Origin: Urbifossiella limnaea
GTDB lineage: Bacteria > Planctomycetota > Planctomycetia > Gemmatales > Gemmataceae
Direction: 5' to 3'
DNA: 64,000 nt
Assembly (NCBI RefSeq): GCF_007747215.1
Contig: NZ_CP036273.1
Span: 620,001-684,000 of the forward strand
Under the pieces are notes generated by a model. The model was given only the letters and a program-made list of their open reading frames with translations. It searched no databases and was not told where the DNA came from. Of this stretch, positions 1 through 64,000 are shown in pieces; within the stretch, counting starts at the first letter, position 1; each line of letters opens with the position of its first letter. The translations under genes and the position numbers were made by a program.

Positions 1-85
1 CACGCCGCGGCAAGGAACCCCCTCCGGGCCATGTGAACGCCCCCGGTGTCGGGGGAACCCTAGAACGAGAACCCCACAAACGCCG

Positions 86-115
86 GAAGCCCGGGGGCGG
101 CCGCCCCCGGGCTTC
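86..115 (-). terminator. Hairpin just downstream of the BBP7-like gene
   Basis: Two perfectly complementary 15-base arms (86-100 and 101-115) form a GC-only palindrome 20 bases past the minus-strand stop codon at 135. There is no clear T-run, so it may work as a Rho-dependent or stability hairpin. The rest of bases 1-134 shows no gene. Confidence 0.5.
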
Positions 116-134
116 GGTGCGTTCGGCTCCCGCC

Positions 135-1721
135 TTAGAAGCGGAGCGTGAACCCGGTGTTCAGGCCCATCAGCCAGAAGTCGTCCTGGTTGAAGAACGT
201 CTGCCGGACCAGCGGGCGGTTCGTGCCGAAGTTCGGGCTGAACGGCACCGTCGCGCTGTTCACCGTCGTCGTGAACTCGTTCGCCGGGCGGGCCACCTTG
301 TCGATGTAGATGAGGTTGTAGCCCACGTGGAACGACAGGCTCTGGGTCACCGCCAGGCCGAGGTTCAGGTTCATCTCCGGGATCACCGCGAACTCGTCGT
401 TGTTGTACCGGCCGATGTTCGAGGCGTTGGCGTACAGCCCGCCGAACGTCCGCCCGCTGACCAGCGGGATCGGCGCCGACACCGCGCCCGGCTGGATGTC
501 GGTGTACCCGGTGATCTCCAGTTCCTGCCGCATGTGCCCGATGGCGATCTTGCCGCTGGCCCCGAACGTGAACATGCCGTGACGGAACTCGGCCCGCAGG
601 CCGGTGTTCAACCCGTGGAACTGGTTCCGCGTGCGGATCGTGTCGGTGATCGACACCGTGTGGCCGCTCGGCACCGTCAGCCCGCCGACGTTCACCACCC
701 CCGGCACGACCGTGACGCCCGTCACCGTCACCTGGCCGAACGGCCCCACGGTGGTGTTCGGGATGATCGTCCCGCCCGGCGTCAGGCGCGTCACGCTGCT
801 GGCGCGGAACACCTCGTCCAGCTCCAGGTAGCGGTAGCCGGCGAGGACCTCGATCGTGCAGTTCTTGCTGCACCCGGGCTCGGACCGGTACAGGTTCACC
901 ACCGCGTCGGCCTCGACGCCCCACACCTGCGTGCTGTTCAGGAACGACGCCCGCCCCTGCCCGACGGTCGGGCTAGCCACCACCAGCGTGGTGACGACGT
1001 TCGGGGCGGCCGAGTCGCGGAACGGCCGGGCCAGCAGCGGGATGCCCGACGGCGACGTGACCTCGGTGATCCGCTGCACGCCGTTCTCGGTGACGAACCC
1101 GCTCCCCTCGAACCCGAACCGGCGGTCGGCGTCGCCGTAGAACCCGGCGGTGACGCGGCCGCCGTTGAGCGGGTTGACGTCGACGTCGCCGCCGCCGGCC
1201 AGCACCAGCGTGCTACCCGCGCTCGGCAGGCCGAGTTGGGAGGGGGCGCTGGTGGTGAGCAGCGGGGCCGAGTAGCTCTGGCTCTTCGAGTACATCAGGA
1301 GGTACTCGTAGGTCATCCAGAAGTGCGGGGCGCCGCCCGCGCCGCCCGCGCCGCCCATGCCGGGGCCGCCGGCCGGCTCCCACAGCGGGGCGCCGTACGG
1401 GCCCGGCGGCGGGTACATCGGGCCGGGCGGCGGGCCGAACCCGGCCATCGGGCCGAAGCCCTGCGGGTCGCCGGACGGGCCGGGCGCGATCGGCGGCATG
1501 ATCGCCGGCGGCAGCGAGTGAAACCCCGAGGCCGGGGCGCCGGGGCCGCCCGGCGGCAGCCCGACGCCGGGCGGGACCGGCCCGAAGCCCTGCGCCGGCA
1601 CGAGCCCGGCCGCCGAGCCGAGGGCCGCCGGCGCCGGCGGGTCGGCGGTGGGGGACTGGCCCCACGCCCCGCCGGCCCCGACGGCCACCCCCGCGATCGC
1701 TCCCCACATCCGCTTACGCAT
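135..1721 (-). CDS. BBP7 family outer-membrane beta-barrel protein
   Basis: A 528-aa exported protein with an N-terminal signal peptide (MRKRMWGAIAGVAVGAGGAW, then a Gln-Ser-Pro cleavage region). Residues about 25-125 are rich in Pro, Gly and Ala and look like a flexible passenger or linker. The remainder is built of short amphipathic strands, and the protein ends in an aromatic residue (GLNTGFTLRF), as outer-membrane barrels do. The length, the Pro/Gly head and the ending match the planctomycete BBP7 family, which is thought to lie in the outer membrane; its exact role is unknown. It is a single gene preceded by a REP-like hairpin region. The family call is from recognition, not a search. 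Confidence 0.8.
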   Translation of the reverse strand: MRKRMWGAIAGVAVGAGGAWGQSPTADPPAPAALGSAAGLVPAQGFGPVPPGVGLPPGGPGAPASGFHSLPPAIMPPIAPGPSGDPQGFGPMAGFGPPPGPMYPPPGPYGAPLWEPAGGPGMGGAGGAGGAPHFWMTYEYLLMYSKSQSYSAPLLTTSAPSQLGLPSAGSTLVLAGGGDVDVNPLNGGRVTAGFYGDADRRFGFEGSGFVTENGVQRITEVTSPSGIPLLARPFRDSAAPNVVTTLVVASPTVGQGRASFLNSTQVWGVEADAVVNLYRSEPGCSKNCTIEVLAGYRYLELDEVFRASSVTRLTPGGTIIPNTTVGPFGQVTVTGVTVVPGVVNVGGLTVPSGHTVSITDTIRTRNQFHGLNTGLRAEFRHGMFTFGASGKIAIGHMRQELEITGYTDIQPGAVSAPIPLVSGRTFGGLYANASNIGRYNNDEFAVIPEMNLNLGLAVTQSLSFHVGYNLIYIDKVARPANEFTTTVNSATVPFSPNFGTNRPLVRQTFFNQDDFWLMGLNTGFTLRF

Positions 1722-2148
1722 GGCACGCTCCTGCTCGGCCTGCCGTGGCGGGACCAGGCGGCCGGTGGCCGGTCCATCCCCCAGTACGGTGGCGTGGGGG
1801 CGGGCCGACCCGCCGCGCGGGCGTCCCCCGACGGCCCACCCCTCACACCACCTGGCGTCCTGCTAGCCGCTACGATCGGCACGCCCGACGCGCCGGCTTG
1901 AGGGGGAATTCCGACCGAGCCGGTTGCGCCGCCGGCGCGGCCCCCGGCCAGCTTGCCCAGCTTGCCGCGGCGCGACCTTCGGGCGAGGTTCATTGTTTCT
2001 CTCCGACCCCCCCCGGGGGGTCACGAGAAGCAATGAGTCGACGACACGAAAGAGTGTCGGAGTGACGCGCGGGCGAAAGTTGCGACGGGTCAACGGATTG
2101 TGTAGTCGCTGCGGAATTGCCTGCGACTCGATCGGGCTCCGGGCTTGC
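1722..2148. other. Intergenic region with small hairpins, no gene
   Basis: This spacer lies upstream of the BBP7-like gene. It holds a hairpin at 1991-2036, whose outer arms (CATTGTTTCTC and GAGAAGCAATG) pair 10 of 11 and whose core is GACCCCCC/GGGGGGTC, and a small stem at about 2042-2060 (CGACAC/GTGTCG). I could not identify a convincing promoter or a small protein gene. Confidence 0.5.
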
Positions 2149-2213
2149 GCCCGGAGGGCGTCGGCGTGTCGCCCCGGGTGCAACCTGGGGCGACACGCCG
2201 ACGCCCTCCGGGC
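2149..2213. repeat. 65-bp inverted repeat (REP-like)
   Basis: Perfect 27-base arms (2149-2175 and 2187-2213) flank an 11-base centre. The left arm overlaps a smaller hairpin (TCCGGGC TTGC GCCCGGA, about 2138-2155). It lies downstream of the TIGR03067 gene and upstream of the BBP7 gene, so it may end transcription of the former. The GGGC-TTGC-GCCC core recurs in the 15.5-kb repeat. Confidence 0.75.
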
Positions 2214-2263
2214 TCCGATTCAATGCTCCCCGGCTCTCACGGGGCTCGGCTCGCCCCGTGGCG

Positions 2264-2734
2264 TCACTTGTCCGCCTTCTTCCGCTTGAGCGTGAACATC
2301 ACCAGTTCGGGCGTCCCCTTCTCGGACGCGAACTTCGTCGGCCGCTCCTTCCCGCCCTCGTCGCCCAGGCACAGCTTCAGCGTGTCGCCCTTCGCCTCGT
2401 AGATGCCGGGCTGCACCTTCCCCTTGCCGCGGCCCTCGGTGATGTGCAGGTCCACCGTCGCCGGCTTGGCCTTGGCGTCGAACTTGAACGTCCCCGACTC
2501 GGCCTCCGGCCCGGCCTTGAAGGCGTAGGTGTCGGCCTTGAACGTCATCGTCGGGTTGAGGTCCTTGAGGAACGGGGTCACGTCCTCCCCGCCGATCTGC
2601 AGCTCGACGACCTCCCACGCCCCCTCGAACGGGCTGGCCGCCTTGGGGTCGGCCTTCTGGGCGGGGGCGGCGGTCGGGCCGAGGCCGACGGCCATCACCG
2701 CCAGGCCGAACAGGTACGCACCGGTCACGCGCAT
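2264..2734 (-). CDS. TIGR03067 domain secreted protein
   Basis: A 156-aa protein with a signal peptide (hydrophobic stretch at residues 7-25, cleavage likely after AAPAQ). The body fits TIGR03067, a planctomycete-rich family of small lipocalin-like proteins: an opening FEGAWEVVELQIGGED, a middle FKADTYAFKAGPEAESGTFKFDAKAKP with the family's D-x-x-x-x-P ending, then IYEAKGDTLKLCLG. Function is unknown and extracytoplasmic location is inferred from the signal. The gene follows the phosphatase gene on the same strand after a 66-bp gap and may be co-transcribed with it. Confidence 0.85.
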   Translation of the reverse strand: MRVTGAYLFGLAVMAVGLGPTAAPAQKADPKAASPFEGAWEVVELQIGGEDVTPFLKDLNPTMTFKADTYAFKAGPEAESGTFKFDAKAKPATVDLHITEGRGKGKVQPGIYEAKGDTLKLCLGDEGGKERPTKFASEKGTPELVMFTLKRKKADK

Positions 2735-2800
2735 CGAACGTCCTCGTCGGGGGTGAGCGAAACGGGAGGGGCGGGCGTTTTATACGGCGCCGGTTCGCCC

Positions 2801-4072
2801 TCACCCCCGCCGCGCCGGCCGCTTGCCGAACGTCGCCGTCACGTCGGCCACCTTGCCGCTCTCGTCCAGCGCCACGTGGAACCGCCGGTCGCCCTCCAGC
2901 CGGTGGAGCGAGACGTGGTACGCCCGGCCCACGCTCGCCAGGTACGGCCGCTTCTCCGGCGACACCGGCGGCCGCAGCATCCCCCACGAGCCGTCGCCCA
3001 GGTACAGCACGCCGTTCTTGTCGGGGCGGCCGTCCTTCAAGGGGTGGGTCCGCTTGAACGTGTGGTCGTGGTGCTCCAGCACCACGTCCACGTTGTGCCG
3101 CTCGAACAGCGGGCACCAGTACCGCCGGTTGCCGTCGCCGGTGCCGGACAGGCCCATCACGCCGGTCCCGGTCGGCGCCCGGTACGACGGGTACGCCGGG
3201 ACGTGGTTCGCCACGATCAGGTGCGGCCGGTCCTGCCGCGCGGCCAGCGCCCCGCCGAGCCAGTCGGCCTGCGCCCCGCCGACCGGCGACACGTGGCCGG
3301 TGTCCAGCAGCACCAGGCTGAGGTAGTCGCCGAAGTCGAGCGCGGCGTAGCTCGTCTCGGGGTACAGGCCGTCGAACAGCGGGAAGTAGTACGTCGCGGC
3401 GGCGCGGCTCCTGGCGTACCCGCCCTTCACCTCGTGGTTCCCGAGGCACGTCACCAGCGGGATGAGGCGGCCCTGCGGGTCCACCATGTGCTGGCCGTAG
3501 TTCTTCAGGAAGCCCAGCGCCGTGCGGGCCGACGTGCCGTTGTCGTACCCCAGGTCGCCGGCGATCAGCGCGAAGTGCGGCTCCTGCTTCGCCGCCAGGA
3601 TGTTGTTGGCGACGGCGTGCGCGTTCACCCCGCAGTCGCCGCCGGACACGAACGTGAACGTGTCGGTGGCCTTCGCCGGCATCGTGCGGAAGCGGTAGGT
3701 GCGCGGGTGGCCGTCCACCCGGAACAGGTACTCGGTGCCGGGGACGAGGCCGGTGAGCTCGGCCCGGTAGACGACCCACGGGCTGTCGCCGAACGGCCGG
3801 GTGGCGGTCGGCGTGGCGCCGTCCCACGAGAACGCCGTGAGCCGGCCGTGGCGGACGGTCGGGGCGACGCCGGGGTAGCCGACCCACTGCACGACGACGG
3901 TGCGCGTCGGGTCCTGGGCGTAGGTGAGGAACAGGCTGTCGATCCCCGGCATGGGGACTTCGCGCGGCGGCGGGGCGACGGGGAGGCGTTCGGCGGCGGC
4001 GGTTGCGGCGGGGGCGGCGGCGAGGGCCGCCAGCGAGGCGCCGAGAAAGCCCCGGCGGTCGAGCGGGTGCAT
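2801..4072 (-). CDS. Purple-acid-phosphatase-like metallophosphoesterase, Tat-exported
   Basis: A 423-aa secreted phosphoesterase. The N-terminus carries a twin-arginine signal (DRRGFLGAS, residues 5-13, then an Ala-rich h-region). Residues about 40-130 resemble the N-terminal fibronectin-like domain of purple acid phosphatases. The catalytic domain shows the metal-ligand motifs in order: GDCG (145-148), GDLGYDN (172-178), GNHE (211-214), ANH (288-290) and HHDHTFKR (334-341). It should hydrolyse phosphomonoesters outside the cytoplasm with a two-metal centre, likely for phosphate scavenging; the substrate is not shown. The start is the ATG that begins the Tat signal, although no clear ribosome binding site precedes it. 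Confidence 0.88.
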   Translation of the reverse strand: MHPLDRRGFLGASLAALAAAPAATAAAERLPVAPPPREVPMPGIDSLFLTYAQDPTRTVVVQWVGYPGVAPTVRHGRLTAFSWDGATPTATRPFGDSPWVVYRAELTGLVPGTEYLFRVDGHPRTYRFRTMPAKATDTFTFVSGGDCGVNAHAVANNILAAKQEPHFALIAGDLGYDNGTSARTALGFLKNYGQHMVDPQGRLIPLVTCLGNHEVKGGYARSRAAATYYFPLFDGLYPETSYAALDFGDYLSLVLLDTGHVSPVGGAQADWLGGALAARQDRPHLIVANHVPAYPSYRAPTGTGVMGLSGTGDGNRRYWCPLFERHNVDVVLEHHDHTFKRTHPLKDGRPDKNGVLYLGDGSWGMLRPPVSPEKRPYLASVGRAYHVSLHRLEGDRRFHVALDESGKVADVTATFGKRPARRG

Positions 4073-4168
4073 GGGGAGGGGTCCGAAGGCGGGGGGAGCG
4101 AGTCCAACTGATATTCAACACCGGCGGCTGTCACGAGTCTCGCGGCAACCCGGGAATTCGTCCAACTT

Positions 4169-5311
4169 TCACGCCCCCGTCACCTCCCGCAGCGCCTCGA
4201 TCAGCCGGTCGATCTCCGCTTCCGTCGTGAACGGCCCCGGGCTGACGCGCACCAGCCCGTCCGGCGCCGTGCCGAGCGCCTTGTGGACGTACGGCGAGCA
4301 GTGCAGCCCGGCCCGCACGGCGATCTCGAACGAGGCGTCGAGGATGCCGCCGAGGTCTGGCGCGGGAATGTCGGCGTGGCGGAAGCTGACCGCGCCCACG
4401 CGGCGGGCCGGGTCGGCGTGACCGAACACCTCGAACCCCGGCATCTCCAGCAGCGCCGCCCACAGCCGGTCGCACAGCTCCACCTCGTGCCGGTGGATCG
4501 CCGCCAGGCCGCGCTCTTCCACGAAGTCCAGCCCCGCGACGAGCCCGGCGATGCCGAGGACGTTCGGCGTGCCGCCTTCGAGCAGGTGCGGGAACTCGGC
4601 GGGCTGCGTGGGGGTGAGCGAGTCGCCGCCGGTGCCGCCCTCGCGCCACGGCTTCACCGCGGTGCGCGGCCCGGCGTAGAGGCCGCCGGTGCCGGTCGGC
4701 CCGAGCAGCGACTTGTGGCCCGGGAACGCCAGCAGGTCGATGCACATCGCTTGCACGTCCACGGGGATCACGCCGGCGGTCTGGGCGGCGTCCACGAGGA
4801 ACAGGGCGTCGCGCTCGCGGACCAGCCGGCCGATCTCGGCGACGGGCTGGACGGTGCCGAGGACGTTGCTGGCGTGCGTGAGCGCGACGAGCCGCGTGGC
4901 GGGGGTGAAGGCGGCCTTCACGGCGTCGGGGTCGAGGGTGCCGGTGCGGTCGGCGGCGACGCGGGTGAGGGTGATGACGCCGGCCTCGGCGAGGGCGACG
5001 AGCGGCCGCGACACGCTGTTGTGTTCGAGGTCCGACGTGACGACGTGGTCGCCGGGCTTGAGGACGCCCTTGACGGCCATGTTGAGGGCGTCGGTGGCGT
5101 TGAGGGTGAAGACGAACCGCTCGGGGGAGCGGCCGTTGAAGAAGCGGTTGAGGCGGTGGCGGGCGTCGGCGACGGTGTGCTCGGCGGCCTGGGCCATGCG
5201 GTGGCCGGACCGCCCGGGGTTGGCAAGGGTGGTGCGGGCGAACCGGTCGAGGGCGGCGTACACCCCCTCGGGCTTGGGGAAGCTGGTGGCCGCGTTGTCG
5301 AGGTAGGTCAT
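4169..5311 (-). CDS. Class V aminotransferase, cysteine desulfurase (SufS/CsdB-like)
   Basis: A 380-aa PLP enzyme beginning at the typical MTYLDNAATS. It has the class V landmarks: EHNS (96-99), DAAQTAG (174-180), the PLP lysine in FPGHKS (Lys200) and a C-terminal catalytic cysteine in RAGLHCSPYVH (Cys338). It most resembles the TIGR01977 group, which mobilises sulfur from cysteine as a persulfide. The start overlaps the stop of the upstream 109-aa gene by 4 bases (ATGA), so the two are translationally coupled. It may supply sulfur to carriers such as the MoaD-like protein 3.5 kb upstream on the same strand, but that link is inference. Confidence 0.88.
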   Translation of the reverse strand: MTYLDNAATSFPKPEGVYAALDRFARTTLANPGRSGHRMAQAAEHTVADARHRLNRFFNGRSPERFVFTLNATDALNMAVKGVLKPGDHVVTSDLEHNSVSRPLVALAEAGVITLTRVAADRTGTLDPDAVKAAFTPATRLVALTHASNVLGTVQPVAEIGRLVRERDALFLVDAAQTAGVIPVDVQAMCIDLLAFPGHKSLLGPTGTGGLYAGPRTAVKPWREGGTGGDSLTPTQPAEFPHLLEGGTPNVLGIAGLVAGLDFVEERGLAAIHRHEVELCDRLWAALLEMPGFEVFGHADPARRVGAVSFRHADIPAPDLGGILDASFEIAVRAGLHCSPYVHKALGTAPDGLVRVSPGPFTTEAEIDRLIEALREVTGA

Positions 5312-5637
5312 CGGGGTAAATGCTCGGTCTGGCTTGCCGCCCCGAACCGGCTGTGAAGCACGGCCCAGAGCGAATGGCCGTATCGTGCCGCGGGCAGGAT
5401 CGTATCGAGGAACACGTAGAGCCGGTGCTGCTGCGATTCAGGCAGGTCGTCCGCCGAGAACCGCACGTCCCGCCGGTTACTTGCTGGCGGGTGGTAGCCG
5501 TGATCCACGAATCGCCACCACGTCAGGCGGTCGGCCCACACTTCGCGGGGGATGCCGATGGCGACCAACTCGGCCTCGTGCGCCCGCACCCAGCGGCGCC
5601 ATTCGAGTTCGGCATCGTGGTCGCGCCGGAAGCTCAT
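5308..5637 (-). CDS. Conserved hypothetical protein, 109 aa
   Basis: A 109-aa soluble protein without signal or membrane segment, rich in charged and aromatic residues (ELEWRRWVRAHEAEL near the N-terminus). I do not recognise a family. It sits 6 bases downstream of the 105-aa gene and overlaps the cysteine desulfurase start by 4 bases, so the three form one transcription unit. A role with the desulfurase or its PLP/sulfur chemistry is possible but is only suggested by position. Confidence 0.65.
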   Translation of the reverse strand: MSFRRDHDAELEWRRWVRAHEAELVAIGIPREVWADRLTWWRFVDHGYHPPASNRRDVRFSADDLPESQQHRLYVFLDTILPAARYGHSLWAVLHSRFGAASQTEHLPR

Positions 5638-5643
5638 CGGGTG

Positions 5644-5961
5644 TCACGCCGCTCGGCGGATCGGTCCGTACTTGGCGGGGTCGTCCCGCTCGAGCCGCTC
5701 GACGAACGCCCGCATGTACTCGGCGTCGAACGGGCCGATCCGGTCCCGTTCGGCTAACAGCGCGTCGATCACGGCGAGCACGCTCGCCGCGCTATGACAC
5801 GGCCCGGTCGTGCCTCGCCGCTGTCGGTGACGGGCGAGTGCCGCGGCGTCCCGCGGGTCCAGAGACCCGAGCGCGTTCCCGTCCGGCCCGCGCACGGTCA
5901 CTTGCTCGCTCGCGCCGGTCAGCACCCGGACCTGTTCCTCGGTCAGCACGAGATCGGGCAT
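5644..5961 (-). CDS. Conserved hypothetical protein, 105 aa
   Basis: A 105-aa cytoplasmic protein starting MPDLVLTEEQVRVLTG. The start is fixed by a perfect AAGGAGGT ribosome binding site at 5967-5974, 5 bases before the ATG; an upstream in-frame ATG would lie before that site and is rejected. The protein contains a segment rich in Arg and His (AALARHRQRRG) and an acidic helix near the end (YMRAFVERLERDD). No family recognised. It heads the three-gene unit ending in the cysteine desulfurase. Confidence 0.65.
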   Translation of the reverse strand: MPDLVLTEEQVRVLTGASEQVTVRGPDGNALGSLDPRDAAALARHRQRRGTTGPCHSAASVLAVIDALLAERDRIGPFDAEYMRAFVERLERDDPAKYGPIRRAA

Positions 5962-6037
5962 GGCGCACCTCCTTGCGGTATCGTACCCGTCCCGCCAAGG
6001 TCGCGTCACGGCAACAGGCTCCGGCCGCGACGACCCG

Positions 6038-6670
6038 TCACCCGCCGGGCGGGAGAACGTCTTTCAACGAGAGCTTGCCAAGCACCTTCCCCTCGGTCAC
6101 GACCGGCACCTTGTCCGACAGGCCGTAGCCGGCGCACTCCAGGTACTTGGCGCGCCGGCCCCCGCGGGGGCGGGTGTAGACCTCGATCCGGTTCTCTTCG
6201 AGCACCACCAGCCAATACTCGGGCACCCCGGCCCGGGCGTAGAGGGCGAGTTTATCCCCGCGGTCGTAGGCCAGGGTCGTGTCGGCGACTTCCACCACGA
6301 AGAAGATGTCCGCGGGGACCGGGTGGGTCGTGAAGTACCGGTCTTCCGGGCCGCGGCTGACGGTCAGGTCCGGTTCCGGCTCGCTGTCCGCGGTGGTAAT
6401 CGGTTGTTGCACCCCGACCACGGCCGCCTCGCCGACGACCCGCTGGAGCCGCTTGTCCAGCCGCCGGACGACGCTCGCGTGGGTCGGGTTGGTGGGCATC
6501 TTGGGGACGATCCAGCCGCGGATGAGTTCGACCCGTTCGCCCGTTTTCAGTATTCCGGCCTGGATCAACTGATGGTACTCATCGACCGTAAACCGCCGGA
6601 CCGGTAGGGGTGGGTACGCCGGGGGCAGCCGGGGCGGTGGCGGCCGGGTGACGCGGGCGGCGGAACTCAT
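6038..6670 (-). CDS. Uma2 family (DUF820) putative endonuclease
   Basis: A 210-aa protein of the Uma2/DUF820 family, which has a PD-(D/E)XK nuclease fold and is greatly expanded in cyanobacteria and planctomycetes. Recognisable parts are the N-terminal FTVDEYHQLIQAGILKTGERVELIRGWIVPKM, the catalytic-type EPDLTVSRG followed by FVVEVADTTLAYDRGDKLALYARAGVPEYWLV, and the IEVYTRP strand. The acidic residues of EPDL and the E-x-D...K of EVADTTLAYDRGDK are present, so the nuclease centre looks intact. Biological targets are not known. Confidence 0.9.
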   Translation of the reverse strand: MSSAARVTRPPPPRLPPAYPPLPVRRFTVDEYHQLIQAGILKTGERVELIRGWIVPKMPTNPTHASVVRRLDKRLQRVVGEAAVVGVQQPITTADSEPEPDLTVSRGPEDRYFTTHPVPADIFFVVEVADTTLAYDRGDKLALYARAGVPEYWLVVLEENRIEVYTRPRGGRRAKYLECAGYGLSDKVPVVTEGKVLGKLSLKDVLPPGG

Positions 6671-6704
6671 TCGGCACCTCCGTTCGGCGGGCGGCCGTGC
6701 CCGG

Positions 6705-6977
6705 TCAGAACCACTGCTTCTCGCCGACCTGGTACGTCTGGTAGAATTCCTTGTCGCTCTTGGTCAGGTAGATGATCCCCTCGATCAGCCCGATGATGCT
6801 GCCGAACCCGCAGGTCACGAACGTCACGATGAGCTGGATGATGCCGGTCTTGGTGTACCCGAGGTAGAACTTGTGGACGCCCAGGCCGCCGAGCAGGATG
6901 CCCAGGATGCCGGCCACCACCTTCTTGTTCTCCTGAACAGGCGCGGGGGTGTCGTCGTAGTCGTCGTCGCGGGCCAT
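6705..6977 (-). CDS. TM2 domain-containing membrane protein
   Basis: A 90-aa inner-membrane protein. The start is the ATG of MARDDDYDDTPAP, preceded by a GGAGG site about 6 bases upstream; the longer frame is rejected. A short acidic cytoplasmic head is followed by a TM2 domain: KKVVAGILGILLGGLGVHKF, YLGYTKTGIIQL and VTFVTCGFGSIIGLIEGIIY. The FY-x-G-x-x-x-x-G turn between helices is typical. Function of bacterial TM2 proteins is unclear. The gene lies 117 bases downstream of the ThiF-like gene on the same strand. Confidence 0.9.
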   Translation of the reverse strand: MARDDDYDDTPAPVQENKKVVAGILGILLGGLGVHKFYLGYTKTGIIQLIVTFVTCGFGSIIGLIEGIIYLTKSDKEFYQTYQVGEKQWF

Positions 6978-7094
6978 GAGCGATCCTCCGGAGTCGGCGT
7001 GTGCGGGAGCGGGGGCAAGAAACAACGCGGGGCTATCATCCCCGCGGGGGTGCTAACTTCAAGGGGAAAGTGGCGAAGGACGCCCCACGAGCTG

Positions 7095-8153
7095 TCAGTG
7101 GCCGACGTACTTCGCGTACAGCGTCCGGGCGCGGTCCGTCTCGCTGGTGCCCTTGATGATCGCCCGGCCGTCGGGGAACACGGTGAACTCGAACGGGTCG
7201 CCCTTCTCCTCCACCTGGAACTTCAGCAGGAACTTGTTGAACGTCACGCTCCCGCTCGCCCGCAGCGTCGCCGCCAGCTGGTCGAAGTCGAGCCGGTTCG
7301 CCGCCCGGTGGCTCACCTGCACCGCGTTCCGCCCGCACAGCGTCGTCGTCTGCGTGCCGTGGGCGCCGTCCAGCCACTCGAACTGCCGCTTCGCGCAGCA
7401 CGGGCACTCGCCCTTGCGGCCCTTCAGCGGCGCGATCTTGCGGCGGCGGTTCACGTTCTCCCACACGTCGAGCTCCAGCAACTCGCGGTTGATCGCCGCG
7501 GCGTTGCCGCTGAGAATCTTCAGCGCCTCCGTCGCCTGGTAGCTGGCGACGATGTTCACCGTCGGGGCCAGCACGCCGGCCGTCTCGCAGGTGCCCACGT
7601 CGCCGGGGTTCGGCGCCGCCTCGAACACGCACCGCAGGCACGGCGTCTCGCCGGGGATGATGGTCATCGTCATCCCCTGGCTGCCGACGGCGCCGCCGTA
7701 CACCCACGGCTTGCCGAGCTTCACCGCCACGTCGTTGATGAGGTAGCGCACCTCGAAGTTGTCCGACCCGTCCAGGATCAGGTCGGCGTCGCGGGTCAGG
7801 TCCTCGATGTTGGTGCGGTCGATGTCGGCGACCACCGGCTCCACGGTCACGGTGCTGTTGATCTGCCGCATCTTCGTCGCGGCGGCCTCGGCCTTCGGCA
7901 GGTTGTTCGCCACGTCCGACTCGTCGAACAGCACCTGCCGCTGGAGGTTGGACGGCTCGACGAAGTCGCGGTCCACGACGCGGATGAACCCGACGCCGGC
8001 GCGGACGAGCACGTTGGCCAGCACGGTGCCGAGCGCCCCGCACCCGCACAGCGTGACCCGCGACGCGAGGAGCTTCAGCTGGCCGGCCTTGCCCATGCCC
8101 GGGAAGCGCATCTGGCGGGAGTAGCGGTCGAGCGGAGAGGCGTCGGGGCTCAT
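7095..8153 (-). CDS. ThiF/MoeB/HesA-type E1-like adenylyltransferase
   Basis: A 352-aa E1-like enzyme expected to adenylate the C-terminal glycine of a small sulfur-carrier protein. It has the nucleotide-binding CGCGALG (36-42), the DRDFVEPSNLQRQ segment (61-73), the DGSDNF motif (128-133), two Zn-binding pairs CLRC (172-175) and CPCC (250-253), and Cys189 in GTCETAG. The last 90 residues (from TTLCGRNAVQV) form the extra C-terminal domain seen in ThiF/MoeB relatives; there is no rhodanese domain. The start overlaps the stop of the 114-aa gene by 4 bases. It is the last gene of the riboswitch-led cluster and its likely partner is the MoaD-like protein at 8598-8870. Confidence 0.9.
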   Translation of the reverse strand: MSPDASPLDRYSRQMRFPGMGKAGQLKLLASRVTLCGCGALGTVLANVLVRAGVGFIRVVDRDFVEPSNLQRQVLFDESDVANNLPKAEAAATKMRQINSTVTVEPVVADIDRTNIEDLTRDADLILDGSDNFEVRYLINDVAVKLGKPWVYGGAVGSQGMTMTIIPGETPCLRCVFEAAPNPGDVGTCETAGVLAPTVNIVASYQATEALKILSGNAAAINRELLELDVWENVNRRRKIAPLKGRKGECPCCAKRQFEWLDGAHGTQTTTLCGRNAVQVSHRAANRLDFDQLAATLRASGSVTFNKFLLKFQVEEKGDPFEFTVFPDGRAIIKGTSETDRARTLYAKYVGH

Positions 8154-8494
8154 GGGGTGCGGCCGATCTCGTTGGCGTTCAGGAAGTCTTGCAGGAAGCG
8201 GACGGCGTGCTTGGGCCAGCCCTCGTCCTTGCCGAAGGCGGCGAGGGTGGCGAGGTCTTCCTTCACGCGCCGCAACTCCGCCCCGCCGAGCCGCTGGAGG
8301 TAGGTGATGAGGTACTCCATCGCCTCGTCGGCCGCGGCCGGGTTCACGATGTTGGGTTCGGAGCCGTCGAGGAAGACGTAGGCGTGCAGCACCGCCAGCA
8401 GCAGTGGGTGGACGCCGAGCTCGGGCGGGATGAGCGGGAAGCCGGCGGCGCCGTCCGGAACCTCGTTGCCTTCGGGCGTTTTGTCGTCGGCCAT
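8150..8494 (-). CDS. Conserved hypothetical protein, 114 aa, in the sulfur-carrier cluster
   Basis: A 114-aa soluble, mostly helical protein starting MADDKTPEGNEVPDG. The ATG used lies to the left of the repeat array at 8504-8593; the longer frame would translate that array (PLHPLTPSPLH) and is rejected. Landmarks are a Pro/Leu segment (IPPELGVHPLLLAVLHAYVF) and a charged helix (YLQRLGGAELRRVKEDLATL). It has no JAMM or rhodanese motif, so it is not an obvious counterpart of the Mec+/HcyD peptidases found with some carrier-dependent pathways. It is translationally coupled to the E1-like gene. Function unknown. Confidence 0.7.
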   Translation of the reverse strand: MADDKTPEGNEVPDGAAGFPLIPPELGVHPLLLAVLHAYVFLDGSEPNIVNPAAADEAMEYLITYLQRLGGAELRRVKEDLATLAAFGKDEGWPKHAVRFLQDFLNANEIGRTP

Positions 8495-8503
8495 TTGCGC
8501 CTC

Positions 8504-8593
8504 GTGAAGGGGTGAAGGGGTGAGGGGGTGAAGGGGTGAGTTCAGAACCGGGTTCGTCACCCCTTCACCCCCCTCACCCCCTCACCCCTTCAC
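8504..8593. repeat. Inverted array of GGGGTGAA-type words
   Basis: The left array (8504-8540) repeats GTGAAGGG/GTGAGGGG words. A 16-base core (8541-8556, containing GAACCGGGTTC) follows, and then the reverse-complement words in 8557-8593. The whole can fold into one long hairpin. It separates the MoaD-like gene from the 114-aa gene inside the cluster and may attenuate read-through. It belongs to the same structural class as the arrays at 25.5, 27.2, 43.5 and 49.8 kb. Confidence 0.85.
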
Positions 8594-8597
8594 GGCG

Positions 8598-8870
8598 TCA
8601 GCCGCCCGCCACCGCCGGGATGAGCGCCACGACCACGCCGTCGGTCACCTTGGTGTCGAGGTCGTCGAGGTAGCGCACGTCCTCGTCGTTCACGAAGATG
8701 TTCACGTAGGGCCGCACCTTGCCGCCGTCGAACAGCTTCGACCCCAGCGCCGGGTACTGGCGCACCAGGTCCGCGAGCGCGTCCTTCACGGTCGCCCCGG
8801 CCACCGCCACCTCGGCGTTGCCGCCGGCCGCCTCGCGCATCGGGGTCGGCACCTGCACCTTGATCGCCAT
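8598..8870 (-). CDS. MoaD/ThiS-like sulfur-carrier protein
   Basis: A 90-aa ubiquitin-fold protein (MAIKVQVPTPMREAAGG...) that ends in the required Gly-Gly (IPAVAGG). Features are the NVFVNDEDVRYLDDLDTKVTDGVVVALIP pattern of the MoaD/ThiS/CysO family (here NIFVNDEDVRYL). Such proteins are adenylated at the terminal glycine by an E1-like enzyme, converted to a thiocarboxylate, and donate sulfur. It begins 20 bases after the threonine-synthase-like gene and is followed by the array, the 114-aa gene and the E1-like gene. The context favours amino-acid sulfur delivery rather than molybdopterin synthesis, because no MoaE or other moa gene is nearby. Confidence 0.9.
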   Translation of the reverse strand: MAIKVQVPTPMREAAGGNAEVAVAGATVKDALADLVRQYPALGSKLFDGGKVRPYVNIFVNDEDVRYLDDLDTKVTDGVVVALIPAVAGG

Positions 8871-8890
8871 GTCAGTTCCGTGGTTGGGGG

Positions 8891-10153
8891 CTACGCCAGC
8901 ACCGGCTCGGCGGTCAGCGAGCCCGACAGCGCCTCGAACTCGGCCAGCGTCGGCTTGATGACGGCCGGCTCCTCGATCGCCTCGAACACCGCGTCCTGCG
9001 TCTTCAGGCCGTTGCCGGTGATGCAGATCACGATCTCCTCGTTCCGCGGGATGCGGCCCTGCTCCAGCAGCTTCCGCAGCACCGACACCGTCGTGCCGCC
9101 GGCCGTCTCCGCGAACACGCCCTCGGTGCGGGCCAGCAGCAGCATCCCGTCCACGATCTCCTCGTCGGTCACGTCCTCGGCCCAGCCGCCGGTGTCGCGC
9201 ATCAGCTTCGCCGCGAAGTAGCCGTCCGCCGGGTCGCCGATGGCGAGGCTCTTGCAGATCGTGGTCGGCTTCCGCACCGGCTTGTGCCGCTCCCGGCCGC
9301 TCTTCACGCAGTCCGAAATCGGGTTGCACCCCGCGGCCTGGGCGCCCCACATCTTCGTCGTCACGGGTTGATCGACGAGCCCGACGCGGGTCAGCTCGGT
9401 GAACGCCTTGTGAATCTTGCCGATGAGCGCCCCGCCGGCCATCGGGCAGACGACGTGCTGCGGGAACCGCCAGCCGAGGTCTTCGGCGATCTCGTAGCCC
9501 ATCGTCTTCGACCCCTCGGCGTAGAACGGCCGGAGGTTCACGTTCACGAAGCCCCAGCCGTACTTCAGCGCGATCTGGGTGCAGAGGCGGTTCACCTCGT
9601 CGTAGGTGCCGGTGCAGCCGATCACCTTCGCGCCGTAGACGGCGGTGCCGAAGATTTTGGCCCGCTCCAGGTCGGCGGGGACGAGGATGAAGGTCTCGAG
9701 CCCGGCCTGCGCCGCCTGCGCCGCCACGCTGTTGGCGAGGTTGCCGGTGCTGGCGCAGCCGACCGTCCGCATCCCGAACTCGCGGGCCTTGCTCAGCGCC
9801 ACCGACACGACGCGGTCCTTGAACGACAGCGTCGGGAAGTTCACGGCGTCGTTCTTGATCCACAGCCGCTCGACGCCGAGCGCGTCGGCGAGGCGGTCGG
9901 CGCGGATGAGGGGCGTGCCGCCGACCTGCGGGCCGACGCTCGGCACGCCGGCGACCGGCAGCAGCTCGCCGTACCGCCACATCGACTTCGGCCGGCGGGC
10001 GATCTTGTCGCGCGAGATGTTGGCGCGGATGGCGTCGTAGTCGTAGTCGACTTCGAGGGGGCCGAAGTCGTCGGTGCAGAAGTTGGTGGGGCCTTTGGGG
10101 TAGAGCTTGCCGCAGACGCGGCAGCGGAGGCCGGTGGCGAAGTCGGTCGGCAC
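8891..10153 (-). CDS. Threonine-synthase-like PLP enzyme (fold type II)
   Basis: A 420-aa protein. The N-terminus has a short zinc-ribbon-like segment (CRVCGKLYP, Cys11 and Cys14, then FCTDD), as in long threonine synthases. The PLP lysine is Lys112 in PTLSFKDRVV; classical threonine synthases have a TGSFKDRG type motif, so the flanking glycines differ. Other landmarks are ASTGNLANSVAAQAA (phosphate/PLP loop) and the Gly-rich CITGNGLKTQD near the end. The GTG start is chosen because AAGGGG lies 8 bases upstream and homology begins there; the longer frame runs through the riboswitch. It may convert O-phosphohomoserine to threonine, or may use it as acceptor for sulfur from the adjacent carrier protein. 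Confidence 0.85.
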   Translation of the reverse strand: MPTDFATGLRCRVCGKLYPKGPTNFCTDDFGPLEVDYDYDAIRANISRDKIARRPKSMWRYGELLPVAGVPSVGPQVGGTPLIRADRLADALGVERLWIKNDAVNFPTLSFKDRVVSVALSKAREFGMRTVGCASTGNLANSVAAQAAQAGLETFILVPADLERAKIFGTAVYGAKVIGCTGTYDEVNRLCTQIALKYGWGFVNVNLRPFYAEGSKTMGYEIAEDLGWRFPQHVVCPMAGGALIGKIHKAFTELTRVGLVDQPVTTKMWGAQAAGCNPISDCVKSGRERHKPVRKPTTICKSLAIGDPADGYFAAKLMRDTGGWAEDVTDEEIVDGMLLLARTEGVFAETAGGTTVSVLRKLLEQGRIPRNEEIVICITGNGLKTQDAVFEAIEEPAVIKPTLAEFEALSGSLTAEPVLA

Positions 10154-10249
10154 GAACAACACCCCTTGTTGGGCGCGCACTCGTGGAGAGGGCGCACGGC
10201 TCGGGGCGAGGTCTTGTCCAGGGGTGCGCCCGCGGGCGGCGGGTGCGTG

Positions 10250-10289
10250 AGATAAGAGGTCGGGGCCGTAGCCCCGTGTGATCTTATCT
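10250..10289 (-). promoter_or_regulatory. Expression platform of the SAM-I riboswitch (alternative helix)
   Basis: The 3' strand of helix P1 overlaps AGATAAGA (minus strand, 10289-10282). A perfect complement, TCTTATCT, lies at 10257-10250. Their pairing would enclose the CGGGGC-TAC-GGCCCCG hairpin (10276-10261) and exclude P1, giving two exclusive states. There is no T-run, so control may be by Rho or translation. Further down, ACCCCT (10225-10220) could pair with AGGGGT of the ribosome binding site (10166-10161). Confidence 0.6.
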
Positions 10290-10424
10290 TCCCCGATCCG
10301 CCCTCCGGTGAAGGAGGGCCATCGGGCAGGAGGTAGCACCTGCACCACGGGGGAGCTTGGCTCCCGGCCGGGCCGGTTGCTGTGGCGTCGTCGGGCCTGA
10401 ACCCTCAGCCACTCTGGATAAGAT
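10281..10424 (-). promoter_or_regulatory. SAM-I (S-box) riboswitch aptamer upstream of the threonine-synthase-like gene
   Basis: On the minus strand the 144-base element opens and closes with perfectly paired 8-base P1 arms (ATCTTATC at 10424-10417, GATAAGAT at 10288-10281). Between them are the conserved S-box blocks in order: CCAGAGTGGCTGAGGG, GGCCCGACGACGCCACAGC with GCAACC, GGTGCTACCTCCTGCC, and the closing GGGGAAGATAAG. These match the SAM-I consensus (AGAG-GG-GAGGG, GGCCC-GA, GCAACC, GGTGC-A--TCC). It should bind S-adenosylmethionine and control the gene whose GTG start lies about 130 bases downstream. The assignment is by consensus and pairing. Confidence 0.93.
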
Positions 10425-10597
10425 ACTCGCCAGATTGTCGGCCCACCCGGCTTGTGGCCGAGTAGGTTGAAATGCAGGATACGGCCGGTTTCCGCCCGGG
10501 GCAAGGGCGCGGGGCAAAAACATGGGCCCGGGGGCCCCGACTCGCCGCGCCCCGGTTCGGCACCCGCTTTGCCTCATCCCCAACCGGAGGGCGAATC

Positions 10598-10693
10598 ATG
10601 GGCCTGCCGTACGACCTGATCTGGCTCGCGGTGCCGCTGTACCTCGCGGCCCTGCTGCTAACGCGGCGGGTCGGTGCCCCGCGCCTGGGTTGA
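10598..10693 (+). CDS. Small membrane protein, 31 aa
   Basis: A 31-codon frame, MGLPYDLIWLAVPLYLAALL and a short basic tail (LTRRVGAPRLG), that would form a single membrane helix. A GGAGG lies at 10586-10590, 7 bases before the ATG, which supports translation. It is the first frame on the plus strand after the divergent region shared with the SAM riboswitch, 45 bases before the KaiC-like gene. Function unknown. It could also be chance, given the short length. Confidence 0.45.
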   Translation: MGLPYDLIWLAVPLYLAALLLTRRVGAPRLG

Positions 10694-10738
10694 CGTCCAC
10701 GCTCATCCCGATTCCCTACGCACTCACCCCCAACACCC

Positions 10739-12250
10739 GTGATTGAACCCACCGCCCACCCCCCCGCCGCCCGCGCCGCCACCGGCATCACGGGGCTCGA
10801 CGACATCCTCGGCGGCGGCCTCACCCCGAACCGGCTGTACCTCGTCGAGGGCGTGCCCGGCTCGGGGAAGACCACCCTCGCGATGCAGTTCCTCCTCGAA
10901 GGCGCCCGCCGCGGCGAGCCGGTCCTGTACGTCACCCTGTCGGAGTCGCTCGACGAACTGCGCGGCGTCGCCGACTCGCACGGGTGGGACCTGAGCGGGG
11001 TGACCGTGCGCGAGCTCGTCCCGTCCGAGGACAGCCTCCGGCCGGACGACCAGTACACCATGTTCCACCCGTCCGAGGTCGAGCTCGGCGAGACGACCCG
11101 GCTGATCCTCGCCGACGTGGACAAGTTGAAGCCCACCCGGGTGGCGTTCGACTCGCTCTCGGAGCTGCGGCTCCTCTCGGGGAACGCCCTCCGCTACCGC
11201 CGGCAGATCCTGGCGCTGAAGCAGTTCTTCGCCGGCCGCCGGTCCACCGTCGTCCTCCTCGACGACCTGACCAGCAGCCTCCACGACACCCAGGTGCAGA
11301 GCGTCGCCCACGGGGTGGTGATGCTGGAGCAGCTGAACCCGGACTACGGGGCCGAGCGGCGGCGGCTGCGGGTGGTGAAGTTCCGCGGCTCGAACTACCG
11401 GGGCGGGTTCCACGACTACGTCATCCGCCGCGGCGGGCTCGACGTGTTCCCGCGGCTGGTGGCCAGCGAGCACCGCCCGCCGCCGCAGATGGAGCGGCTG
11501 GCCAGCGGGATCGGCGAGATCGACGCCCTGCTCGGCGGCGGGATCGAGCGCGGCACCAGCACGCTCATCGTCGGCGCGGCCGGGACGGGCAAGTCGTCCC
11601 TGGCGGTGCAGTTCGTGGCCGCCGCCGCCGCCCGCGGCCAGCGGTCGGCCCTGTTCGTGTTCGACGAGTCGACCAACACCCTGCTCTCCCGCGCGGCCGG
11701 GCTGGGGATCGACCTGCGCGGGCACGTCGAGGCCGGGCGGGTGGCGATCCAGCAGGTGGACCCGGCCGAGCTCTCCCCGGGCGAGTTCACCCACGCCATC
11801 CGCCGGGCGGTCGAGCACGACGGGGCCGCGGTCGTGGTCATCGACAGCCTGAACGGCTACCTCAACGCCATGCCCGGCGAGGGGTTCCTCATCGTCCACC
11901 TGCACGAGCTGTTGACGTACCTCGGCCAGGCCGGGGTGGCGACCGTCCTCGTCAGCGCCCACCACGGGCTGATCGGCACCCAGATGCAAGCCCCGGTGGA
12001 CGCCACCTACCTGGCCGACTCGGTGGTGCTGATGCGGTACTTCGAGAGCCGCGGGGCGGTGCGGCAGGCGGTGTCGGTGATCAAGAAGCGGGGCGGGGCG
12101 CACGAGCGCACGATCCGCGAGTTCAAGATGGAGAACGGCCGCATCCGCGTCGGCGAGCCGCTCAAGGAGTTCCGCGGGGTGCTGACCGGGGTGGCGGTGT
12201 TGGAGGGGGCCGACGGGACCGGCGGCGGGTCCTCGGGGGCGCGGCCGTGA
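10739..12250 (+). CDS. KaiC-like two-domain RecA-fold ATPase
   Basis: A 503-aa protein of two KaiC/RAD55-type ATPase domains. Domain 1 has Walker A GVPGSGKTT (38-46) and Walker B-like RSTVVLLDD; domain 2 begins near residue 250 (SGIGEIDALLGGGIERG) with Walker A GAAGTGKSS and the strand AAVVVIDSLNG. The first domain carries a TLSESLDEL stretch like KaiC. Such proteins without KaiA/KaiB usually act in histidine-kinase signalling, not in a clock. The GTG start lacks a strong ribosome binding site. Its stop overlaps the GTG of the histidine kinase gene by 4 bases, so the two are made together. Confidence 0.9.
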   Translation: MIEPTAHPPAARAATGITGLDDILGGGLTPNRLYLVEGVPGSGKTTLAMQFLLEGARRGEPVLYVTLSESLDELRGVADSHGWDLSGVTVRELVPSEDSLRPDDQYTMFHPSEVELGETTRLILADVDKLKPTRVAFDSLSELRLLSGNALRYRRQILALKQFFAGRRSTVVLLDDLTSSLHDTQVQSVAHGVVMLEQLNPDYGAERRRLRVVKFRGSNYRGGFHDYVIRRGGLDVFPRLVASEHRPPPQMERLASGIGEIDALLGGGIERGTSTLIVGAAGTGKSSLAVQFVAAAAARGQRSALFVFDESTNTLLSRAAGLGIDLRGHVEAGRVAIQQVDPAELSPGEFTHAIRRAVEHDGAAVVVIDSLNGYLNAMPGEGFLIVHLHELLTYLGQAGVATVLVSAHHGLIGTQMQAPVDATYLADSVVLMRYFESRGAVRQAVSVIKKRGGAHERTIREFKMENGRIRVGEPLKEFRGVLTGVAVLEGADGTGGGSSGARP

Positions 12251-14604
12251 CCGACCCGGGCCGGGCCGCCGAGCTTCGCGTCTTGATTTACGCCCCGACC
12301 GGCCGGGACGCGGCGCTGGCGCACGACGTGCTCGCCCGGGCCGGCGTCGCCGCCCACGTCTGCGCCGACCTCGCCGCCGTCTGTACCGAACTCGACGCCG
12401 GGGCCGGGGCGCTGCTGACCACCGAGGAGGCCGCCGCGACGGACCACGACGACTGCCTGGCCGGGTGGCTGGGCCGGCAGCCGCCGTGGTCCGACCTGCC
12501 GGTGCTGCTGCTGGCCCGGCCGGGGGCCGACTCGCCGGCCATGACCCGCGCCGTCGAGGTGCTCGGGAACGTGGCCGTGCTGGAGCGCCCGGTGCGGATC
12601 GCGGCGCTCGTGTCGACCGCCCGCACGGCCCTCCGCGGCCGCGACCGCCAGTACCAGACCCGCCAGCTCCTCCTCGACCGCGAGCAGACGACGGTCGAGC
12701 TCCGCACCCTCATGGACCTGCTGCCCGTCGGCGTGTTCATCGCCCACGACCCGGCGTGCCGGCGGATCACCGGGAACCGGGCCGCGAACGCCATCCTGCG
12801 GATGCCGGGGGCGGCGAACCTGTCCAAGACGGCCCCGCCGGTGGAGCGGCCGACGCACTTCCGCCCGAGCCGGGGCGGGGTCGAGATCCCGCCCGCCGGG
12901 CTGCCGGTGCAGCGCGCCGCCCGCGGCGAGGTGGTCCGCAACGAGGAGATCGATCAGGTGTTCGACGACGGCACCGTCGTCCACACGCTGATCTCGGCGT
13001 CCCCCCTGCTCGACGCCGCCGGGACCCCCCGCGGCGCGGTAGCGTCGATCACCGACATCACGGCACAGAAGCGGACGGAGGAGGCGCTGCGGGCGAGCGA
13101 GGCGCGGTACCGCACCCTGTTCGAGTCGATCGACGAGGGGTTCTGCGTCATCGAGGTGCTGTTCGACGCGGCCGGCCGCCCGGCCGACTACCGGTTCGTC
13201 GAGGTGAACCCGGCGTTCGAGGCCCAGGCCGGCATGCGCGGGGCCGTCGGCCGGCGGATGCTCGAGTTCGTCCCGGCCATCGAGGACCACTGGCTGACGA
13301 ACTACGGCCGGGTCGCCGCCACCGGCGAGCCGGTCCGGTTCGACGGCGAGGTGAAGGGGCTGAACCGCTGGTTCGAGGTGTACGCCTTCCGGGTCGGCGA
13401 CCCGGCCGCCCGCCGGGTGGCGGTGCTGTTTACCGACGCGACCGCCCGCAAGCGGATGGAGGACGACCTCCGCCGGTCCGTCGCCGACCTGGCCGAGGCC
13501 CACCGGTTCCTCCACTCCGCCCTCGACGCCCTGACGAGCCACATCGCCGTGCTCGACGAGGCCGGCACCATCCTGGCGGTGAACGCCGCCTGGCGCCGGT
13601 TCGCCGACCAGAACCACTACGACGGCCACAACTACGGCGTCGGGTCGAACTACCTGACGGAGTGCGAGCCGCACACCGGCGGGTGCATGGACGGGCGGGA
13701 GGTGGCCGCCGGGCTGCGGGCCGTGCTGTCCGGGCGGGAGCCGTACTTCCAGTTCGAGTACCCGTGCCACTCGCCGACCGAGCACCGGTGGTTCACCATG
13801 CGGGTGAGCCGGTTCCAGACGCCGGGGCCGGTGCGGGTGGTGGTGTCGCACGAGGACGTGACGACCCGCCGCGAGGCCGAGGAGGCGCTGAAGGACGCCG
13901 ACCGCCGCAAGAACGAGTTCCTGGCGATGCTGGCCCACGAGCTCCGCAACCCGCTGGCCCCGATCCGCAACTCGCTCCACATCCTGCGCCTGGTCGGCGG
14001 CGCCGAGGCCACCAGCGTCCACGACATGATGGACCGGCAGGTGGCCCACATGGTGCGGCTCGTCGACGACCTGCTGGAGGTGTCGCGGATCACCCGCGGC
14101 AAGATCGACCTCCGCCGCGCCCCGGTGGACCTCGCCACAGTCCTCCGCACCGCCGTCGAGACGAGTCGCCCGCTGATCGACGCCGCGAACCACACGCTGA
14201 CGGTGGACGTGCCGGCCGGCGGGCTCGTGGTGGACGGGGACGCGGTGCGGCTGGCGCAGGTGTTCGCCAACCTGCTGAACAACGCGGCGAAGTACACCGA
14301 GCCCGGTGGCGCCATCCGCCTTCGGGCGCGCCGGGTTGGGGCCGACGCGGTGGTGACGGTGCGCGACACCGGGGCCGGCATCCCGCCCGAGATGCTGGCC
14401 CGGGTGTTCGACATGTTCACGCAGATCGACCGGACCGACACCCGCGCCCAGGGCGGCCTCGGCATCGGGCTGACGCTGGTGAAGAGCCTGGTGGAGCTGC
14501 ACGGCGGCCGGGTGGCGGTCCGGAGCGACGGCGCCGGCAAGGGGAGCGAGTTCGAGGTGCGGCTGCCGGTGCTCCCGGACGGGGCCGTGCCCGCAGGTTC
14601 GTAA
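12247..14604 (+). CDS. Multi-PAS sensor histidine kinase with receiver-like head
   Basis: A 785-aa kinase without membrane segments. Residues about 8-125 resemble a receiver domain but lack a clear phosphate-accepting Asp (ALLTTEEA occupies that region). Three PAS-like domains follow, marked by [20 protein letters not shown] and similar linkers. HisKA has the phospho-His in [16 protein letters not shown], and HATPase_c has [31 protein letters not shown] and [19 protein letters not shown]. The GTG start overlaps the KaiC-like stop (GTGA). The kinase probably reads out or modifies the KaiC-like ATPase; no response regulator is adjacent. Confidence 0.92.
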
Positions 14605-14640
14605 ACCATTCCCGGCACCCACCCCGCCCGGAGGCCCGCC

Positions 14641-15489
14641 GTGCGCCCCGCCCTCGCCGCCGCTCTCGCCGCCGTCGCCGTCGCAACCGCGAGCGCCCCC
14701 GCCGACGAGAAGCTGTTCGGCATCGCCTGCCGGTCCGTCCACCTCGGCTACCCCGCGCCGGAGGCCACGGCCGTCACCCTCACCGCCACCGTCGAGCAGT
14801 CCGCGGAGGGCACCTACTTCATGGCCTGCGGTTGGTCGAAGGGGTACTTCGGCATCCAGGAGCTCGGCAACGGCAAGAAGGTGGCGCTGTTCTCCGTGTG
14901 GGACCCGGCCGGCGGCGACGACCCGCGAAAGGTGCCCGAGGAGAAGCGGGTGAAGCTGCTCCACCGGGGCGAGGGCGTGCGCGTCGGCCGGTTCGGCAAC
15001 GAGGGGACCGGCGGGCAGTCGTTCCTCGACCTGGATTGGAAGGCGGGTCAGCCGTACCGCTTCCTCGTGAGCGCGAAGGCCGACGGCCCCGACCGCACCG
15101 CCTACAGCGGCTACCTCCGCACGCCGGACGCCAAGGAGTGGCGGCACCTCGTGACGTTCTCGACGCACACGAAGGGGGAGTTGCTGCGCGGCTGCTACTC
15201 GTTCGTGGAGGACTTCCGGCGGAACAAGGTGTCCACGACGAAGGCGCGGCGGGCGGTGTTTTCCGACGGCTGGGTGAGGCCGAAGGGCGGGGCGTGGGAG
15301 CCGCTGCTGAAGGCGCGCTTCACCGCCGACGCGAACCCGGACACGCACATCGACGCGGGGCCGGTGGGGGCGGGCTTCTTCCTGGCGACCGGCGGCGCGA
15401 CGGAGAACAAGACGACGAAGCTGCGCGAGGTGATGACGCGGGCGGGCGGCGCGACGGCGCCGCCGGACCTGCCGGCGGGGGTGGAGTGA
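14641..15489 (+). CDS. DUF3472 domain secreted protein
   Basis: A 282-aa protein with a signal peptide (residues 1-22, GTG start, GGAGG 7 bases upstream). The body matches DUF3472: [21 protein letters not shown], then [44 protein letters not shown] and a C-terminal carbohydrate-domain-like region. The family is extracellular and often linked to polysaccharide binding or breakdown, but activity is not proven. Its stop codon lies inside the tandem duplication at 15478-15727. Confidence 0.85.
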
Positions 15490-15727
15490 CGGCTTGTTAG
15501 GCCGGGGCGCAAGCCCCGTCGGGTGTCGGAACGCCGACGGGGCTTGCGCCCCGGCCTAACTCGATCCCCCGGCCCGGTGCTCGGCCAGCACCCGCTTCAG
15601 GCTGGGGTGGAGTGACGGCTTGTTAGGCCGGGGCGCAAGCCCCGTCGGGTGTCGGAACGCCGACGGGGCTTGCGCCCCGGCCTAACTCGATCCCCCGGCC
15701 CGGTGCTCGGCCAGCACCCGCTTCAGG
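15478..15727. repeat. Tandem duplication of 124 bp (126-bp period) with internal hairpins
   Basis: Bases 15478-15601 are repeated exactly at 15604-15727. Each copy holds the last codons and stop of the DUF3472 gene, an inverted repeat with perfect 26-base arms (15497-15522 with 15534-15559; second copy shifted by 126), and the last 14 codons of rfbA. Only the first copy serves DUF3472 and only the second serves rfbA. The hairpin is placed to end both convergent transcripts. The duplication looks recent or could be an assembly error. Confidence 0.9.
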
Positions 15728-16569
15728 TACGCGCCGTAGTCGTTGTTGCCGCTCTCGACCGCCAGCTTCTCGAACTGCGCCACGTCGATGAACCCCTTCG
15801 ACAGCGCGATCTCTTCGAGGCACGCGATCTTCAGCCCCTGCCGCTGCTCCAGCGTCTGCACGAACTGCGACGACGACAGCAGCGAGTCGAACGTGCCCGC
15901 GTCCAGCCACGCCACGCCGCGGCCGAGCGGCGTCACGGTGAGCTGCCCGCGGCGGAGGTACTCGAGGTTCACGTCCGTGATTTCCAGCTCGCCGCGCGGC
16001 GACGGCTTCAGCTTCTTGGCGATGTCGGTCACGTCGCCGTCGTAGAAGTACAACCCGGTGACGGCCCAGTTCGAGCGCGGCTTCGCCGGCTTCTCTTCGA
16101 GCGTGCGCGCCTTGAAGTCCTTGCCGAACTCGACGACGCCGAACCGCTCCGGGTCGGTGACGTGGTACGCGAACACCCGCGCGCCGGTGGTGATGCCGGC
16201 CGAGTCGGTGAGGACCGGCACCAGGTCGTGGCCGAAGAAGATGTTGTCGCCGAGGATCAGGCACACCGGGTCGCCGGCGACGAACTCCTCGCCGACGAGG
16301 AACGCCTGCGCGATGCCGCCGGGGTTCTCCTGCACCTTGTAGGAGAGGTTCATGCCGAGCCGCTTGCCGTCGCCGAGCAGCTGCTCGATGGCCGGCGTGT
16401 CGCGGGGCGTGCTGATGACGAGCACGTCGCGGATGCCGGCGAGCATGAGCACCGACAGCGGGTAGTAGATGACCGGCTTGTCGTAGACGGGGAGGAGTTG
16501 CTTGCTCACCGAGCGGGTGAGCGGGTAGAGCCGGCTCCCGGCCCCGCCGGCCAGCAGAATTCCCTTCAC
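15682..16569 (-). CDS. rfbA: Glucose-1-phosphate thymidylyltransferase RfbA
   Basis: A 295-aa nucleotidyltransferase that makes dTDP-glucose from glucose-1-phosphate and dTTP, the first step to dTDP-rhamnose. It has the N-terminal LLAGGAGSRLYPLTRSVSKQ signature, KPVIYYPLSVLMLAGI, NPGGIAQAFLVGEEF, LILGDNIFFGHDL and WLDAGTFDSLL, with full-length family size. The start is GTG. rfbB, rfbC and rfbD are not in the window. The product could feed the glycan operon at 32.5-41.8 kb. The stop codon lies in the arm of the duplicated hairpin. Confidence 0.95.
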   Translation of the reverse strand: MKGILLAGGAGSRLYPLTRSVSKQLLPVYDKPVIYYPLSVLMLAGIRDVLVISTPRDTPAIEQLLGDGKRLGMNLSYKVQENPGGIAQAFLVGEEFVAGDPVCLILGDNIFFGHDLVPVLTDSAGITTGARVFAYHVTDPERFGVVEFGKDFKARTLEEKPAKPRSNWAVTGLYFYDGDVTDIAKKLKPSPRGELEITDVNLEYLRRGQLTVTPLGRGVAWLDAGTFDSLLSSSQFVQTLEQRQGLKIACLEEIALSKGFIDVAQFEKLAVESGNNDYGAYLKRVLAEHRAGGSS

Positions 16570-16630
16570 GGCATCACCACAATTGAGGAAGGCGGACGTG
16601 CCCTCAGGGTACGACGCCGGGCGGTCCGGG

Positions 16631-18031
16631 TCACCGGCGCGGCTCCAGCCGCCGCCGCAGCTGCGCCACCTGGCGCAGGCGCACGTCCGGCGGGCCGTCG
16701 GGGTCGAACTCCAGCGGGCCGGCGTCCTTGGCCAGGAACTTCAGCACCTCGAACGCCCGCCGGCGGTGGACCGCGTTCGGCCACTCCAGCGCCTCCAGCA
16801 GCGTCGGCACGGCCGCGGCGCCCTTCTTCACCAGTTCCAGCGTCGCGGCCTTCACCGCGCCGTCGTCGGCCAGCGACTCCACGAGCCGCCGCACCTTCTC
16901 CTGCTCCAGCATCGACCCGACCTTGCCGCTGAACAGCCCGCTGGCCGGCGCCGGCGTCGTGGCGGGGAACGCGGTCGGGGTGGCCGCCGGGAACAGCACC
17001 GGCGGCGGCGTCACGGTGGCGACGGGTTCGGGGGCAAACGCCTTCGGCGGCGGCGTGGCTGCCGTCGGGGGCGGCGCCGGCCGCGGCGGGGGCGGCGCCA
17101 CCGGCGCCGGCGTGATCGTCAGCGGCTTCGCCGGCGGCGGCGTGACCGGCGGTTTCGCCGGCGGCGCGGCGGCCTTCGCCGGCGGCGGCGGCGCGGCGGC
17201 CTTCGCCGGCGGCGGCGGCGGTTCGGGCGCTGGGGTCGGATCCCCGCCCGGGTGCAGCCGGCTGGCCATCGCCCGGGTGAAGCCGTCCTCCTCGAAGCTG
17301 CGGCCGAGGTAGGCGTCGATGGCCTTCTGGTCGTTCACCAGCTCGTGCGGTGTGCCGCGGGTCACCACCTGGCCGTCGGCGATGAGGTACACCCGGTCGG
17401 CGGTGCGGAACACCTCGCGGACGTTGTGGTCGGTGATGAGGATGCCGATGCCGTGGTCCGCCAGCTCGCGGATGTTCTTGCGGATGTCCTCGGTCGTCTT
17501 CGGGTCCACGGCCGCGAACGGCTCGTCGAGCAGGATCAGCAGCGGCTCGCACACCAGGCAGCGGGCGATCTCGAGCCGCCGCTTCTCGCCGCCCGAGCAA
17601 CTGCCGGCGACGTTCCCGCGGACGTGGTCGAGCTTGAACCGGGTCAGCGCTTCGTTGGCGCGCTCCCGGCGCTCCTTGCGGGTGAGCTTCCGCCCGAGGC
17701 TGCGGCTGCGCGGCAGCGCCTCCAGGATGGCGATGAGGTTGTTTTCGACCGAGAGCTTGCGGAAGACGCTGGGCTCCTGCGACAGGTAGCCCATGCCGCG
17801 GCGGGCGCGCTGGAACATGGGCAGGCCGGTCACGTCGGCCCCGTCGAACGTCACCTTGCCGGCGTTCGGCGTGAGCTGCCCGGTGGCCATGCGGAAGCTG
17901 GTGGTCTTGCCGGCGCCGTTCGGGCCGAGCAGCCCGACGACCTCGCCGGCCTCGACGTGGAACGACACGCCGTTGACGACCCGGCGGCGGCCGAAGTACT
18001 TGACCAGCCCCTCGACCTCGAGCAGCGCCAT
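16631..18031 (-). CDS. lptB: LptB-type ABC ATPase with long C-terminal extension
   Basis: A 466-aa protein. Residues 1-245 are an LptB-like ABC ATPase (Walker A GPNGAGKTT at 36-44, signature SGGEKRRLEIAR, Walker B LLILLDEPFAAVDP, switch ITDHNVREVFRTADRVYLI) that would power lipopolysaccharide export to the outer membrane. Normal LptB ends near 240 residues. Here a Pro/Ala/Lys-rich linker (about 265-350) leads to a 100-residue helical tail (KVRRLVESLADDGAVKAATL...) resembling HEAT-type repeats. The start is the ATG of MALLEVEGLV; the longer frame is unsupported. It lies 61 bases upstream of rfbA. The ATPase call is firm; the tail is unexplained. Confidence 0.9.
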   Translation of the reverse strand: MALLEVEGLVKYFGRRRVVNGVSFHVEAGEVVGLLGPNGAGKTTSFRMATGQLTPNAGKVTFDGADVTGLPMFQRARRGMGYLSQEPSVFRKLSVENNLIAILEALPRSRSLGRKLTRKERRERANEALTRFKLDHVRGNVAGSCSGGEKRRLEIARCLVCEPLLILLDEPFAAVDPKTTEDIRKNIRELADHGIGILITDHNVREVFRTADRVYLIADGQVVTRGTPHELVNDQKAIDAYLGRSFEEDGFTRAMASRLHPGGDPTPAPEPPPPPAKAAAPPPPAKAAAPPAKPPVTPPPAKPLTITPAPVAPPPPRPAPPPTAATPPPKAFAPEPVATVTPPPVLFPAATPTAFPATTPAPASGLFSGKVGSMLEQEKVRRLVESLADDGAVKAATLELVKKGAAAVPTLLEALEWPNAVHRRRAFEVLKFLAKDAGPLEFDPDGPPDVRLRQVAQLRRRLEPRR

Positions 18032-18214
18032 CACCCACCCCCCGGGACGCGGGGAGATAGCCGACCCGGGCCGCGCACGCAACCCCGGCCCGGGCGTGGG
18101 TCGAATTTGCGGCTGACCGCCCGAACGACGCCCCGGATTTCGCCGAATTGCCGGCGAGCCGCCGCGAATCACTCGTTAGACTGCGAGAAACTACGACCGC
18201 CGCCCGGAGGGATC

Positions 18215-18757
18215 GTGGACACGTTCTACCTGTTCTGCGCCGGCCTCGGCGGCACCGTCATCCTGCTGCAACTCGCCGCCGGGCTCCTCGGCTTCGGCGC
18301 CGACCACGACACCGACCACGACACCGGGGCCGACCACGACCACGACGGCAACTCGTTCTTCGGCATGCTGTCGGTGCGGACGGCGGCCGCGGCGCTGACG
18401 TTCTTCGGCCTCGGCGGGCTGACCGCGCGCTACTACGGCGCCGACGAGGCACTCGCGACCGTGGTCGCGGCGGCGGCGGCGGTGGCGGCGTTCTACGCGG
18501 TCGCGTTCCTGGTGCGGTCGCTGTCCGGCCTGAAGGCCGACGGCACGGCGCGGATCGAGCGGGCGGTCGGGCGGACGGGCTCGGTGTACCTGCGGGTGCC
18601 GGGCACGCGGTCGGGCCACGGCAAGGTGCAGGTGGCCGTGCAGAACCGCACCGTCGAGTACCAGGCGGTGACCGCCGGGCCGGACCTGCCGACCGGGGCG
18701 CCGGTCCGCGTCGTCGCCGTGCTCACCGCCGACACGGTGGAAGTCGAGGCCGTCTGA
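18215..18757 (+). CDS. NfeD-like membrane protein preceding flotillin
   Basis: A 180-aa protein with GTG start and CGGAGGG 4-6 bases upstream. It has an N-terminal membrane helix (LFCAGLGGTVILLQLAAGLL), an unusual His/Asp-rich loop (DHDTDHDTGADHDHDGN) that might bind metal, two more helices, and a C-terminal OB-fold-like beta domain (RAVGRTGSVYLRVPGTRSGH to ADTVEVEAV) as in short NfeD proteins. Short NfeD and flotillin genes are commonly paired (as yuaF-floT in Bacillus), and the flotillin gene follows after 31 bases. Likely a membrane-microdomain partner. Confidence 0.8.
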   Translation: MDTFYLFCAGLGGTVILLQLAAGLLGFGADHDTDHDTGADHDHDGNSFFGMLSVRTAAAALTFFGLGGLTARYYGADEALATVVAAAAAVAAFYAVAFLVRSLSGLKADGTARIERAVGRTGSVYLRVPGTRSGHGKVQVAVQNRTVEYQAVTAGPDLPTGAPVRVVAVLTADTVEVEAV

Positions 18758-18788
18758 CACACTCACCCGACACCCGGAGGCCGCACCC

Positions 18789-20498
18789 GTGACCGCACTC
18801 CTCGCCGCCACCACCGACGTGCCCTGGCCGCTCGTCACCGCCGTCGCCGCCGGCACCGTGCTGTTCGGCCTCGTCCTGATGCTCGCGCGGCGCTACAAGC
18901 GGTGCCCGTCCAACCGCGTCCTCGTCATCTACGGCAAGACCGGCGGCGGCAACGCCGCGAAGTGCGTCCACGGCGGCGCCGCGTTCATCGTGCCGCTGAT
19001 CCAGGACTACTCGTACCTGTCGCTCGACCCCATCCAGATCGAGGTGCCGCTCAAGGGCGCGCTGTCGATCGAGAACATCCGCGTCAACGTGCCGAGCGTC
19101 TTCACCGTGGCCATCGGCACCGACTCGGAAACGATGCAGAACGCGGCCATCCGCCTCCTCGGGCTCGACACCCAGCAGGTGAAGGAGCAGGCCCGCGACA
19201 TCATCTTCGGCCAGCTGCGGCAGGTCATCGCGTCGATGCGGATCGAGGACATCAACCGCGACCGCGACAAGTTCCTGGAGAGCGTGCAGCGGTCGCTCGA
19301 GCCGGAGCTCAAGAAGATCGGCCTCGTCCTCATCAACGTCAACATCACCGACCTGACCGACGAGAGCGGGTACATCGAGGCCATCGGCCGCAAGGCCGCC
19401 GCGGAGGCCATCCAGAAGGCGCTGGTGGACGTGGCGCTGCAAGAACGCACCGGCCAGATCGGCGTCGCCGAGGCCGAGCGGGAGCGGGCCGTGTCGGTGG
19501 CCGGGGCCACGAAGGAGCGCGAGATCGGCACCCGCGAGGCGACCCGCGAGCAGGCCATCCGCGTGGCCCAGCTCGACAAGGAGCGGGTCGTCGGCGAGCA
19601 GACGGCGAAGCTGGAGCAGGAGGCACTCATCAAGGAGGCCATGCGGCAGCAGGCGATCCGCGTGGCCGAGCTCGACCGCGACCAGCAGGTCGGCGAGCAG
19701 AAGGCGGCGTTCGAGCGGGAGGCGCTGGTGGCCGACGCCGAGCGGGAGAAGCGGGTGAAGACGGCCGAGGCGAACGCCCGCGCCGCCGTCGGCGAGGCCC
19801 AGGCGCAGGCCCAGGTGTTCGCCGCGCAGGCCGAGATGCAGGTGAAGAAGGCCGAGGCGTACCAGGTGTCGGAGACGAAGAAGCGGGAGGCCGAGGCGGC
19901 CGTGCAGGAGGCGCAGAACCGGGCGATGGCGCGGGCGGCGCTGGCCGAGGCCGAGAAGGTGGAGGCCGAGCAGCGGGCGGCGCTGGAGGCGCCGGCGAAG
20001 GCCGAGAAGGCGCGGACCATTGTGGAGGCCGAGGCCGCGGCCGAGCAGACGCGGCTGGCGGCGCAGGCCGAGGCGGCGACGATCTACATGAAGCTCGAAG
20101 CCGAGGCCCGCGGGCAGTACGAGATTCTCGCCAAGAAGGGCGAGGGCTTGAAGACGGTCATCGAGGCGTGCGGCGGGGCGCAGGCGGCGTTCCAGCTGCT
20201 GATGCTGGAGCACCTGGACGCGCTGGCCGCGGCGTCGGCGAAGGCCATCTCGAACATCAAGTTCGACAAGGTGGTGGTGTGGGAGGGCGGCGGCGCGGGC
20301 GGGTCGGGCACCGCGGGGTTTTTGCAGAACATGGCCCGGGTGATGCCGCCGATGATGCAGGTGCTGAAGGACGTGGGCGGCGTCGAGGTGCCCGAGTACC
20401 TGGCGAAGCTGACCCCCGACGCGCCGCCGCCGCCGCGGCCCGAGCCGGCGGCGAACGGCCACGCCCCCGCGGCCCCCGGCCCGCGCGGCGGGTCGTGA
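18789..20498 (+). CDS. Flotillin family (SPFH) protein
   Basis: A 569-aa protein with an N-terminal membrane anchor (about 15-33), an SPFH domain (about 40-210; RCPSNRVLVIYG, IENIRVNVPSVFTVAIG, QLRQVIASMRIEDINRDRDK) and a long Ala/Glu-rich coiled coil (about 215-450) typical of flotillins. The tail is Pro/Gly-rich. Flotillins oligomerise at the inner membrane and organise membrane microdomains. GTG start. It forms a likely operon with the NfeD-like gene. Confidence 0.93.
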   Translation: MTALLAATTDVPWPLVTAVAAGTVLFGLVLMLARRYKRCPSNRVLVIYGKTGGGNAAKCVHGGAAFIVPLIQDYSYLSLDPIQIEVPLKGALSIENIRVNVPSVFTVAIGTDSETMQNAAIRLLGLDTQQVKEQARDIIFGQLRQVIASMRIEDINRDRDKFLESVQRSLEPELKKIGLVLINVNITDLTDESGYIEAIGRKAAAEAIQKALVDVALQERTGQIGVAEAERERAVSVAGATKEREIGTREATREQAIRVAQLDKERVVGEQTAKLEQEALIKEAMRQQAIRVAELDRDQQVGEQKAAFEREALVADAEREKRVKTAEANARAAVGEAQAQAQVFAAQAEMQVKKAEAYQVSETKKREAEAAVQEAQNRAMARAALAEAEKVEAEQRAALEAPAKAEKARTIVEAEAAAEQTRLAAQAEAATIYMKLEAEARGQYEILAKKGEGLKTVIEACGGAQAAFQLLMLEHLDALAAASAKAISNIKFDKVVVWEGGGAGGSGTAGFLQNMARVMPPMMQVLKDVGGVEVPEYLAKLTPDAPPPPRPEPAANGHAPAAPGPRGGS

Positions 20499-20528
20499 CC
20501 CCTCCCGGAACCCTCGGTGGGCGATTCG

Positions 20529-21266
20529 ATGGCCAAGAGCGTGACCCCCAAGCCGGCGGCGAAGGCGAAGCCCAGGGCGGCGTCCGCGTCCGTCGCGGAC
20601 GCCCTCAAGCAACTCGAGGCGCTGGGCACCGCCGCCGTGCGGGCGCAGATGGCCAAGAGCGGCCCGTGGGGCCGCGGCGCCGGCGACAACCAGTTCGGCG
20701 TCCCCCGCGGCGACGTGCGGAAGCTCGCCGCCAAGTTCAAGACGAACCACCCGCTGGCGCTCGCGCTGTGGGACACCGGCAACGTGGACGCCCAGTTCCT
20801 CGCGGCGCTGCTGATCGACGTGAAGCAGCTGTCGGCCGCTGACCTGGAGCGGCTCGTCACGACGATCACGATCCCGTGGGTGGCCGACTGGCTCCACTCG
20901 AACGTGGTGAAGGCGCACCCCGACAAGGAGGCGTTGCGGCAGGCGTGGATGGCGTCGTCCGACCCGTGGCTGGCCCGCGCCGGCTGGCAGCTGACGGCCG
21001 GCCGCGTCGCCAAGAGCCCCGACGGCCTCGACCTCGCGGCGCTGCTCGACCGCATCGAGGCGGAGCTGGCCGGCGTTGTGCCCGAGGTGCAGTGGACGAT
21101 GAACATGTGCCTGGCGGAGATCGGCATCCACGCCCCGAAGCTCCGCAAGCGGGCGGTGGCGATCGGCGAGAAGCTGGGGCTGTACCGCGACTACCCGTGC
21201 TCGAAGGGGTGTACGTCGCCGTTCGCCCCGATCTGGATCGCCGAAATGGTGAAGCGCCAGGGCTGA
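20529..21266 (+). CDS. AlkD-like DNA alkylation repair protein
   Basis: A 245-aa HEAT-repeat protein of the DNA alkylation repair (AlkD) family, which removes alkylated bases without base flipping. Recognisable parts are the Ala/Lys-rich head, the GDNQFGVPRGDVRKLAAKFK segment, LALALWDTGNVDAQFLAALL, WVADWLHSNVV and DPWLARAGWQLTAGR. ATG 20529 is used; GTG 20517 is an alternative that adds four residues. The gene starts 30 bases after the flotillin stop but its role is independent. Confidence 0.85.
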   Translation: MAKSVTPKPAAKAKPRAASASVADALKQLEALGTAAVRAQMAKSGPWGRGAGDNQFGVPRGDVRKLAAKFKTNHPLALALWDTGNVDAQFLAALLIDVKQLSAADLERLVTTITIPWVADWLHSNVVKAHPDKEALRQAWMASSDPWLARAGWQLTAGRVAKSPDGLDLAALLDRIEAELAGVVPEVQWTMNMCLAEIGIHAPKLRKRAVAIGEKLGLYRDYPCSKGCTSPFAPIWIAEMVKRQG

Positions 21267-21540
21267 CCGGCCCCGCAAGTGCAGATTCCCAATCGGGTTC
21301 CGGAGAACGGACGGGCGACACCTCGACGGAACAAGCATTTTTATGAGTCGGTGACATGTTTCCGGGAATCGACCCCCCTCGGCCGGAAACAATGATCTCG
21401 GTCCGAACGGTCGTCTGGCCTCGATCGCCCCAGACAACCGAAGTACTCGGCGCCGGAAACGGCTCGCCGGCCGACCCCGGATCGGGTAGAGTCGGTACAC
21501 CCGCCCGCCGCACGTCCGCCCCCGCCGAGGTTCCCGCCCG

Positions 21541-22911
21541 ATGACACCACCCACCCGCTGCCCGGGGCCGACGGGGCTCACCCGCCGCAACATGCTCCAG
21601 GTCGGCACCGCCGGCGCCCTCCACCTCGGGCTCACCACCCTCCTCGCCGCCGACGAGCACCGCACCGGCAACTCCGCGCCAGCCGACTCGTGCATCCTCG
21701 TCTTCCTGAACGGCGGCCCCAGCCACCTCGACACCTGGGACTTGAAGCCCGACCTGCCGCAGGAGATGCGCAGCGAGTTCCGCCCCATCAGCACTACCGT
21801 CCCCGGCGTGCAGGTGTGCGAGCACCTGCCGCGGCTCGCGCGGCTGATGCAGCACTGCACGCTCGTCCGCTCCGTCAATCACGACCAGGTCGCGCACGCC
21901 CCTGCCGTGTACACCGCCCTCACCGGCGTCCGCAGCAACGTCCGCGCCGGCATCGTCGGCGCGAAGGCCACCGACCACCCGGCCATCGGGGCCGTAGTGA
22001 GCCGGCACCGGCCGGCCGCGGGGCACATTCCCGGCTACGTGCTGATGCCGTACCTCACCGCGGAAGGGGCGGGCGGGCCGCCGCAGCCGGGCTTCCTCGG
22101 CGGCTGGCTCGGCAAGACGCACGACCCGTTCCTCGTCCTCCGCGGCGGCGACGCCCCCGACGGCTTCAACCTCCCCGCCATCCTCCCCGGCGCGGGCATG
22201 ACCGCCGACCGCGTCCGCGACCGCGGCGACCTCCTCGCCGGCGTCAACCGCACCGCCACCGCCGCCCGCGCCGGCCTCACCGACGACCTGGAACGCCTTC
22301 AAGCGCGGGCGTGCGACCTGCTCACGTCGCCGGCGGCGCAGCGGGCGTTCCTGCTGGACCGCGAGCCGGCCCGCGTCCGCGACGCCTACGGCCGCAACAT
22401 CTACGGTCAAAGCCTGCTGCTGGCGCGGCGGCTGGTCGAGGCCGGGACGCGGCTGGCGTGCGTGAGCTGGGCGCCGGACGCGAACGCCACCTGGGACACG
22501 CACGGCCAGAACTTCCCGAAGCTGAAGAACCAACTGCTGCCGCCGTTCGACCGGGCGTACGCGCAGCTGCTGACGGACCTGATCGACCGCGGGTTGCTCG
22601 GCCGCACGCTGGTGGTGGTGATGGGCGAGATCGGTCGCACGCCGAAGATTTCGGGCGACGCCGGCCGCGACCACTGGGAGCACTGCTACTCGGTGCTGTT
22701 CGCCGGCGGCGGCACGAAGGGCGGCTACGTCCACGGGGCGAGCGACAAGCTCGGCGCGTACCCGAGCCGCAACCCGGTGAGCGCTAGCGACATCGTGGCG
22801 ACGGTGTACCACGCGCTGGGCATCGCCCCGGACCTGGAGCTGCGCGACCGGCTGGACCGGCCGCTGGCGCTGCTGCCGGAGGGCGCCGCGGTGCGCGAGG
22901 TGTTCGCCTGA
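21541..22911 (+). CDS. DUF1501 family protein, Tat-type signal
   Basis: A 456-aa protein of the DUF1501 family (alkaline-phosphatase-like fold), very common in planctomycetes and often beside DUF1549/DUF1553 cytochrome-type proteins, which are absent here. The N-terminus has a Tat-like LTRRNMLQVGTAGALHLG signal. Landmarks: CILVFLNGGPSHLDTWDLKP, LPRLARLMQHCTLVRSVNHD, LARRLVEAGTRLACVSW and VVVMGEIGRTPKISGDAGRDHW. Function is uncharacterised, probably extracytoplasmic. The 274-bp spacer before it shows no clear gene. Confidence 0.9.
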   Translation: MTPPTRCPGPTGLTRRNMLQVGTAGALHLGLTTLLAADEHRTGNSAPADSCILVFLNGGPSHLDTWDLKPDLPQEMRSEFRPISTTVPGVQVCEHLPRLARLMQHCTLVRSVNHDQVAHAPAVYTALTGVRSNVRAGIVGAKATDHPAIGAVVSRHRPAAGHIPGYVLMPYLTAEGAGGPPQPGFLGGWLGKTHDPFLVLRGGDAPDGFNLPAILPGAGMTADRVRDRGDLLAGVNRTATAARAGLTDDLERLQARACDLLTSPAAQRAFLLDREPARVRDAYGRNIYGQSLLLARRLVEAGTRLACVSWAPDANATWDTHGQNFPKLKNQLLPPFDRAYAQLLTDLIDRGLLGRTLVVVMGEIGRTPKISGDAGRDHWEHCYSVLFAGGGTKGGYVHGASDKLGAYPSRNPVSASDIVATVYHALGIAPDLELRDRLDRPLALLPEGAAVREVFA

Positions 22912-22932
22912 CGGGCCGGGTTCGTGACGCCC

Positions 22933-23757
22933 TCACCACCCCTCGTCCGGCGGCTCCGCGGCACGGCGGAGCTGCGCAACCACGTTCGCCCGCGCGACCG
23001 CGGTCAGCACCCACAGCCCCGTCAGCACCGCCAGTAGCGCCACCGGCACCGCCCAGCTGAACGGGCCGAACACCATCACCGCCGCGGCCGCGGCCACCGC
23101 CAGCGGACCGCCCGCCGCCACCAACTCGACCCGTGCCGTTCTCGCGGTCGGGGTGATGGTGGACGGCCCGGCGTTCCGCTCCGTCGCGTCCAGGAGCGCC
23201 CGCAGTGACAGGTCGGTGTCACGCCGCCGGCCGGCCGCAGCGTGGGCCGCCACGCGGTCGGCGTGCCGCGCCTCCAGCACCGCCGGGTCGGCCGTCGCCA
23301 CCGCCTCCATCGCGAAGTCGTCGTCGGCCGTGAGCGTGTCCGCGGCGCCGCCGGCCGTCAGGTCGAGGCCGCCGTCGGCCCAGCAGGTGGCGAAGATGAG
23401 CTGGTGCCAGCCGGGCGCGACCGGCAGCTCGTGCAGGAACGCGAACCGCCCGGCCGAGCGATTCCGGAACGCCCGCACGGTCGTGCGGTACGTCCAGTCG
23501 CGGAGGTGGAACGTGAGCCGCATCCACCCCGGCCCGAGCGGCTCGTACCCGAGCCGCCGCAGGGCGTCGAACGCCGCGGCGTAAGCCGGGTCGGTGCCGT
23601 CGGGCTCCAGGGCCGCGGGGTCTTCCTCGCCGCCGTTCGCGTAGCGGGTGCCGCCGGCCGCGGAGACGAGCAGCGGCACGAACCACCACGCCAGCCACAC
23701 CCCGACGGCGGCCCACAGCGCGGCGACGGCGGCGGGGGGTGCGTCGAGGTCGGGCAC
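22933..23757 (-). CDS. Hypothetical membrane protein, 274 aa, end of Bat-like operon
   Basis: A 274-aa protein with an N-terminal hydrophobic segment (about 10-32), a large soluble middle part with many aromatic and acidic residues (GYEPLGPGWMRLTFHLRDW), and two C-terminal membrane helices (about 210-255). I do not recognise a family. It starts 3 bases after the stop of the TPR/SH3 gene and is therefore in the same transcription unit. It converges on the DUF1501 gene with a 21-bp gap. Confidence 0.65.
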   Translation of the reverse strand: MPDLDAPPAAVAALWAAVGVWLAWWFVPLLVSAAGGTRYANGGEEDPAALEPDGTDPAYAAAFDALRRLGYEPLGPGWMRLTFHLRDWTYRTTVRAFRNRSAGRFAFLHELPVAPGWHQLIFATCWADGGLDLTAGGAADTLTADDDFAMEAVATADPAVLEARHADRVAAHAAAGRRRDTDLSLRALLDATERNAGPSTITPTARTARVELVAAGGPLAVAAAAAVMVFGPFSWAVPVALLAVLTGLWVLTAVARANVVAQLRRAAEPPDEGW

Positions 23758-23760
23758 GGG

Positions 23761-24558
23761 TCACCGCCGGGGGACGGGGAGGACGGCGGCTTCCGGCACC
23801 CACCCGGCGGCGCCGCCGGCGAGCTCCACCTGCACCCACCCGCCGCGGCGGCCGAGCTCGCGGGCCTCGGCGCCGCGCGGCAGCCTGGGTTCGAGCCGCG
23901 GCGGGTAGCTGTCGGCGTTGCCGCGGCGGAGGAACACGTCGGCGGCGACGACCACGACCGGCCGGGGGTCGCGGCGGGCGTCCTGCCACAAAAGCGCGGC
24001 GAGCGCGGCGAGCGCGGCCAGTGACAGGGCACTGACGCCGAGCCACGCCGGGGCGCGGGTCATGGCGAGCCGGGCGGCGGCGAGCCCGGCGGCGAGCGCG
24101 AAGACGGCCACGAGCGCGAACGCTTCCGCCGCCGAGACCCGCGAGCCGAACGGGCGGGCGGTGGCGGGGCGGCACTGGTCGGTGAGGTCGCCGGTGTGGG
24201 GGTAGTCGACGGCGGCGCGGGCGTCGTCCAGTTCGACGCGCAGGTCGCGGTCGGCGGGGGCGACGGCGAGCGCCTCGTGGAGGGCGACGACGGCGGCCGG
24301 CAGGTCGCCGGCGAGGCGGCGGCAGCGGGCGCGGGCGAGGCCGACGGCCGGGTTGCGGCGGCCGCCCTGCCACAGGGCGTCGTAGGCGGCGGCGGCGGCG
24401 CGGAAGTGCGGCCGGGCGGCCGCGGCGTCGTCCCTGGCGGCGACGCCTGCGGCGAACTGGCGGGCGGCTTCAGCGGCTAAGTCGGCGGGGGCGGGGGAGT
24501 GCGCCGCGGCCGGGGCAGCGGCGAGGAGCGCGACGGCGACGGCGGCGCGGAGGGTCAT
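23761..24558 (-). CDS. BatE-like protein with TPR and SH3-like regions
   Basis: A 265-aa exported membrane protein. It has a signal peptide (MTLRAAVAVALLAAAPAAAH), a TPR-like region (about 30-110; AAEAARQFAAGVAARDDAAA and LPAAVVALHEALAVAPADRD), two membrane helices (about 145-185), and a C-terminal SH3-like segment (VFLRRGNADSYPPRL...GGWVQVELAGGAAGWV). This order matches BatE of Bacteroidetes-type Bat operons. The start overlaps the BatD-like stop by 4 bases (ATGA). Function in those operons relates to envelope stress; here it is inferred. Confidence 0.72.
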   Translation of the reverse strand: MTLRAAVAVALLAAAPAAAHSPAPADLAAEAARQFAAGVAARDDAAAARPHFRAAAAAYDALWQGGRRNPAVGLARARCRRLAGDLPAAVVALHEALAVAPADRDLRVELDDARAAVDYPHTGDLTDQCRPATARPFGSRVSAAEAFALVAVFALAAGLAAARLAMTRAPAWLGVSALSLAALAALAALLWQDARRDPRPVVVVAADVFLRRGNADSYPPRLEPRLPRGAEARELGRRGGWVQVELAGGAAGWVPEAAVLPVPRR

Positions 24559-25544
24559 TCCGCCGCCTCCAGCCGGGCCACCAGCGCCTCGGCCGCGGCG
24601 GCGAGTGACACCGCGGTGTCGGGGGTCGGCGCGAACCGGGCGGCGTCGCACGCCCGCAGGAAGGCTTCCACGGCGTCCGCGCCCGCGACGCCGAGCGCGG
24701 CCAGCGCCGCGGCCGCCTCCGGCGGCGTGTCGGCGCCCGGCGGCAGCGGGTACCGCGCCCGCAGGTAGCCGATCACCGCCGCGGCGCACGCCGCCGCCGG
24801 GTCGGCCGACCGGCCCGCGGCGCGGACCGCCGCCAGCGCCCGCCGCGCTGCCCGCGACCGCCGCCGCCGCGCGAGCCGGGCCGCGTCCGGGTACGCCGCC
24901 CGCCACGCCGCGTACCACCCGACCGGCGTCAACACCGCCAGCGCCGCCAGCGCGGCCCACGCCGCCGGCCCCGGCGCGAACGGCTCGTCGTCCAGCAGCC
25001 GCGCCCCCGTCTCGACGACGAACATCCGGTCGGGCGCGTCCAGCGGCACCGCGGGCGGTGCGGCCGTCGGCGGCGCGGCCGTCACCGTGATCTTGACCCC
25101 GAGCGCGCGGGCGTTCTGGTAGCGCCGCTCGGGCGCGGCGTCGGCGTTGAAGTAGAAGAAGTTCAGCCCCGGCACGTCCGTCACCCCGCGGGTCCGCGGC
25201 CGCAGTCGGTACGCGAACGCCAGCCCCTTCGCCGCCACCGGCCCGGGCACGTCCTCGACGACGAATCGGTCCGTGAAGTCGGCGACTTTCGCCAGGTCGG
25301 GCCGCTTCACCTCGGCGGGGTTGGTCGCGCCCGTGACGGTGAGCGTCGCCACCACGGCTCCGCCCTCGGGGACGGTCGTGGGCGTCACGTCCCAGCGCGC
25401 CTTCACCGCGGTGCCGCGGGCGCCGTAGTAGCCTTCTTTCGGCTCGAAGAAGCTCGGTTGCCTCGCAGGGATGAGGGATGAGGGATGAGGGATGAGGAAG
25501 ACCAGCACGACGAACGTCGCTCGGGTGATGGCGGGTCGGAGCAT
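24555..25544 (-). CDS. BatD-like protein, signal sequence built partly from a repeat
   Basis: A 329-aa protein. The region about 50-165 (WDVTPTTVPEGGAVVATLTV, LRPRTRGVTDVPGLNFFYFN) resembles the beta-rich BatD/oxygen-tolerance domain. A membrane helix (about 195-215) and a helical cytoplasmic tail follow. The N-terminal signal contains FLIPHPSSLIP, which is encoded by the AGGGATG array at 25467-25497 read in the other direction, so the repeat supplies much of the hydrophobic core. The stop overlaps the BatE-like start. Proteins with VWA domains (BatA/BatB), usual in such operons, are absent from the window. Confidence 0.7.
   Translation of the reverse strand: MLRPAITRATFVVLVFLIPHPSSLIPARQPSFFEPKEGYYGARGTAVKARWDVTPTTVPEGGAVVATLTVTGATNPAEVKRPDLAKVADFTDRFVVEDVPGPVAAKGLAFAYRLRPRTRGVTDVPGLNFFYFNADAAPERRYQNARALGVKITVTAAPPTAAPPAVPLDAPDRMFVVETGARLLDDEPFAPGPAAWAALAALAVLTPVGWYAAWRAAYPDAARLARRRRSRAARRALAAVRAAGRSADPAAACAAAVIGYLRARYPLPPGADTPPEAAAALAALGVAGADAVEAFLRACDAARFAPTPDTAVSLAAAAEALVARLEAAE
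25467..25494 (+). repeat. Left array, four AGGGATG units
   Basis: Four perfect tandem 7-mers AGGGATG, inside the 5' coding part of the BatD-like gene. It is the exact inverted counterpart of the array at 25920-25947, and the four-helix-bundle gene lies between the two. Confidence 0.95.
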
Positions 25545-25547
25545 CGG

Positions 25548-25922
25548 TTACCCCTTCCTCGCTTTGACCTTCTTGGAGATCGTGGTGAGGATGGCGATGA
25601 GCTGTTCACACTCTTCCCGCAGCGCGGCGACCCGTGCGGGCGGCACCAGCCCGGCGTCCACGAGCAGCTCGAGCCAGTAACTCGTCTCTTCTAATTCTTT
25701 CAGGCAATCACCCAGCTTCGACACGAACTCGGCGTCAGACCGCGCCCGGTGAGCTTCGCGGAAGTTGGCACCGACCGACGTGCCGGACCGCAACACCTGC
25801 CGGCCGATCACGTCTGCTTCAGCCTGCTTTGGCAACACCCCATACATTCGGATAATGCGGACCGCGAACTGCTTGGTCCGCACGCGCAGGTCTACTCGTT
25901 CGGCCGGCTCCGTCTGGTTCAT
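25548..25922 (-). CDS. Four-helix-bundle protein (S23/IVP type), array-flanked
   Basis: A 124-aa helical protein of the family first seen in 23S rRNA intervening sequences: RTKQFAVRIIRMYGVLPKQ, GRQVLRSGTSVGANFREAHR, SDAEFVSKLGDCLKELEETSYWLELL and a basic tail. Relatives also serve as accessory proteins of diversity-generating retroelements, but no reverse transcriptase is nearby. Its ATG (25922-25920) is the last ATG of the right array, and the previous unit's AGGG sits 7 bases upstream as ribosome binding site. It interrupts the Bat-like operon between the TPR gene and the BatD-like gene. Function unknown. Confidence 0.85.
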   Translation of the reverse strand: MNQTEPAERVDLRVRTKQFAVRIIRMYGVLPKQAEADVIGRQVLRSGTSVGANFREAHRARSDAEFVSKLGDCLKELEETSYWLELLVDAGLVPPARVAALREECEQLIAILTTISKKVKARKG

Positions 25923-25947
25923 CCCTCATCCCTCATCCCTCATCCCT
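25920..25947 (-). repeat. Right array, four AGGGATG units (inverted)
   Basis: Four perfect 7-mers, CATCCCT on the plus strand, the inverse of 25467-25494. The last unit provides the start codon of the four-helix-bundle gene. The stop codon of the TPR gene lies only 10 bases beyond the array. Confidence 0.95.
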
Positions 25948-25957
25948 TCCCGAGTCC

Positions 25958-26806
25958 CTACCAATCCTTGACCCCCGGCCGGTCCGCCCCGGCGACCGCA
26001 CGGAGCAGCCCCTGCCGCTCCTTCCGCAACCGCTCCTCCGTCTGGCGGAGGTACGCCCGCGTCTCCTCGGGGCTCAGCGGGCGGGCCGTGTCGTCATTGG
26101 CCAGCGGCCGCAACTGCGGACCCACCCCCGCCGTCGGCTGCTCGGACTTGCTGCCCGGCTCCTGCGTCGGCTGCACGCCCGCCGGTTTGGTCTGCTTCGT
26201 GTTCGACGTGTCGGTCGAGCCGTCCTTCCCGGCCTGGTCATGGCGCGTCTCGGGCTCCGAGCCGGCGGTCTGCGGGGGGGGCGGCTGTTGCAGGTCCTCG
26301 GGCGTCGGGGCGTTCGGGCTCTCCGGCCGCGGCGCCTTGCGGGCGGCCTCGGCCCACAGCAACTTCGCCAGCTCGATCAGCCGGCGGGCGTCGGCCTTCA
26401 GCGGGTCGTCGGCGCCGGGGGATTCGCGGCACCGCTCCAGGCACGCCACCGCGGAGCGGTAGACGGCCGCGTCGCCGCCGCGCTTCAGCAGGCAGACGCC
26501 GCGGTTGTACCACGCCCGCGCCGCGCGTGTCGGCGGGCAGTCGCGGTCGTCCAGTGCGCGGGCGTAGAGGACTTCGGCGTCGTAGAACCGGCCCTGCGCG
26601 GCCCGCACCGCGGCGGTGTTGTACGCGACCAGGCCGGGGTCGGCGGTGCGCTCGGCGGCGGCGGCATAGAGCGGGTCGGCGGCGGCCGGGTCGCCGGCGA
26701 GCATGACGGCGTTCGCCCGGCGGACGAGGTCGTCGGCCGGCTGCCCGGCGGCGACGGCGACCGCGGCGGCGAACAGACCGGCGGCGATCGGGAGGCGGCG
26801 CGTCAT
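25958..26806 (-). CDS. BatC-like TPR protein
   Basis: A 282-aa exported protein: signal peptide (MTRRLPIAAGLFAAAVAVAA), TPR-like helices at about 25-165 (ADPGLVAYNTAAVRAAQGRF, ARAWYNRGVCLLKRGG), then a hydrophilic Pro/Gln/Thr-rich linker and a charged end (EETRAYLRQTEERLRKERQG) as in BatC. The start is the ATG of the signal peptide; the longer frame would fuse it to the cupin coding region in another frame and is rejected. It follows the cupin gene after 26 bases and precedes the array-flanked four-helix-bundle gene. Confidence 0.75.
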   Translation of the reverse strand: MTRRLPIAAGLFAAAVAVAAGQPADDLVRRANAVMLAGDPAAADPLYAAAAERTADPGLVAYNTAAVRAAQGRFYDAEVLYARALDDRDCPPTRAARAWYNRGVCLLKRGGDAAVYRSAVACLERCRESPGADDPLKADARRLIELAKLLWAEAARKAPRPESPNAPTPEDLQQPPPPQTAGSEPETRHDQAGKDGSTDTSNTKQTKPAGVQPTQEPGSKSEQPTAGVGPQLRPLANDDTARPLSPEETRAYLRQTEERLRKERQGLLRAVAGADRPGVKDW

Positions 26807-26832
26807 GCCGCTATGGTACACGGGCGGGCGGG

Positions 26833-27162
26833 TCAGCGGTACTCGTCGCGGACGGGGTGGAACACGTCCAGCGCCTGCGCCGCGCCGGCCGGCGCCGTGA
26901 CGCGGTGGCGGACGCCGCCGGGGATGCGGTAGAAGTCGCCGGGGCCGAGCTCCTGCACCTCGTCGCCGACCTCGAACAGCGCCCGGCCGCTCACCATCAT
27001 CCCCATCTGCTCCTGCGGGTGGCTGTGCCAGTCCACGACGCCGCCGGCCGGGATGTCCACCAGCGACAGCTGCAGCCCGTCGCCGGCGTAGGTGCGGATC
27101 GGCACGGTGCCGAAGACGACGTGGCGGCCGCACTCGGCGGGGGTGGGGAAGAATTGCGACAT
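26833..27162 (-). CDS. Small cupin-domain protein
   Basis: A 109-aa single cupin. The metal-binding motif 1 is WHSHPQEQMGMMVSGRALFEV (His, His, Glu) and motif 2 is LGPGDFYRIPGGVRHRV (His), so the metal site seems complete. Such proteins are often dioxygenases, isomerases or sensors; the substrate cannot be told from sequence. It is the first gene of the group that continues into the TPR protein gene. Upstream lies the inverted array at 27164-27279. Confidence 0.85.
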   Translation of the reverse strand: MSQFFPTPAECGRHVVFGTVPIRTYAGDGLQLSLVDIPAGGVVDWHSHPQEQMGMMVSGRALFEVGDEVQELGPGDFYRIPGGVRHRVTAPAGAAQALDVFHPVRDEYR

Positions 27163-27163
27163 T

Positions 27164-27279
27164 GGGAGGGAGAGGCTGAGGGACCGTGGGGCTGAGGGAC
27201 ACAGGGACAGAATACGAAGCCTCGTGCGTCTTCTGTCCCTGTGTCCCTGTGTCCCTCAGTCCCACGGTCCCTGAGTCCC
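27164..27279. repeat. Inverted array of GGGACnCA-type words
   Basis: The left arm (27164-27210) and right arm (27233-27279) are inverted copies built of words such as CTGAGGGACACAGGGACA. The innermost 28 bases match at all but one position; the outer parts diverge. The 22-base core is 27211-27232. It lies between the start of the cupin gene and the stop of the STN-like protein gene and could act as a terminator for the latter. Confidence 0.85.
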
Positions 27280-27285
27280 ATTACC

Positions 27286-28560
27286 CTACCGCCCGTACAG
27301 CCGGCCGCCGAGGGCCGCGTGGACCTCGCTCGACGCCCGCACGATCAGCGACATGCTCGGGACGTGGAACGTCACCGTGCCGGCGCCGCCGTTGCCCTGC
27401 CACGCCAGCGGGTCCACCGACGACTTGATCGAGTCGATCAGCAGCTTGGCGTTGGCCTGCGTCTGCTGGAAGTCGAGGAACGGCCCCCACTGCGGCGCCC
27501 CGCCGGTCGGCCCGAGCCCCTGGATCAGGTCGCCGAGGTAGTACACCCGCGTCGTCAGCAGGTCGCGGGACCGCTCCACCGTCACGATCTGGATTTCCTG
27601 GTCGCGGATCACGAACGTCAGCCCCTGGGCGGAGAGCAGCTGCCGCAGCGCCGTCCGGCCCGACAGCCCGCGGGCGCTCAGGCTCACGTTCTTCTTCAGG
27701 TCCAGGTCCAGGTCGCGCAGCGACTTCTCGTCCACCAGCAGCTTCGCGTCCATCGCCGTCGAGAGTTCCTGCAGGGCGTACTCCAGCGGCTGGTCCTTCA
27801 GGTTCACCGTCACCGCGCGGTCCAGCGCCGAGATCAGCTGCTTCTCGCGGTCCGTCAGCTTGACCTCGTTCGACCGCTTGCCGGTGCGGTCCTTCCAGTC
27901 CTTCGGGAACTCCACGTCCTGGACGGCCGGAATGTTCGACGCCATCAGGTTGTTCTGGGCCATGTTCAGCCGCTTCGCCTGGAGCTCGGTGAAGGCGCGG
28001 GAGTCGGCGAGGGCGGTGGCGAAGCTGTCGCGCTGCCCGAGCGCCAGCACGCCGGGGTTGGTCGGGTACTTCTGCGCCAGCGCGGCGGCGGTGCGGTCGG
28101 CCTCGGCAGTGTTGTTCTGGTCGCGCAACCGGACAATCTTCTCGACGCCCTCGCGGACTTCCTTCACCTCCGCCTGCATGGCCTCGATCGCCGCCTTTTG
28201 TGCCCCCTTGACGCCGGGCGCGGCGGGGTCGGGGCGGGCGCCCGTGTTGGCGACGGGGCGGCCCTCGACGGCGGCGAGCCGGGCCTGAAGCTGCGCCGTG
28301 AGGCGCTGCCGGGTCTCGGCGCTGATCGCCGCGGACAGGTCGATGCTCTGCTGAGCCGCCCGCAGCCGCTGAGCGGCCTTCGCCGGGTTGGCGCGGGCGG
28401 CGTCGGCGTCGAGGAGGGCGGTCTGCACCTCGGCGGCAGCCTTCTGGTCGGCGAGGAGTTGCCGCTGGCGGGCCTCGGAGATGGCGTCGGCCGGCGGCTG
28501 GGCCGTGGCGAAGCCGGCGAGGGAGGCGGCGAGCACGGCCGCGAGCCGGAAGCGGGTCAT
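27286..28560 (-). CDS. Secreted protein with STN/secretin-N-like domain
   Basis: A 424-aa exported protein with a signal peptide (MTRFRLAAVLAASLAGFATA). Residues about 25-200 are Ala/Gln-rich helices, probably coiled. Residues about 235-330 resemble the short N-terminal (STN) domain of secretins and TonB receptors: VTVNLKDQPLEYALQELSTA, then ALRQLLSAQGLTFVIRDQEI and IVTVERSRDLLTTRVYYLGD. The secretin pore domain is missing. The C-terminal 90 residues form beta-like strands ending HAALGGRLYGR. The role is unknown; the layout recalls planctomycete proteins thought to sit in the periplasm. Confidence 0.75.
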   Translation of the reverse strand: MTRFRLAAVLAASLAGFATAQPPADAISEARQRQLLADQKAAAEVQTALLDADAARANPAKAAQRLRAAQQSIDLSAAISAETRQRLTAQLQARLAAVEGRPVANTGARPDPAAPGVKGAQKAAIEAMQAEVKEVREGVEKIVRLRDQNNTAEADRTAAALAQKYPTNPGVLALGQRDSFATALADSRAFTELQAKRLNMAQNNLMASNIPAVQDVEFPKDWKDRTGKRSNEVKLTDREKQLISALDRAVTVNLKDQPLEYALQELSTAMDAKLLVDEKSLRDLDLDLKKNVSLSARGLSGRTALRQLLSAQGLTFVIRDQEIQIVTVERSRDLLTTRVYYLGDLIQGLGPTGGAPQWGPFLDFQQTQANAKLLIDSIKSSVDPLAWQGNGGAGTVTFHVPSMSLIVRASSEVHAALGGRLYGR

Positions 28561-28801
28561 GACGGGGTTCCGCGGGTGGTCGGGCGGCGTCCGCTGACGC
28601 ACCGCCACCCCTTCAACGTACCCGCCCCCGCGGCCGTTTGCCAAGCGCCGACTGGCGGCGGTGACGGGGAGACGCCCGCGGGACCGGCGCCGGCGGCAGG
28701 GGCGCGGATGGAATGCGCGGGATGCGCGACCGTTACCGGTTGACTCGCCCGCCCGCGTCGGCGAGACTGTTGCTGTTAACCCCCGCCTGCCCGAGCACGT
28801 C

Positions 28802-30139
28802 ATGCCCAGCTTCTCGCGTCGCGGGTTCCTCCGCATCGGCGGCGTCGGCCTCGGCGGCCTCACGCTGCCCGGCCTCCTCCGCGCCGACGCCGCGGCCGGC
28901 CGCCGCACCTCGCACAAGTCCGTCATCTTCATCTACCTCGTCGGCGGGCCGCCGCACCAGGACATGTTCGACCTGAAGCCCGACGCCCCCGCCGAGGTCG
29001 CGGGGCCGTGGCGGCCGGTGGCCACGAACGTCACCGGCGTGCAGATCTGCGAGGCGTTCCCGCGGCTCGCCCGCATCATGGACAAGCTCGTCGTGGTGCG
29101 CTCGCTCGTCGGCAGCCAGGCCGACCACGACGCGATTCAGGTGTACAACGGCCACCACCCGCGGAAGCCAACGCCGGCCGGCGGGTGGCCGCAACTCGGC
29201 TCCGCCGTCGCCCGCCTGCAAGGCCCGACCGACCCCGCCGTGCCGGCCTTCACGAGCCTGTGTTACACCACCACCCACGGCCCGTACAACGAGCCCGGCC
29301 CCGGCTTCCTCGGCCAGGCGCTCGCCCCGTTCCGCGTCATGGGGAAGACGCGCGACGACATGGTCCTCCGCGGCATCACCGTCGACCGCCTCGCCGACCG
29401 CCGCACCCTGCTCCGCACCTTTGACGACTTCCGCCGCGAGGCCGACGCCTCCGGTTCCGCACGCGCGTCGGACGCGTTCACCGAGCAGGCGTTCGGGCTC
29501 CTCACGTCGTCGAAGATGGCCGAGGCGCTGGACATCTCGAAGGAGCCGGCGAAAGTGGTGGAGCGGTACGGCACCGGCGACCCGCGCGTGATGATGGACG
29601 GCAACGGCGCCCCGCGGGTGCCCCAGAGCTTGCTGATGGCCCGCCGCCTGGTGGAAGCCGGGGCGCGGGTGGTGACGCTGAACTACAGCAAGTGGGACTG
29701 GCACGGCGGCAAGAACGCCGAGGGCCGCGCCGACAACAACATCTTCGGCCGCGAGCGCGAGGACTTCCCCGCCTTCGACCGGTGCGTCAGCGCGCTGGTG
29801 GAAGACCTGTACGCCCGCGGCCTCGGCGACGACTGCACCGTGGTGGTGATGGGCGAGTTCGGCCGCACCCCGCGCATCAGCAACATCGTCGGCCGCGACC
29901 ACTGGCCGAACGTGAACTGCGCCCTGCTGGCCGGCGGCGGGATGAAGACGGGTCAGGTGATCGGCGCGACCGACCGCATCGCCGGCGAGGCGGTGTCGCG
30001 GCCGGTGCAGTACGGCGAGCTGTTCGCCACGCTGTACCACAACCTCGGCATCGCCCCCGGCGCGACGTTACCGGACCTGACCGGCCGGCCACAGTACCTG
30101 GTCGAGGACGACGCCCGGCCGATGCGGGAACTGGTGTGA
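28802..30139 (+). CDS. DUF1501 family protein, Tat-exported
   Basis: A 445-aa DUF1501 protein with a clear twin-arginine signal (SRRGFLRIGGVGLGGLTLPG). Landmarks: VIFIYLVGGPPHQDMFDLKP, FPRLARIMDKLVVVRSLVGSQ, LLMARRLVEAGARVVTLNYS and VVVMGEFGRTPRISNIVGRD. It is related to, but clearly diverged from, the DUF1501 gene at 21541. It stands alone; no DUF1549/DUF1553 partner is adjacent. The start is the ATG that opens the Tat signal. The 241-bp divergent spacer before it shows no gene. Confidence 0.92.
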   Translation: MPSFSRRGFLRIGGVGLGGLTLPGLLRADAAAGRRTSHKSVIFIYLVGGPPHQDMFDLKPDAPAEVAGPWRPVATNVTGVQICEAFPRLARIMDKLVVVRSLVGSQADHDAIQVYNGHHPRKPTPAGGWPQLGSAVARLQGPTDPAVPAFTSLCYTTTHGPYNEPGPGFLGQALAPFRVMGKTRDDMVLRGITVDRLADRRTLLRTFDDFRREADASGSARASDAFTEQAFGLLTSSKMAEALDISKEPAKVVERYGTGDPRVMMDGNGAPRVPQSLLMARRLVEAGARVVTLNYSKWDWHGGKNAEGRADNNIFGREREDFPAFDRCVSALVEDLYARGLGDDCTVVVMGEFGRTPRISNIVGRDHWPNVNCALLAGGGMKTGQVIGATDRIAGEAVSRPVQYGELFATLYHNLGIAPGATLPDLTGRPQYLVEDDARPMRELV

Positions 30140-30229
30140 CGCGGGGGGCGAAGTTTGCCCACCCCGCCCATGGCACGCGGTCTGCTCATTCCTGTGGGGA
30201 CGGAAGCCTTCCCCCAACAGGATGTGCCG

Positions 30230-30364
30230 ATGACCGCCACCACGACCGCGCCGCGACCGAAGACCCGCCCGGCAATCCCGGCCCGCCGCGTCCGCGAACT
30301 GCTGCTGGAACTGACGTACCGGATGCACGCCACCCGGCCCGCACCGCGGACCGCTACACGCTAA
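30230..30364 (+). CDS. Tiny basic protein, 44 aa
   Basis: A 44-aa protein MTATTTAPRPKTRPAIPARR followed by the helix VRELLLELTYRMHATRPAP. The pattern (Thr/Pro-rich head, then R-x-VR-x-LL-x-EL helix) resembles the 61-aa protein at 31066, so the two appear to be paralogues. AGGA 7-10 bases upstream may be the ribosome binding site. A strong hairpin follows at 30382. Function unknown; the basic amphipathic helix might bind nucleic acid or a partner protein. Confidence 0.55.
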   Translation: MTATTTAPRPKTRPAIPARRVRELLLELTYRMHATRPAPRTATR

Positions 30365-30381
30365 GTCGTTGAGAGGCTGAC

Positions 30382-30407
30382 AGCCCACCCGGTGCGCCGG
30401 GTGGGCT
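30382..30407 (+). terminator. Intrinsic terminator after the 44-aa gene
   Basis: A perfect 11-bp stem (AGCCCACCCGG / CCGGGTGGGCT) with a TGCG loop is followed by TCTTCGTTT on the plus strand. It lies 17 bases after the stop of the tiny gene and just before the convergent thioesterase gene. Confidence 0.8.
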
Positions 30408-30423
30408 TCTTCGTTTCAAAATG

Positions 30424-30822
30424 CTACAGCTGTGCCGCGAGCGCCGCCACCATCCGCGGGTCCACGCGCCGCGGCCGGCCGGTGCCGGCGTCCAGCAGCA
30501 CCCACACCGTCCGCGCCGTCACCAGGACTGTGCCGTCCGGGCGCACCACCTCGGTGAAGCGCTCCCATGTGGCCCCGCCGGGCTCGCCCACCCACGTCCG
30601 CGCAATCAGTTGCTCCCCGGGCAGACCGGGGCGCAGGTATTCGAGCTCGTGCCGCCGCACCACCCACGCGAACGCCGCCTGCAACTCGGCCGGCGCCGCG
30701 GCCACCCAGTGGGCCACGGCCGCGTCCTGCACGTAGCGCACGAACGCCACGTTGTTGACGTGCCCCTGCTGGTCGATGTCGTCCGGCCGGACCGCGAGCG
30801 AGACGGTGAACACGACGGGCAT
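30424..30822 (-). CDS. Acyl-CoA thioesterase, 4HBT/YbgC type
   Basis: A 132-aa hot-dog-fold thioesterase. The catalytic signature is VRPDDIDQQGHVNNVAFVRY (Asp and the HVNN block), then the YLRPGLPGEQLIARTW and VLVTARTVWVLLD strands. It should hydrolyse acyl-CoA or acyl-ACP thioesters in the cytoplasm; substrate length is not predictable. The start has GGGAGG 5 bases upstream. It converges with the tiny gene at 30230. Confidence 0.9.
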   Translation of the reverse strand: MPVVFTVSLAVRPDDIDQQGHVNNVAFVRYVQDAAVAHWVAAAPAELQAAFAWVVRRHELEYLRPGLPGEQLIARTWVGEPGGATWERFTEVVRPDGTVLVTARTVWVLLDAGTGRPRRVDPRMVAALAAQL

Positions 30823-31065
30823 CGCGCCTCCCGGTTGGGGAGTTGGTGAGTCGAACGGGCGGCGGTTGCATCTTCTTCAACCCGCCTTCCCGCCGCCGTT
30901 GTACGGATTACCAGTACCCATCTTCGCGGGGCGTCCGCCGTCGGAAAAATCGCGGTGCGTAAGCCGTTGACGGGCCGCGGGGTTGCGGCGAGGGCGCGCG
31001 GCGATCGGCGCGAGTGGCATTGCTCGTGCGTTAGGTGGTTCGCCCCACCCGAGCAGGAGGCCGAG

Positions 31066-31251
31066 ATGCCGACCACCACCCCGCGGATCACCCCGGACAT
31101 GACCCCGGCCCAGAAGCGGCGCGCGGTGCGCGGCCTGCTCCGCGAGCTGGCCGAGGTGCTCCGCGCCGCCCGCAAGGCGAACCGCAACATCCCCTGGCCC
31201 GCGACCGTCGCGCGCACCGCCGAGCCGACGACGCCGTCCGCGGCGGTGTAA
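31066..31251 (+). CDS. Tiny basic protein, 61 aa
   Basis: A 61-aa protein MPTTTPRITPDMTPAQKRRA followed by a basic helix VRGLLRELAEVLRAARKANR and a Pro/Thr tail. CAGGAGG 5-6 bases before the ATG supports translation. The helix aligns with that of the 44-aa protein at 30230. It precedes the M20 peptidase gene by 56 bases on the same strand. Function unknown. Confidence 0.6.
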   Translation: MPTTTPRITPDMTPAQKRRAVRGLLRELAEVLRAARKANRNIPWPATVARTAEPTTPSAAV

Positions 31252-31307
31252 CCCGGGGGGGCGCCGCGGGGGGCATACAATCACCCCCACCCCCCGCGAG
31301 CCACCCC

Positions 31308-32516
31308 ATGCCGCCCGCCTCGCCCGCCGTCGACCACGCCGCCGCGCTCGACCGGCTCGTCCGCTTCCTGTCGGTCGAGGGCGTCACCGGCCGCGAGGCC
31401 GACATCGCCCGCACCGTCGTGGCCGCGCTGCACGAGGCCGGCGTCCCCGCCGACGCCGTCCGCCACGACGACGCCCACACGCGCATCCCCGAACCCACCC
31501 AGACCGGCAACCTCATCGTCCGGCTCCCCGGGACCAGCAAGAAGCCGGCGAAGCCGCTCCTGTTCATGACGCACCTCGACACGGTGCCGCTGTGCGCCGG
31601 GGCGAAGCCGAAGGTGCAGGGCAAGCGCATCGTGAACGAGACGCCGAACGCGGCGCTCGGCGGCGACAACCGCACCGGCTGCGCCGTGCTCGTCACGCTG
31701 GTCGCCGAGTTGATCCGCCAGAAGCTGCCGCACCCGCCGCTGACGCTGCTGTTCACGGTGCGCGAGGAGAGCGGCCTGTTCGGCGCCAAGCACCTCAACC
31801 CCGCCGACCTCGGCGGCCCCGCCATGGGCTTCAACTTCGACGGCCGCAGCGCCGGCGACGTGCTCGTCGGCGCCATCGGGGCCGACCGCTGGACCGTGGA
31901 CATCCGCGGCCGGGCGTCGCACGCCGGGGTGGCGCCGGAGAAGGGCGTGTCGGCGACGCTGATCCTGGCCCTGGCGCTGGCCGAGGTGCATGCCGGCGGC
32001 TGGTTCGGCAAGGTCGTGAAGGGCGACAAGCAGGGCACCAGCAACGTCGGCCCGGTGACCGGCGGCGACGGCAGGCCGGCAGGCGACGCCACGAACGTGG
32101 TGACCGACTACGTCCAGGTGAAGGGCGAGTGCCGCAGCCACGACGCGAAGTTCGTGCGCGCGATCACGGCGGCGTACAAGGCGGCGTTCGCGGCGGCGGC
32201 GGCGAAGGTGCGCGACCACCAGGGCCGTCCGGGGAAGGCGGTGTTCACGTCGCGGCTGGACTACGTGCCGTTCCGCCTGAAGGACGACGCCCCGGTGGTG
32301 ACCCGCGCCGCGGCGGCGGTGCGGGCGCTCGGCCGCGAGCCGGTGCTGCGCACGACCAACGGCGGCCTGGACGCCAACTGGATGGTGAAGCACGGCGTCC
32401 CGACGGTGACGTTCGGCGCCGGCCAGAACGAGATTCACACCGTCAAGGAGTACGTGGACCTGACGGAGTTCGAGAGCGCCTGCCGTCTGGCTGTTCTGCT
32501 CGCTACCGGCGAATAA
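31308..32516 (+). CDS. M20 family zinc metallopeptidase (peptidase T-like)
   Basis: A 402-aa dinuclear zinc peptidase. Landmarks are LLFMTHLDTVPLC (first metal His/Asp), LGGDNRTGCAVLVTL (bridging Asp), FTVREESGLFGAKHL (Glu-Glu), GFNFDGRSAG (Asp), a dimerisation domain (about 205-300) and the closing VTFGAGQNEIHTVKEYV (metal His). It likely removes N-terminal residues from small peptides in the cytoplasm. The last 14 bases overlap the end of the convergent glycosyltransferase gene. Confidence 0.88.
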   Translation: MPPASPAVDHAAALDRLVRFLSVEGVTGREADIARTVVAALHEAGVPADAVRHDDAHTRIPEPTQTGNLIVRLPGTSKKPAKPLLFMTHLDTVPLCAGAKPKVQGKRIVNETPNAALGGDNRTGCAVLVTLVAELIRQKLPHPPLTLLFTVREESGLFGAKHLNPADLGGPAMGFNFDGRSAGDVLVGAIGADRWTVDIRGRASHAGVAPEKGVSATLILALALAEVHAGGWFGKVVKGDKQGTSNVGPVTGGDGRPAGDATNVVTDYVQVKGECRSHDAKFVRAITAAYKAAFAAAAAKVRDHQGRPGKAVFTSRLDYVPFRLKDDAPVVTRAAAAVRALGREPVLRTTNGGLDANWMVKHGVPTVTFGAGQNEIHTVKEYVDLTEFESACRLAVLLATGE

Positions 32517-33474
32517 GCCGCGCCGCCTCGAACGCGGCCCGCAGCACCGGCACCGCCCAGCGCCGGCCCGGCCGGTACGCCCCGTAGCGGCGCGTCGCCG
32601 TGTCCACCAGTCCCTCCAGCACCGCGTCCGCGGCGTCGGGCTGGTTCCCCTCGCGCTCGTGGCAGTAGCGGTGATAGGCGTACCGCAGGTACGCCGCGTA
32701 GCTCCGCAGCCCGCGCCGCCGGGCGGTGCCGCGGCCCGCGTGCTTCGCCAACAGCAGCCCCAAATTGCGGGCGTCGTAGTAGCGCTGCCAGCGCTTGCCG
32801 GTGCGGGCGAACGAGCTCGACCCCTTGTGCCACACCAGCGCCTCCGCCAGCACCCCGCAGCGGAAGCCCGCCTCCTGCACCCGCAGGCAGAAGTCGGACT
32901 CCTCGTGGATCAGGAAGAAGCGGTCGTCGATCAGCCCCACGCGGCGGAACACGTCGGCGCGCACGGCCATGCAGCAGCCGTTCACGATGTCCACGGGCGC
33001 CACCGCCGGCGGGTCCGCGTCCGCCTCGGGCACCGGCAGCCGCTCGAAGAAGCCGGGGTAGCCGGGGCGGTTGAACGCCGTCCCGTCCGTCATCACGGAC
33101 TCCGGCTCGTCCATGTAGCGGATCACCGGCCCGATCACACCGTATGACGGGTGCGCGTCCAACGCCGCGAGCAGCCGGGCGACCATGTCCGGCCGCACCA
33201 CGGTGTCGTTGTTCAGCAGGATGACGACTTCGGCGCCGCGGGCCAGGGCGTAGCGAATGCCGCTGTTGTTGCCCCCGCTCCAGCCGGCGTTCGCCGCGTT
33301 CTGCACGAAGTGGCACCACGGGAACTCGGCCTTCAACCCCGGCAGCGGGTCGTCGGCCGAGGCGTTGTCCACGACCACCACGTTCGCCGCCGGCGACAAC
33401 TCGGCGAGCGAGCGGAGGCACTTGCGGGTGTCGGCGAGGCCGTTGAAGTTGACGGGGACGACCCACACGTTCAC
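32503..33474 (-). CDS. Family 2 glycosyltransferase (rhamnosyltransferase-like)
   Basis: A 323-aa GT2 enzyme: VVPVNFNGLADTRKCLRSL, VVVDNASADDPL, GWSGGNNSGIRYALARGAEV, LLNNDTVV (the DXD-type motif), then FFLIHEESDFCLRVQEAGFR (catalytic-base region). It transfers an activated sugar to a growing glycan on the cytoplasmic side. The start is GTG, overlapping the stop of the upstream GT2 gene as GTGA. It is the last gene of the glycan operon. Confidence 0.92.
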   Translation of the reverse strand: MNVWVVPVNFNGLADTRKCLRSLAELSPAANVVVVDNASADDPLPGLKAEFPWCHFVQNAANAGWSGGNNSGIRYALARGAEVVILLNNDTVVRPDMVARLLAALDAHPSYGVIGPVIRYMDEPESVMTDGTAFNRPGYPGFFERLPVPEADADPPAVAPVDIVNGCCMAVRADVFRRVGLIDDRFFLIHEESDFCLRVQEAGFRCGVLAEALVWHKGSSSFARTGKRWQRYYDARNLGLLLAKHAGRGTARRRGLRSYAAYLRYAYHRYCHEREGNQPDAADAVLEGLVDTATRRYGAYRPGRRWAVPVLRAAFEAARLIRR

Positions 33475-34436
33475 GGCGCCGCCCCCTTGAGCCGGCGGAG
33501 CGAGCGGACGACGCCGCCGGGGAGACAGCACACCAGCCAGTACGCGGCGGCCTTCGGGCTGAAGCCGCCGTGCCGAAGCGCCGCCGCGAACCGGCCGCGG
33601 GCCGCGCCCAGGTCGCCGCGCTGGTACGCCACGTAGCCGTGGTAGAACGACAGCTCGCGGTGCCGCCGCTTCACCAGCGCGTACTCGGCCGGCGTGAACA
33701 GGTCCGGCCGCGCGGCCGCGTCGCGCAGCGCCAGCGCGAACTCGCGCGCCATGCGGTCGGGGTCCGCGGACAGCCCGCCGGGGTGCTTCTCGTACTGCGC
33801 CAGCGGGCGGGCCAGGAACCCCCACTTCGCGCCAGCCGCGAGCCGCAGACACAGCTCGTAGTCCTCGCCGCCGAAGAGCCGCGGGTCGAACAGGCCGAGC
33901 CGGTCGAGGGCGGCGCGGCGGATCAGCGTCGAGCCGAGGAACACCTGGTTGCGGTCGAGCATGAGCCGCACGAACCGGCCGCGGTCGAGGCGGTACAGGT
34001 CGGGCCCGATCGGGTCCGTGAGCAACTCGCCGAAGCAGCCGCCGGCGGTGATCGGGCTCAGCGGGCGGTAGCCATCGGCGGCGTTGCCGAAGTGCGTCTC
34101 GCAGAACACGGCGTCGAGGTCGGGGTGGTCGCGCAGTGCCTGGAGGGCGGCGGCGGCGGTGCCGGGGAGCCACACGTCGTCGGAGTCGAGGAAGGCGAGC
34201 ACGTCGCCACTCGCGTGGGCGACGCCGGTGTTCCGCGCCGCGGCCGGGCCGCCGTTCGCCTGCGATACCACGGTCACGCCGGTGCCGCGCGCCACCTCCA
34301 CGGTGCGGTCCTTCGAGCCGTCATCGACCACGACGACCTCGGCGGGCACGCCGCAGGCGCGGACGGACGCGACCGTGGCGGCGACGGTGCGCTCGCGGTT
34401 GTAGGCGGGGATGACGACGGTCAGGGCGTCGGTCAC
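33471..34436 (-). CDS. Family 2 glycosyltransferase
   Basis: A 321-aa GT2 enzyme: VVIPAYNRERTVAATVASV, VVVDDGSKDRTVEVA, NGGPAAARNTGVAHASGDVL and AFLDSDDVWLPG (metal-binding DSDD). The acceptor-side motif GGEDYELCLRLAAGAKW is present. Residues about 250-321 form a helical tail (FAAALRHGGFSPKAAAYWLV). GTG start overlapping the neighbouring stop by 4 bases; same overlap at its own end. Sugar and acceptor cannot be told. Confidence 0.92.
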   Translation of the reverse strand: MTDALTVVIPAYNRERTVAATVASVRACGVPAEVVVVDDGSKDRTVEVARGTGVTVVSQANGGPAAARNTGVAHASGDVLAFLDSDDVWLPGTAAAALQALRDHPDLDAVFCETHFGNAADGYRPLSPITAGGCFGELLTDPIGPDLYRLDRGRFVRLMLDRNQVFLGSTLIRRAALDRLGLFDPRLFGGEDYELCLRLAAGAKWGFLARPLAQYEKHPGGLSADPDRMAREFALALRDAAARPDLFTPAEYALVKRRHRELSFYHGYVAYQRGDLGAARGRFAAALRHGGFSPKAAAYWLVCCLPGGVVRSLRRLKGAAP

Positions 34437-35353
34437 GGGCGGCCCCCCATGAGGCGGGCGAGTCGGCCGGCGACGGCACGGACGACGGCCCGGCGGCGGT
34501 TGCCGGTGTGCCACAGCCGGTACGCCCAGTCCGGCCCCACCCACGGGTAGTCGCGGGCCACGCACCGATCGAGTGTCGGCCAGTCGACGTCGCCGGTGGC
34601 GTCGAGGTGGCGGAGGAGGTGGCCGAACAGCGTGTCGTCGCCGACCAGGCTGTTGCCGACGGTGACGTGCAGCACCTTCGCCCCGCGGGCGAGCGCCGGG
34701 TGGACGCTGACCATGGCGTTGTACGCCGGCGGCAGTTCGGCCACGGCCGCGGGCGTGGTGTGGATCGCGCACGACAGGGCGAGTTGGTCCCAGTCGTCGC
34801 CGCGGGCGTAGCTGAAGTGCCAACGGGCCTGCCAGTCGGCGGCCACGGCCCGCGCCGCCGGCGTATCGCGGACGTACATCACGCCGGCGTTGAAGTACCG
34901 GGCCAGCGGGTACTCCCAGCCCATCGCCTTCATCCGCGGCCGCTCCCACTCGGGGAACACGGGGCGGACCGGGCCGTGGTGGTTGCGGTCCTGCACCAGC
35001 GCCAGGTCGAACGGCCGGTCGAACACGTCGGCGAATGGGCGGACCGGCAGCGTGTCGCAGTCGAGGTACGCGAAGTCGCCTGCGAGCAGGTCGCGGAGGC
35101 GCGTCTTGAGGTAGAAGCTGCGGGCGCGCGGGTGCGGCATGTCGGCCGGCTCGGCGCGCAGTTCGTCCACGAGGCCGCGGAGTGGGAAGCGGAACCCCGG
35201 CACGGCGGCGGCCGTCGGCGGGTCGCACACGAGGGTGATGCAGGCGCCGGGGTGGACGCGGCGCAGCGCGGCAACCGACAGGTAGGCCATCGCCGCGTAC
35301 CGGCCGCCGGCCGCGTCCACGAGCACGTAGGTGACGTGCGGCCCGACGGTCAT
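34433..35353 (-). CDS. GT-A fold nucleotide-sugar glycosyltransferase (DXD type)
   Basis: A 306-aa protein: VTYVLVDAAGGRYAAMAYLS, RSFYLKTRLRDLLAGDFAYL followed by DCDTLPVRP (DXD metal motif), RYFNAGVMYVRDTP, and WDQLALSCAI. This order matches the putative nucleotide-diphospho-sugar transferases related to GT8/GT77. It is coupled by 4-bp overlaps on both sides. Likely adds one residue to the surface glycan; specificity unknown. Confidence 0.8.
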   Translation of the reverse strand: MTVGPHVTYVLVDAAGGRYAAMAYLSVAALRRVHPGACITLVCDPPTAAAVPGFRFPLRGLVDELRAEPADMPHPRARSFYLKTRLRDLLAGDFAYLDCDTLPVRPFADVFDRPFDLALVQDRNHHGPVRPVFPEWERPRMKAMGWEYPLARYFNAGVMYVRDTPAARAVAADWQARWHFSYARGDDWDQLALSCAIHTTPAAVAELPPAYNAMVSVHPALARGAKVLHVTVGNSLVGDDTLFGHLLRHLDATGDVDWPTLDRCVARDYPWVGPDWAYRLWHTGNRRRAVVRAVAGRLARLMGGRP

Positions 35354-36555
35354 GCGCCCCTCCGCGCGGCCGGGGCGGCGGCCAAAGCCGCGACCCGGCG
35401 GGACAGCTCGGCGTCAAACCGGTCGCGGCCGAACTCGTGTGCCCGCTCCCGCGCCGCGGCGGCCCGCCGGTCGAGTGCCGCCGGGTCGGCGAGGGCGGCG
35501 GCCGTGCGGTCGGCGATGGCGTCGACCGACGCACAGACGTAGCCGTCGATGCCGTCGCGGACGATCTCCGGCTGGCCGCCGCGGGCCGGGACGAACGGCA
35601 CGCACCCGGCGGCCATCGCCTCCACCGTGGCGATGCCGAAGTGCTCCTGCCGGGCGGGTGGCGGCGGCGGGTCGGCGAGGCCGGCGGCGTGCCAGAACAC
35701 GCGCGCGGCCGCCAGCTCGGCCCGCAACTCGGCCGCCGCCGGGTTCGGCACCAGCCGCACCGCCGCCCCGGCCCCGGCCGCCCCGACGGTGGCGAAGTAG
35801 TCGCGCTCGCTCGGGGCGTCGGACAGGTGGCCGAGGCACACGAGCTCCCACCCGGCCAGCGGGCCGGCCGCGCGGGCCGCGAACGCCCGCACCAGCTCCA
35901 GTTGCCGCTTCATCGGGTCGAACCGGCCGAGCACCGCGACCCGGTTCCGCTTGGCGACGTCGGGGAACGCGTCGACCCGCACCGGCGGGTAGAGCACGTC
36001 GCACGGCACGCCCCAGCGCGCGGCCGTCCAGTCGGCGGTGAACCGCGAGTTCGCCAGCCGAATCTGGTAGCCGGCGAACCGCTCCGGCCACGCCCGCCCG
36101 TGGAGCCGCCGGCGCACCCACCCTCGGACGCGCCCCAGCGGCCCTTGCCCGCCGCCCTGCCACGGCCACCCCTCGCCCCGGACGTCGGTCGGGAAGTGGA
36201 CGTACACGGCCCCGCGGGCGGCGTGGTTGAACGGCGGCACGCCGTGCGTCGAGGTGACGAACAGGTCGAACCCGCGGCTCAGGTCGGCCTGCCAGGCGCG
36301 GAGGTCGGCGAGGAAGCGGTCCGGACGGCCGCCGGCGTCGTGCCACTGCCGCGCCGGCGGCGGGACGACGCGCACCGTCACGTTCCCCAGGTCGGCGTCG
36401 GCGAACTGCGCCCACTTCTCGGACGTGAGCCACGGCCGGTGGTGGTGAAGGGTGACGCGGTGTTCGCGGGCGAGCCCGGCGGCGATCACCGCCGTCACCA
36501 CCTCGGCCCCGCCGACCCCGGGGGCCGACGGCTCGTGGTACACCGACACGTTCAT
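35350..36555 (-). CDS. Family 4 glycosyltransferase (GT-B fold)
   Basis: A 401-aa GT4 enzyme: MNVSVYHEPSAPGVGGAEVV (N-terminal Gly-Gly acceptor loop), AGYQIRLANSRFTADW, VAVLGRFDPMKRQLELVRAF (start of C-terminal domain), and EHFGIATVEAMAAGCVPFVP (the E-x7-E nucleotide-sugar motif). Retaining transfer from a nucleotide sugar is expected. The start overlaps the FkbM gene stop by ATGA. Confidence 0.92.
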   Translation of the reverse strand: MNVSVYHEPSAPGVGGAEVVTAVIAAGLAREHRVTLHHHRPWLTSEKWAQFADADLGNVTVRVVPPPARQWHDAGGRPDRFLADLRAWQADLSRGFDLFVTSTHGVPPFNHAARGAVYVHFPTDVRGEGWPWQGGGQGPLGRVRGWVRRRLHGRAWPERFAGYQIRLANSRFTADWTAARWGVPCDVLYPPVRVDAFPDVAKRNRVAVLGRFDPMKRQLELVRAFAARAAGPLAGWELVCLGHLSDAPSERDYFATVGAAGAGAAVRLVPNPAAAELRAELAAARVFWHAAGLADPPPPPARQEHFGIATVEAMAAGCVPFVPARGGQPEIVRDGIDGYVCASVDAIADRTAAALADPAALDRRAAAARERAHEFGRDRFDAELSRRVAALAAAPAARRGA

Positions 36556-37490
36556 CCCGGCTCCCCGCCGCGGCGGAACACCAGGTTCGTCATCGCCCAG
36601 TCCGGGTGGGCCGGGTCCACCGGCGGAATCAAGCGACCGACCGCGTCCCACGCCACCGGTTCGAGCCGGCCGTCGGCCGCGGGGTGGAAGCACGCGAACC
36701 CGGCGAGCCGGAATCGCTGCAGGTACGCGGCCGGGTCGCCGCCGGCGTTGACGATGCCGAGCGGCCAGAACTCGCTGAGCACGGTCATCGGCCGGTCGCC
36801 GGCCAGCAGCGCCCCCATGCCGCGGAACGCCAGTTCCTCGTACCCCTGCACGTCGATCTTCACCACGTCCGGCGGCGGCAGCCGGCGGGCGGCGAACTCG
36901 GCGTCGAGCGGCCCGACCGGCACTTCGACGGCGGCGCGCCCGGCCGCCTCGCCATCGGCGTAGAGCCGGTGGTCGCCGAGGTTCCGCCGGGACTTGAACA
37001 GCCGCGCCGTGCCCGCCTCCGGGCCGGCGGCCATGTTCAACAGCGTGACGTGCGCCAAGCGGTTGTGCCGGACCGTGCGCGACAGCAGGCCGAAGTTGTA
37101 CGGGTCTGGCTCGACGCCCACGACGCGCCCGCCGGGGCCGACCGCCGCCGCCGCCAGGGCGACGAAGTAGCCGATGTTCGCGCCCACGTCGAGGTACGTC
37201 ATGCCCGGCCGCAGCGTCGCCTGGAGCACCCGCGTCTCGGCCGGCTCCCACACCCCTTCGCAGTACAGCGGCAGGCCCACGCCGGCGTCGCGCACGTCGG
37301 CGAAGACGACGCCGAACGGCGTGCGCACCGGGCGGACCGGCTGACCGGCCGCGGCCCACAGCCGGGCCGCCGCCGCCCGCCGGGCCGGGGCGTGGGCGAG
37401 CGCCCGCTCCAGGTGGAATCGTTTGGCCGCGGCTGCCTTCCGCAAGCCGGCCGGCACCAGCGCCCGGTACACACGCTTGAGCGGGTTCAC
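36552..37490 (-). CDS. FkbM family methyltransferase
   Basis: A 312-aa SAM-dependent methyltransferase. The SAM-binding motif is TYLDVGANIGYFVALAAAAV and the acidic loop VVGVEPDPYNF. FkbM landmarks PPDVVKIDVQGYEELAFRGM and MTVLSEFWP follow. In glycan clusters such enzymes O-methylate sugars, often capping the chain. GTG start overlapping the upstream ABC gene (GTGA). Confidence 0.9.
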   Translation of the reverse strand: MNPLKRVYRALVPAGLRKAAAAKRFHLERALAHAPARRAAAARLWAAAGQPVRPVRTPFGVVFADVRDAGVGLPLYCEGVWEPAETRVLQATLRPGMTYLDVGANIGYFVALAAAAVGPGGRVVGVEPDPYNFGLLSRTVRHNRLAHVTLLNMAAGPEAGTARLFKSRRNLGDHRLYADGEAAGRAAVEVPVGPLDAEFAARRLPPPDVVKIDVQGYEELAFRGMGALLAGDRPMTVLSEFWPLGIVNAGGDPAAYLQRFRLAGFACFHPAADGRLEPVAWDAVGRLIPPVDPAHPDWAMTNLVFRRGGEPG

Positions 37491-38731
37491 GACGCGCCTC
37501 CGGCCGGCCCGGTCGTCCACTCCAGCCGCGGCAGCACCACGCCGAGCCGGCCCTCGATCGTTTGCAGCGACCCGGCCGCGTCCACCTCGAAGTTCAGCAC
37601 CGGGTCCACCACGTCCACCGTGCCGGCGCCGAAGCGGTTCGCGGCGACCAGCAGGTGATACCGGCCCGGCGCCAGGAAGTGCCCCGGCACGCGCACCCGG
37701 CCGACGTGCCGGCCCGCCGCCTGCGGCCGACAGAACACCCCGGCCGCGTCGCCGTCGCCGGTGGTGAACACCGTCAGCCCGTCGTCGCGGTTCACCCGGA
37801 AGGCGATCTGCGCCGTCGTGGGGCGGGACACCTCGTAGCCGATCTCCAGGTCGAACGGCTGGTCGGCGGCCAGCTGCGCCGCCGCGGTGCCGTCGGCGCG
37901 GCGGACCCGCGCGGAGCGGATCATCACGTCCTTCGACGGGTCGGCGGGCCGGTCGTCGAGCCACTCGGCGGCGAGGCCGTCGGCCTGCTTCAGGTACTCG
38001 CGCACGGCGGCGCTCGGCGTGCCGTCGAGCGTCACGCGGCCGCCGGCGAGGACGATGGCGCGGCTGCACACGGCCTGAACCGTCGTCATGCTGTGGCTGA
38101 CGAACAGCACCGTGCGGCCGCCGCGGCTGACGCTCTTGAGCGTGCCGAGGCACTTCTCCTGGAACTGCTGGTCGCCCACGGCCAGCACCTCGTCCACGAC
38201 CAGGATTTCCGGCTCCAGGTGCGCTGCGACGGCGAACGCCAGCCGCACGTACATGCCGGACGAGTAGCGCTTCACCGGCGTGTCGAGGAACGCCTCCACC
38301 TCGCTGAACGCGACGATCTCGTCGAACTTGCGGGCGATCTCCCGGCGGCTCATGCCGAGGACGCTGCCGTTGAGGAAGACGTTCTCGCGGCCGGTGAGCT
38401 CGGGGTGGAAGCCGGTGCCGACCTCGAGCAGGCTGCCGAGCCGGCCGCGGAGCTCGGCGCGGCCGTCGGTCGGCTCGACGATCCGCGACAGCACCTTCAG
38501 CAGCGTGCTCTTGCCGGCGCCGTTGCGGCCGATGACGCCGACGATCTCGCCGGGCTGCACCTCGAACGACACGTCGCGCAGCGCCCAGAACTCGGTCGGC
38601 TTCGCGGCGGGGGCGCGGCGCACGGCGCGGCGGGCGGCGGCGCGGAGCGCCTCCGTGAAGTTGTTCCCCGACCGGGCGCTGCCCAGCCGGTATCGCTTCC
38701 CCAGCCCCTCGACGCGGATCGCGGGCTTCAT
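37487..38731 (-). CDS. wzt: Wzt-type polysaccharide ABC exporter ATPase
   Basis: A 414-aa ABC ATPase with carbohydrate-binding-type C-terminal domain. Landmarks: Walker A GRNGAGKSTLLK, LGSLLEVGTGFHPELTGREN, signature YSSGMYVRLAFAVAAHLEPE, Walker B ILVVDEVLAVGD, VLFVSHSM. Residues about 265-395 are beta-rich like the Wzt C-domain that recognises the cap of the glycan (the adjacent FkbM could make such a cap). With the permease 13 bases upstream it exports a lipid-linked glycan. Confidence 0.93.
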   Translation of the reverse strand: MKPAIRVEGLGKRYRLGSARSGNNFTEALRAAARRAVRRAPAAKPTEFWALRDVSFEVQPGEIVGVIGRNGAGKSTLLKVLSRIVEPTDGRAELRGRLGSLLEVGTGFHPELTGRENVFLNGSVLGMSRREIARKFDEIVAFSEVEAFLDTPVKRYSSGMYVRLAFAVAAHLEPEILVVDEVLAVGDQQFQEKCLGTLKSVSRGGRTVLFVSHSMTTVQAVCSRAIVLAGGRVTLDGTPSAAVREYLKQADGLAAEWLDDRPADPSKDVMIRSARVRRADGTAAAQLAADQPFDLEIGYEVSRPTTAQIAFRVNRDDGLTVFTTGDGDAAGVFCRPQAAGRHVGRVRVPGHFLAPGRYHLLVAANRFGAGTVDVVDPVLNFEVDAAGSLQTIEGRLGVVLPRLEWTTGPAGGAS

Positions 38732-38744
38732 CGGCGCGCTGCCC

Positions 38745-39629
38745 TCAAATCGTGTCCGCGAACGACCGCTCGACGCGGCGGAAGTACCACAGCCCCACCG
38801 CCGCCAGCCCCACCGCCACCGCCGCCGACACGCCGAACGAGTACCAGTCGATCGGCCCGCCGAGCGCCGCGGCGCGAAACGCCGCCACGAGCCCGTACGC
38901 GGGGTTCAGCGGCAGCCACGCCTGGGTCGTCGGGCCGAGCGCGGCCGGCGACATGTAGACCGTCGGCGTGGCGAACATCCACAGCTGCACGCCGAACGTC
39001 AGCACGAAGCGGAAGTCGCGCTGCGCCACGATCAGCGCCGCCAGGAGGATGCCCACGCCGGCCGCCACGACCGCCAGCAGCAGCACCGCCACCGGCAGCA
39101 GCAGCACACTCCACCCGGGCCACACGCCGTACCACGCCGCCATCACCGCCAGCAGGCCGGACGCCACCGCCAGGTCGAACAGGCCGACGCCGACGGTGCT
39201 GAGCGGGATCAGCAGCCGCGGGAAGTACACCTTCGTGACGAGCCGCTCGTTCGCCACCACGCTGTTGCCGGCGGCCAGCACCACGTTGCTGAAGAACACC
39301 CACGCCGTCATCCCGGCGAGGACGTACAGCGGGTAGTGCTCGATGCCGGCGCTCACGCCGGCGGCCTTGCCGAGGAACAGCGCGAACACCGCCATCGTGG
39401 CCAGCGGCTGGGCCACGGCCCACAGCAGGCCGAAGGCGGTCTGCTTGTAGCGGATTTTTACGTCGCGCCACGCCAGGAACGCCAGCAGCTCGCGGTAGCG
39501 CCACAGCTCGCGCAGGTCGAGCACGGCCAGCCCGGAGCGCGGCGCGACCACCACCAGCGGCGGCTCCGACTCGGCCGCGGCGGGCGGCACAGGCGGGCCA
39601 GCCGGGGCGTCGGGCAGGCCGATGCTCAT
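38745..39629 (-). CDS. wzm: Wzm-type polysaccharide ABC exporter permease
   Basis: A 294-aa permease of the ABC-2 type. After a Pro-rich head comes ELWRYRELLAFLAWRDVKIR, YKQTAFGLLWAVAQPLATMA, then about six membrane helices. The LGPTTQAWLPLNPAYGLVAAF motif near the end is typical of O-antigen and teichoic acid exporters. It pairs with the Wzt-type ATPase. The ATG at 39629 is used; the longer frame covers the VanZ gene in another phase. Confidence 0.93.
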   Translation of the reverse strand: MSIGLPDAPAGPPVPPAAAESEPPLVVVAPRSGLAVLDLRELWRYRELLAFLAWRDVKIRYKQTAFGLLWAVAQPLATMAVFALFLGKAAGVSAGIEHYPLYVLAGMTAWVFFSNVVLAAGNSVVANERLVTKVYFPRLLIPLSTVGVGLFDLAVASGLLAVMAAWYGVWPGWSVLLLPVAVLLLAVVAAGVGILLAALIVAQRDFRFVLTFGVQLWMFATPTVYMSPAALGPTTQAWLPLNPAYGLVAAFRAAALGGPIDWYSFGVSAAVAVGLAAVGLWYFRRVERSFADTI

Positions 39630-39673
39630 GTCCGGGTCCGGTCGGGTCGGGTCCGCCACTCCACCCCCACAAC

Positions 39674-40882
39674 CTAGTTCAGGATCGGGCTGAACGCCCG
39701 CCGCGCCGCCCACCCGCCCGCCGCGCCGCCGAGCGCCCCCAGCAGCACGTCCGACGCGCCCGGCACGTGCGCCGGCAGGAACAGCTGACCCACCTCGACC
39801 GCCAGCGCCGCCAGCCCGCCGGCCGGCGCCCCCCACCGCCCCGCCGCGGCCCCCACCGGCGCGAACAGCGCCAGCTTGACCAGGGCGTCCTCGAGCGCGA
39901 ACAGCGGGTGCCCCTCCAGCGGCCGACCAGGCAGCCAGCCGAACGAACCCGCCGACGCCAGGAAGTCGAACGGCGCCCAGAAGATCACCGCCAGCGCCGC
40001 CAGCCACGCCGTCACGCACGGCCCCCGCGACCCGAACCGCGCCGCGGCCCAGCCGAGCAGCACGCCTGTCGTCCCGGCCACCACGTCCGTCGCCGACGGC
40101 ACCCGCGAATGCACCACGAGCTGACTCGCCTCGGTCGCGCCCGCCAACAGCACGCCGAGCGCCAGCGGCCGCAGCGGGTTGGCCCACAGCCGACCGGCCA
40201 GCAGCCCCGCGGGGAGGAACAGGCCGATCAGCTTCACGAACTTCATGCCGGCGTCGGCCGGGCCGCCGGGGCCGAACTCGCGGAACGGCACGTAAACCAC
40301 GCGGTCGCGCGCCTTGCGGTACACCTCGGCCGGGCTCGCCGTCAGGTCCAGCGGCAGCGCCTGCGCCACGGCCACCCACAGCAGGTACGCCGCCAGCAGC
40401 CGGGCCGCCGCCGCCCGCGGCTGCGTCCGCTCCCACACCGCTCGCGCGTGCCCGGTCAGCCACCGGCCGGCGACCACCCAGCCGAGCATCCCCACCGCGG
40501 CGCCGACGGCCTGACACCAGATGTCGGCGCTGGTGGCGAAGCGCGTGGGGAGGAACACCTGGCCGAACTCGGCGGCCACCGCCACCGCCACCGCCAGCGG
40601 CCACAGGGCCAGCGCCGCCGCGAGCTCGCCGATTCCCCGGCGCCGATCGACCCGCGCCGCGGCCAGGAGGAAGAAGCCGAGCGGCACGGCAACGCCGACG
40701 TTGCCGACGGCGTCGGACCGGGAGTGGACGGCGACGCGGTCGCGGAGGCAGGCGGCGAAGAACCCGACGGGGTCGCCGCCGGGCGGGGCGCGGAAGTCGA
40801 ACGGCACCCAGCTGCCGTACAGCACGAACAGTGCGGCGACGGCCGCGAGCGCGGCGTACGTCGCCCGGGTGGGGGGCGTCAC
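39674..40882 (-). CDS. VanZ-like membrane protein with two VanZ units
   Basis: A 402-aa polytopic protein. The first half has the VanZ features LYGSWVPFDFR, DAVGNVGVAVPLGFFLLAAA, EFGQVFLPTRFATSADIWCQ. The second half repeats the pattern (VYVPFREFGPGG, EASQLVVHSRVPSATDVVAG) and even a third partial one (VEVGQLFLPAHVPGASDVLL). VanZ-like proteins are often found next to exosortases and glycan export genes. GTG start overlapping the exosortase stop (GTGA). Role: unknown, perhaps membrane lipid-glycan handling. Confidence 0.85.
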   Translation of the reverse strand: MTPPTRATYAALAAVAALFVLYGSWVPFDFRAPPGGDPVGFFAACLRDRVAVHSRSDAVGNVGVAVPLGFFLLAAARVDRRRGIGELAAALALWPLAVAVAVAAEFGQVFLPTRFATSADIWCQAVGAAVGMLGWVVAGRWLTGHARAVWERTQPRAAAARLLAAYLLWVAVAQALPLDLTASPAEVYRKARDRVVYVPFREFGPGGPADAGMKFVKLIGLFLPAGLLAGRLWANPLRPLALGVLLAGATEASQLVVHSRVPSATDVVAGTTGVLLGWAAARFGSRGPCVTAWLAALAVIFWAPFDFLASAGSFGWLPGRPLEGHPLFALEDALVKLALFAPVGAAAGRWGAPAGGLAALAVEVGQLFLPAHVPGASDVLLGALGGAAGGWAARRAFSPILN

Positions 40883-41847
40883 CGGCCGCCGCCCGGCTTC
40901 TTCCCCGCCGCCTCGAACTGCGGCATGATCAGCAGCGCCGGGTTCGCCGTCACGTTCTTGATCACGTCCTCGCGGCTGGCCTGGCCCAGGTCTTCCAGGA
41001 ACACCCAGTCCAGCGCCTTCAGCCCCAGCCACAGCACGCCCAGCGCCAGCGGCATCATCATCCACCCGGCGAAGTCGTGGAACACCCTGTCGCCCAGTTC
41101 CTTGCCCGCCTCGTTGTACAGCACCCCCGTCGCCGCGATGCGGACGATGTTCGCCCCGATGGCGATGGGGACCGCCGCCGCCAGGATCAGCCCGCGGTCG
41201 AGCCACGGCCGCTTCACCACCAGGGCCATGCCGGTCGAGAGCGTCAGGAACGTCAGCAACATGCTCAGGCCGTTGCAGGCGTTTTGCACCTCCAGCAGGT
41301 GGTCCTGGCAGTGGAGGATGACGCCCTCGCGGTAGGTCGGGTAGCCGACGGTTTGCAGCACGTACTCGGCCCCGATCGCGGCCGTGCGCTGGAGCGGCCA
41401 GCTGAGGGTGTGCTCGACCGCGTACGGCAGCGGGAACATGAACATCAGGAACAGCACCGGGACGTACAGCCAGCGGAGCGCGGCCACGCCGCCGAACACG
41501 GTCACCGCCCCGAGCACGGCCAGCACGAACGACACGCCCTGCACCCACTCCAGGGCGATGTTCGTCCGCCGGGCGAGCACCAGGAGCGGCGCCGCGGCCA
41601 CGATGAACAGCAGCCCGCGCACGTCCGGCCAGGCGAGCTCGTCGGGCGCCCACGCCTTCCACAGCCAGGCCAGGTACACGGCGAACAGCGGCACCAGGAA
41701 GCCGTGCGAGTAGTCGGGCTTGAGCCACTCGCCGACGGAGTAGCGGAACAGCGGGAAGTAGGCGAACGCCAACACGCCGACGGTGGCGGCCACGGCCGCG
41801 ATCCAGGCCGGGGAGCGGACGGTGGCGGCGGCGGGAGACGCGGACAA
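40879..41847 (-). CDS. Exosortase/archaeosortase family transpeptidase
   Basis: A 322-aa polytopic membrane protein. The exosortase catalytic triad is visible: Cys191 in VQNACNGLSML, Arg236 in GANIVRIAATG and His257 in RVFHDFAGWMM. Exosortases cleave PEP-CTERM-type C-terminal sorting signals and are linked with exopolysaccharide loci, which fits the operon. No obvious PEP-CTERM substrate protein is in the window. It is the first gene of the operon; the 227-bp spacer before it contains a small hairpin (CCGCCG-CCTG-CGGCGG) near 41.96 kb. Confidence 0.92.
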   Translation of the reverse strand: MSASPAAATVRSPAWIAAVAATVGVLAFAYFPLFRYSVGEWLKPDYSHGFLVPLFAVYLAWLWKAWAPDELAWPDVRGLLFIVAAAPLLVLARRTNIALEWVQGVSFVLAVLGAVTVFGGVAALRWLYVPVLFLMFMFPLPYAVEHTLSWPLQRTAAIGAEYVLQTVGYPTYREGVILHCQDHLLEVQNACNGLSMLLTFLTLSTGMALVVKRPWLDRGLILAAAVPIAIGANIVRIAATGVLYNEAGKELGDRVFHDFAGWMMMPLALGVLWLGLKALDWVFLEDLGQASREDVIKNVTANPALLIMPQFEAAGKKPGGGR

Positions 41848-42074
41848 GTCGGCACCCTCGGGAAGCCGGGCGGGCGGGCCGGCAGTCGCAATTCAGGTTA
41901 TACCATAACCGCACGACCGGGGCGACCCGCGAGGCGGCACCGGAGCCTAGAGCGCGATCCGCCGCCTGCGGCGGGGCGCCACCGCGTCCGGCGACTGTCG
42001 GGACTTTCGGCACGACCGGAAAACCTAGCCTATACTGACAGCAAAACCCCGTTGGACTCCGGGGGCCGCGACCC

Positions 42075-43448
42075 GTGAACGACCCCCTCATCGCCCGATT
42101 CGCCGAGGCGTGCGGCGCCACCGGACCGCTCGACCTGCGGGTCGGGCTGCCGGACGGCCGCGTCCTCGCCGAAGGGTCCATGCCGCAGCCGTTCACCCTC
42201 ATCGGCCGCGACGACGCCTGCGACGTGACCCTGACGGACCCCGACGTCCACCCCCGCCACGCCTGGATTCAGGTGCTCGACGGCCGCGCCTACGCCCTCG
42301 ACCTGGGGAGCCGGGCCGGCGTCGTCTGGCCCGACGGGACGCGCGGCCCCGGCTGGATGGAGCCGGGCGTGCCGCTGAAGGTCGGCCCGTTCCGCGTCAC
42401 CCTGCGGAACCCGGTCTCGGCGCGGCCCGGCCGGTTCGAGGTGCCGCCGACCCAGGGCGACCCGAACCTGACCGCCACCCGCCCCGGCGTGCAGCTCGAA
42501 TTCCGCAGCGGCCGCCCGCCGAAGGACCGCTGGGCCATCAACCGCGTCCTCACGCTCGTCGGCAAGTCCGAGGCGTGCAAGCTGAACCTCCTCGCCGACG
42601 ACGTGGCCCCGTACCACTGCGGCCTGGTTCTGACACCGACCGGGTTGTGGGTCGTGGACCTGTCCGGCCAGGGCGTGGTGGTGAACGGCGAGCGGATGCG
42701 CGTCGCCCCGCTGCCCGACGGCGCCTCGCTGTCCGTCGGCCGGTTCCACATCGGCTGCCGCTACCCGGTCCCGACCGACACGCCGAGCGGCCTCCGCCTC
42801 CGCACCGGTCGCGCCGCCCCGTCCCGCACCACGAAGCCCGTTCCGCCGCCGCCGGACGACGAGGTGCCGCTGGGCGGGATGCCGACGCTCGACTCGGCCA
42901 CGGGGCTGCCGAGCTCGCACATCCTGCACGGGGCGTTCCGCCGGCCGAACTCGTCCGGGGCGATGTCGGCGCCGATCCTGCTGGCCGCCGGCCCGGCGTC
43001 GGACGCGGCGCCGGCGGGAAAGTCGGGGCGGATCGGTTCGTCGATCCCGGCGCCGCCGGAGGCCCTTGCCGACCACCCGGCCGCGGCGCTGATCGGCCAG
43101 CTGGCCGAGATTCACGGCCAGATGTTCGAACAGTTGCAGCAGGCGCTGCTGATGATGGCCCGGCTGTGCGGGCAGATCCGGGCGGGGCGGGCGGCGGCGG
43201 CGGAGCAGGAGTTGATCCGCATCAAGGAGCTGAACGCCGAGCTGGCCCGGTTGCAGGGCGAGGTGACGCGGCTGGCGCTGGCCGAGGCCGGGTCGAAGGA
43301 GATGCGGGCGCTGGACGAGACCGCCGTCGGCACCGCCGGCAGCGAGGCGATCCACGACTGGGTGCAGGAGAAGATCGGCAAGCTGCACCGCGAGCGCCGC
43401 GAGCGGTGGGACACGCTCGTGGGGCTGTTCGCGGGCGGGGGGGAGTAG
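42075..43448 (+). CDS. Protein with two FHA domains
   Basis: A 457-aa cytoplasmic protein. FHA domain 1 (about 25-115): FTLIGRDDACDVTLTDPDVHPRHAWIQ. Domain 2 (about 150-235): LTLVGKSEACKLNLLADDVA, with Gly-Lys instead of Gly-Arg and Tyr-His in place of the usual Ser-x-x-His, so phosphothreonine binding may be altered. A Pro-rich linker and a C-terminal coiled coil (about 340-457; AAEQELIRIKELNAELARLQ) follow. Likely a phospho-dependent scaffold. GTG start. The stop TAG touches the array at 43447. Confidence 0.85.
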   Translation: MNDPLIARFAEACGATGPLDLRVGLPDGRVLAEGSMPQPFTLIGRDDACDVTLTDPDVHPRHAWIQVLDGRAYALDLGSRAGVVWPDGTRGPGWMEPGVPLKVGPFRVTLRNPVSARPGRFEVPPTQGDPNLTATRPGVQLEFRSGRPPKDRWAINRVLTLVGKSEACKLNLLADDVAPYHCGLVLTPTGLWVVDLSGQGVVVNGERMRVAPLPDGASLSVGRFHIGCRYPVPTDTPSGLRLRTGRAAPSRTTKPVPPPPDDEVPLGGMPTLDSATGLPSSHILHGAFRRPNSSGAMSAPILLAAGPASDAAPAGKSGRIGSSIPAPPEALADHPAAALIGQLAEIHGQMFEQLQQALLMMARLCGQIRAGRAAAAEQELIRIKELNAELARLQGEVTRLALAEAGSKEMRALDETAVGTAGSEAIHDWVQEKIGKLHRERRERWDTLVGLFAGGGE

Positions 43449-43533
43449 TCGTTGGGAGTCGTTGGGAGTCTGCGGGAGTGGGGGAGTATGAACCCTGCCG
43501 GACTCCCCACCCCCGCAGACTCCCAACGACTCC
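43447..43533. repeat. Inverted word array left of the second four-helix-bundle gene
   Basis: The left part holds words AGTCGTTGGG twice and AGTCTGCGGG once, then a core with GTATGAACCCTGCCGG, then the inverse words (CCCGCAGACT, CCCAACGACT). It can fold back on itself. It begins in the stop codon of the FHA gene and ends 2 bases before the stop codon of the four-helix-bundle gene. Confidence 0.9.
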
Positions 43534-43534
43534 G

Positions 43535-43927
43535 CTACTGTTTCTTTCCCGCCGCCGCGATCACCCACTTCTCCGGGTGCGCCCGCATGGCGACGAGCAT
43601 CCGGATTACTTCCTCGTAAGCGGTGTGAAGGGCCACACCCGTCGCCCGGTCGAGGTATTCGCAACGGACGGCGAACGCGACCCACGTCTGGGACTCGGCC
43701 GCCTCACCCTCAGCGTCGGCAATCTTGGCGACGAACGAGCCCTCGTACATCCGCCTCCGCCAAGCCTCGGCCAGGTTCGCGCACACCGACCGGGTCGCCC
43801 GCCTGCCCTGGTCCGTCAACGAATACGCTTCCGCCTTCGGGAACCCCTTCGACGCCTCGAACCACGCCATCGCGGCGTCGAACGCCTTCTTGTAGACGTC
43901 GAGTTGAAAGTGCGACTCGGCCCACAC
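43535..43927 (-). CDS. Four-helix-bundle protein (S23/IVP type), second array-flanked copy
   Basis: A 130-aa helical protein: ESHFQLDVYKKAFDAAMAWF, SLTDQGRRATRSVCANLAEA, WRRRMYEGSFVAKIADAEGE, and a basic end. It is clearly of the same broad family as the gene at 25548 but only distantly similar. GTG 43927 (VWAESHF) is chosen as start because the alternative ATG 43966 would translate repeat-array sequence. Like the first copy it sits between inverted word arrays and between unrelated genes (FHA and purC). Function unknown. Confidence 0.8.
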   Translation of the reverse strand: MWAESHFQLDVYKKAFDAAMAWFEASKGFPKAEAYSLTDQGRRATRSVCANLAEAWRRRMYEGSFVAKIADAEGEAAESQTWVAFAVRCEYLDRATGVALHTAYEEVIRMLVAMRAHPEKWVIAAAGKKQ

Positions 43928-43948
43928 GCGTCGGCCCCCCGTATCTGT

Positions 43949-43991
43949 ACTCCCGCAGACTCCCAACGACTCCCGCAGACTCCCAACGACT
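43949..43991 (-). repeat. Word array right of the second four-helix-bundle gene
   Basis: On the minus strand the words AGTCGTTGGG and AGTCTGCGGG alternate, two of each, using the same two words as the left array but in inverted orientation. It ends 2 bases before the stop codon of purC. Confidence 0.93.
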
Positions 43992-43993
43992 GT

Positions 43994-44860
43994 TCACCCC
44001 CGCAGCCGGTCCAGCGCCTCCCGGTACTTCGCCGCCGTCTTCTCGACCACCTCCGCCGGCAGTTCCGGCGGCGGGCTCGCCTTGTCCCACGACGTCGTTT
44101 CGAGCCAGTCCCGTACGAACTGCTTGTCGAACGACGGTGGCGACCCGCCCGGCCGGTACGTGTCCTTCGGCCAGAACCGCGAGCTGTCCGGCGTCAGCAC
44201 CTCGTCGATGAGGATCAGCTCGCCCGTCGGCAGGCGGCCCCACTCGAGCTTCGTGTCGGCGAGGATGATGCCGCGGGCCTCGGCGTGCGCCGCGGCCCGG
44301 CGGTACACGTCGAGCGTGCGGTCGCGCAGCTCCGCGGCGGTGGCGGCGCCCACGGCCCGCTCCATCTCGGCGAACGAAATGTTCTCGTCGTGCAGACCCT
44401 GCTCCGCCTTCGTCGCCGGGGTGAAGATCGGTTCCGGCAGCCGGTCCGCGTCGCGGAGGCCGTCCGGCAGCGGGATGCCGCACACGGTGCGCGACTGGCG
44501 GTACTCCTTCCACCCGGAGCCGGCGAGGTAGCCGCGGGCGACGCACTCCACCGGCACGACCGTCGTCTTGCGGACGAGCATGGTGCGGCCGGCGAACTCG
44601 GGCCGGCGGAAGGCCGGCGGCAGGTCGTCGAGGGCGGTGCTGATCAGGTGGTGCGGCACCTTCAGGAAGTCGAACCAGAACACGCTCAACGCCGTGAGGA
44701 CGACGCCCTTCTCGGGGATCGGCGGCGTGAGGACGTGGTCGAACGCGCTGATGCGGTCCGTGGCGATGATGGCGAGGGTGTCGCCGAGGTCATACACGTC
44801 GCGGACCTTGCCGCGGCGGCACGGGTAGCCGGGGACGTGCGTTTCGCGGACGGCGGTCAT
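43994..44860 (-). CDS. purC: Phosphoribosylaminoimidazole-succinocarboxamide synthase PurC
   Basis: A 288-aa SAICAR synthetase of purine biosynthesis (CAIR + aspartate + ATP). Landmarks: RRGKVRDVYDLGDTLAIIAT, DRISAFDHVLTPPIPEKG, VVPVECVARGYLAGSGWKEY, LADTKLEWG, and LIDEVLTPDSSRFWPKDTY. ATG 44860 has GGAG upstream. The divergent neighbour is the 6S RNA gene; purine genes lie near 6S genes in several other bacteria. Confidence 0.96.
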   Translation of the reverse strand: MTAVRETHVPGYPCRRGKVRDVYDLGDTLAIIATDRISAFDHVLTPPIPEKGVVLTALSVFWFDFLKVPHHLISTALDDLPPAFRRPEFAGRTMLVRKTTVVPVECVARGYLAGSGWKEYRQSRTVCGIPLPDGLRDADRLPEPIFTPATKAEQGLHDENISFAEMERAVGAATAAELRDRTLDVYRRAAAHAEARGIILADTKLEWGRLPTGELILIDEVLTPDSSRFWPKDTYRPGGSPPSFDKQFVRDWLETTSWDKASPPPELPAEVVEKTAAKYREALDRLRG

Positions 44861-44901
44861 GCTCCGGCTCCGGGGGGTGGGGTTCAGGATAACGCTGCGC
44901 C

Positions 44902-44930
44902 TTGTTTCGGGCCGCGTCGCGGGGTAGTAT
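44902..44930 (+). promoter_or_regulatory. Promoter of the 6S RNA gene
   Basis: TTGTTT (-35, 44902-44907) and TAGTAT (-10, 44925-44930) are separated by exactly 17 bases. Transcription would start about 44936, which is the first base of the closing stem of the 6S RNA. Confidence 0.75.
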
Positions 44931-44935
44931 TCGGG

Positions 44936-45137
44936 TGCCTCTGCGGTGTTCGAACGGGTCGCGCGCTTTTGGCGAACCGACATTCACTGCGCTGGGGGCC
45001 TTCGTTAATACGGCTGGTGCCGCAAGCCCACCGGTCCGGTTCGCCGGGTCGAAGATGGGATCCGAAATCCAGTCGTGAGGCACCCCTGTTCACTTTCAGG
45101 TTCCTGAAAGGCGATACCGGCGGCACAGGTGGAGGCA
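44936..45137 (+). ncRNA. ssrS: 6S RNA
   Basis: A 202-base RNA whose ends pair (TGCCTC 44936-44941 with GAGGCA 45132-45137). The 5' part, CTCTGCGGTGTTCGAACGGG, aligns with the E. coli 6S start (CUCUGAGAUGUUCG...CGGG). Near the 3' end TTCAC is followed by a hairpin CTTTCAG-GTTC-CTGAAAG (45093-45110) and then CGGCGGCA, the same order as in E. coli 6S (UUCACC, CUUGAACC hairpin, CGGCGGCA). The long middle can form the central bubble and hairpin. 6S RNA binds sigma-70 RNA polymerase by mimicking an open promoter. Promoter and terminator are both visible. Confidence 0.82.
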
Positions 45138-45141
45138 GCAT

Positions 45142-45182
45142 GCGGCGGCCGCGGGCAACACCCGCGGCCGCCGCTCCTTTTT
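45142..45182 (+). terminator. Intrinsic terminator of the 6S RNA gene
   Basis: A 14-bp GC-rich perfect stem (45142-45155 with 45161-45174, loop CAACA) is followed by TCCTTTTT. It lies 5 bases after the 6S closing stem. Confidence 0.88.
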
Positions 45183-46014
45183 CCGCGGGCTCATATCCCG
45201 TCAGAAGCCTGGAAATCCCAGCGTTTTTGCCTGCCGAGCGCAGAAACTCCCCCCGCCAGGAAAAATTCTTCCCCCGACCTTCACACCGCCCGCGCGAGCG
45301 TTGCTAACTCGCGGTGTCGTCGGGGATTCCGGCGAGGCACGTGCCCGAAAATTGGCACCCGATTTGCGCCCGGTGCGCCCTTGACGCGCCCCCCGCGCAG
45401 AATCGGCACAGTCCGTAAATCCCTTCTATTCAACGCATTCGGCAGAACCACTACTGACAGCCCGGTGGCAGTGGCTTCGTTGTTGACATCACCGCCGCAG
45501 ACGGTAACCTCCCCCCATCAGATTCGCGTTCCCGAGAGGAATCCTGATGACCCCGAGGCTAACCGCCCCGCAGCCATCTGTGACCCCGATCACCCCGGCT
45601 CACGCGCCCGGGGCGCCGCTATAGGCCCGGCCCGGCCGCCACCCACCTCACTCTCCCGGCGGCCGCCCGAGCAAGCAGGAACCGAAGGCAACCGAACCGC
45701 CACCCGGCGGTTCCCCGATGCACCCCGACAACCGACGCCGGCCCGCCCGCAGAGCTGCGGCGCGCCCGGTCGTCGCCCGAGACACGGTGCCGGGCTCGCC
45801 AGCGACCCCCGCCCCCGCCGCACGACGCGCCGGGGTGAGTGTGCCACGGAAGGCAAGACCACTCCAGGCCGGAACCGCTTCCTCCGGGCCTGCCGCGGAT
45901 CGACTGTCCGACACCCGGGCCGTGTGCCCAACGGCAAGATGCCAGTGGGCCGGGCCGGTCCTGTGCCACGGATGGCGCGGGGCCGGCCACTTTTGCTTCC
46001 CGTATCACGTCCGC
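45183..46014. other. Long spacer between 6S RNA and the 263-aa gene
   Basis: About 830 bases without a convincing long gene. It contains a possible promoter and a 25-codon frame (see 45484-45624). Several open frames run through 45.6-46.0 kb but their composition is like non-coding GC-rich DNA and they show no recognisable protein. Confidence 0.5.
45484..45624 (+). other. Possible promoter and 25-codon leader frame
   Basis: TTGACA (45484-45489) and TAACCT 16 bases later resemble a sigma-70 promoter. AGAGGAA lies 5 bases before an ATG at 45547 that opens a 25-codon frame, MTPRLTAPQPSVTPITPAHA and PGAPL. It may be a leader peptide or small protein, or chance. Confidence 0.3.
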
Positions 46015-46806
46015 GTGCTCACCCTCCCGCCGCGCCCCGCCGCCGACCCCGCCGCGTGGTTCGCCGCCGTCGCCGCGGTGCTGCTCAACCGCGCCGAGCT
46101 GGTCGCCGGCGGTGTACCGCTGCGCGTCGCCGAACTCGAGCTTTACCTGCACGCCGCCGACCACCCGGACCCGTTCGCGCACGCCCACCCGCTCCAGCGC
46201 GGCTGGGGCCGGTGGTACTTCCACCGCAGCGGCGGCAGCTACCGCGGCGGCTCGTTCAAGGGGCTCGACCTGACACTCGGCGACGACACCGCGACCGTCG
46301 GCGTGCTGCTGCGAACCGTCGTGACGCCCGACGGCGAACTGATCGACGGCCCCTCGCGGCTCGTAGACCGGTTGTTACAGCTGACCGACGCGCCGACGGT
46401 GGCGGCGCTCGACGCGCAACTGCCGGGCGAGGCGCTGCACGTCCGCGACGCGCCGGACCGCGGGGCGGAGGTGTTCTCGACGGCGCGGGTGGGCCTGTCA
46501 CTGAAGCGCGCCGCGGCGTTAGACGCGATGCCGCGGTACGTCGGGCGGCGTTACCGCTTCCTGACGGAGCCGCGCCGAATCGGCCCGGGTCGGCCACAGC
46601 TGGTGGCGGCGCTGCGCGCCGACGGATTGAGCGTTGAGGGAATTCGGGCGCGGACGGGAATCGCGGGGGGGGTGGTCGGCCGCTACGCGGCGGCGTTTGA
46701 TGAGGGGAGGGCGGGGCGCGACCTGGGCCGCTTCGTCGGCGCGAACCTGCGCGCCCTCGACCGCTGTCGGCTGCTCGGGGCGTGGGCCGCCGTGTACGGC
46801 CCCTGA
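46015..46806 (+). CDS. Conserved hypothetical protein, 263 aa
   Basis: A 263-aa cytoplasmic protein. The convincing part starts at GTG 46015 (VLTLPPRPAADPAAWF); the frame stays open for 99 codons upstream but that part looks non-coding. Notable segments are LQRGWGRWYFHRSGGSYRGG followed by SFKGLDLTLGDD, GVLLRTVVTPDGELIDGPSR and RYRFLTEPRRIGPGR. I have a weak impression of relatives in other phyla but cannot name a family or function. The next gene on the strand is the DUF4139 gene after 39 bases. Confidence 0.65.
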   Translation: MLTLPPRPAADPAAWFAAVAAVLLNRAELVAGGVPLRVAELELYLHAADHPDPFAHAHPLQRGWGRWYFHRSGGSYRGGSFKGLDLTLGDDTATVGVLLRTVVTPDGELIDGPSRLVDRLLQLTDAPTVAALDAQLPGEALHVRDAPDRGAEVFSTARVGLSLKRAAALDAMPRYVGRRYRFLTEPRRIGPGRPQLVAALRADGLSVEGIRARTGIAGGVVGRYAAAFDEGRAGRDLGRFVGANLRALDRCRLLGAWAAVYGP

Positions 46807-46845
46807 TTCCGCCGCTCGCGGCGGTGCGACACCGAAGGAGCCGCG

Positions 46846-48843
46846 ATGGCGAACCTGCCGATCCGCCGGGTGGTTCTCTACAAGCACGGCGTCGGGCACT
46901 TCGAGCGCGAGGCCGCCGTGAGCGGCGACGAAACCCTGACGCTCGCGTTCAAGCAGCGCGAGGTGAGCGACGTGCTGAAGTCGCTCACCGTCCTCGACCT
47001 GGGCGGCGGCACCGTGTCGGCCGTGTCCTACGACAGCACCACGCCGGCCGACCAGCTCCTCGCCGAAATCGCCCTCACCATCCCCGACAGCAACAGCCTC
47101 ACGAAGCTGCTGCCGCAGTTGCGCGGCGCCCGCGTCGCGGTCCGCCCCGCCGGGGCGACGCCGGTGCAGGGCGCCGTCCTCGGCATCGACACCGCCGAGG
47201 TGCGCACCCCCGCCGGCCTCCAGCAGACGCCGCGCCTCTCGATCCTCACCGACGCCGGCGAGGTGCGCTCGTTCGACCTGTTCGACCTCGACCTGACCCT
47301 GCTCGACGAGGGGTTACGCCGCGACCTGGAGTTCCTGCTCAAGACGCAGCTCGGGGCGAAGAAGAAGGACGCGCGGACGTTCACGCTGTTCGCCCAGGGC
47401 ACGGGGGCGCGGACGCTACGGCTCAGCTACGTGCTCGAAGCCCCGGTGTGGAAGGCGACGTACCGCATCTTGCTGACCGAGGGCGACGAGCCGCCGCTCA
47501 TCCAGGGCTGGGCCGTCGTGGACAACACGTCCGACGAGGACTGGACCGACGTGGCGCTGTCGCTGGTGGCGGGGCTGCCGGTGTCGTTCGTCCACGACCT
47601 GTACACGCCGCGCTACATCCGCCGCCCCGTCGTGCAGGTGAAGGAGACGACCGGCGTCCTGCCCCCGATGGCCGAAGCCGGGTTCGACGACGACTTCGGC
47701 GACGTGCCCGCCGAGGCGCTGGCGATGTCCGCGGACTTCGCCCCGGCGCCGGCCGCGATGCGGAAGATGAGGGTTGCTTCTGCTTCCGCAGCCGGGATGG
47801 TGAGGGACGCGGGGCGCCCGGCCGGCCCGTCGTCGGTCGAGACGCAGACCCGCGAGCGGCAGGTCGGCGACCTGTTCGAGTACGCCATCGAGAAGCCGGT
47901 GACGGTGCGGCGGAACCAGTCCGCACTCGTGCCGATCGTGCTGAAGCCGTTCGCCGGCCGCAGCGTGCTGCTGTACCAGAAGGCCGCCCGCGCCGAGAAC
48001 CCGGTGCGGTGCGTCGAGTTCGAGAACACCACCGGCCTCACCCTCGAAGGCGGCCCCGTCACCGTCCTCGACGGCGGCAGCTACGTCGGCGAGGCGATGC
48101 TCGACACCCTGAAGCCGACCGAGCACCGGCTCGTCGGGTACGCCGTCGAACTCGGCGTGCGCGTGCTCGACAACACTGACAGCCACGACGGAACCGTCAC
48201 CCGGGTGACGATCAAGAAGGGCGCGCTTAAGGCGCAGGCGGCGCGGGTGCAGAAGACGACGTACACGTTCGCCAGCAAGGCCGACCGCGAGCAGGTGCTG
48301 TACCTGGACCACCCGCGCGACGGCGGCCGCTGGAAGCTCGGCGGCGGGCTGAAGCCGCACGAGACGACCGAGAACCACTGGCGGTTCAAGCTGGCGCTGC
48401 CGGCCAACTCCACGACCAAGTTCGAGGTGCAGCAGGAGCAGACGGTGTGGCAGACGTTCGGCCTCGCCGACGTGACCGACGAGCAACTCGGCGGCTGGGT
48501 GAGCGCGGCGTGGCTGGACAAGCCGACGACGGCGGCGCTGCGCGACGTGCTGGCGGCGCGGGCGGAGGCGGCCGGGTTCGAGGCGAAGCTGGCGGCGGTG
48601 GCGCAGGAGCGCGCGGCGATTGCCGCGGACCAGAAGCGGCTGCGCGAGAACCTCGGCAGCCTCGGCGACCGGGCGACGGAGAAGGAGCTGCGGGAGCGGT
48701 TCGTGCGGACGCTGGGCAGGCAGGAGGACCGCCTGGAGGAGCTGAAGGCCGAGGAGGCGCGGCTGACGGCCGACCGCGACGCGGCCCGCGCCCGGCTGGC
48801 GGCGCGGCTGGCGGCGCTGGACTACGACGGGGCGGTGGGCTGA
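46846..48843 (+). CDS. DUF4139 domain protein
   Basis: A 665-aa protein with AAGGAG 6 bases before the ATG. The N-terminus ANLPIRRVVLYKHGVGHFER is typical; the DUF4139 part includes LRLSYVLEAPVWKATYRILL, GWAVVDNTSDEDWTDVALSL and LVAGLPVSFVHDLYTPRYI. The C-terminal 130 residues form a coiled coil (AAVAQERAAIAADQKRLREN...). No signal peptide. Related proteins are called mucoidy inhibitor A-like; function is not established. Confidence 0.88.
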   Translation: MANLPIRRVVLYKHGVGHFEREAAVSGDETLTLAFKQREVSDVLKSLTVLDLGGGTVSAVSYDSTTPADQLLAEIALTIPDSNSLTKLLPQLRGARVAVRPAGATPVQGAVLGIDTAEVRTPAGLQQTPRLSILTDAGEVRSFDLFDLDLTLLDEGLRRDLEFLLKTQLGAKKKDARTFTLFAQGTGARTLRLSYVLEAPVWKATYRILLTEGDEPPLIQGWAVVDNTSDEDWTDVALSLVAGLPVSFVHDLYTPRYIRRPVVQVKETTGVLPPMAEAGFDDDFGDVPAEALAMSADFAPAPAAMRKMRVASASAAGMVRDAGRPAGPSSVETQTRERQVGDLFEYAIEKPVTVRRNQSALVPIVLKPFAGRSVLLYQKAARAENPVRCVEFENTTGLTLEGGPVTVLDGGSYVGEAMLDTLKPTEHRLVGYAVELGVRVLDNTDSHDGTVTRVTIKKGALKAQAARVQKTTYTFASKADREQVLYLDHPRDGGRWKLGGGLKPHETTENHWRFKLALPANSTTKFEVQQEQTVWQTFGLADVTDEQLGGWVSAAWLDKPTTAALRDVLAARAEAAGFEAKLAAVAQERAAIAADQKRLRENLGSLGDRATEKELRERFVRTLGRQEDRLEELKAEEARLTADRDAARARLAARLAALDYDGAVG

Positions 48844-48849
48844 CCCGCG

Positions 48850-49746
48850 CTACTCGTCCGCGTCCCACACGACGACGCGGCCGTCGTCGGTGCCGACCGC
48901 GCCGAGTTGCCCGTCGGGGCTGTAGCCGACGCACGTCAGCTTCCCGACCTTCCAGTTCAGCTTCGTGCGCAGCGTCAGCGTGTCGAGGTCGTAGAGCTTC
49001 ACCAGCGTCGGCCCGCCGTGGATCACCGCCAGCGTCTGCCCCGCGGGGTGGAACGCGAACCCGACGAAGTTCCCGAACGACTGCCCGCCCTTGATCTGCC
49101 GCGGCTTCCCCGGCGCGGCCGCGTCGTAGAGGTAGAAGCTGCTGTAGCCGATCACGCCGAAGTGTCGGCCGTCCGGCGACACCTGCGGCTGGTTGACGTG
49201 GTAGCTCGGGTAGCGGGCCCGCACCGGCTCGGCGCCCGGCCCGGTGTTGCGGCGCTCGACGAGCAGCTCGTTGTTGCCGACGAGGGCGTACCGGTCGCCT
49301 CCGACCAGGAACCCCACGAGAACCTTCCACTGCGGGTGCGGATACGTCGCGTGCCGGACCCGCCGGCCGTCGGCGGCGTGTCCCGTCAGCTCGGTGTCGC
49401 CGTTGGTTTCCCGGTAGGTGCTAATGAGGTGCTGCCCGTCGGGCGAGATGATCACCTGACTCGCGGGTCCGCTCGGCCCGTCGGGGATCACCGCGCCGTC
49501 GGCCGTCGACAAGGTTTGCAGCGCCCCGAACGTGGTGTACAGCCGGTCGCCGGCCGGCGACACCGCGACGCGGTTCGGCTCGTCCCACACCTGCCGCACC
49601 GACAGCGGGATGACGACGCGCGGCCCGGAGGGGAGCGGCAGGATGAGGAGTTCGGCGTCACCGGCGGCCCAGGTGCCGACGAGGAGGCGGCCGTTTGGCA
49701 GGAAGCGGACCTGCGTTACGTGGGCGCCGGCGTCGAGGACGATCAT
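48850..49746 (-). CDS. WD40-like beta-propeller protein
   Basis: A 298-aa protein of repeated beta blades: VTQVRFLPNGRLLVGTW, NRVAVSPAGDRLYTTFG, SQVIISPDGQHLISTY, PQVSPDGRHFGVIGYSS and TCVGYSPDGQLGAVGTDDGR ending VVVWDADE. No signal peptide, so probably cytoplasmic. Planctomycetes hold many such propellers of unknown role. It converges on the DUF4139 gene with a 6-bp gap. Confidence 0.85.
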   Translation of the reverse strand: MIVLDAGAHVTQVRFLPNGRLLVGTWAAGDAELLILPLPSGPRVVIPLSVRQVWDEPNRVAVSPAGDRLYTTFGALQTLSTADGAVIPDGPSGPASQVIISPDGQHLISTYRETNGDTELTGHAADGRRVRHATYPHPQWKVLVGFLVGGDRYALVGNNELLVERRNTGPGAEPVRARYPSYHVNQPQVSPDGRHFGVIGYSSFYLYDAAAPGKPRQIKGGQSFGNFVGFAFHPAGQTLAVIHGGPTLVKLYDLDTLTLRTKLNWKVGKLTCVGYSPDGQLGAVGTDDGRVVVWDADE

Positions 49747-49843
49747 GGGACTTAGGGACTCAGAGACTCAGGGACTCAGGGACGGAACGAACCGGTCGGC
49801 TCTTGTCCCTCCGTCCCTCGGTCCCAGTGTCCCTCAGTCCCCC
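49747..49843. repeat. Inverted array of GGGACTCA-type words
   Basis: The left arm (49747-49785) has GGGACTTA, GGGACTCA, GAGACTCA, GGGACTCA, GGGACGG. The core AACGAACCGGTCGGCTCTT is at 49786-49804. The right arm to 49843 is made of GTCCCT words. It directly abuts the aceF stop codon and the start of the WD40 gene, both on the minus strand, and could terminate aceF transcription. Confidence 0.85.
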
Positions 49844-51496
49844 TCAAGAGTCCATCAGCAGCCGCAACGGGTCGCTGAACAGCTGCACCAGCCGCGTCGT
49901 GAAGCGGGCGCCGTCGGCGCCGTCCACCACGCGGTGGTCGTAGGTCAGGCTCAGCGGCATCATCAGCCGCGGCACGATCTGGCCGTCCTTCACCACCGGC
50001 TGCAGCGCCGACCGCGACAGGCCCAGGATCGCCACCTCGGGGTAGTTCACGATCGGCGTGAACGCCGTGCCGCCGACGCCGCCGAGGTTCGTGATGGTGA
50101 ACGTGCCGCCGCGCATGTCGTCGAGGCCGAGCTTGCCGGCCCGCGCCTTGTCGGCCAGCGCCACCACCTCGGCCGCGATGTCGCGGACGCTCTTCTTGTC
50201 GGCGTCCTTCACGACGGGGACGACGAGCCCGCGCTCGGTGTCCACGGCAATGCCGACGTGGAAGTACTTCTTCAGCACCACCTCGCCGGCGTTCATGTCG
50301 TAGCTGCTGTTGAACGTCGGGAAGTCGCGCAGGGCCGCGACGACGGCCTTGATCGCCAGCACGGTCATCGTGATCTTCGGCGTCCCCTTCGGCAGCCCGT
50401 CCACGATCCGCTTGCGGCCGGCCTCCAGGTCGGTGATGTCGGCCAGGTCGAACTGCGTGACCATCGGCATGGTCCGCCACGCGACCGTCAGGTTCTTGGC
50501 GATCGTCTCGCGGATCTTGGCGACGGGCTTCCGCTCGACCTCGCCGTACTTCGAGAAGTCGGGCAGCGGCGGGGTGGTGAAGCTGTCGGCGACCGTCTTG
50601 CCCGACAGGTTGCCGGCACCACCCCCGCCGGGGGCGGCCTTCACCTTCTGGCGCTCGTCGCGGACGAAGCCCTTGATGTCGTCGAGGGTGACGCGGCCGC
50701 CGCGGCCGGTGCCCTTCAGCTCGCCCAGCGCGACGCCGAGCTCGCGGGCCAGCCGCCGCGTCGCGGGGCCGGCGGGGACGACGTCGGCGCTCTTGGTGGC
50801 GGTGCCGTTGGCGTGCGGAACGGGTTCGGGCGAGCGGCCCGCATGAGCGGGCTGTTGCGAAGGCGCGGCGGCCGGCGCCGCGGTCGGGGCGGACGCTTTC
50901 GGCGCGCTCGGCGCCGCGCCGCCGGTTAGCGTCAGCATCGGCGCCCCGACGGGCACCTTGTCGCCCTGCTTCACCAGCACCGCCTCGACGGTACCGGCGG
51001 CGTCGGCTTCCACCTCCATCGACGCCTTGTCCGTCTCGACGGACGCGACCGGCGTGCCCGGCTTCACCACGTCGCCGGGCTTCACGAGCACGGCGGTCAC
51101 GGTTGCCGCCTCGATCCCTTCACCCAGGTTCGGCAGGCGGAACTCGGAGCTGCCGGTCGAAGCGGGGGGCGCCGTTGCCGCTTGCGGCTTCGCGGCGGGC
51201 GGCGCGGGTGCCGGCCGCGAGGCCGCAAGCGGCTGCGAAGGTGCCGCGGCGGGCGGCGCGTTGCCGGCGCCCGCCAGGCGGAACACCGGCGCCCCGACGG
51301 CCAGCTTGTCGCCCTGCTTCACCAGCACCGCCTCGACGGTGCCGGCGGCGTCGGCTTCCACCTCCATCGACGCCTTGTCCGTCTCCACGGACAGGACGCT
51401 CTGGCCGGCCGCGACCGCGTCGCCGGGCTTGACCAGCACGGCGGTCACGGTCGCCGAGTCGATGCCCTCGCCGAGGCTGGGCAGGCGGAAGTCCAT
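49844..51496 (-). CDS. aceF: Pyruvate dehydrogenase E2, dihydrolipoamide acetyltransferase
   Basis: A 550-aa E2 subunit. Two lipoyl domains (about 1-75 and 115-190), each with the lipoylated lysine in ETDKASMEVEAD, are joined by Ala/Pro linkers. A subunit-binding domain follows (PAGPATRRLARELGVALGEL, GRGGRVTLDDIKGFV), then the catalytic domain (about 310-550) with the active-site SLTYDHRVVDGADGARF. It transfers the acetyl group to CoA. The two lipoyl domains are nearly identical in places, suggesting domain duplication. Its E1 partner lies 244 bases upstream on the same strand; E3 is not in the window. Confidence 0.96.
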   Translation of the reverse strand: MDFRLPSLGEGIDSATVTAVLVKPGDAVAAGQSVLSVETDKASMEVEADAAGTVEAVLVKQGDKLAVGAPVFRLAGAGNAPPAAAPSQPLAASRPAPAPPAAKPQAATAPPASTGSSEFRLPNLGEGIEAATVTAVLVKPGDVVKPGTPVASVETDKASMEVEADAAGTVEAVLVKQGDKVPVGAPMLTLTGGAAPSAPKASAPTAAPAAAPSQQPAHAGRSPEPVPHANGTATKSADVVPAGPATRRLARELGVALGELKGTGRGGRVTLDDIKGFVRDERQKVKAAPGGGGAGNLSGKTVADSFTTPPLPDFSKYGEVERKPVAKIRETIAKNLTVAWRTMPMVTQFDLADITDLEAGRKRIVDGLPKGTPKITMTVLAIKAVVAALRDFPTFNSSYDMNAGEVVLKKYFHVGIAVDTERGLVVPVVKDADKKSVRDIAAEVVALADKARAGKLGLDDMRGGTFTITNLGGVGGTAFTPIVNYPEVAILGLSRSALQPVVKDGQIVPRLMMPLSLTYDHRVVDGADGARFTTRLVQLFSDPLRLLMDS

Positions 51497-51552
51497 GCGT
51501 CGCTCCGCTCCTGTCGTTGGGTCGTCGCACCGGGGCTCGTCCGGCTTCGGTC

Positions 51553-51729
51553 TTCAGGCCAACGGCCTGACAGCCCTCAGCCCAGGGCAACGCCCTGGGT
51601 GGCGTGTGCGGTGGGTCGTGCAGGCCGAAGGCCTGCGAGCCGGCTCCCAGCCCTTCAGGCTGGGGGTGATTCGTACCTCGTACCCAGGGCGTTGCCCTGG
51701 GCTGAGGGCTGTCAGGCCGTTGGCCTGAA
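51553..51729. repeat. Large inverted repeat with nested REP-like palindromes
   Basis: Perfect 48-base arms (51553-51600 and 51682-51729) flank an 81-base spacer that contains two more hairpins (CAGGCCGAAGGCCTG at 51621 and CCCAGCCCTTCAGGCTGGG at 51646). Each arm itself holds small palindromes (AGGCCAACGGCCT, CCAGGGCAACGCCCTGG). It lies between aceE and aceF and may limit read-through from aceE into aceF. Confidence 0.9.
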
Positions 51730-51740
51730 AACCGTTCGGT

Positions 51741-54503
51741 CTACACCGTCCACGGGTCCGGGCGGTCGGGGTTCAGGCCCAGGTCGCTGATCGCCTGCTT
51801 CACCGCGGCGCGGTCCCACTCGCCGCGGTTCGCCAGCGCCGTCAGCGCCGCGACCACCACGTTCTCCGCGTCGATCTCGAAGAACCGCCGCAGCGCCTTG
51901 CGCGTCTCGCTCCGGCCGAACCCGTCGGCGCCAAGCGCCAGCAGCCGGCCGTCGAGGTACGGGCCCACCAGCTCCGGCAGCGCCCGCATGTAGTCGCTCG
52001 TGGCGACGATTGGGCCGGCCGTCTTCGCCAGCACCTGCCGCACGTACGGCTCCTTCACCGGCTGGTCCGGATGGAGGCGGTTGAACCGCTCGCAGGCCAC
52101 GGCGTCGCGCTTCAGCTGCGTATAGCTCGTGGCGCTGTAGACGGTGCTGGCGACGCCGTACTTCTCGGCCAGGATCGCCTGCGCCCGCAGCGCCTCGTTC
52201 AGGATCACGCCGCTGCCGAGCAGCTGCACCTCGTGCTTGGCCCCGTCGGGCCGCACCGTCTTGAACGGGTACAGCCCCCGGATGATGCCGTCGCGCACGC
52301 CCTCGGGCATGGCCGGCATGTCGTAGCTCTCGTTGTAAACGGTGAGGTAGTAGAAGCACTCCTCGCCGCGGACGTACATCGCGTTGATGCCGTCCTCCAC
52401 GATCACCGCCAGCTCGTACCCGAACGCCGGGTCGTACGCCCGGCACGTCGGCACGGTCATCGCCATCAGGTGGCTGTGGCCGTCCTCGTGCTGGAGCCCC
52501 TCGCCGTTGAGCGTGGTGCGGCCGGCCGTGGCACCCATCAGGAAGCCGCGGCAGCGGCTGTCGGCCGCGGCCCAGATCAGGTCGCCGACGCGCTGGAAGC
52601 CGAACATCGAGTAGTAGATGTAGAACGGGATCGTGTTCACGCCGTGCGTGCTGTACGCGGTGCCGGCGGCGACGAAGCTCGCCATCGCCCCGGCCTCGTT
52701 GATCCCCTCCTGCAGGATCTGCCCGGTCGTGCTCTCGCGGTACTCCGTCAGCGAGCCCTTATCGACGGGGTTGTACGCCTGGCCGACGGTGCTGTAGATG
52801 CCGAACGACTTGTACATCGGCGGCATGCCGAACGTCTGCCCCTCGTCGGGGACGATCGGCACGATCAGCTTGCCGACGTTGGCGTCCTTCATCACCTGCT
52901 GCATGAGGGTGACCCACGCCAGCGTGGTGCTCTGCCCCTTGCCGGCCTGGGTGCCGCCGAGGAGCCGCTCGAACGCCTTCGAGTCGGGCGGCTGGCAGGG
53001 GGTGAAGACGTTGTTGCGGGTCGGGTTGAAGCCGCCGAGCACCCGCCGGCGGTCGTGCATGTAGCGGATCTCGGGCGAGTCGGGGCCCGGGTGGTAGAAC
53101 GCCCCGCTCTCGCACTGCTTGTCCGTCAGCGGCAGGCCGAACCGGTCGCGGAACAGCTTCAGCGCGGTCGCCAGGATCTTCTTGTCCTTGTCGGCCTGCG
53201 TCATGGTCAGGTCGTTCTCGCCGGCCTCCAGCTTCACCGTCAGCTTCTTCGCCTGGTGGGCGGTGTTCATCCCCTCGGCCCCGGGGATGCCGTACCCCTT
53301 CACCGTCTTCACGAGGATCACCGTCGGCTGGCCGTCGTGCTCGGTGGCCGCCTTGTAGGCCGCGTACACCTTCCGCGGGTCGTGGCCGCCGCGCTTCAGG
53401 TTGGCGAGCTGGTCGTCGGTCAGGTGCTCGACCAGCGCCTTCAACTCGGGGGTGTTGAAGAAGTACTCGCGGATGAACGCCCCGCCCTTGATGATGTACT
53501 CCTGGTACTCGCCGTCCACGACCTCCATCATGCGGCGCTGCAGCGCCCCGGTGTGGTCGGCCTTCAGGAGCGGGTCCCAGTCGCTCCCCCAGATCACCTT
53601 GATGACGTTCCACCCGGCCCCGCGGAAGATGCCCTCCAGCTCCTGGATGATCTTGCCGTTGCCGCGGACCGGGCCGTCGAGCCGCTGGAGGTTGCAGTTG
53701 ATGACCCACGTCAGGTTGTCCAGCTTCTCGCGGCCGGCCTGGCCGATGGCGCCGAGCGACTCGGGCTCGTCGCACTCGCCGTCGCCGAGGTACGCCCAGA
53801 CGCGCACGTCGTCGGTGCGGGCGAGGCCGCGGTCGCGGAGGTAGCGGTTGAACCGGGCGTGGTAGATCGACATGATCGGGCCGAGGCCCATCGACACCGT
53901 CGGGTACTGCCAGAAGTCGGGCATCAGCCACGGGTGCGGGTAGCTGCTGAGGCCGCCGCCCGGCTGCAACTCCTGGCGGAAGTTGTTCAGCTTGCTCTCG
54001 TCGAGGCGGCCCTCCAGGAACGCCCGCGAGTACATGCCGGGGCTGGCGTGCCCCTGGTAGAAGACGACGTCGCCGGGGTGCGCCTCGGTGCGGCCGCGGA
54101 AGAAGTGGTTCCAGCCGATCTCGTAGAGCGTGGCGGCGCTGGCGAACGTGGCGATGTGCCCGCCGACGTTCGTGGTCTTGTTCGCCTTCACCACCATCGC
54201 CATGGCGTTCCAGCGGACGATGCTCTTGATGCGCCGCTCGAGCGCCCGGTCGCCGGGGAAGTCGGGCTGCTCCTCGACGGGGATGGTGTTGACGTACGGC
54301 GTGGTGACGCCGACGCTCATCCGGCCGGGGGCCGACTTCGCCACCTGGGCGATGAGGGAGCCGAGGAGGAACTGCGCGCGGTCGGCCCCGCCGTGGCGGA
54401 TGACCGCCTCCATCGAGTCGAGCCACTCGGCGGTTTCTTGCGGGTCGATGTCCTCCGGCAGGCGGCCGTCGCGGCGGGCCAACGCGTCGGGGGTCACGAG
54501 CAT
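51741..54503 (-). CDS. aceE: Pyruvate dehydrogenase E1, homodimeric type
   Basis: A 920-aa thiamine-diphosphate enzyme of the homodimeric AceE type. Landmarks: DPQETAEWLDSMEAVIRHGG, YVNTIPVEEQPDFPGDRALE, NVGGHIATFASAATLYEIGW, the ThDP motif YLGDGECDEPES through INCNLQRLDGPVRGN, and TTLNGEGLQHEDGHSHLMAM in the C-terminal part. It decarboxylates pyruvate and acetylates the E2 lipoyl group. The ATG at 54503 (MLVTPDALARRDGR) is used; the longer frame adds a Pro-rich stretch that looks non-coding. Upstream of aceF in the same direction. Confidence 0.96.
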   Translation of the reverse strand: MLVTPDALARRDGRLPEDIDPQETAEWLDSMEAVIRHGGADRAQFLLGSLIAQVAKSAPGRMSVGVTTPYVNTIPVEEQPDFPGDRALERRIKSIVRWNAMAMVVKANKTTNVGGHIATFASAATLYEIGWNHFFRGRTEAHPGDVVFYQGHASPGMYSRAFLEGRLDESKLNNFRQELQPGGGLSSYPHPWLMPDFWQYPTVSMGLGPIMSIYHARFNRYLRDRGLARTDDVRVWAYLGDGECDEPESLGAIGQAGREKLDNLTWVINCNLQRLDGPVRGNGKIIQELEGIFRGAGWNVIKVIWGSDWDPLLKADHTGALQRRMMEVVDGEYQEYIIKGGAFIREYFFNTPELKALVEHLTDDQLANLKRGGHDPRKVYAAYKAATEHDGQPTVILVKTVKGYGIPGAEGMNTAHQAKKLTVKLEAGENDLTMTQADKDKKILATALKLFRDRFGLPLTDKQCESGAFYHPGPDSPEIRYMHDRRRVLGGFNPTRNNVFTPCQPPDSKAFERLLGGTQAGKGQSTTLAWVTLMQQVMKDANVGKLIVPIVPDEGQTFGMPPMYKSFGIYSTVGQAYNPVDKGSLTEYRESTTGQILQEGINEAGAMASFVAAGTAYSTHGVNTIPFYIYYSMFGFQRVGDLIWAAADSRCRGFLMGATAGRTTLNGEGLQHEDGHSHLMAMTVPTCRAYDPAFGYELAVIVEDGINAMYVRGEECFYYLTVYNESYDMPAMPEGVRDGIIRGLYPFKTVRPDGAKHEVQLLGSGVILNEALRAQAILAEKYGVASTVYSATSYTQLKRDAVACERFNRLHPDQPVKEPYVRQVLAKTAGPIVATSDYMRALPELVGPYLDGRLLALGADGFGRSETRKALRRFFEIDAENVVVAALTALANRGEWDRAAVKQAISDLGLNPDRPDPWTV

Positions 54504-54689
54504 CGCGGGAGCCTCGGGGATCGGGGGTCGCCGGGCCGCCCCGGGAGAGGGGTGGGCGGGGTCCGGAGGGGCGGGCGGCGGCGAGTGCGGTCTACGGGTG
54601 TTCAACTTGCGTTATCCCTTTACGATAGGCGCGGGGGCCGGCCGCGTCCATGCCGCCCGCCCCGGTCCCGACCCCCGGCGGACGCCCCC

Positions 54690-55718
54690 ATGCACACCGG
54701 CTTCATCCTGGCCATTCTGGCGACGACCGCCGCGGCGCAAGGCCCGGCCCCGGTGCCGCTTCCGGCGTGGCGTGTGAGCTCGGACAAGGCCACGATCGGC
54801 GGCGCCGCCGCGGAATTGACCCGCCAGACGGGGGTACCGATCGCCGTGGCCCCGGACGTTGCCGAAAAGCCGTGCCCCGGCGTGAAGGCGGCGCCGTTCT
54901 GGGACGCGCTCGACCGCCTCGCCGCGGCCGCCGACCTGCGCGTGTCGCTCCGCGACGCCGGCCGCGCTGTCGAGCTGCTACCCAAGGGGAACAGCCGCGA
55001 GGTCGCTTCCACGGCCGGCCCGTTCCGCGTCGTGGCCCGGCAGGTGACCGGCCGGGCGCTGCTGGCCGAGGGGCTGACCGTCCACGACGTGCAGCTCGAC
55101 CTCCACTGGGAGCGCCGCTACCCCGTCTTCCGCGTCGACTCGTACCCGCACGTCACGCAGGCCACCGACGACCGCGGCGTCGCGCTCCAGGCGCAGTCGG
55201 CCGGCGCGAAGACGCAGCCGACGGGTGCGCTGCACTCGGCGTCGGTGAAGCTCGGCGGCCTGACCCGCGAGGCGAAGCGGATCGGCGTGCTCAAGGGCTA
55301 CTTCGTCGTGACCGCCAGCGAGAAGCTCCTCCCCTTCCGCTTCGACGTGGCGAAGAAGGCGGCGCCGGCGACGAAGGACGGCGTGACCGCGGCGCTGACG
55401 ACGTGGACGAAGGACGGCAACACGTGGGTGGCGGAGGTGGAGTGGGCGTACCCGCCGGCGCTGCCGGAGTTCGAGAGCTTCGAGGCGGCGGCGCTGGTGT
55501 CGGCGAACGAGGTGCGGCTGGAGGGGCCGGGCGGCAAGTCGGTCGCCCCGGAGAGCCGGTCGGAGAGCGTGACCGGCCGGCGGGTGAGCGCGACGTACTA
55601 CTTCAAGGCCGACGGCACGACGGGCGTCGGGCCGGGGTGGGCGCTGGCGCTCGACGTGGCGGCGACGCCGGTCGAGTTCCGGGTGCCGTTCGACCTGCGG
55701 GACGTCGTGCTGCCGTGA
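54690..55718 (+). CDS. Secreted hypothetical protein with STN-like head
   Basis: A 342-aa exported protein: signal peptide (MHTGFILAILATTAAAQGPA), then a segment like the STN domain of secretins (ATIGGAAAELTRQTGVPIAV, FWDALDRLAAAADLRVSLRD, AVELLPKG), then a beta-rich region (YPVFRVDSYPHVTQATDDRG; VSATYYFKADGTTGVGPGWA). No known enzyme motif. It diverges from aceE and ends at the 72-bp palindrome. Function unknown. Confidence 0.7.
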   Translation: MHTGFILAILATTAAAQGPAPVPLPAWRVSSDKATIGGAAAELTRQTGVPIAVAPDVAEKPCPGVKAAPFWDALDRLAAAADLRVSLRDAGRAVELLPKGNSREVASTAGPFRVVARQVTGRALLAEGLTVHDVQLDLHWERRYPVFRVDSYPHVTQATDDRGVALQAQSAGAKTQPTGALHSASVKLGGLTREAKRIGVLKGYFVVTASEKLLPFRFDVAKKAAPATKDGVTAALTTWTKDGNTWVAEVEWAYPPALPEFESFEAAALVSANEVRLEGPGGKSVAPESRSESVTGRRVSATYYFKADGTTGVGPGWALALDVAATPVEFRVPFDLRDVVLP

Positions 55719-55732
55719 GCGTGCGTGTGCGA

Positions 55733-55804
55733 TCCGAGCCGGCCCCGTGAGGGGTCGGAGTGTGGTGCGCACCACACTCCGACCCCTCACGGGGCCGGCT
55801 CGGA
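55733..55804. terminator. Perfect 72-bp palindrome between convergent genes
   Basis: Arms 55733-55768 and 55769-55804 are exactly complementary over 36 bases with no spacer. It lies 14 bases after one stop codon and 12 bases before the other, so it can end transcription from both sides. Confidence 0.85.
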
Positions 55805-55816
55805 CGGCGAACCGAT

Positions 55817-56410
55817 TTACACCACGTCCGCCAGCTTCCGCAGCTCGGCGCGGATGGCGGCCAGCTCGGCGTCCGCGGCGGCCTTCTCCCGGCGGAGCTC
55901 CGCCAGCTTCGCGGCGGCGTCCTTGTGTGCCTGCTTCCGCGTCGCCAGCGTGCGGGCCGCGTCGGTCACGCCCTGCTCGGTGTAGCAGGCGTCCTGCTCG
56001 GCCTTGCGGATCGCCTCCGGCAGCTGCCGGCCGCGCGTCTCCAGGCCGATCTGGTCGGCGACCAGCTGCGTGCGCGCGGCCCGCGCCTTGGCCCGCGTCA
56101 GCACCGGGCTCTCGTCGGCCGGCGGCGGAAGCGGCTGCGGCACGGGCACCACGGTCACCCGCGTGGCGGCGACCTCGACCGACTCGCGGAGCGACTTCCC
56201 GCGGGCGGCGTGGTACAGAACCGTCAGCAGGAACGTGAGGAAGGCCACGAGGACCGGGCCGGGGTTGGCGACGACGCCGTCCCAGGCGCGCTCGGCGGGC
56301 GGCCGGGCGGCGGCGAGGAGGCGGTCGAGGTCGGCCGGGTCGTTGTGGTACCCGGCGGCGGCGGCCGCGGCCCCGAGGGCGGCGGTCGCCAGGACGAGGC
56401 GGCGCTTCAT
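55817..56410 (-). CDS. Membrane-anchored coiled-coil protein, hypothetical
   Basis: A 197-aa protein. An N-terminal hydrophobic stretch (ATAALGAAAAAAGY) and a membrane helix (about 50-68; NPGPVLVAFLTFLLTVLYHA) precede a long charged coiled coil (about 100-197; ending KAAADAELAAIRAELRKLAD). AGGACGG before the ATG supports the start. No family recognised. It follows the transporter gene on the same strand after 151 bases. Confidence 0.7.
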   Translation of the reverse strand: MKRRLVLATAALGAAAAAAGYHNDPADLDRLLAAARPPAERAWDGVVANPGPVLVAFLTFLLTVLYHAARGKSLRESVEVAATRVTVVPVPQPLPPPADESPVLTRAKARAARTQLVADQIGLETRGRQLPEAIRKAEQDACYTEQGVTDAARTLATRKQAHKDAAAKLAELRREKAAADAELAAIRAELRKLADVV

Positions 56411-56561
56411 GGTGTCCGTCCTGGGGTTGGCCCACGGGCGTGCCGCGACCGGCGCTGCCGTGGGGGCAGCGGGCGGCGGCGGGTAGCTCGCGGGGGTGGT
56501 GGGGCGACCGGTTACAGTTGCGAGGAATGGAGCGGCCGCGCGGCGCGGAGGTTCGCGCGAC

Positions 56562-59288
56562 TCACGCCGCCTGCGCCGCAGCACCGCGCGGCTTCGCGGC
56601 GAGCGTCGGCCGGGTGCGCCGCAGCCGCCGCTCGTCGAGCACGCGCAGCAGCGCCGGCAGCCCCACCAGCGCCGCCGCGGTGCAGCACGTCACGCCCACC
56701 ATCAGCGCCAACCCCAGGCTCGCCATGCCGACGTGCCGCGCCGTCGTGAGCGTGCCGAAGCCGAGTACCGTCGTCAGCGCCGCGACCAGTACGCCGCGGC
56801 CGGTGGCGGCGCCGAGCAGGTACGGCACCCGGCCGCGGCGGTCGCGGTAGTCGTGCAGCACGTGGACGCCGTTGTCCACGCCGACGCCCACGACCAGCGG
56901 CAGCGCGATCATGTTCGCCGGGTTCAGCGGCACGCCGAACAGCCCCATCGCGCCGAGCGTCAGCAGCGCCCCCGCGCCGAGCGGCGCCAGCGCCAGCAGC
57001 ACGTCGGCGACTCGTCGCAGGTCGAGCAGCAGCACGGCGACGATCGCGGCCAGGGCGTACAGGCCGGCGCGCTCGAACCCGCGCTTCATCTGGTCGAGCC
57101 CCTCCAGCGTCCGGAACGACTTGCCGGTCGCCTCGGGGTGAACGGCCGCGGCCGCCGCGGTGAACCGCCGCAACGCGTCGTGGTCCCACAGGCTCTCGCG
57201 GGCGAACGCCCGGACCAGGAACTCGCCGTTCGCCCCCACGTACCGCTCTCGCAGCGCCTCCGGCACCTCGGCCCACGCGATCGGCGCCGGCCGGCTCACC
57301 GCCTTCAGCCGATTCAGGTCGGTCGCCAGGTCGGCGACGAGGCGGCGGTCGAACGCGGCGAGCCGGTCGGCGGCGTCGGCGGGGGCCGCGTCGAGCGCGG
57401 CGCGCAGCTCGTCCACGGCGCGGGCCAGGTCCGGGTGCTTCCCCGCGGCCAGCCGCAGCCGGTCGGTCCAGTCGCGCACCGCGGCCGGCGACGACACCCG
57501 CGGCGGCGGCACCTGATCGACCGGCTTCAGCGTCTTGAGGCGTTCTTGAATCGCGGCGACGAGCGGCAGCTTGGCCTCCTGGTCGGCCGGCACCAGCGAC
57601 GCCACCTCGACCACCTTGCCGACCTCCGGCACGGCCTCGAACGCCTCGCGCAGCCGCGCCACCTCCGCCGGCGTGCGCGCGACGCCGAGCGCGTCCCACG
57701 TCATGCCGGCGGAGCGGTCGATGAGGCGGTGCTCCCACTGCACCGAGTCCAGGTCTTTCGCCTGCATGTTGAGGAGGTTGTGGTCGTAGCCGAGGCGGGA
57801 GGCGCAGACCGCGGCAAGCACGAGCAGCACGGCCCCGCCGAGGAGCACGCGCCGCGGCCGACCCGCGAGGCCGGGGAGCCATGCGCCGGCTGTGGGGAAC
57901 TGCAGGGGCGTCGTCGTCTCCGCCGCTCGCGGCGTCGCGCGGAGCGCCAGCGCCGCCGGCACCACCGTCAGGCAGCTGATCGCGCACAGCAGCACGCCGC
58001 TGCCGGCGATCCAGCCGAGTTCGGCCACGGCCTGGAAGTCGGCGAGCGTCGTGGCGAAGAACGCCAGCGCCGTCGTCGCCGCCGCCGTCACGATGCCCGG
58101 CCCGGCGTGCTCGGCCGTGTACCGCTGCGCGGCCGCGCCTTCGAGCCCGAGGCGGCGGCCCTCGTCGAACCGGGCCACCCACAACACGCCGTAGTCGCCC
58201 ATGCCGATGAGCATCACCGCGAACGTCGCCGACAGGATGTTCAGGTGGCCGACCGTGAGCGTCGCCCAGCCCAGCGCCCAAACCGTGCCCACGAGCAGCG
58301 AGCCGACCGTCAGCAGCGGGTAGCGGAGGCCGCGGTACACCACGAAGTACAGCAGCGCCACCCCGAGCAGCGCCAGCCACGAGGCGCGGCGCGAGTCCTC
58401 GTCGGAGCGGACCATCTCGTCGGTTTCGAGCACCGGCAGCCCGGTCAGGCCGAGCTTCACGTCCGGGAACGCGGGGCCGACGTCGGCGAGGATGGCCCGC
58501 AGCGCCTCGTTCGCCTCCTTCGCCGGAGTGAACGACTGGCCGGCGGTGCGCGGGCGGCACAGCAGCACGCACAGCGAGCCGTCCGGCGTCAGGTTGTACT
58601 GCGGCTCGGTGAGGCGGCGCTCGTCGTCGCGGTCGGCGGTGCGCGGCCCGGCCACGGCCCACGGGTTGCGGTACGCCGCCGGGTCGCGCAGCGTCGCCGC
58701 GGCGGCGCGGGCCACGGCCGGCATCTGCGCCAGCAGGTCGGCGTCGGCGGGGCCGGGCTCGGACTCGGATTCCAGCGCCACGGTCGCCGACGCGAGCAGC
58801 GACGACAGGTTGAGCCGCTGCCACGCCAGCGACGACAGCGACCCGAGGAGCGGCTCCATCCGCTCGACGCGGGCCTTGACGGCGGCGATCTGGTCGGTGG
58901 AGAGGAAGAGCAGGGCGCGGTCGTGGAGGCCGCGCAGGTCGGTGCGGTGGAAGACGCGGTCGAACAGCTCGGGCCGCTGCTTCAGCCGCTCGGCGACGGC
59001 GTCGAGCGCCGCGGTCATGCGGGCGCGGTCGGGGCCCTCGGCGACGACGACCATGTCGTCGTCCTCGCCGAAGGCGTCGAGGTAGCGCTGCCAGCGCTGC
59101 TGGCCGGGCTTGTCGGCGCTGAGCAGGTCGTTCCGCTGGGTGTGGTACTCGAGCCGGGCGGCGGCCAGGGCCACCGAGGCGGCGGCGAGCGAGAGGCAGA
59201 GCGCGAGCGTGAGCCGCGGCCGGCGCGAGACGGCAGCCACGACCGCCGCGACGAGCCGGGTGAGGCGGTCGGGGTGGGGTGGCGTCAT
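56562..59288 (-). CDS. MMPL/RND transporter, HpnN-like
   Basis: A 908-aa polytopic protein with two RND halves. The first helix is at about 25-43 and two periplasmic loops follow (about 45-265 and 490-690). Membrane blocks include LALLGVALLYFVVYRGLRYP, FAVMLIGMGDYGVLWVARF and, in the second half, MIALPLVVGVGVDNGVHVLH, which carries the GVGVDN proton-relay type motif. Size and layout fit HpnN, which moves hopanoids to the outer membrane, but other MMPL lipid exporters are possible, and no hpn gene is nearby. The start has AAGGA upstream. Confidence 0.85.
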   Translation of the reverse strand: MTPPHPDRLTRLVAAVVAAVSRRPRLTLALCLSLAAASVALAAARLEYHTQRNDLLSADKPGQQRWQRYLDAFGEDDDMVVVAEGPDRARMTAALDAVAERLKQRPELFDRVFHRTDLRGLHDRALLFLSTDQIAAVKARVERMEPLLGSLSSLAWQRLNLSSLLASATVALESESEPGPADADLLAQMPAVARAAAATLRDPAAYRNPWAVAGPRTADRDDERRLTEPQYNLTPDGSLCVLLCRPRTAGQSFTPAKEANEALRAILADVGPAFPDVKLGLTGLPVLETDEMVRSDEDSRRASWLALLGVALLYFVVYRGLRYPLLTVGSLLVGTVWALGWATLTVGHLNILSATFAVMLIGMGDYGVLWVARFDEGRRLGLEGAAAQRYTAEHAGPGIVTAAATTALAFFATTLADFQAVAELGWIAGSGVLLCAISCLTVVPAALALRATPRAAETTTPLQFPTAGAWLPGLAGRPRRVLLGGAVLLVLAAVCASRLGYDHNLLNMQAKDLDSVQWEHRLIDRSAGMTWDALGVARTPAEVARLREAFEAVPEVGKVVEVASLVPADQEAKLPLVAAIQERLKTLKPVDQVPPPRVSSPAAVRDWTDRLRLAAGKHPDLARAVDELRAALDAAPADAADRLAAFDRRLVADLATDLNRLKAVSRPAPIAWAEVPEALRERYVGANGEFLVRAFARESLWDHDALRRFTAAAAAVHPEATGKSFRTLEGLDQMKRGFERAGLYALAAIVAVLLLDLRRVADVLLALAPLGAGALLTLGAMGLFGVPLNPANMIALPLVVGVGVDNGVHVLHDYRDRRGRVPYLLGAATGRGVLVAALTTVLGFGTLTTARHVGMASLGLALMVGVTCCTAAALVGLPALLRVLDERRLRRTRPTLAAKPRGAAAQAA

Positions 59289-59646
59289 GCGGCGGTCCTT
59301 GGCGCGGGGGGCGTGGCGGCGCGGGGGTATAGGCAGGCCGGGGGGCCGACGCAACCCCAACGGGGGGCCGGGCACACGACCCGACCCGGCCGCATCGTAC
59401 GAACAAAGACACTTGGTTTCCAAAAGGTGGGGATCCCGCCCCGAAAGCATCGAGTCAACCGCGAGAATCTATGTTGGAGCGATTTCGCGGGGCGGGTTCC
59501 GACGCGACTTCAAGTGTGGGCAGGACTTGCGACGGACGGGAGGGCGACTCCAATTGAGCCGGTACTCCTCCCCGCTCGCGTTCCGCCGGGGAACGGCCGA
59601 ACGAGGGAAAACCCCAACGCTCACCTCGACCGGCCGGGTCGGCGAG
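59289..59646. other. Spacer without a visible gene
   Basis: 358 bases between the transporter start and the end of the 86-aa gene. No ribosome binding site plus start pair and no long hairpin stands out. It must contain the promoter of the transporter gene, which I could not place. Confidence 0.4.
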
Positions 59647-59907
59647 TTACGAACTCCCAGACCCGAGGTCGGGGCCGGTGCAAGGAGGAGTGCCGGGGTC
59701 GGCGGGGGCCGACGGCTCCGGCCCGGCGTTCCGACGCCGGACGGTGGACCACACGGTTCCGACAACGACGGCGGACCCGAACGCGACCCGCGCCCCCCCG
59801 TGTGCGACCTGCCACGCGCCGGCTTCAGGGTCGGTGACCTTGCGGACCCCCGACGCGGCGAACAGGACCGCGAACCCGCAGACCGCCAACCGTGGGAGCC
59901 AGGACAT
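59647..59907 (-). CDS. Small membrane protein, 86 aa
   Basis: An 86-aa protein, MSWLPRLAVCGFAVLFAASG as first membrane helix, then GARVAFGSAVVVGTVWSTV as a second, and a hydrophilic Pro/Gly tail. A GGAGG 9 bases upstream of the ATG supports this start over the upstream one at 60072. Function unknown. The candidate small RNA at 60061 lies upstream on the same strand and its terminator could act as an attenuator for this gene. Confidence 0.6.
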   Translation of the reverse strand: MSWLPRLAVCGFAVLFAASGVRKVTDPEAGAWQVAHGGARVAFGSAVVVGTVWSTVRRRNAGPEPSAPADPGTPPCTGPDLGSGSS

Positions 59908-60060
59908 GGTCGGAACCCTCCGGCTGCCGAACCTGTGATACTGAATCAGACTGCGCCGAGTGGCAGGTGTCAAACTTCGAGTCGACTGGCTTCGCACCGA
60001 TCCAGTAAGGGCATCGGGCGCGGGGTGCGCCGGACCGGAGTTGCGCGCCGAGGGGGGCGT

Positions 60061-60129
60061 AAAAAACCCCACCGTTCCTTGGCTTGCGCCTCAGAACGGT
60101 GGGGCCGGAACAGAGAAGAGGCCGAACTG
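60061..60129 (-). ncRNA. Candidate small RNA or attenuated leader
   Basis: A perfect 11-bp stem (CCCCACCGTTC 60067-60077 with GAACGGTGGGG 60094-60104) is followed on the minus strand by six T. A TTGACA promoter (60136-60164) points into it, predicting a transcript of about 65-70 bases. No protein frame fits between promoter and terminator. Confidence 0.5.
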
Positions 60130-60135
60130 CTCGCA

Positions 60136-60164
60136 ATCCTGCCCGATCCGGCCCGGCGTGTCAA
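60136..60164 (-). promoter_or_regulatory. Promoter for the candidate small RNA
   Basis: On the minus strand TTGACA (60164-60159) is a perfect -35 box. CAGGAT (60141-60136) is a fair -10 after exactly 17 bases. Confidence 0.5.
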
Positions 60165-60267
60165 CACGAATTTCCGCCCGCCGCCGGCACACTTCCCGAT
60201 ACGGCCGGCGACTTGCAGTATGTCCTTGCCCGCGGCGGCTTTCCGCCGACACCCGGAGCCCGCCCCG

Positions 60268-61281
60268 ATGACCCGCCTCGCCGTCACGCCCCTCGAATCC
60301 CGCAGCGTCCCCGCCGTTCTTTTGCCCACCACCTACGCCGTCGGGGCGGACACCGCCGCAGTCGCCGCCGCCTTCGACGCCGGCGGCGCCACCCAGTTCG
60401 CGCTCGACCTCGGCCCGGCGTTCAGCGGCGGCGCCCGCGTCGCCCGGGCCAACGTCGGCGGCGACGCCACCGACGACTTGGTCGTCGGCACCGGCCCCGG
60501 CACGTCCACGCTCGTCCGCGTCTACGACGGCGCGACGCAACAGCTGGTCGCCGAGTTCGCCCCGTTCGAGGCCGCGTTCACCGGCGGCGTCTACGTCGCG
60601 GCCGGCGACGTGAGCGGCGACGGCGTGGGCGACATCGTCGTCACCCCGGACCAGGGCGGCGGGCCGCGGGTCAAGGTGTACCGCGGCCCCACGTTCGCCG
60701 TGTCCGCCGACTTCCTCGGCATCGACGACGCCAACTTCCGCGGCGGCGCCCGGCCGGCGATCGGCGACTTCAACGCCGACGGCTCCGGCGACGTGGTGGT
60801 GGCGGCCGGGTTCGGCGGCGGGCCGCGGGTGGCGGTGTTCTCCGGCGGGGTCAGCCTGCAGTTCTTCCCGCGGCGGCTGTTCAACGACTTCTTCGTGTTC
60901 GAGAGCACGCTCCGCAATGGCGCCTTCGTGGCCGCCGGCGACGTGAACGCCGACGGCGTCGCCGACCTGGTGGCGGCCGGCGGCCCCGGCGGCGCGCCGC
61001 GGGTGCTGGTGCTGTCGGGGAACGGCCTGCGGGTGGGGTCGGTGGTGCCGCTGGCCAACTTCTTCGCCGGCGACCAGGACTCGCGGAACGGCGTCCGCGT
61101 GGCGGTGAAGAACCTCGACGGCGACACCCGCGCCGACGTCCTGACCGGCACCGGCCCCGGCGGCGGCAACCTGGTGCGGGTGTACACCGGGGTGCAGCTG
61201 GCCGTGACCGCGTCGCCGAACCCGAGCCGCGAGTCGGTCGCGTTCCCCGGCCTCCTCACCGACGGCGTGTTCGTCGGCTGA
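60268..61281 (+). CDS. FG-GAP/VCBS repeat protein
   Basis: A 337-aa protein of repeated beta-propeller blades: ARANVGGDATDDLVVGTGPG, VAAGDVSGDGVGDIVVTPDQ, AIGDFNADGSGDVVVAAGFG, AAGDVNADGVADLVAAGGPG and VAVKNLDGDTRADVLTGTGP. The Asp-rich loops should bind calcium. The head MTRLAVTPLESRSVPA is like the Leu-Glu-x-Arg-x-x-Pro-Ala start seen in many planctomycete surface proteins. Probably extracellular, in adhesion. GGAG 9-12 bases before the ATG. Confidence 0.85.
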   Translation: MTRLAVTPLESRSVPAVLLPTTYAVGADTAAVAAAFDAGGATQFALDLGPAFSGGARVARANVGGDATDDLVVGTGPGTSTLVRVYDGATQQLVAEFAPFEAAFTGGVYVAAGDVSGDGVGDIVVTPDQGGGPRVKVYRGPTFAVSADFLGIDDANFRGGARPAIGDFNADGSGDVVVAAGFGGGPRVAVFSGGVSLQFFPRRLFNDFFVFESTLRNGAFVAAGDVNADGVADLVAAGGPGGAPRVLVLSGNGLRVGSVVPLANFFAGDQDSRNGVRVAVKNLDGDTRADVLTGTGPGGGNLVRVYTGVQLAVTASPNPSRESVAFPGLLTDGVFVG

Positions 61282-61415
61282 CCCACCCCCTTCCCCCGCC
61301 GCGGCCGGTCGGCGACAATCGAGCCGTCGGCCGGCGTGCGAATAAGTTCGACCATTTCCGAAGCCCGCGCCGGCGGCCGGGAACATCACCTACGACGGCA
61401 CCCGGCGGAGGGCGT

Positions 61416-63176
61416 ATGAGCGCGACGGCACGCGGGCTGTTCGGCGTCCTCGGTCGGGTCGCGCCGCCGGCCGACTCCGACTCCGCCCTCCTGGACCGCT
61501 ACGCCCGCACCGCCGACGCCGAGGCGTTCGCCGCCGTGGTGCGGCGGCACGGGCCGATGGTGTCCGCCGTGTGCCGCCGCCGCCTCGGCCACACCGCCGA
61601 CGCCGAGGACGCCTTCCAGGCCGTGTTCCTGGCGCTGGCGAAGTCGGCCGGCCGCGTGCAGGCGCTGCCGGCGTGGCTGTACCGGGCCGCGTACCTCGTC
61701 GCCCTGAAGGCGGCGGGGCGGCGGGCCCGGGGGCGTTCCGAGCCGCTGCCGGACGAGGTGCCGATGCCCGAGCCGCCGCCCGCCTGGGAGACCGCCGAGG
61801 TGCGGGCCGCGGTCGACGCCGAGGTCGCCGGCCTGCCCGAGAAGCTGCGGGCCGTCGTGGTGCTCGTCCTGCTCGAAGGCCGCACCAACACCGACGCCGC
61901 GGCCGCACTCGGCATCCCGGCCGGCACCGTCGATTCCCGGCTGCACGCCGCCCGCAAGACGCTCCAGGCGCGGCTCACGCGCCGCGGCGTGGCGGTAGGT
62001 GCGGGAGTGATGTTCGACCAGGTGCTCGGCGGGCCGGTCGGTGCCGCCGGGCCGCGAGTGATGAAGCTGATAGCCGACACGATTCCGGCGGTGCTCGCCG
62101 AGGCCGCACGGCCCGGGAGCGGGGCCGTGCCCGCCGCCGTCTCCGACCTGTCCCGGGGGATCACGACGATGACGACGAACGTTCGCGCCCTGGCCGCGCT
62201 GGGGCTCGCGGTGGGCCTTCTCGGCACGGCCGGGGCCGGCATGTACCTGACCGCGGCGCCCGAGCCGTCGCCCGTCGCGGCCGCGGCGCAGGAGCCGAAG
62301 CAGGACGCGCCGCCGGCGAAGAAGAAGGCCGACCCGGTGCCTCAGAAGTGGCCGACCCCGGCGGGGGCGCTGGCGGTGGCCGCGCTGCTGGACGAGAAGT
62401 TCGGCAAGGAGGTGCCGAACGGCACCCCGCTCCGCGAATTGCTGGACGACATCGAGGAACGCACGGAACTGATCGTGCGCGTGGACGTGGCCGCGTTCCG
62501 CCGGCTGGAGGCGTTCAGCGGCGCAGAGGGCGAGTTCAACGCGGAGACGTTCCTGCAAACGCTCTACGACAGCAAGCCGATCCTGCCACGGCGGGCGGAG
62601 CGGCTGCCAATCCGCGACGTGCTCGGCGACGCGCTGGCACAGGCGAAGGGGGCGATCCCCTGCACGTACCAGGTGCGCGGCAACCAGCTGGTGATCGTGC
62701 CGGCGTACCGGCCGCCGCAGCGGCCGGGGTCGAACCCGCTGGCCCCGTCGGAGGACGAGGGCGACGCGCCGACGTTGTCGCCGAACGTGATCCACGAGCA
62801 GATTTACGGCGGCGTGGTGTCGGTGGTGGCGGACAACAAGCCGCTGGAAGACATCCTGGCCGACCTGCGGAAGCAGACCGGGGCGAACATCGTACTCGAC
62901 CCGCGGGCGAGCCTGAAGGAGGCCGGCGGGCGGAACGGGTTCAGCCTGACGATGAGCGACGTGCGGCTGTACGACGCGCTTCGGGTGATCGCCGATATGG
63001 CGGACCTGAAGATGGTGTACGCCGGCAACATCTACTACGTGACGACGGCAGAGAACGCCCGGACGTTCCAGCCGGCCCGGCCGACGCCGCAGGCACAGCC
63101 ACAGCCGTCCGTGTACCCGCCGGGCGTCGGCGTGCCGCTGGGCCTCGGCGGCACCGCGCCGGGGGGTGTCCGGTAG
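61416..63176 (+). CDS. ECF sigma factor fused to a membrane anchor and STN-like C-terminal domains
   Basis: A 586-aa protein. Residues about 25-105 are sigma region 2 (LLDRYARTADAEAFAAVVRR, AEDAFQAVFLALAKSAG) and about 125-190 region 4 (LPEKLRAVVVLVLLEGRTNT, GIPAGTVDSRLHAARKTL). A membrane helix follows (257-279), then a Lys/Pro-rich linker and two STN/secretin-N-like segments (about 335-435 and 455-560, e.g. NKPLEDILADLRKQTGANIV). This matches the planctomycete ECF groups with long extracytoplasmic tails. It may sense an envelope signal directly, with no separate anti-sigma gene seen. GGAGG before the ATG. Confidence 0.88.
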   Translation: MSATARGLFGVLGRVAPPADSDSALLDRYARTADAEAFAAVVRRHGPMVSAVCRRRLGHTADAEDAFQAVFLALAKSAGRVQALPAWLYRAAYLVALKAAGRRARGRSEPLPDEVPMPEPPPAWETAEVRAAVDAEVAGLPEKLRAVVVLVLLEGRTNTDAAAALGIPAGTVDSRLHAARKTLQARLTRRGVAVGAGVMFDQVLGGPVGAAGPRVMKLIADTIPAVLAEAARPGSGAVPAAVSDLSRGITTMTTNVRALAALGLAVGLLGTAGAGMYLTAAPEPSPVAAAAQEPKQDAPPAKKKADPVPQKWPTPAGALAVAALLDEKFGKEVPNGTPLRELLDDIEERTELIVRVDVAAFRRLEAFSGAEGEFNAETFLQTLYDSKPILPRRAERLPIRDVLGDALAQAKGAIPCTYQVRGNQLVIVPAYRPPQRPGSNPLAPSEDEGDAPTLSPNVIHEQIYGGVVSVVADNKPLEDILADLRKQTGANIVLDPRASLKEAGGRNGFSLTMSDVRLYDALRVIADMADLKMVYAGNIYYVTTAENARTFQPARPTPQAQPQPSVYPPGVGVPLGLGGTAPGGVR

Positions 63177-63215
63177 TGCAGTCGGTCGTGGCTCAAGTCT
63201 TGTTGCCGCTTGCGG

Positions 63216-63237
63216 CTTAGCGCCGGGCAGCGCTAAG
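63216..63237 (+). terminator. Hairpin after the ECF fusion gene
   Basis: An 8-bp stem (CTTAGCGC 63216-63223 with GCGCTAAG 63230-63237) lies 40 bases past the stop codon. No T-run follows. It may mark the border of the insertion sequence, whose left end probably lies just to the right. Confidence 0.4.
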
Positions 63238-63319
63238 GATCTGGCCCACTTCAAGTTCCCGGTTTCGTTGATGGCGGGTAGAATCTCGGGCCTGGCGAAC
63301 GCGATTTCGGGAGGCGGGC

Positions 63320-63565
63320 ATGGACGCCTATCCGGCGGAAGTCGAGGCGATGATGAAGCGGCTGGCGGGCTGGTTGTCCGAGAAGGACCGCCGCCGGTAC
63401 GCCGCCGTCGAAGCGGCGAAACTCGGGCACGGCGGCGTCGAATACATCGCCCGCCTGCTGGCCTGCGATCCGAAGACCATCCGACAAGGCCTGCAGGATC
63501 TGGAACAACCCGACGACCCGGCCGACGGCCGGGTCCGAAAAAAGGGGGCGGACGTCGCCCGCTGA
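63320..63565 (+). CDS. ISAzo13-type transposase, first frame (OrfA)
   Basis: An 81-aa frame, MDAYPAEVEAMMKRLAGWLS and on through EKDRRRYAAVEAAKLGHGGV to a helix-turn-helix (EYIARLLACDPKTIRQGLQD). It is the DNA-binding N-terminal part of ISAzo13 transposases. GGGAGG precedes the ATG. It ends at TGA 63563-63565. The full transposase needs a -1 shift before that stop. Confidence 0.82.
   Translation: MDAYPAEVEAMMKRLAGWLSEKDRRRYAAVEAAKLGHGGVEYIARLLACDPKTIRQGLQDLEQPDDPADGRVRKKGADVAR
63538..63544 (+). promoter_or_regulatory. Predicted -1 ribosomal frameshift site A_AAA_AAG
   Basis: The heptamer A-AAA-AAG is in the correct phase of the first frame (codons AAA and AAG). A -1 slip gives KKGGRRPLMAARPSLGDNLR, which restores the Gly-rich Arg motif usual in this family and joins both parts in one protein. 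Confidence 0.7.
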
Positions 63566-64000
63566 TGGCGGCCCGACCGTCCCTCGGCGACAACCTCCGG
63601 CACCTGCTCCCGGAGTTCACCGCCGGGGACCCGATGCGGGACGGCGTACTCTGGACCAACCTGTCGCTGCGGGAACTGTCGCGGCGGTTGGCGGCGATGG
63701 GCACCCCGGCCGGTCGCCGGACGATCCGGCGGGCGTTGCGGGCCCTCCAGATCGGCCGCCGGACGGCCCGCAAGAAGAAGTCGATGGGCCACCACCCCGA
63801 CCGGAACGCCCAGTTCGAGAACATCGCGGACCTCCGGCGGGGGTACGAGGCGGCCGGCGACCCGGTGATCAGCGTGGGCACGAAGAAGAAGGAACTGCTG
63901 GGGAACTTCCACCGCGGCGGGGAGACGTATACGTCCCAGACGGTGGAGACCTTCGACCACGACTTCCCCCGGGCCGGGTCCGGCAAGCTGATCCCCCACG
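63565..64000 (+). CDS. ISAzo13-type transposase, DDE part (partial at window end)
   Basis: The second frame, in the -1 phase relative to the first. The ATG at 63565 overlaps the TGA. Landmarks: LWTNLSLRELSRRLAAMGTP, TIRRALRALQIGRRTARKKK, HPDRNAQFENIADLRRGYEA and AAGDPVISVGTKKKELLGNF. The family has VISVDTKKKELLG at the first catalytic Asp; here Gly stands in that place, which would inactivate the enzyme if real. The frame continues past 64000. Confidence 0.85.
   Translation, partial: MAARPSLGDNLRHLLPEFTAGDPMRDGVLWTNLSLRELSRRLAAMGTPAGRRTIRRALRALQIGRRTARKKKSMGHHPDRNAQFENIADLRRGYEAAGDPVISVGTKKKELLGNFHRGGETYTSQTVETFDHDFPRAGSGKLIPH

Follow-up and report, generated by a model that had tools for sequence, protein, structure and literature searches.

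The short gene bracketed by inverted AGGGATG arrays at 25467-25947 of the 64,000-nucleotide stretch analysed here (the window) probably represents a selfish mobile cassette, about 480 bp long and of the type of the intervening sequences (IVS) of 23S rRNA, in which an S23 gene lies between inverted arms made of tandem short words, and which would spread by S23-promoted copying and be tolerated by virtue of its RNA stem. Inverted arms surround S23 genes as a general rule in many phyla, and on plasmids of Nostocales gene and arms are together present in one allele and absent from another. The 23S rRNA intervening sequences are best read as special cases of this cassette, and the gene-less hairpins that are scattered over the genomes as its satellites.

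The S23/IVP proteins are a large, functionally uncharacterised family that owes its name to an accidental location in rRNA. The structure described below gives S23 genes an anatomy in common and a reason why they are found at such scattered places, CRISPR loci included, and an S23 gene appears to mark widespread, largely overlooked mobile DNA. The first-pass annotation of the window knew of no description of such an element. This holds for the combination, since no open-access PMC paper was found that links S23 genes with heptamer arrays or otherwise joins the parts, but not for the parts themselves, which are already known separately: S23 in rRNA intervening sequences, heptamer repeats, and IVP genes in cas loci.

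The window cassette and its S23 protein

The cassette of 481 nt is located at the joint of a TPR gene and a BatD-like gene and not in an rRNA gene. Its parts and the two ORFs that make up the target context are:

24555-25544, - strand: BatD-like ORF, target context; its 5' end contains the downstream arm
25467-25494, + strand: arm of four AGGGATG units, the downstream arm as seen from the S23 gene
25548-25922, - strand: S23 / 23S rRNA IVP four-helix-bundle gene, 124 aa (PF05635, TIGR02436)
25920-25947, - strand: inverted arm of four AGGGATG units, the upstream arm of the S23 cassette
25958-26806, - strand: TPR protein ORF, target context; terminates shortly before the upstream arm

The description of four AGGGATG units and four inverted units around an S23-type gene proved to be exact. 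The units start at 25467, 25474, 25481, and 25488 on the + strand and at 25920, 25927, 25934, and 25941 on the - strand, and the whole window contains no AGGGATG outside these eight. As a count the word is ordinary on its own (8 observed versus 3.6 expected in the window); a perfect 28-mer of four units has an expectation of approximately 5e-13 per window. The family matches of the gene product are significant, with E 6e-21 for PF05635 (23S_rRNA_IVP) and E 5e-27 for TIGR02436 (four helix bundle protein).

Both arms reach into coding sequence. The ATG of the S23 gene falls within the last AGGGATG word of the upstream arm, and the downstream array is translated as LIPHPSSLIPHPSSLIP within what appears to be the signal peptide of the BatD-like ORF. 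This ORF has no Pfam or NCBIfam match of its own, and its orthologues are recognisable across the family. The BatD-like signal peptide (25450-25544) is thus partly array-encoded, and relatives have other array-like signal peptides at this place (FILHPSSFIL).

The AlphaFold model of the S23 protein (pLDDT 95) shows a bundle of four helices, and its best structural matches are the S23 proteins 2RLD and 2GSC, with Z values of 16-18. Next comes Avd in particles of diversity-generating retroelements (DGRs; 4DWL, 8UB7, 8UB8) with a Z of about 13, to be read against the 12-13 that unrelated helical bundles reach. Xcc0516, an S23 protein of the same family from Xanthomonas, is a pentamer (PMC4990558). 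S23 has no known catalytic domain; the invariant residues are Q, S, N, and E. At the RNA level the cassette is predicted to form a 29-bp terminal stem (z -5.8).

The full set of S23 genes in the source genome

A second S23-type gene of the window had likewise been reported to lie within inverted arrays of other words, and we recovered this arrangement:

43447-43479, + strand: GTCGTTGGGA / GTCTGCGGGA words that form one arm around this gene
43535-43966, - strand: second S23 / IVP gene; the actual start is probably internal to the ORF
43949-43981, - strand: opposite arm of the same cassette, inverted

Seven PF05635 genes are present on the single 7.8-Mb contig of the source genome, and by inspection all seven have inverted short-word arms, those of locus L003 being degenerate. 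Each locus uses a different word, namely AAGGGGTG, TCATTCG, GTCGTTGGGA with GTCTGCGGGA, AGGGATG, a GATTGATG-like word, AAGGATG, and for L003 CAGTTGG/AATTTGG. Six of the seven cassettes are found at 59-665 kb, that is, within the first 0.7 Mb of the contig. Copy L007 (genome 6188277) has a partial family match in one frame and the remainder in another, and is probably frameshifted. A 1.26-Mb sample of the genome showed two classes of inverted word arrays. One consists of compact hairpins that contain no gene and have loops of 4-65 nt, the other of five pairs with a long spacing of 365-545 nt, four of which enclose an S23 gene.

Inverted arms are the rule around S23 genes

S23 genes are present in 50 of 68 Gemmataceae genomes, in one to eight copies each. 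For quantification of the arms, the 350-bp flanks on either side of a gene were compared for their highest-scoring inverted repeat, which was accepted at a score of at least 15, and 900 windows of the same geometry taken from the same loci served as controls in Gemmataceae. Arms were detected at 83 of 97 Gemmataceae S23 genes versus 21 of the 900 control windows. A wider set was obtained from a scan of named genomes, which gave 80 S23 loci, 78 of them arm-tested, from Acidobacteria, Proteobacteria, Firmicutes, Bacteroidetes, Verrucomicrobia, Chloroflexi, candidate phyla, and archaea; here 63 of 78 loci had arms versus 3 of 475 controls. At the chosen threshold arms went undetected in 31 of 185 S23 genes.

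It is clear from these numbers that arms around S23 genes are a general rule across many phyla and not specific to Gemmataceae, an association that overlaps the known 23S rRNA intervening sequences. The proposal of a packaged gene had been considered vulnerable on two points, namely that most S23 genes might be without arrays, and that arrays might be equally common elsewhere. In both groups most S23 genes turned out to be armed, and control windows only rarely so. A chance pairing of simple repeats with S23 genes is ruled out by the same control windows.

Of 154 armed cassettes, 127 have a period of 7 and 18 a period of 8. Arms of period 7 have a median length of 33 nt and most often comprise four to five units. 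The 127 heptamer cassettes contain 100 distinct word classes, so that the word changes at nearly every locus. Upstream arms are rich in G (38%) and poor in C (14%), and many of the words fit AG[T/G]NNTC.

Filled and empty sites

A comparison of strains for empty sites had been proposed as a check, and Nostocales plasmids indeed yield alleles with and without gene and arms. On plasmids of Trichormus and Scytonema an S23 cassette is positioned between two genes beside a TrbI/VirB10 gene, and on plasmids of Microchaete, Tolypothrix, Aulosira, and others the same joint is uninterrupted, with flanks approximately 98% (97.9%) identical. The filled junctions read AAAAAGTAAT - cassette - GTAATTAACA and the empty site AAAAAGTAATTAACA, which gives a 5-bp target duplication, GTAAT; at other sites the target duplications are short or not clear-cut. 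Plasmids pNsp_a and pNsp_c of Nostoc ATCC 53789 have one operon in common with cassettes at different joints, between a 441-bp and a 288-bp gene on one plasmid and between the 288-bp and a 1542-bp gene on the other, and each plasmid therefore provides the empty allele of the other. Neither the TrbI site of Trichormus nor the 441/288-bp joint of Nostoc contains any array in its empty form, so arms and gene arrived together at those two sites.

A further case comes from a cas locus. In Anabaena 90 an S23 cassette with AGGTGAC arrays is found between cas6 and cas4, and in Dolichospermum this interval contains no S23; the aligned flanks are 98.7% identical and the intervening sequence differs from that of Anabaena 90. 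Because the insert is array-flanked in the one and absent in the other, it looks like an insertion and not like a cas component, and it may account for reports of IVP genes as CRISPR-associated. The locus with the cassette (L246) is on the Anabaena sp. 90 plasmid pANA02 (type I-D locus), and L253 is the Dolichospermum relative without it.

Two cassettes of one genome (L126 and L129 in G023) are 88.5% identical from array to array and have unrelated flanks. Decayed copies were also found (L252 and L259); of L252, which lies at the Trichormus site, a single arm and the beginning of S23 remain. The cassettes L238 and L247 are inserted antisense to the host operon, which argues against capture solely from sense transcripts. 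Some Gemmataceae cassettes have kilobases of homologous flank across species, with differing words, and we regard these as old insertions on the strength of their flanks.

Collectively, these comparisons indicate that gene and arms insert as one unit into intergenic joints, and that the cassette is very likely mobile. The evidence for mobility consists of alternative alleles. The suggestion of a mobile or amplifying cassette thus gains support from sites that are resolved to the base in filled and empty form, and from the gene-less hairpins of the same words described below.

The window site in relatives

S23 is absent from the TPR-BatD joint of every relative in which this joint is readable. 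Five relatives have inverted word arrays there that are gene-less, with loops of 39-75 nt containing the BatD start; their arms are AAGGATG in G008, G010, and G012, AGTGATG in G018, and a weaker pair in G019. The remaining relatives with a readable joint show no such inverted pair, so that the site is found in three states among the genomes. Because of the gene-less arms in the five relatives, the S23 gene may at this site have been gained or lost inside pre-existing arms rather than having arrived with them. A cassette may have arrived and lost its gene, or a gene may have entered an existing hairpin.

Words follow S23 lineages and recur in gene-less hairpins

Within an S23 lineage the word tends to be retained, as judged from pairs of non-orthologous loci. 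In such pairs the similarity of the arms is 0.15 where protein identity is low and climbs to 0.46 where it is 70-85%, and arm and protein similarity are correlated with a Mantel r of 0.27, a value reached in none of 1000 permutations. The source-genome locus L005 and L155 from another genus both have AGGGATG arms, with 73% identical S23 coding sequences and unrelated flanks. Likewise, the CAGGAGT/CAGAATT word recurs with related S23 genes at several distinct plasmid sites in Nostocales.

The gene-less hairpins were compared with the cassettes of their own genome. In the source genome (G000), 17 of 20 sampled gene-less hairpins have a 12-mer in common with the genome's own S23 arms, against a baseline of seven random cassettes of other genomes, which matched 1.7 hairpins on average and 10 at most. 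The 400-kb samples of G016 and G006 gave own-word matches for 0 of 3 and 1 of 2 hairpins, both small samples.

Exact arrays of six words were then counted over the 68 genomes. The AAGGTGAC array occurs 167 times in G023, which has two cassettes of this word, and at most eight times in any other genome. AGGACAG arrays peak in G007, G016, and G063 and AGGGATG arrays in G067 and G000, with a matching cassette in all five cases, and G000 has 81 AATGACG arrays. Where the genome has a cassette of the word in question, 10 of 13 genome-word pairs reached at least 10 exact array matches, and where it has none, 7 of 395 did. This comparison is descriptive because the genomes are related, the words were drawn from cassettes, and some of the matches lie inside cassettes. 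It appears from these counts that cassette-bearing genomes tend to hold many gene-less copies of the cassette's word. Orphan arrays exist as well: G008 has 35 exact GTGTTTG array matches and zero S23-family genes, and G018, G014, G009, G004, and G005 have many arrays of a word for which a matching S23 cassette was not seen. In the window one gene-less pair is a putative satellite hairpin:

8504-8593, no strand assigned: gene-less inverted pair of AAGGGGTG, the word of cassette L001 elsewhere in the genome

Further gene-less inverted pairs of the window are located at approximately 27170-27280 (GGGACAC/GGGACTGAG) and at 49747-49842 (GGGACTC).

A model for the cassette and its alternatives

In the model that we favour, the arms would fold into a hairpin, in DNA or in RNA, and S23 would bind hairpins of its own word and promote the copying of the cassette to new sites. 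Gene-less hairpins would also be copied by S23, in trans. Cutting and joining would be left to host enzymes or to a borrowed reverse transcriptase. In the transcript, the RNA stem would let RNase III remove the insert, as has been measured for rRNA intervening sequences, and we propose that for this reason an insertion between co-transcribed genes or in rRNA does little harm. The separate steps deserve different degrees of trust. For the processing of the window cassette by RNase III we would put the chances at even, and that S23 acts on its own word we rate slightly below that. If S23 does recognise a short word that is copy-specific, the cassettes would constitute natural protein-hairpin pairs whose specificity can be read from the sequence, and the element would be a mobile one without a recognisable transposase.

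The main rival to this model puts the word hairpins first, which would arise and spread through a host process (slippage in replication together with template-switch correction of palindromes), and makes S23 a passenger homing into their loops, with the arms as its target and not as part of the mover. The gene-less arms of five relatives at the BatD site, with their 39-75 nt loops, fit such an order of events, as do the GTGTTTG arrays of G008, a genome without S23, and the variation of the words at almost all loci (100 classes in 127 cassettes). We nevertheless consider it unlikely, because at the TrbI site of Trichormus and the 441/288-bp joint of Nostoc the empty alleles are without arrays, same-genome copies have both arms and gene in common, and at non-orthologous loci word and S23 lineage vary together. 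Rather improbable, in our judgement, is that the cassette is non-autonomous cargo, moved by a Y1 transposase or by a resident reverse transcriptase while S23 only stabilises the RNA of the element. The best Y1 gene of the source genome lies beside other palindromes and not beside heptamer arrays, and the window holds no reverse transcriptase match, which weighs against the missing catalytic domain of S23, its resemblance to Avd, the partner of a reverse transcriptase, and the presence of three Y1-type and eight reverse transcriptase matches in the genome.

A useful role in the host, with S23 as an RNA chaperone and the word hairpins as regulatory sites in mRNA, could explain why several Gemmataceae cassettes are fixed in place across species with kilobases of homologous flanks, and why one arm serves in the BatD signal peptide. 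It is hard to reconcile with the patchy presence of S23 (50 of 68 genomes, 1-8 copies), the polymorphic sites, the absence of a common target function, and the decayed copies L252 and L259, and we give it very little credence. For a purely accidental coincidence of simple repeats and S23 genes the only argument is the richness of the source genome in such arrays, and in view of the 21 of 900 and 3 of 475 armed controls its probability is negligible.

With the favoured model in mind, a wider class can be sketched tentatively. Its members would occur across many phyla and encode a four-helix protein without catalytic activity, which would recognise hairpins built from the 7-nt word that belongs to it and get them copied to new sites. 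Protein and word would co-diversify, gene-less arrays would be satellites, and the heptamer repeats of cyanobacteria and Xanthomonas as well as the rRNA intervening sequences would stem from this single system. We hold this generalisation to be possible, with the doubts on balance prevailing. The S23 genes may in this way connect two unexplained observations, the rRNA intervening sequences and the heptamer arrays of Calothrix, Nostoc, and Xanthomonas.

Relation to known systems

The intervening sequence in the 23S rRNA of Coxiella burnetii is 428 nt long, has a 28-bp stem, and is excised by RNase III; rRNA intervening sequences in general are sporadic and acquired horizontally (PMC4990558). 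The window cassette is similar in size and stem (481 nt and 29 bp), in that a terminal inverted repeat encloses the S23 ORF in its loop, and in its sporadic insertion, with empty alleles at the sites of relatives. It differs in that it lies outside rRNA, its stem consists of tandemly repeated words, these words are locus-specific, and gene-less copies of them are dispersed.

Heptanucleotide repeats have been described from Calothrix, from Xanthomonas (GGGAATC), and from Nostoc (GGGGA(C/T)T) as intergenic and often of four units, with 70-75 convergent inverted pairs of GGGAATC in Xanthomonas; S23 is unmentioned in that report, and the repeats are called generally not associated with mobile elements (PMC4692102). 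The arrays found here are intergenic tandem heptamers of the same kind, with the difference that their inverted pairs are tied to S23.

Genes annotated as 23S_rRNA_IVP have been reported in cas loci (PMC3936711, PMC10910872) and belong to the same protein family as the window S23. The homing of DGRs requires a DNA hairpin at the target (PMC3240598). S23 has its fold in common with Avd of the DGRs, but unlike in a DGR no reverse transcriptase stands next to it; all eight RVT_1 matches of the source genome lie outside the window. From IS elements and MITEs, which have constant terminal inverted repeats and target duplications of fixed length, the cassette differs in that the arms vary between copies and a target duplication is clear at the GTAAT site only.

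In REPIN-RAYT systems a Y1 tyrosine transposase gene is flanked by inverted repeats, and gene-less palindromes of the same sequence, with a conserved GTAG or CGTC tetranucleotide, are dispersed in the genome. The repeat-bracketed gene with dispersed gene-less copies is a similar arrangement (17 of 20 hairpins in G000, with 0 of 3 and 1 of 2 in the small samples of G016 and G006), but the bracketed gene is PF05635 and not Y1, and the repeats are heptamer arrays of many words. The Y1 gene of the source genome was considered as the source of the hairpins and rejected, as it adjoins unrelated CAGGCYGAAGGCCTG palindromes and not heptamer arrays. This gene, L261 (genome 118501-118836), and the palindromes next to it possibly form a separate REP-like system.
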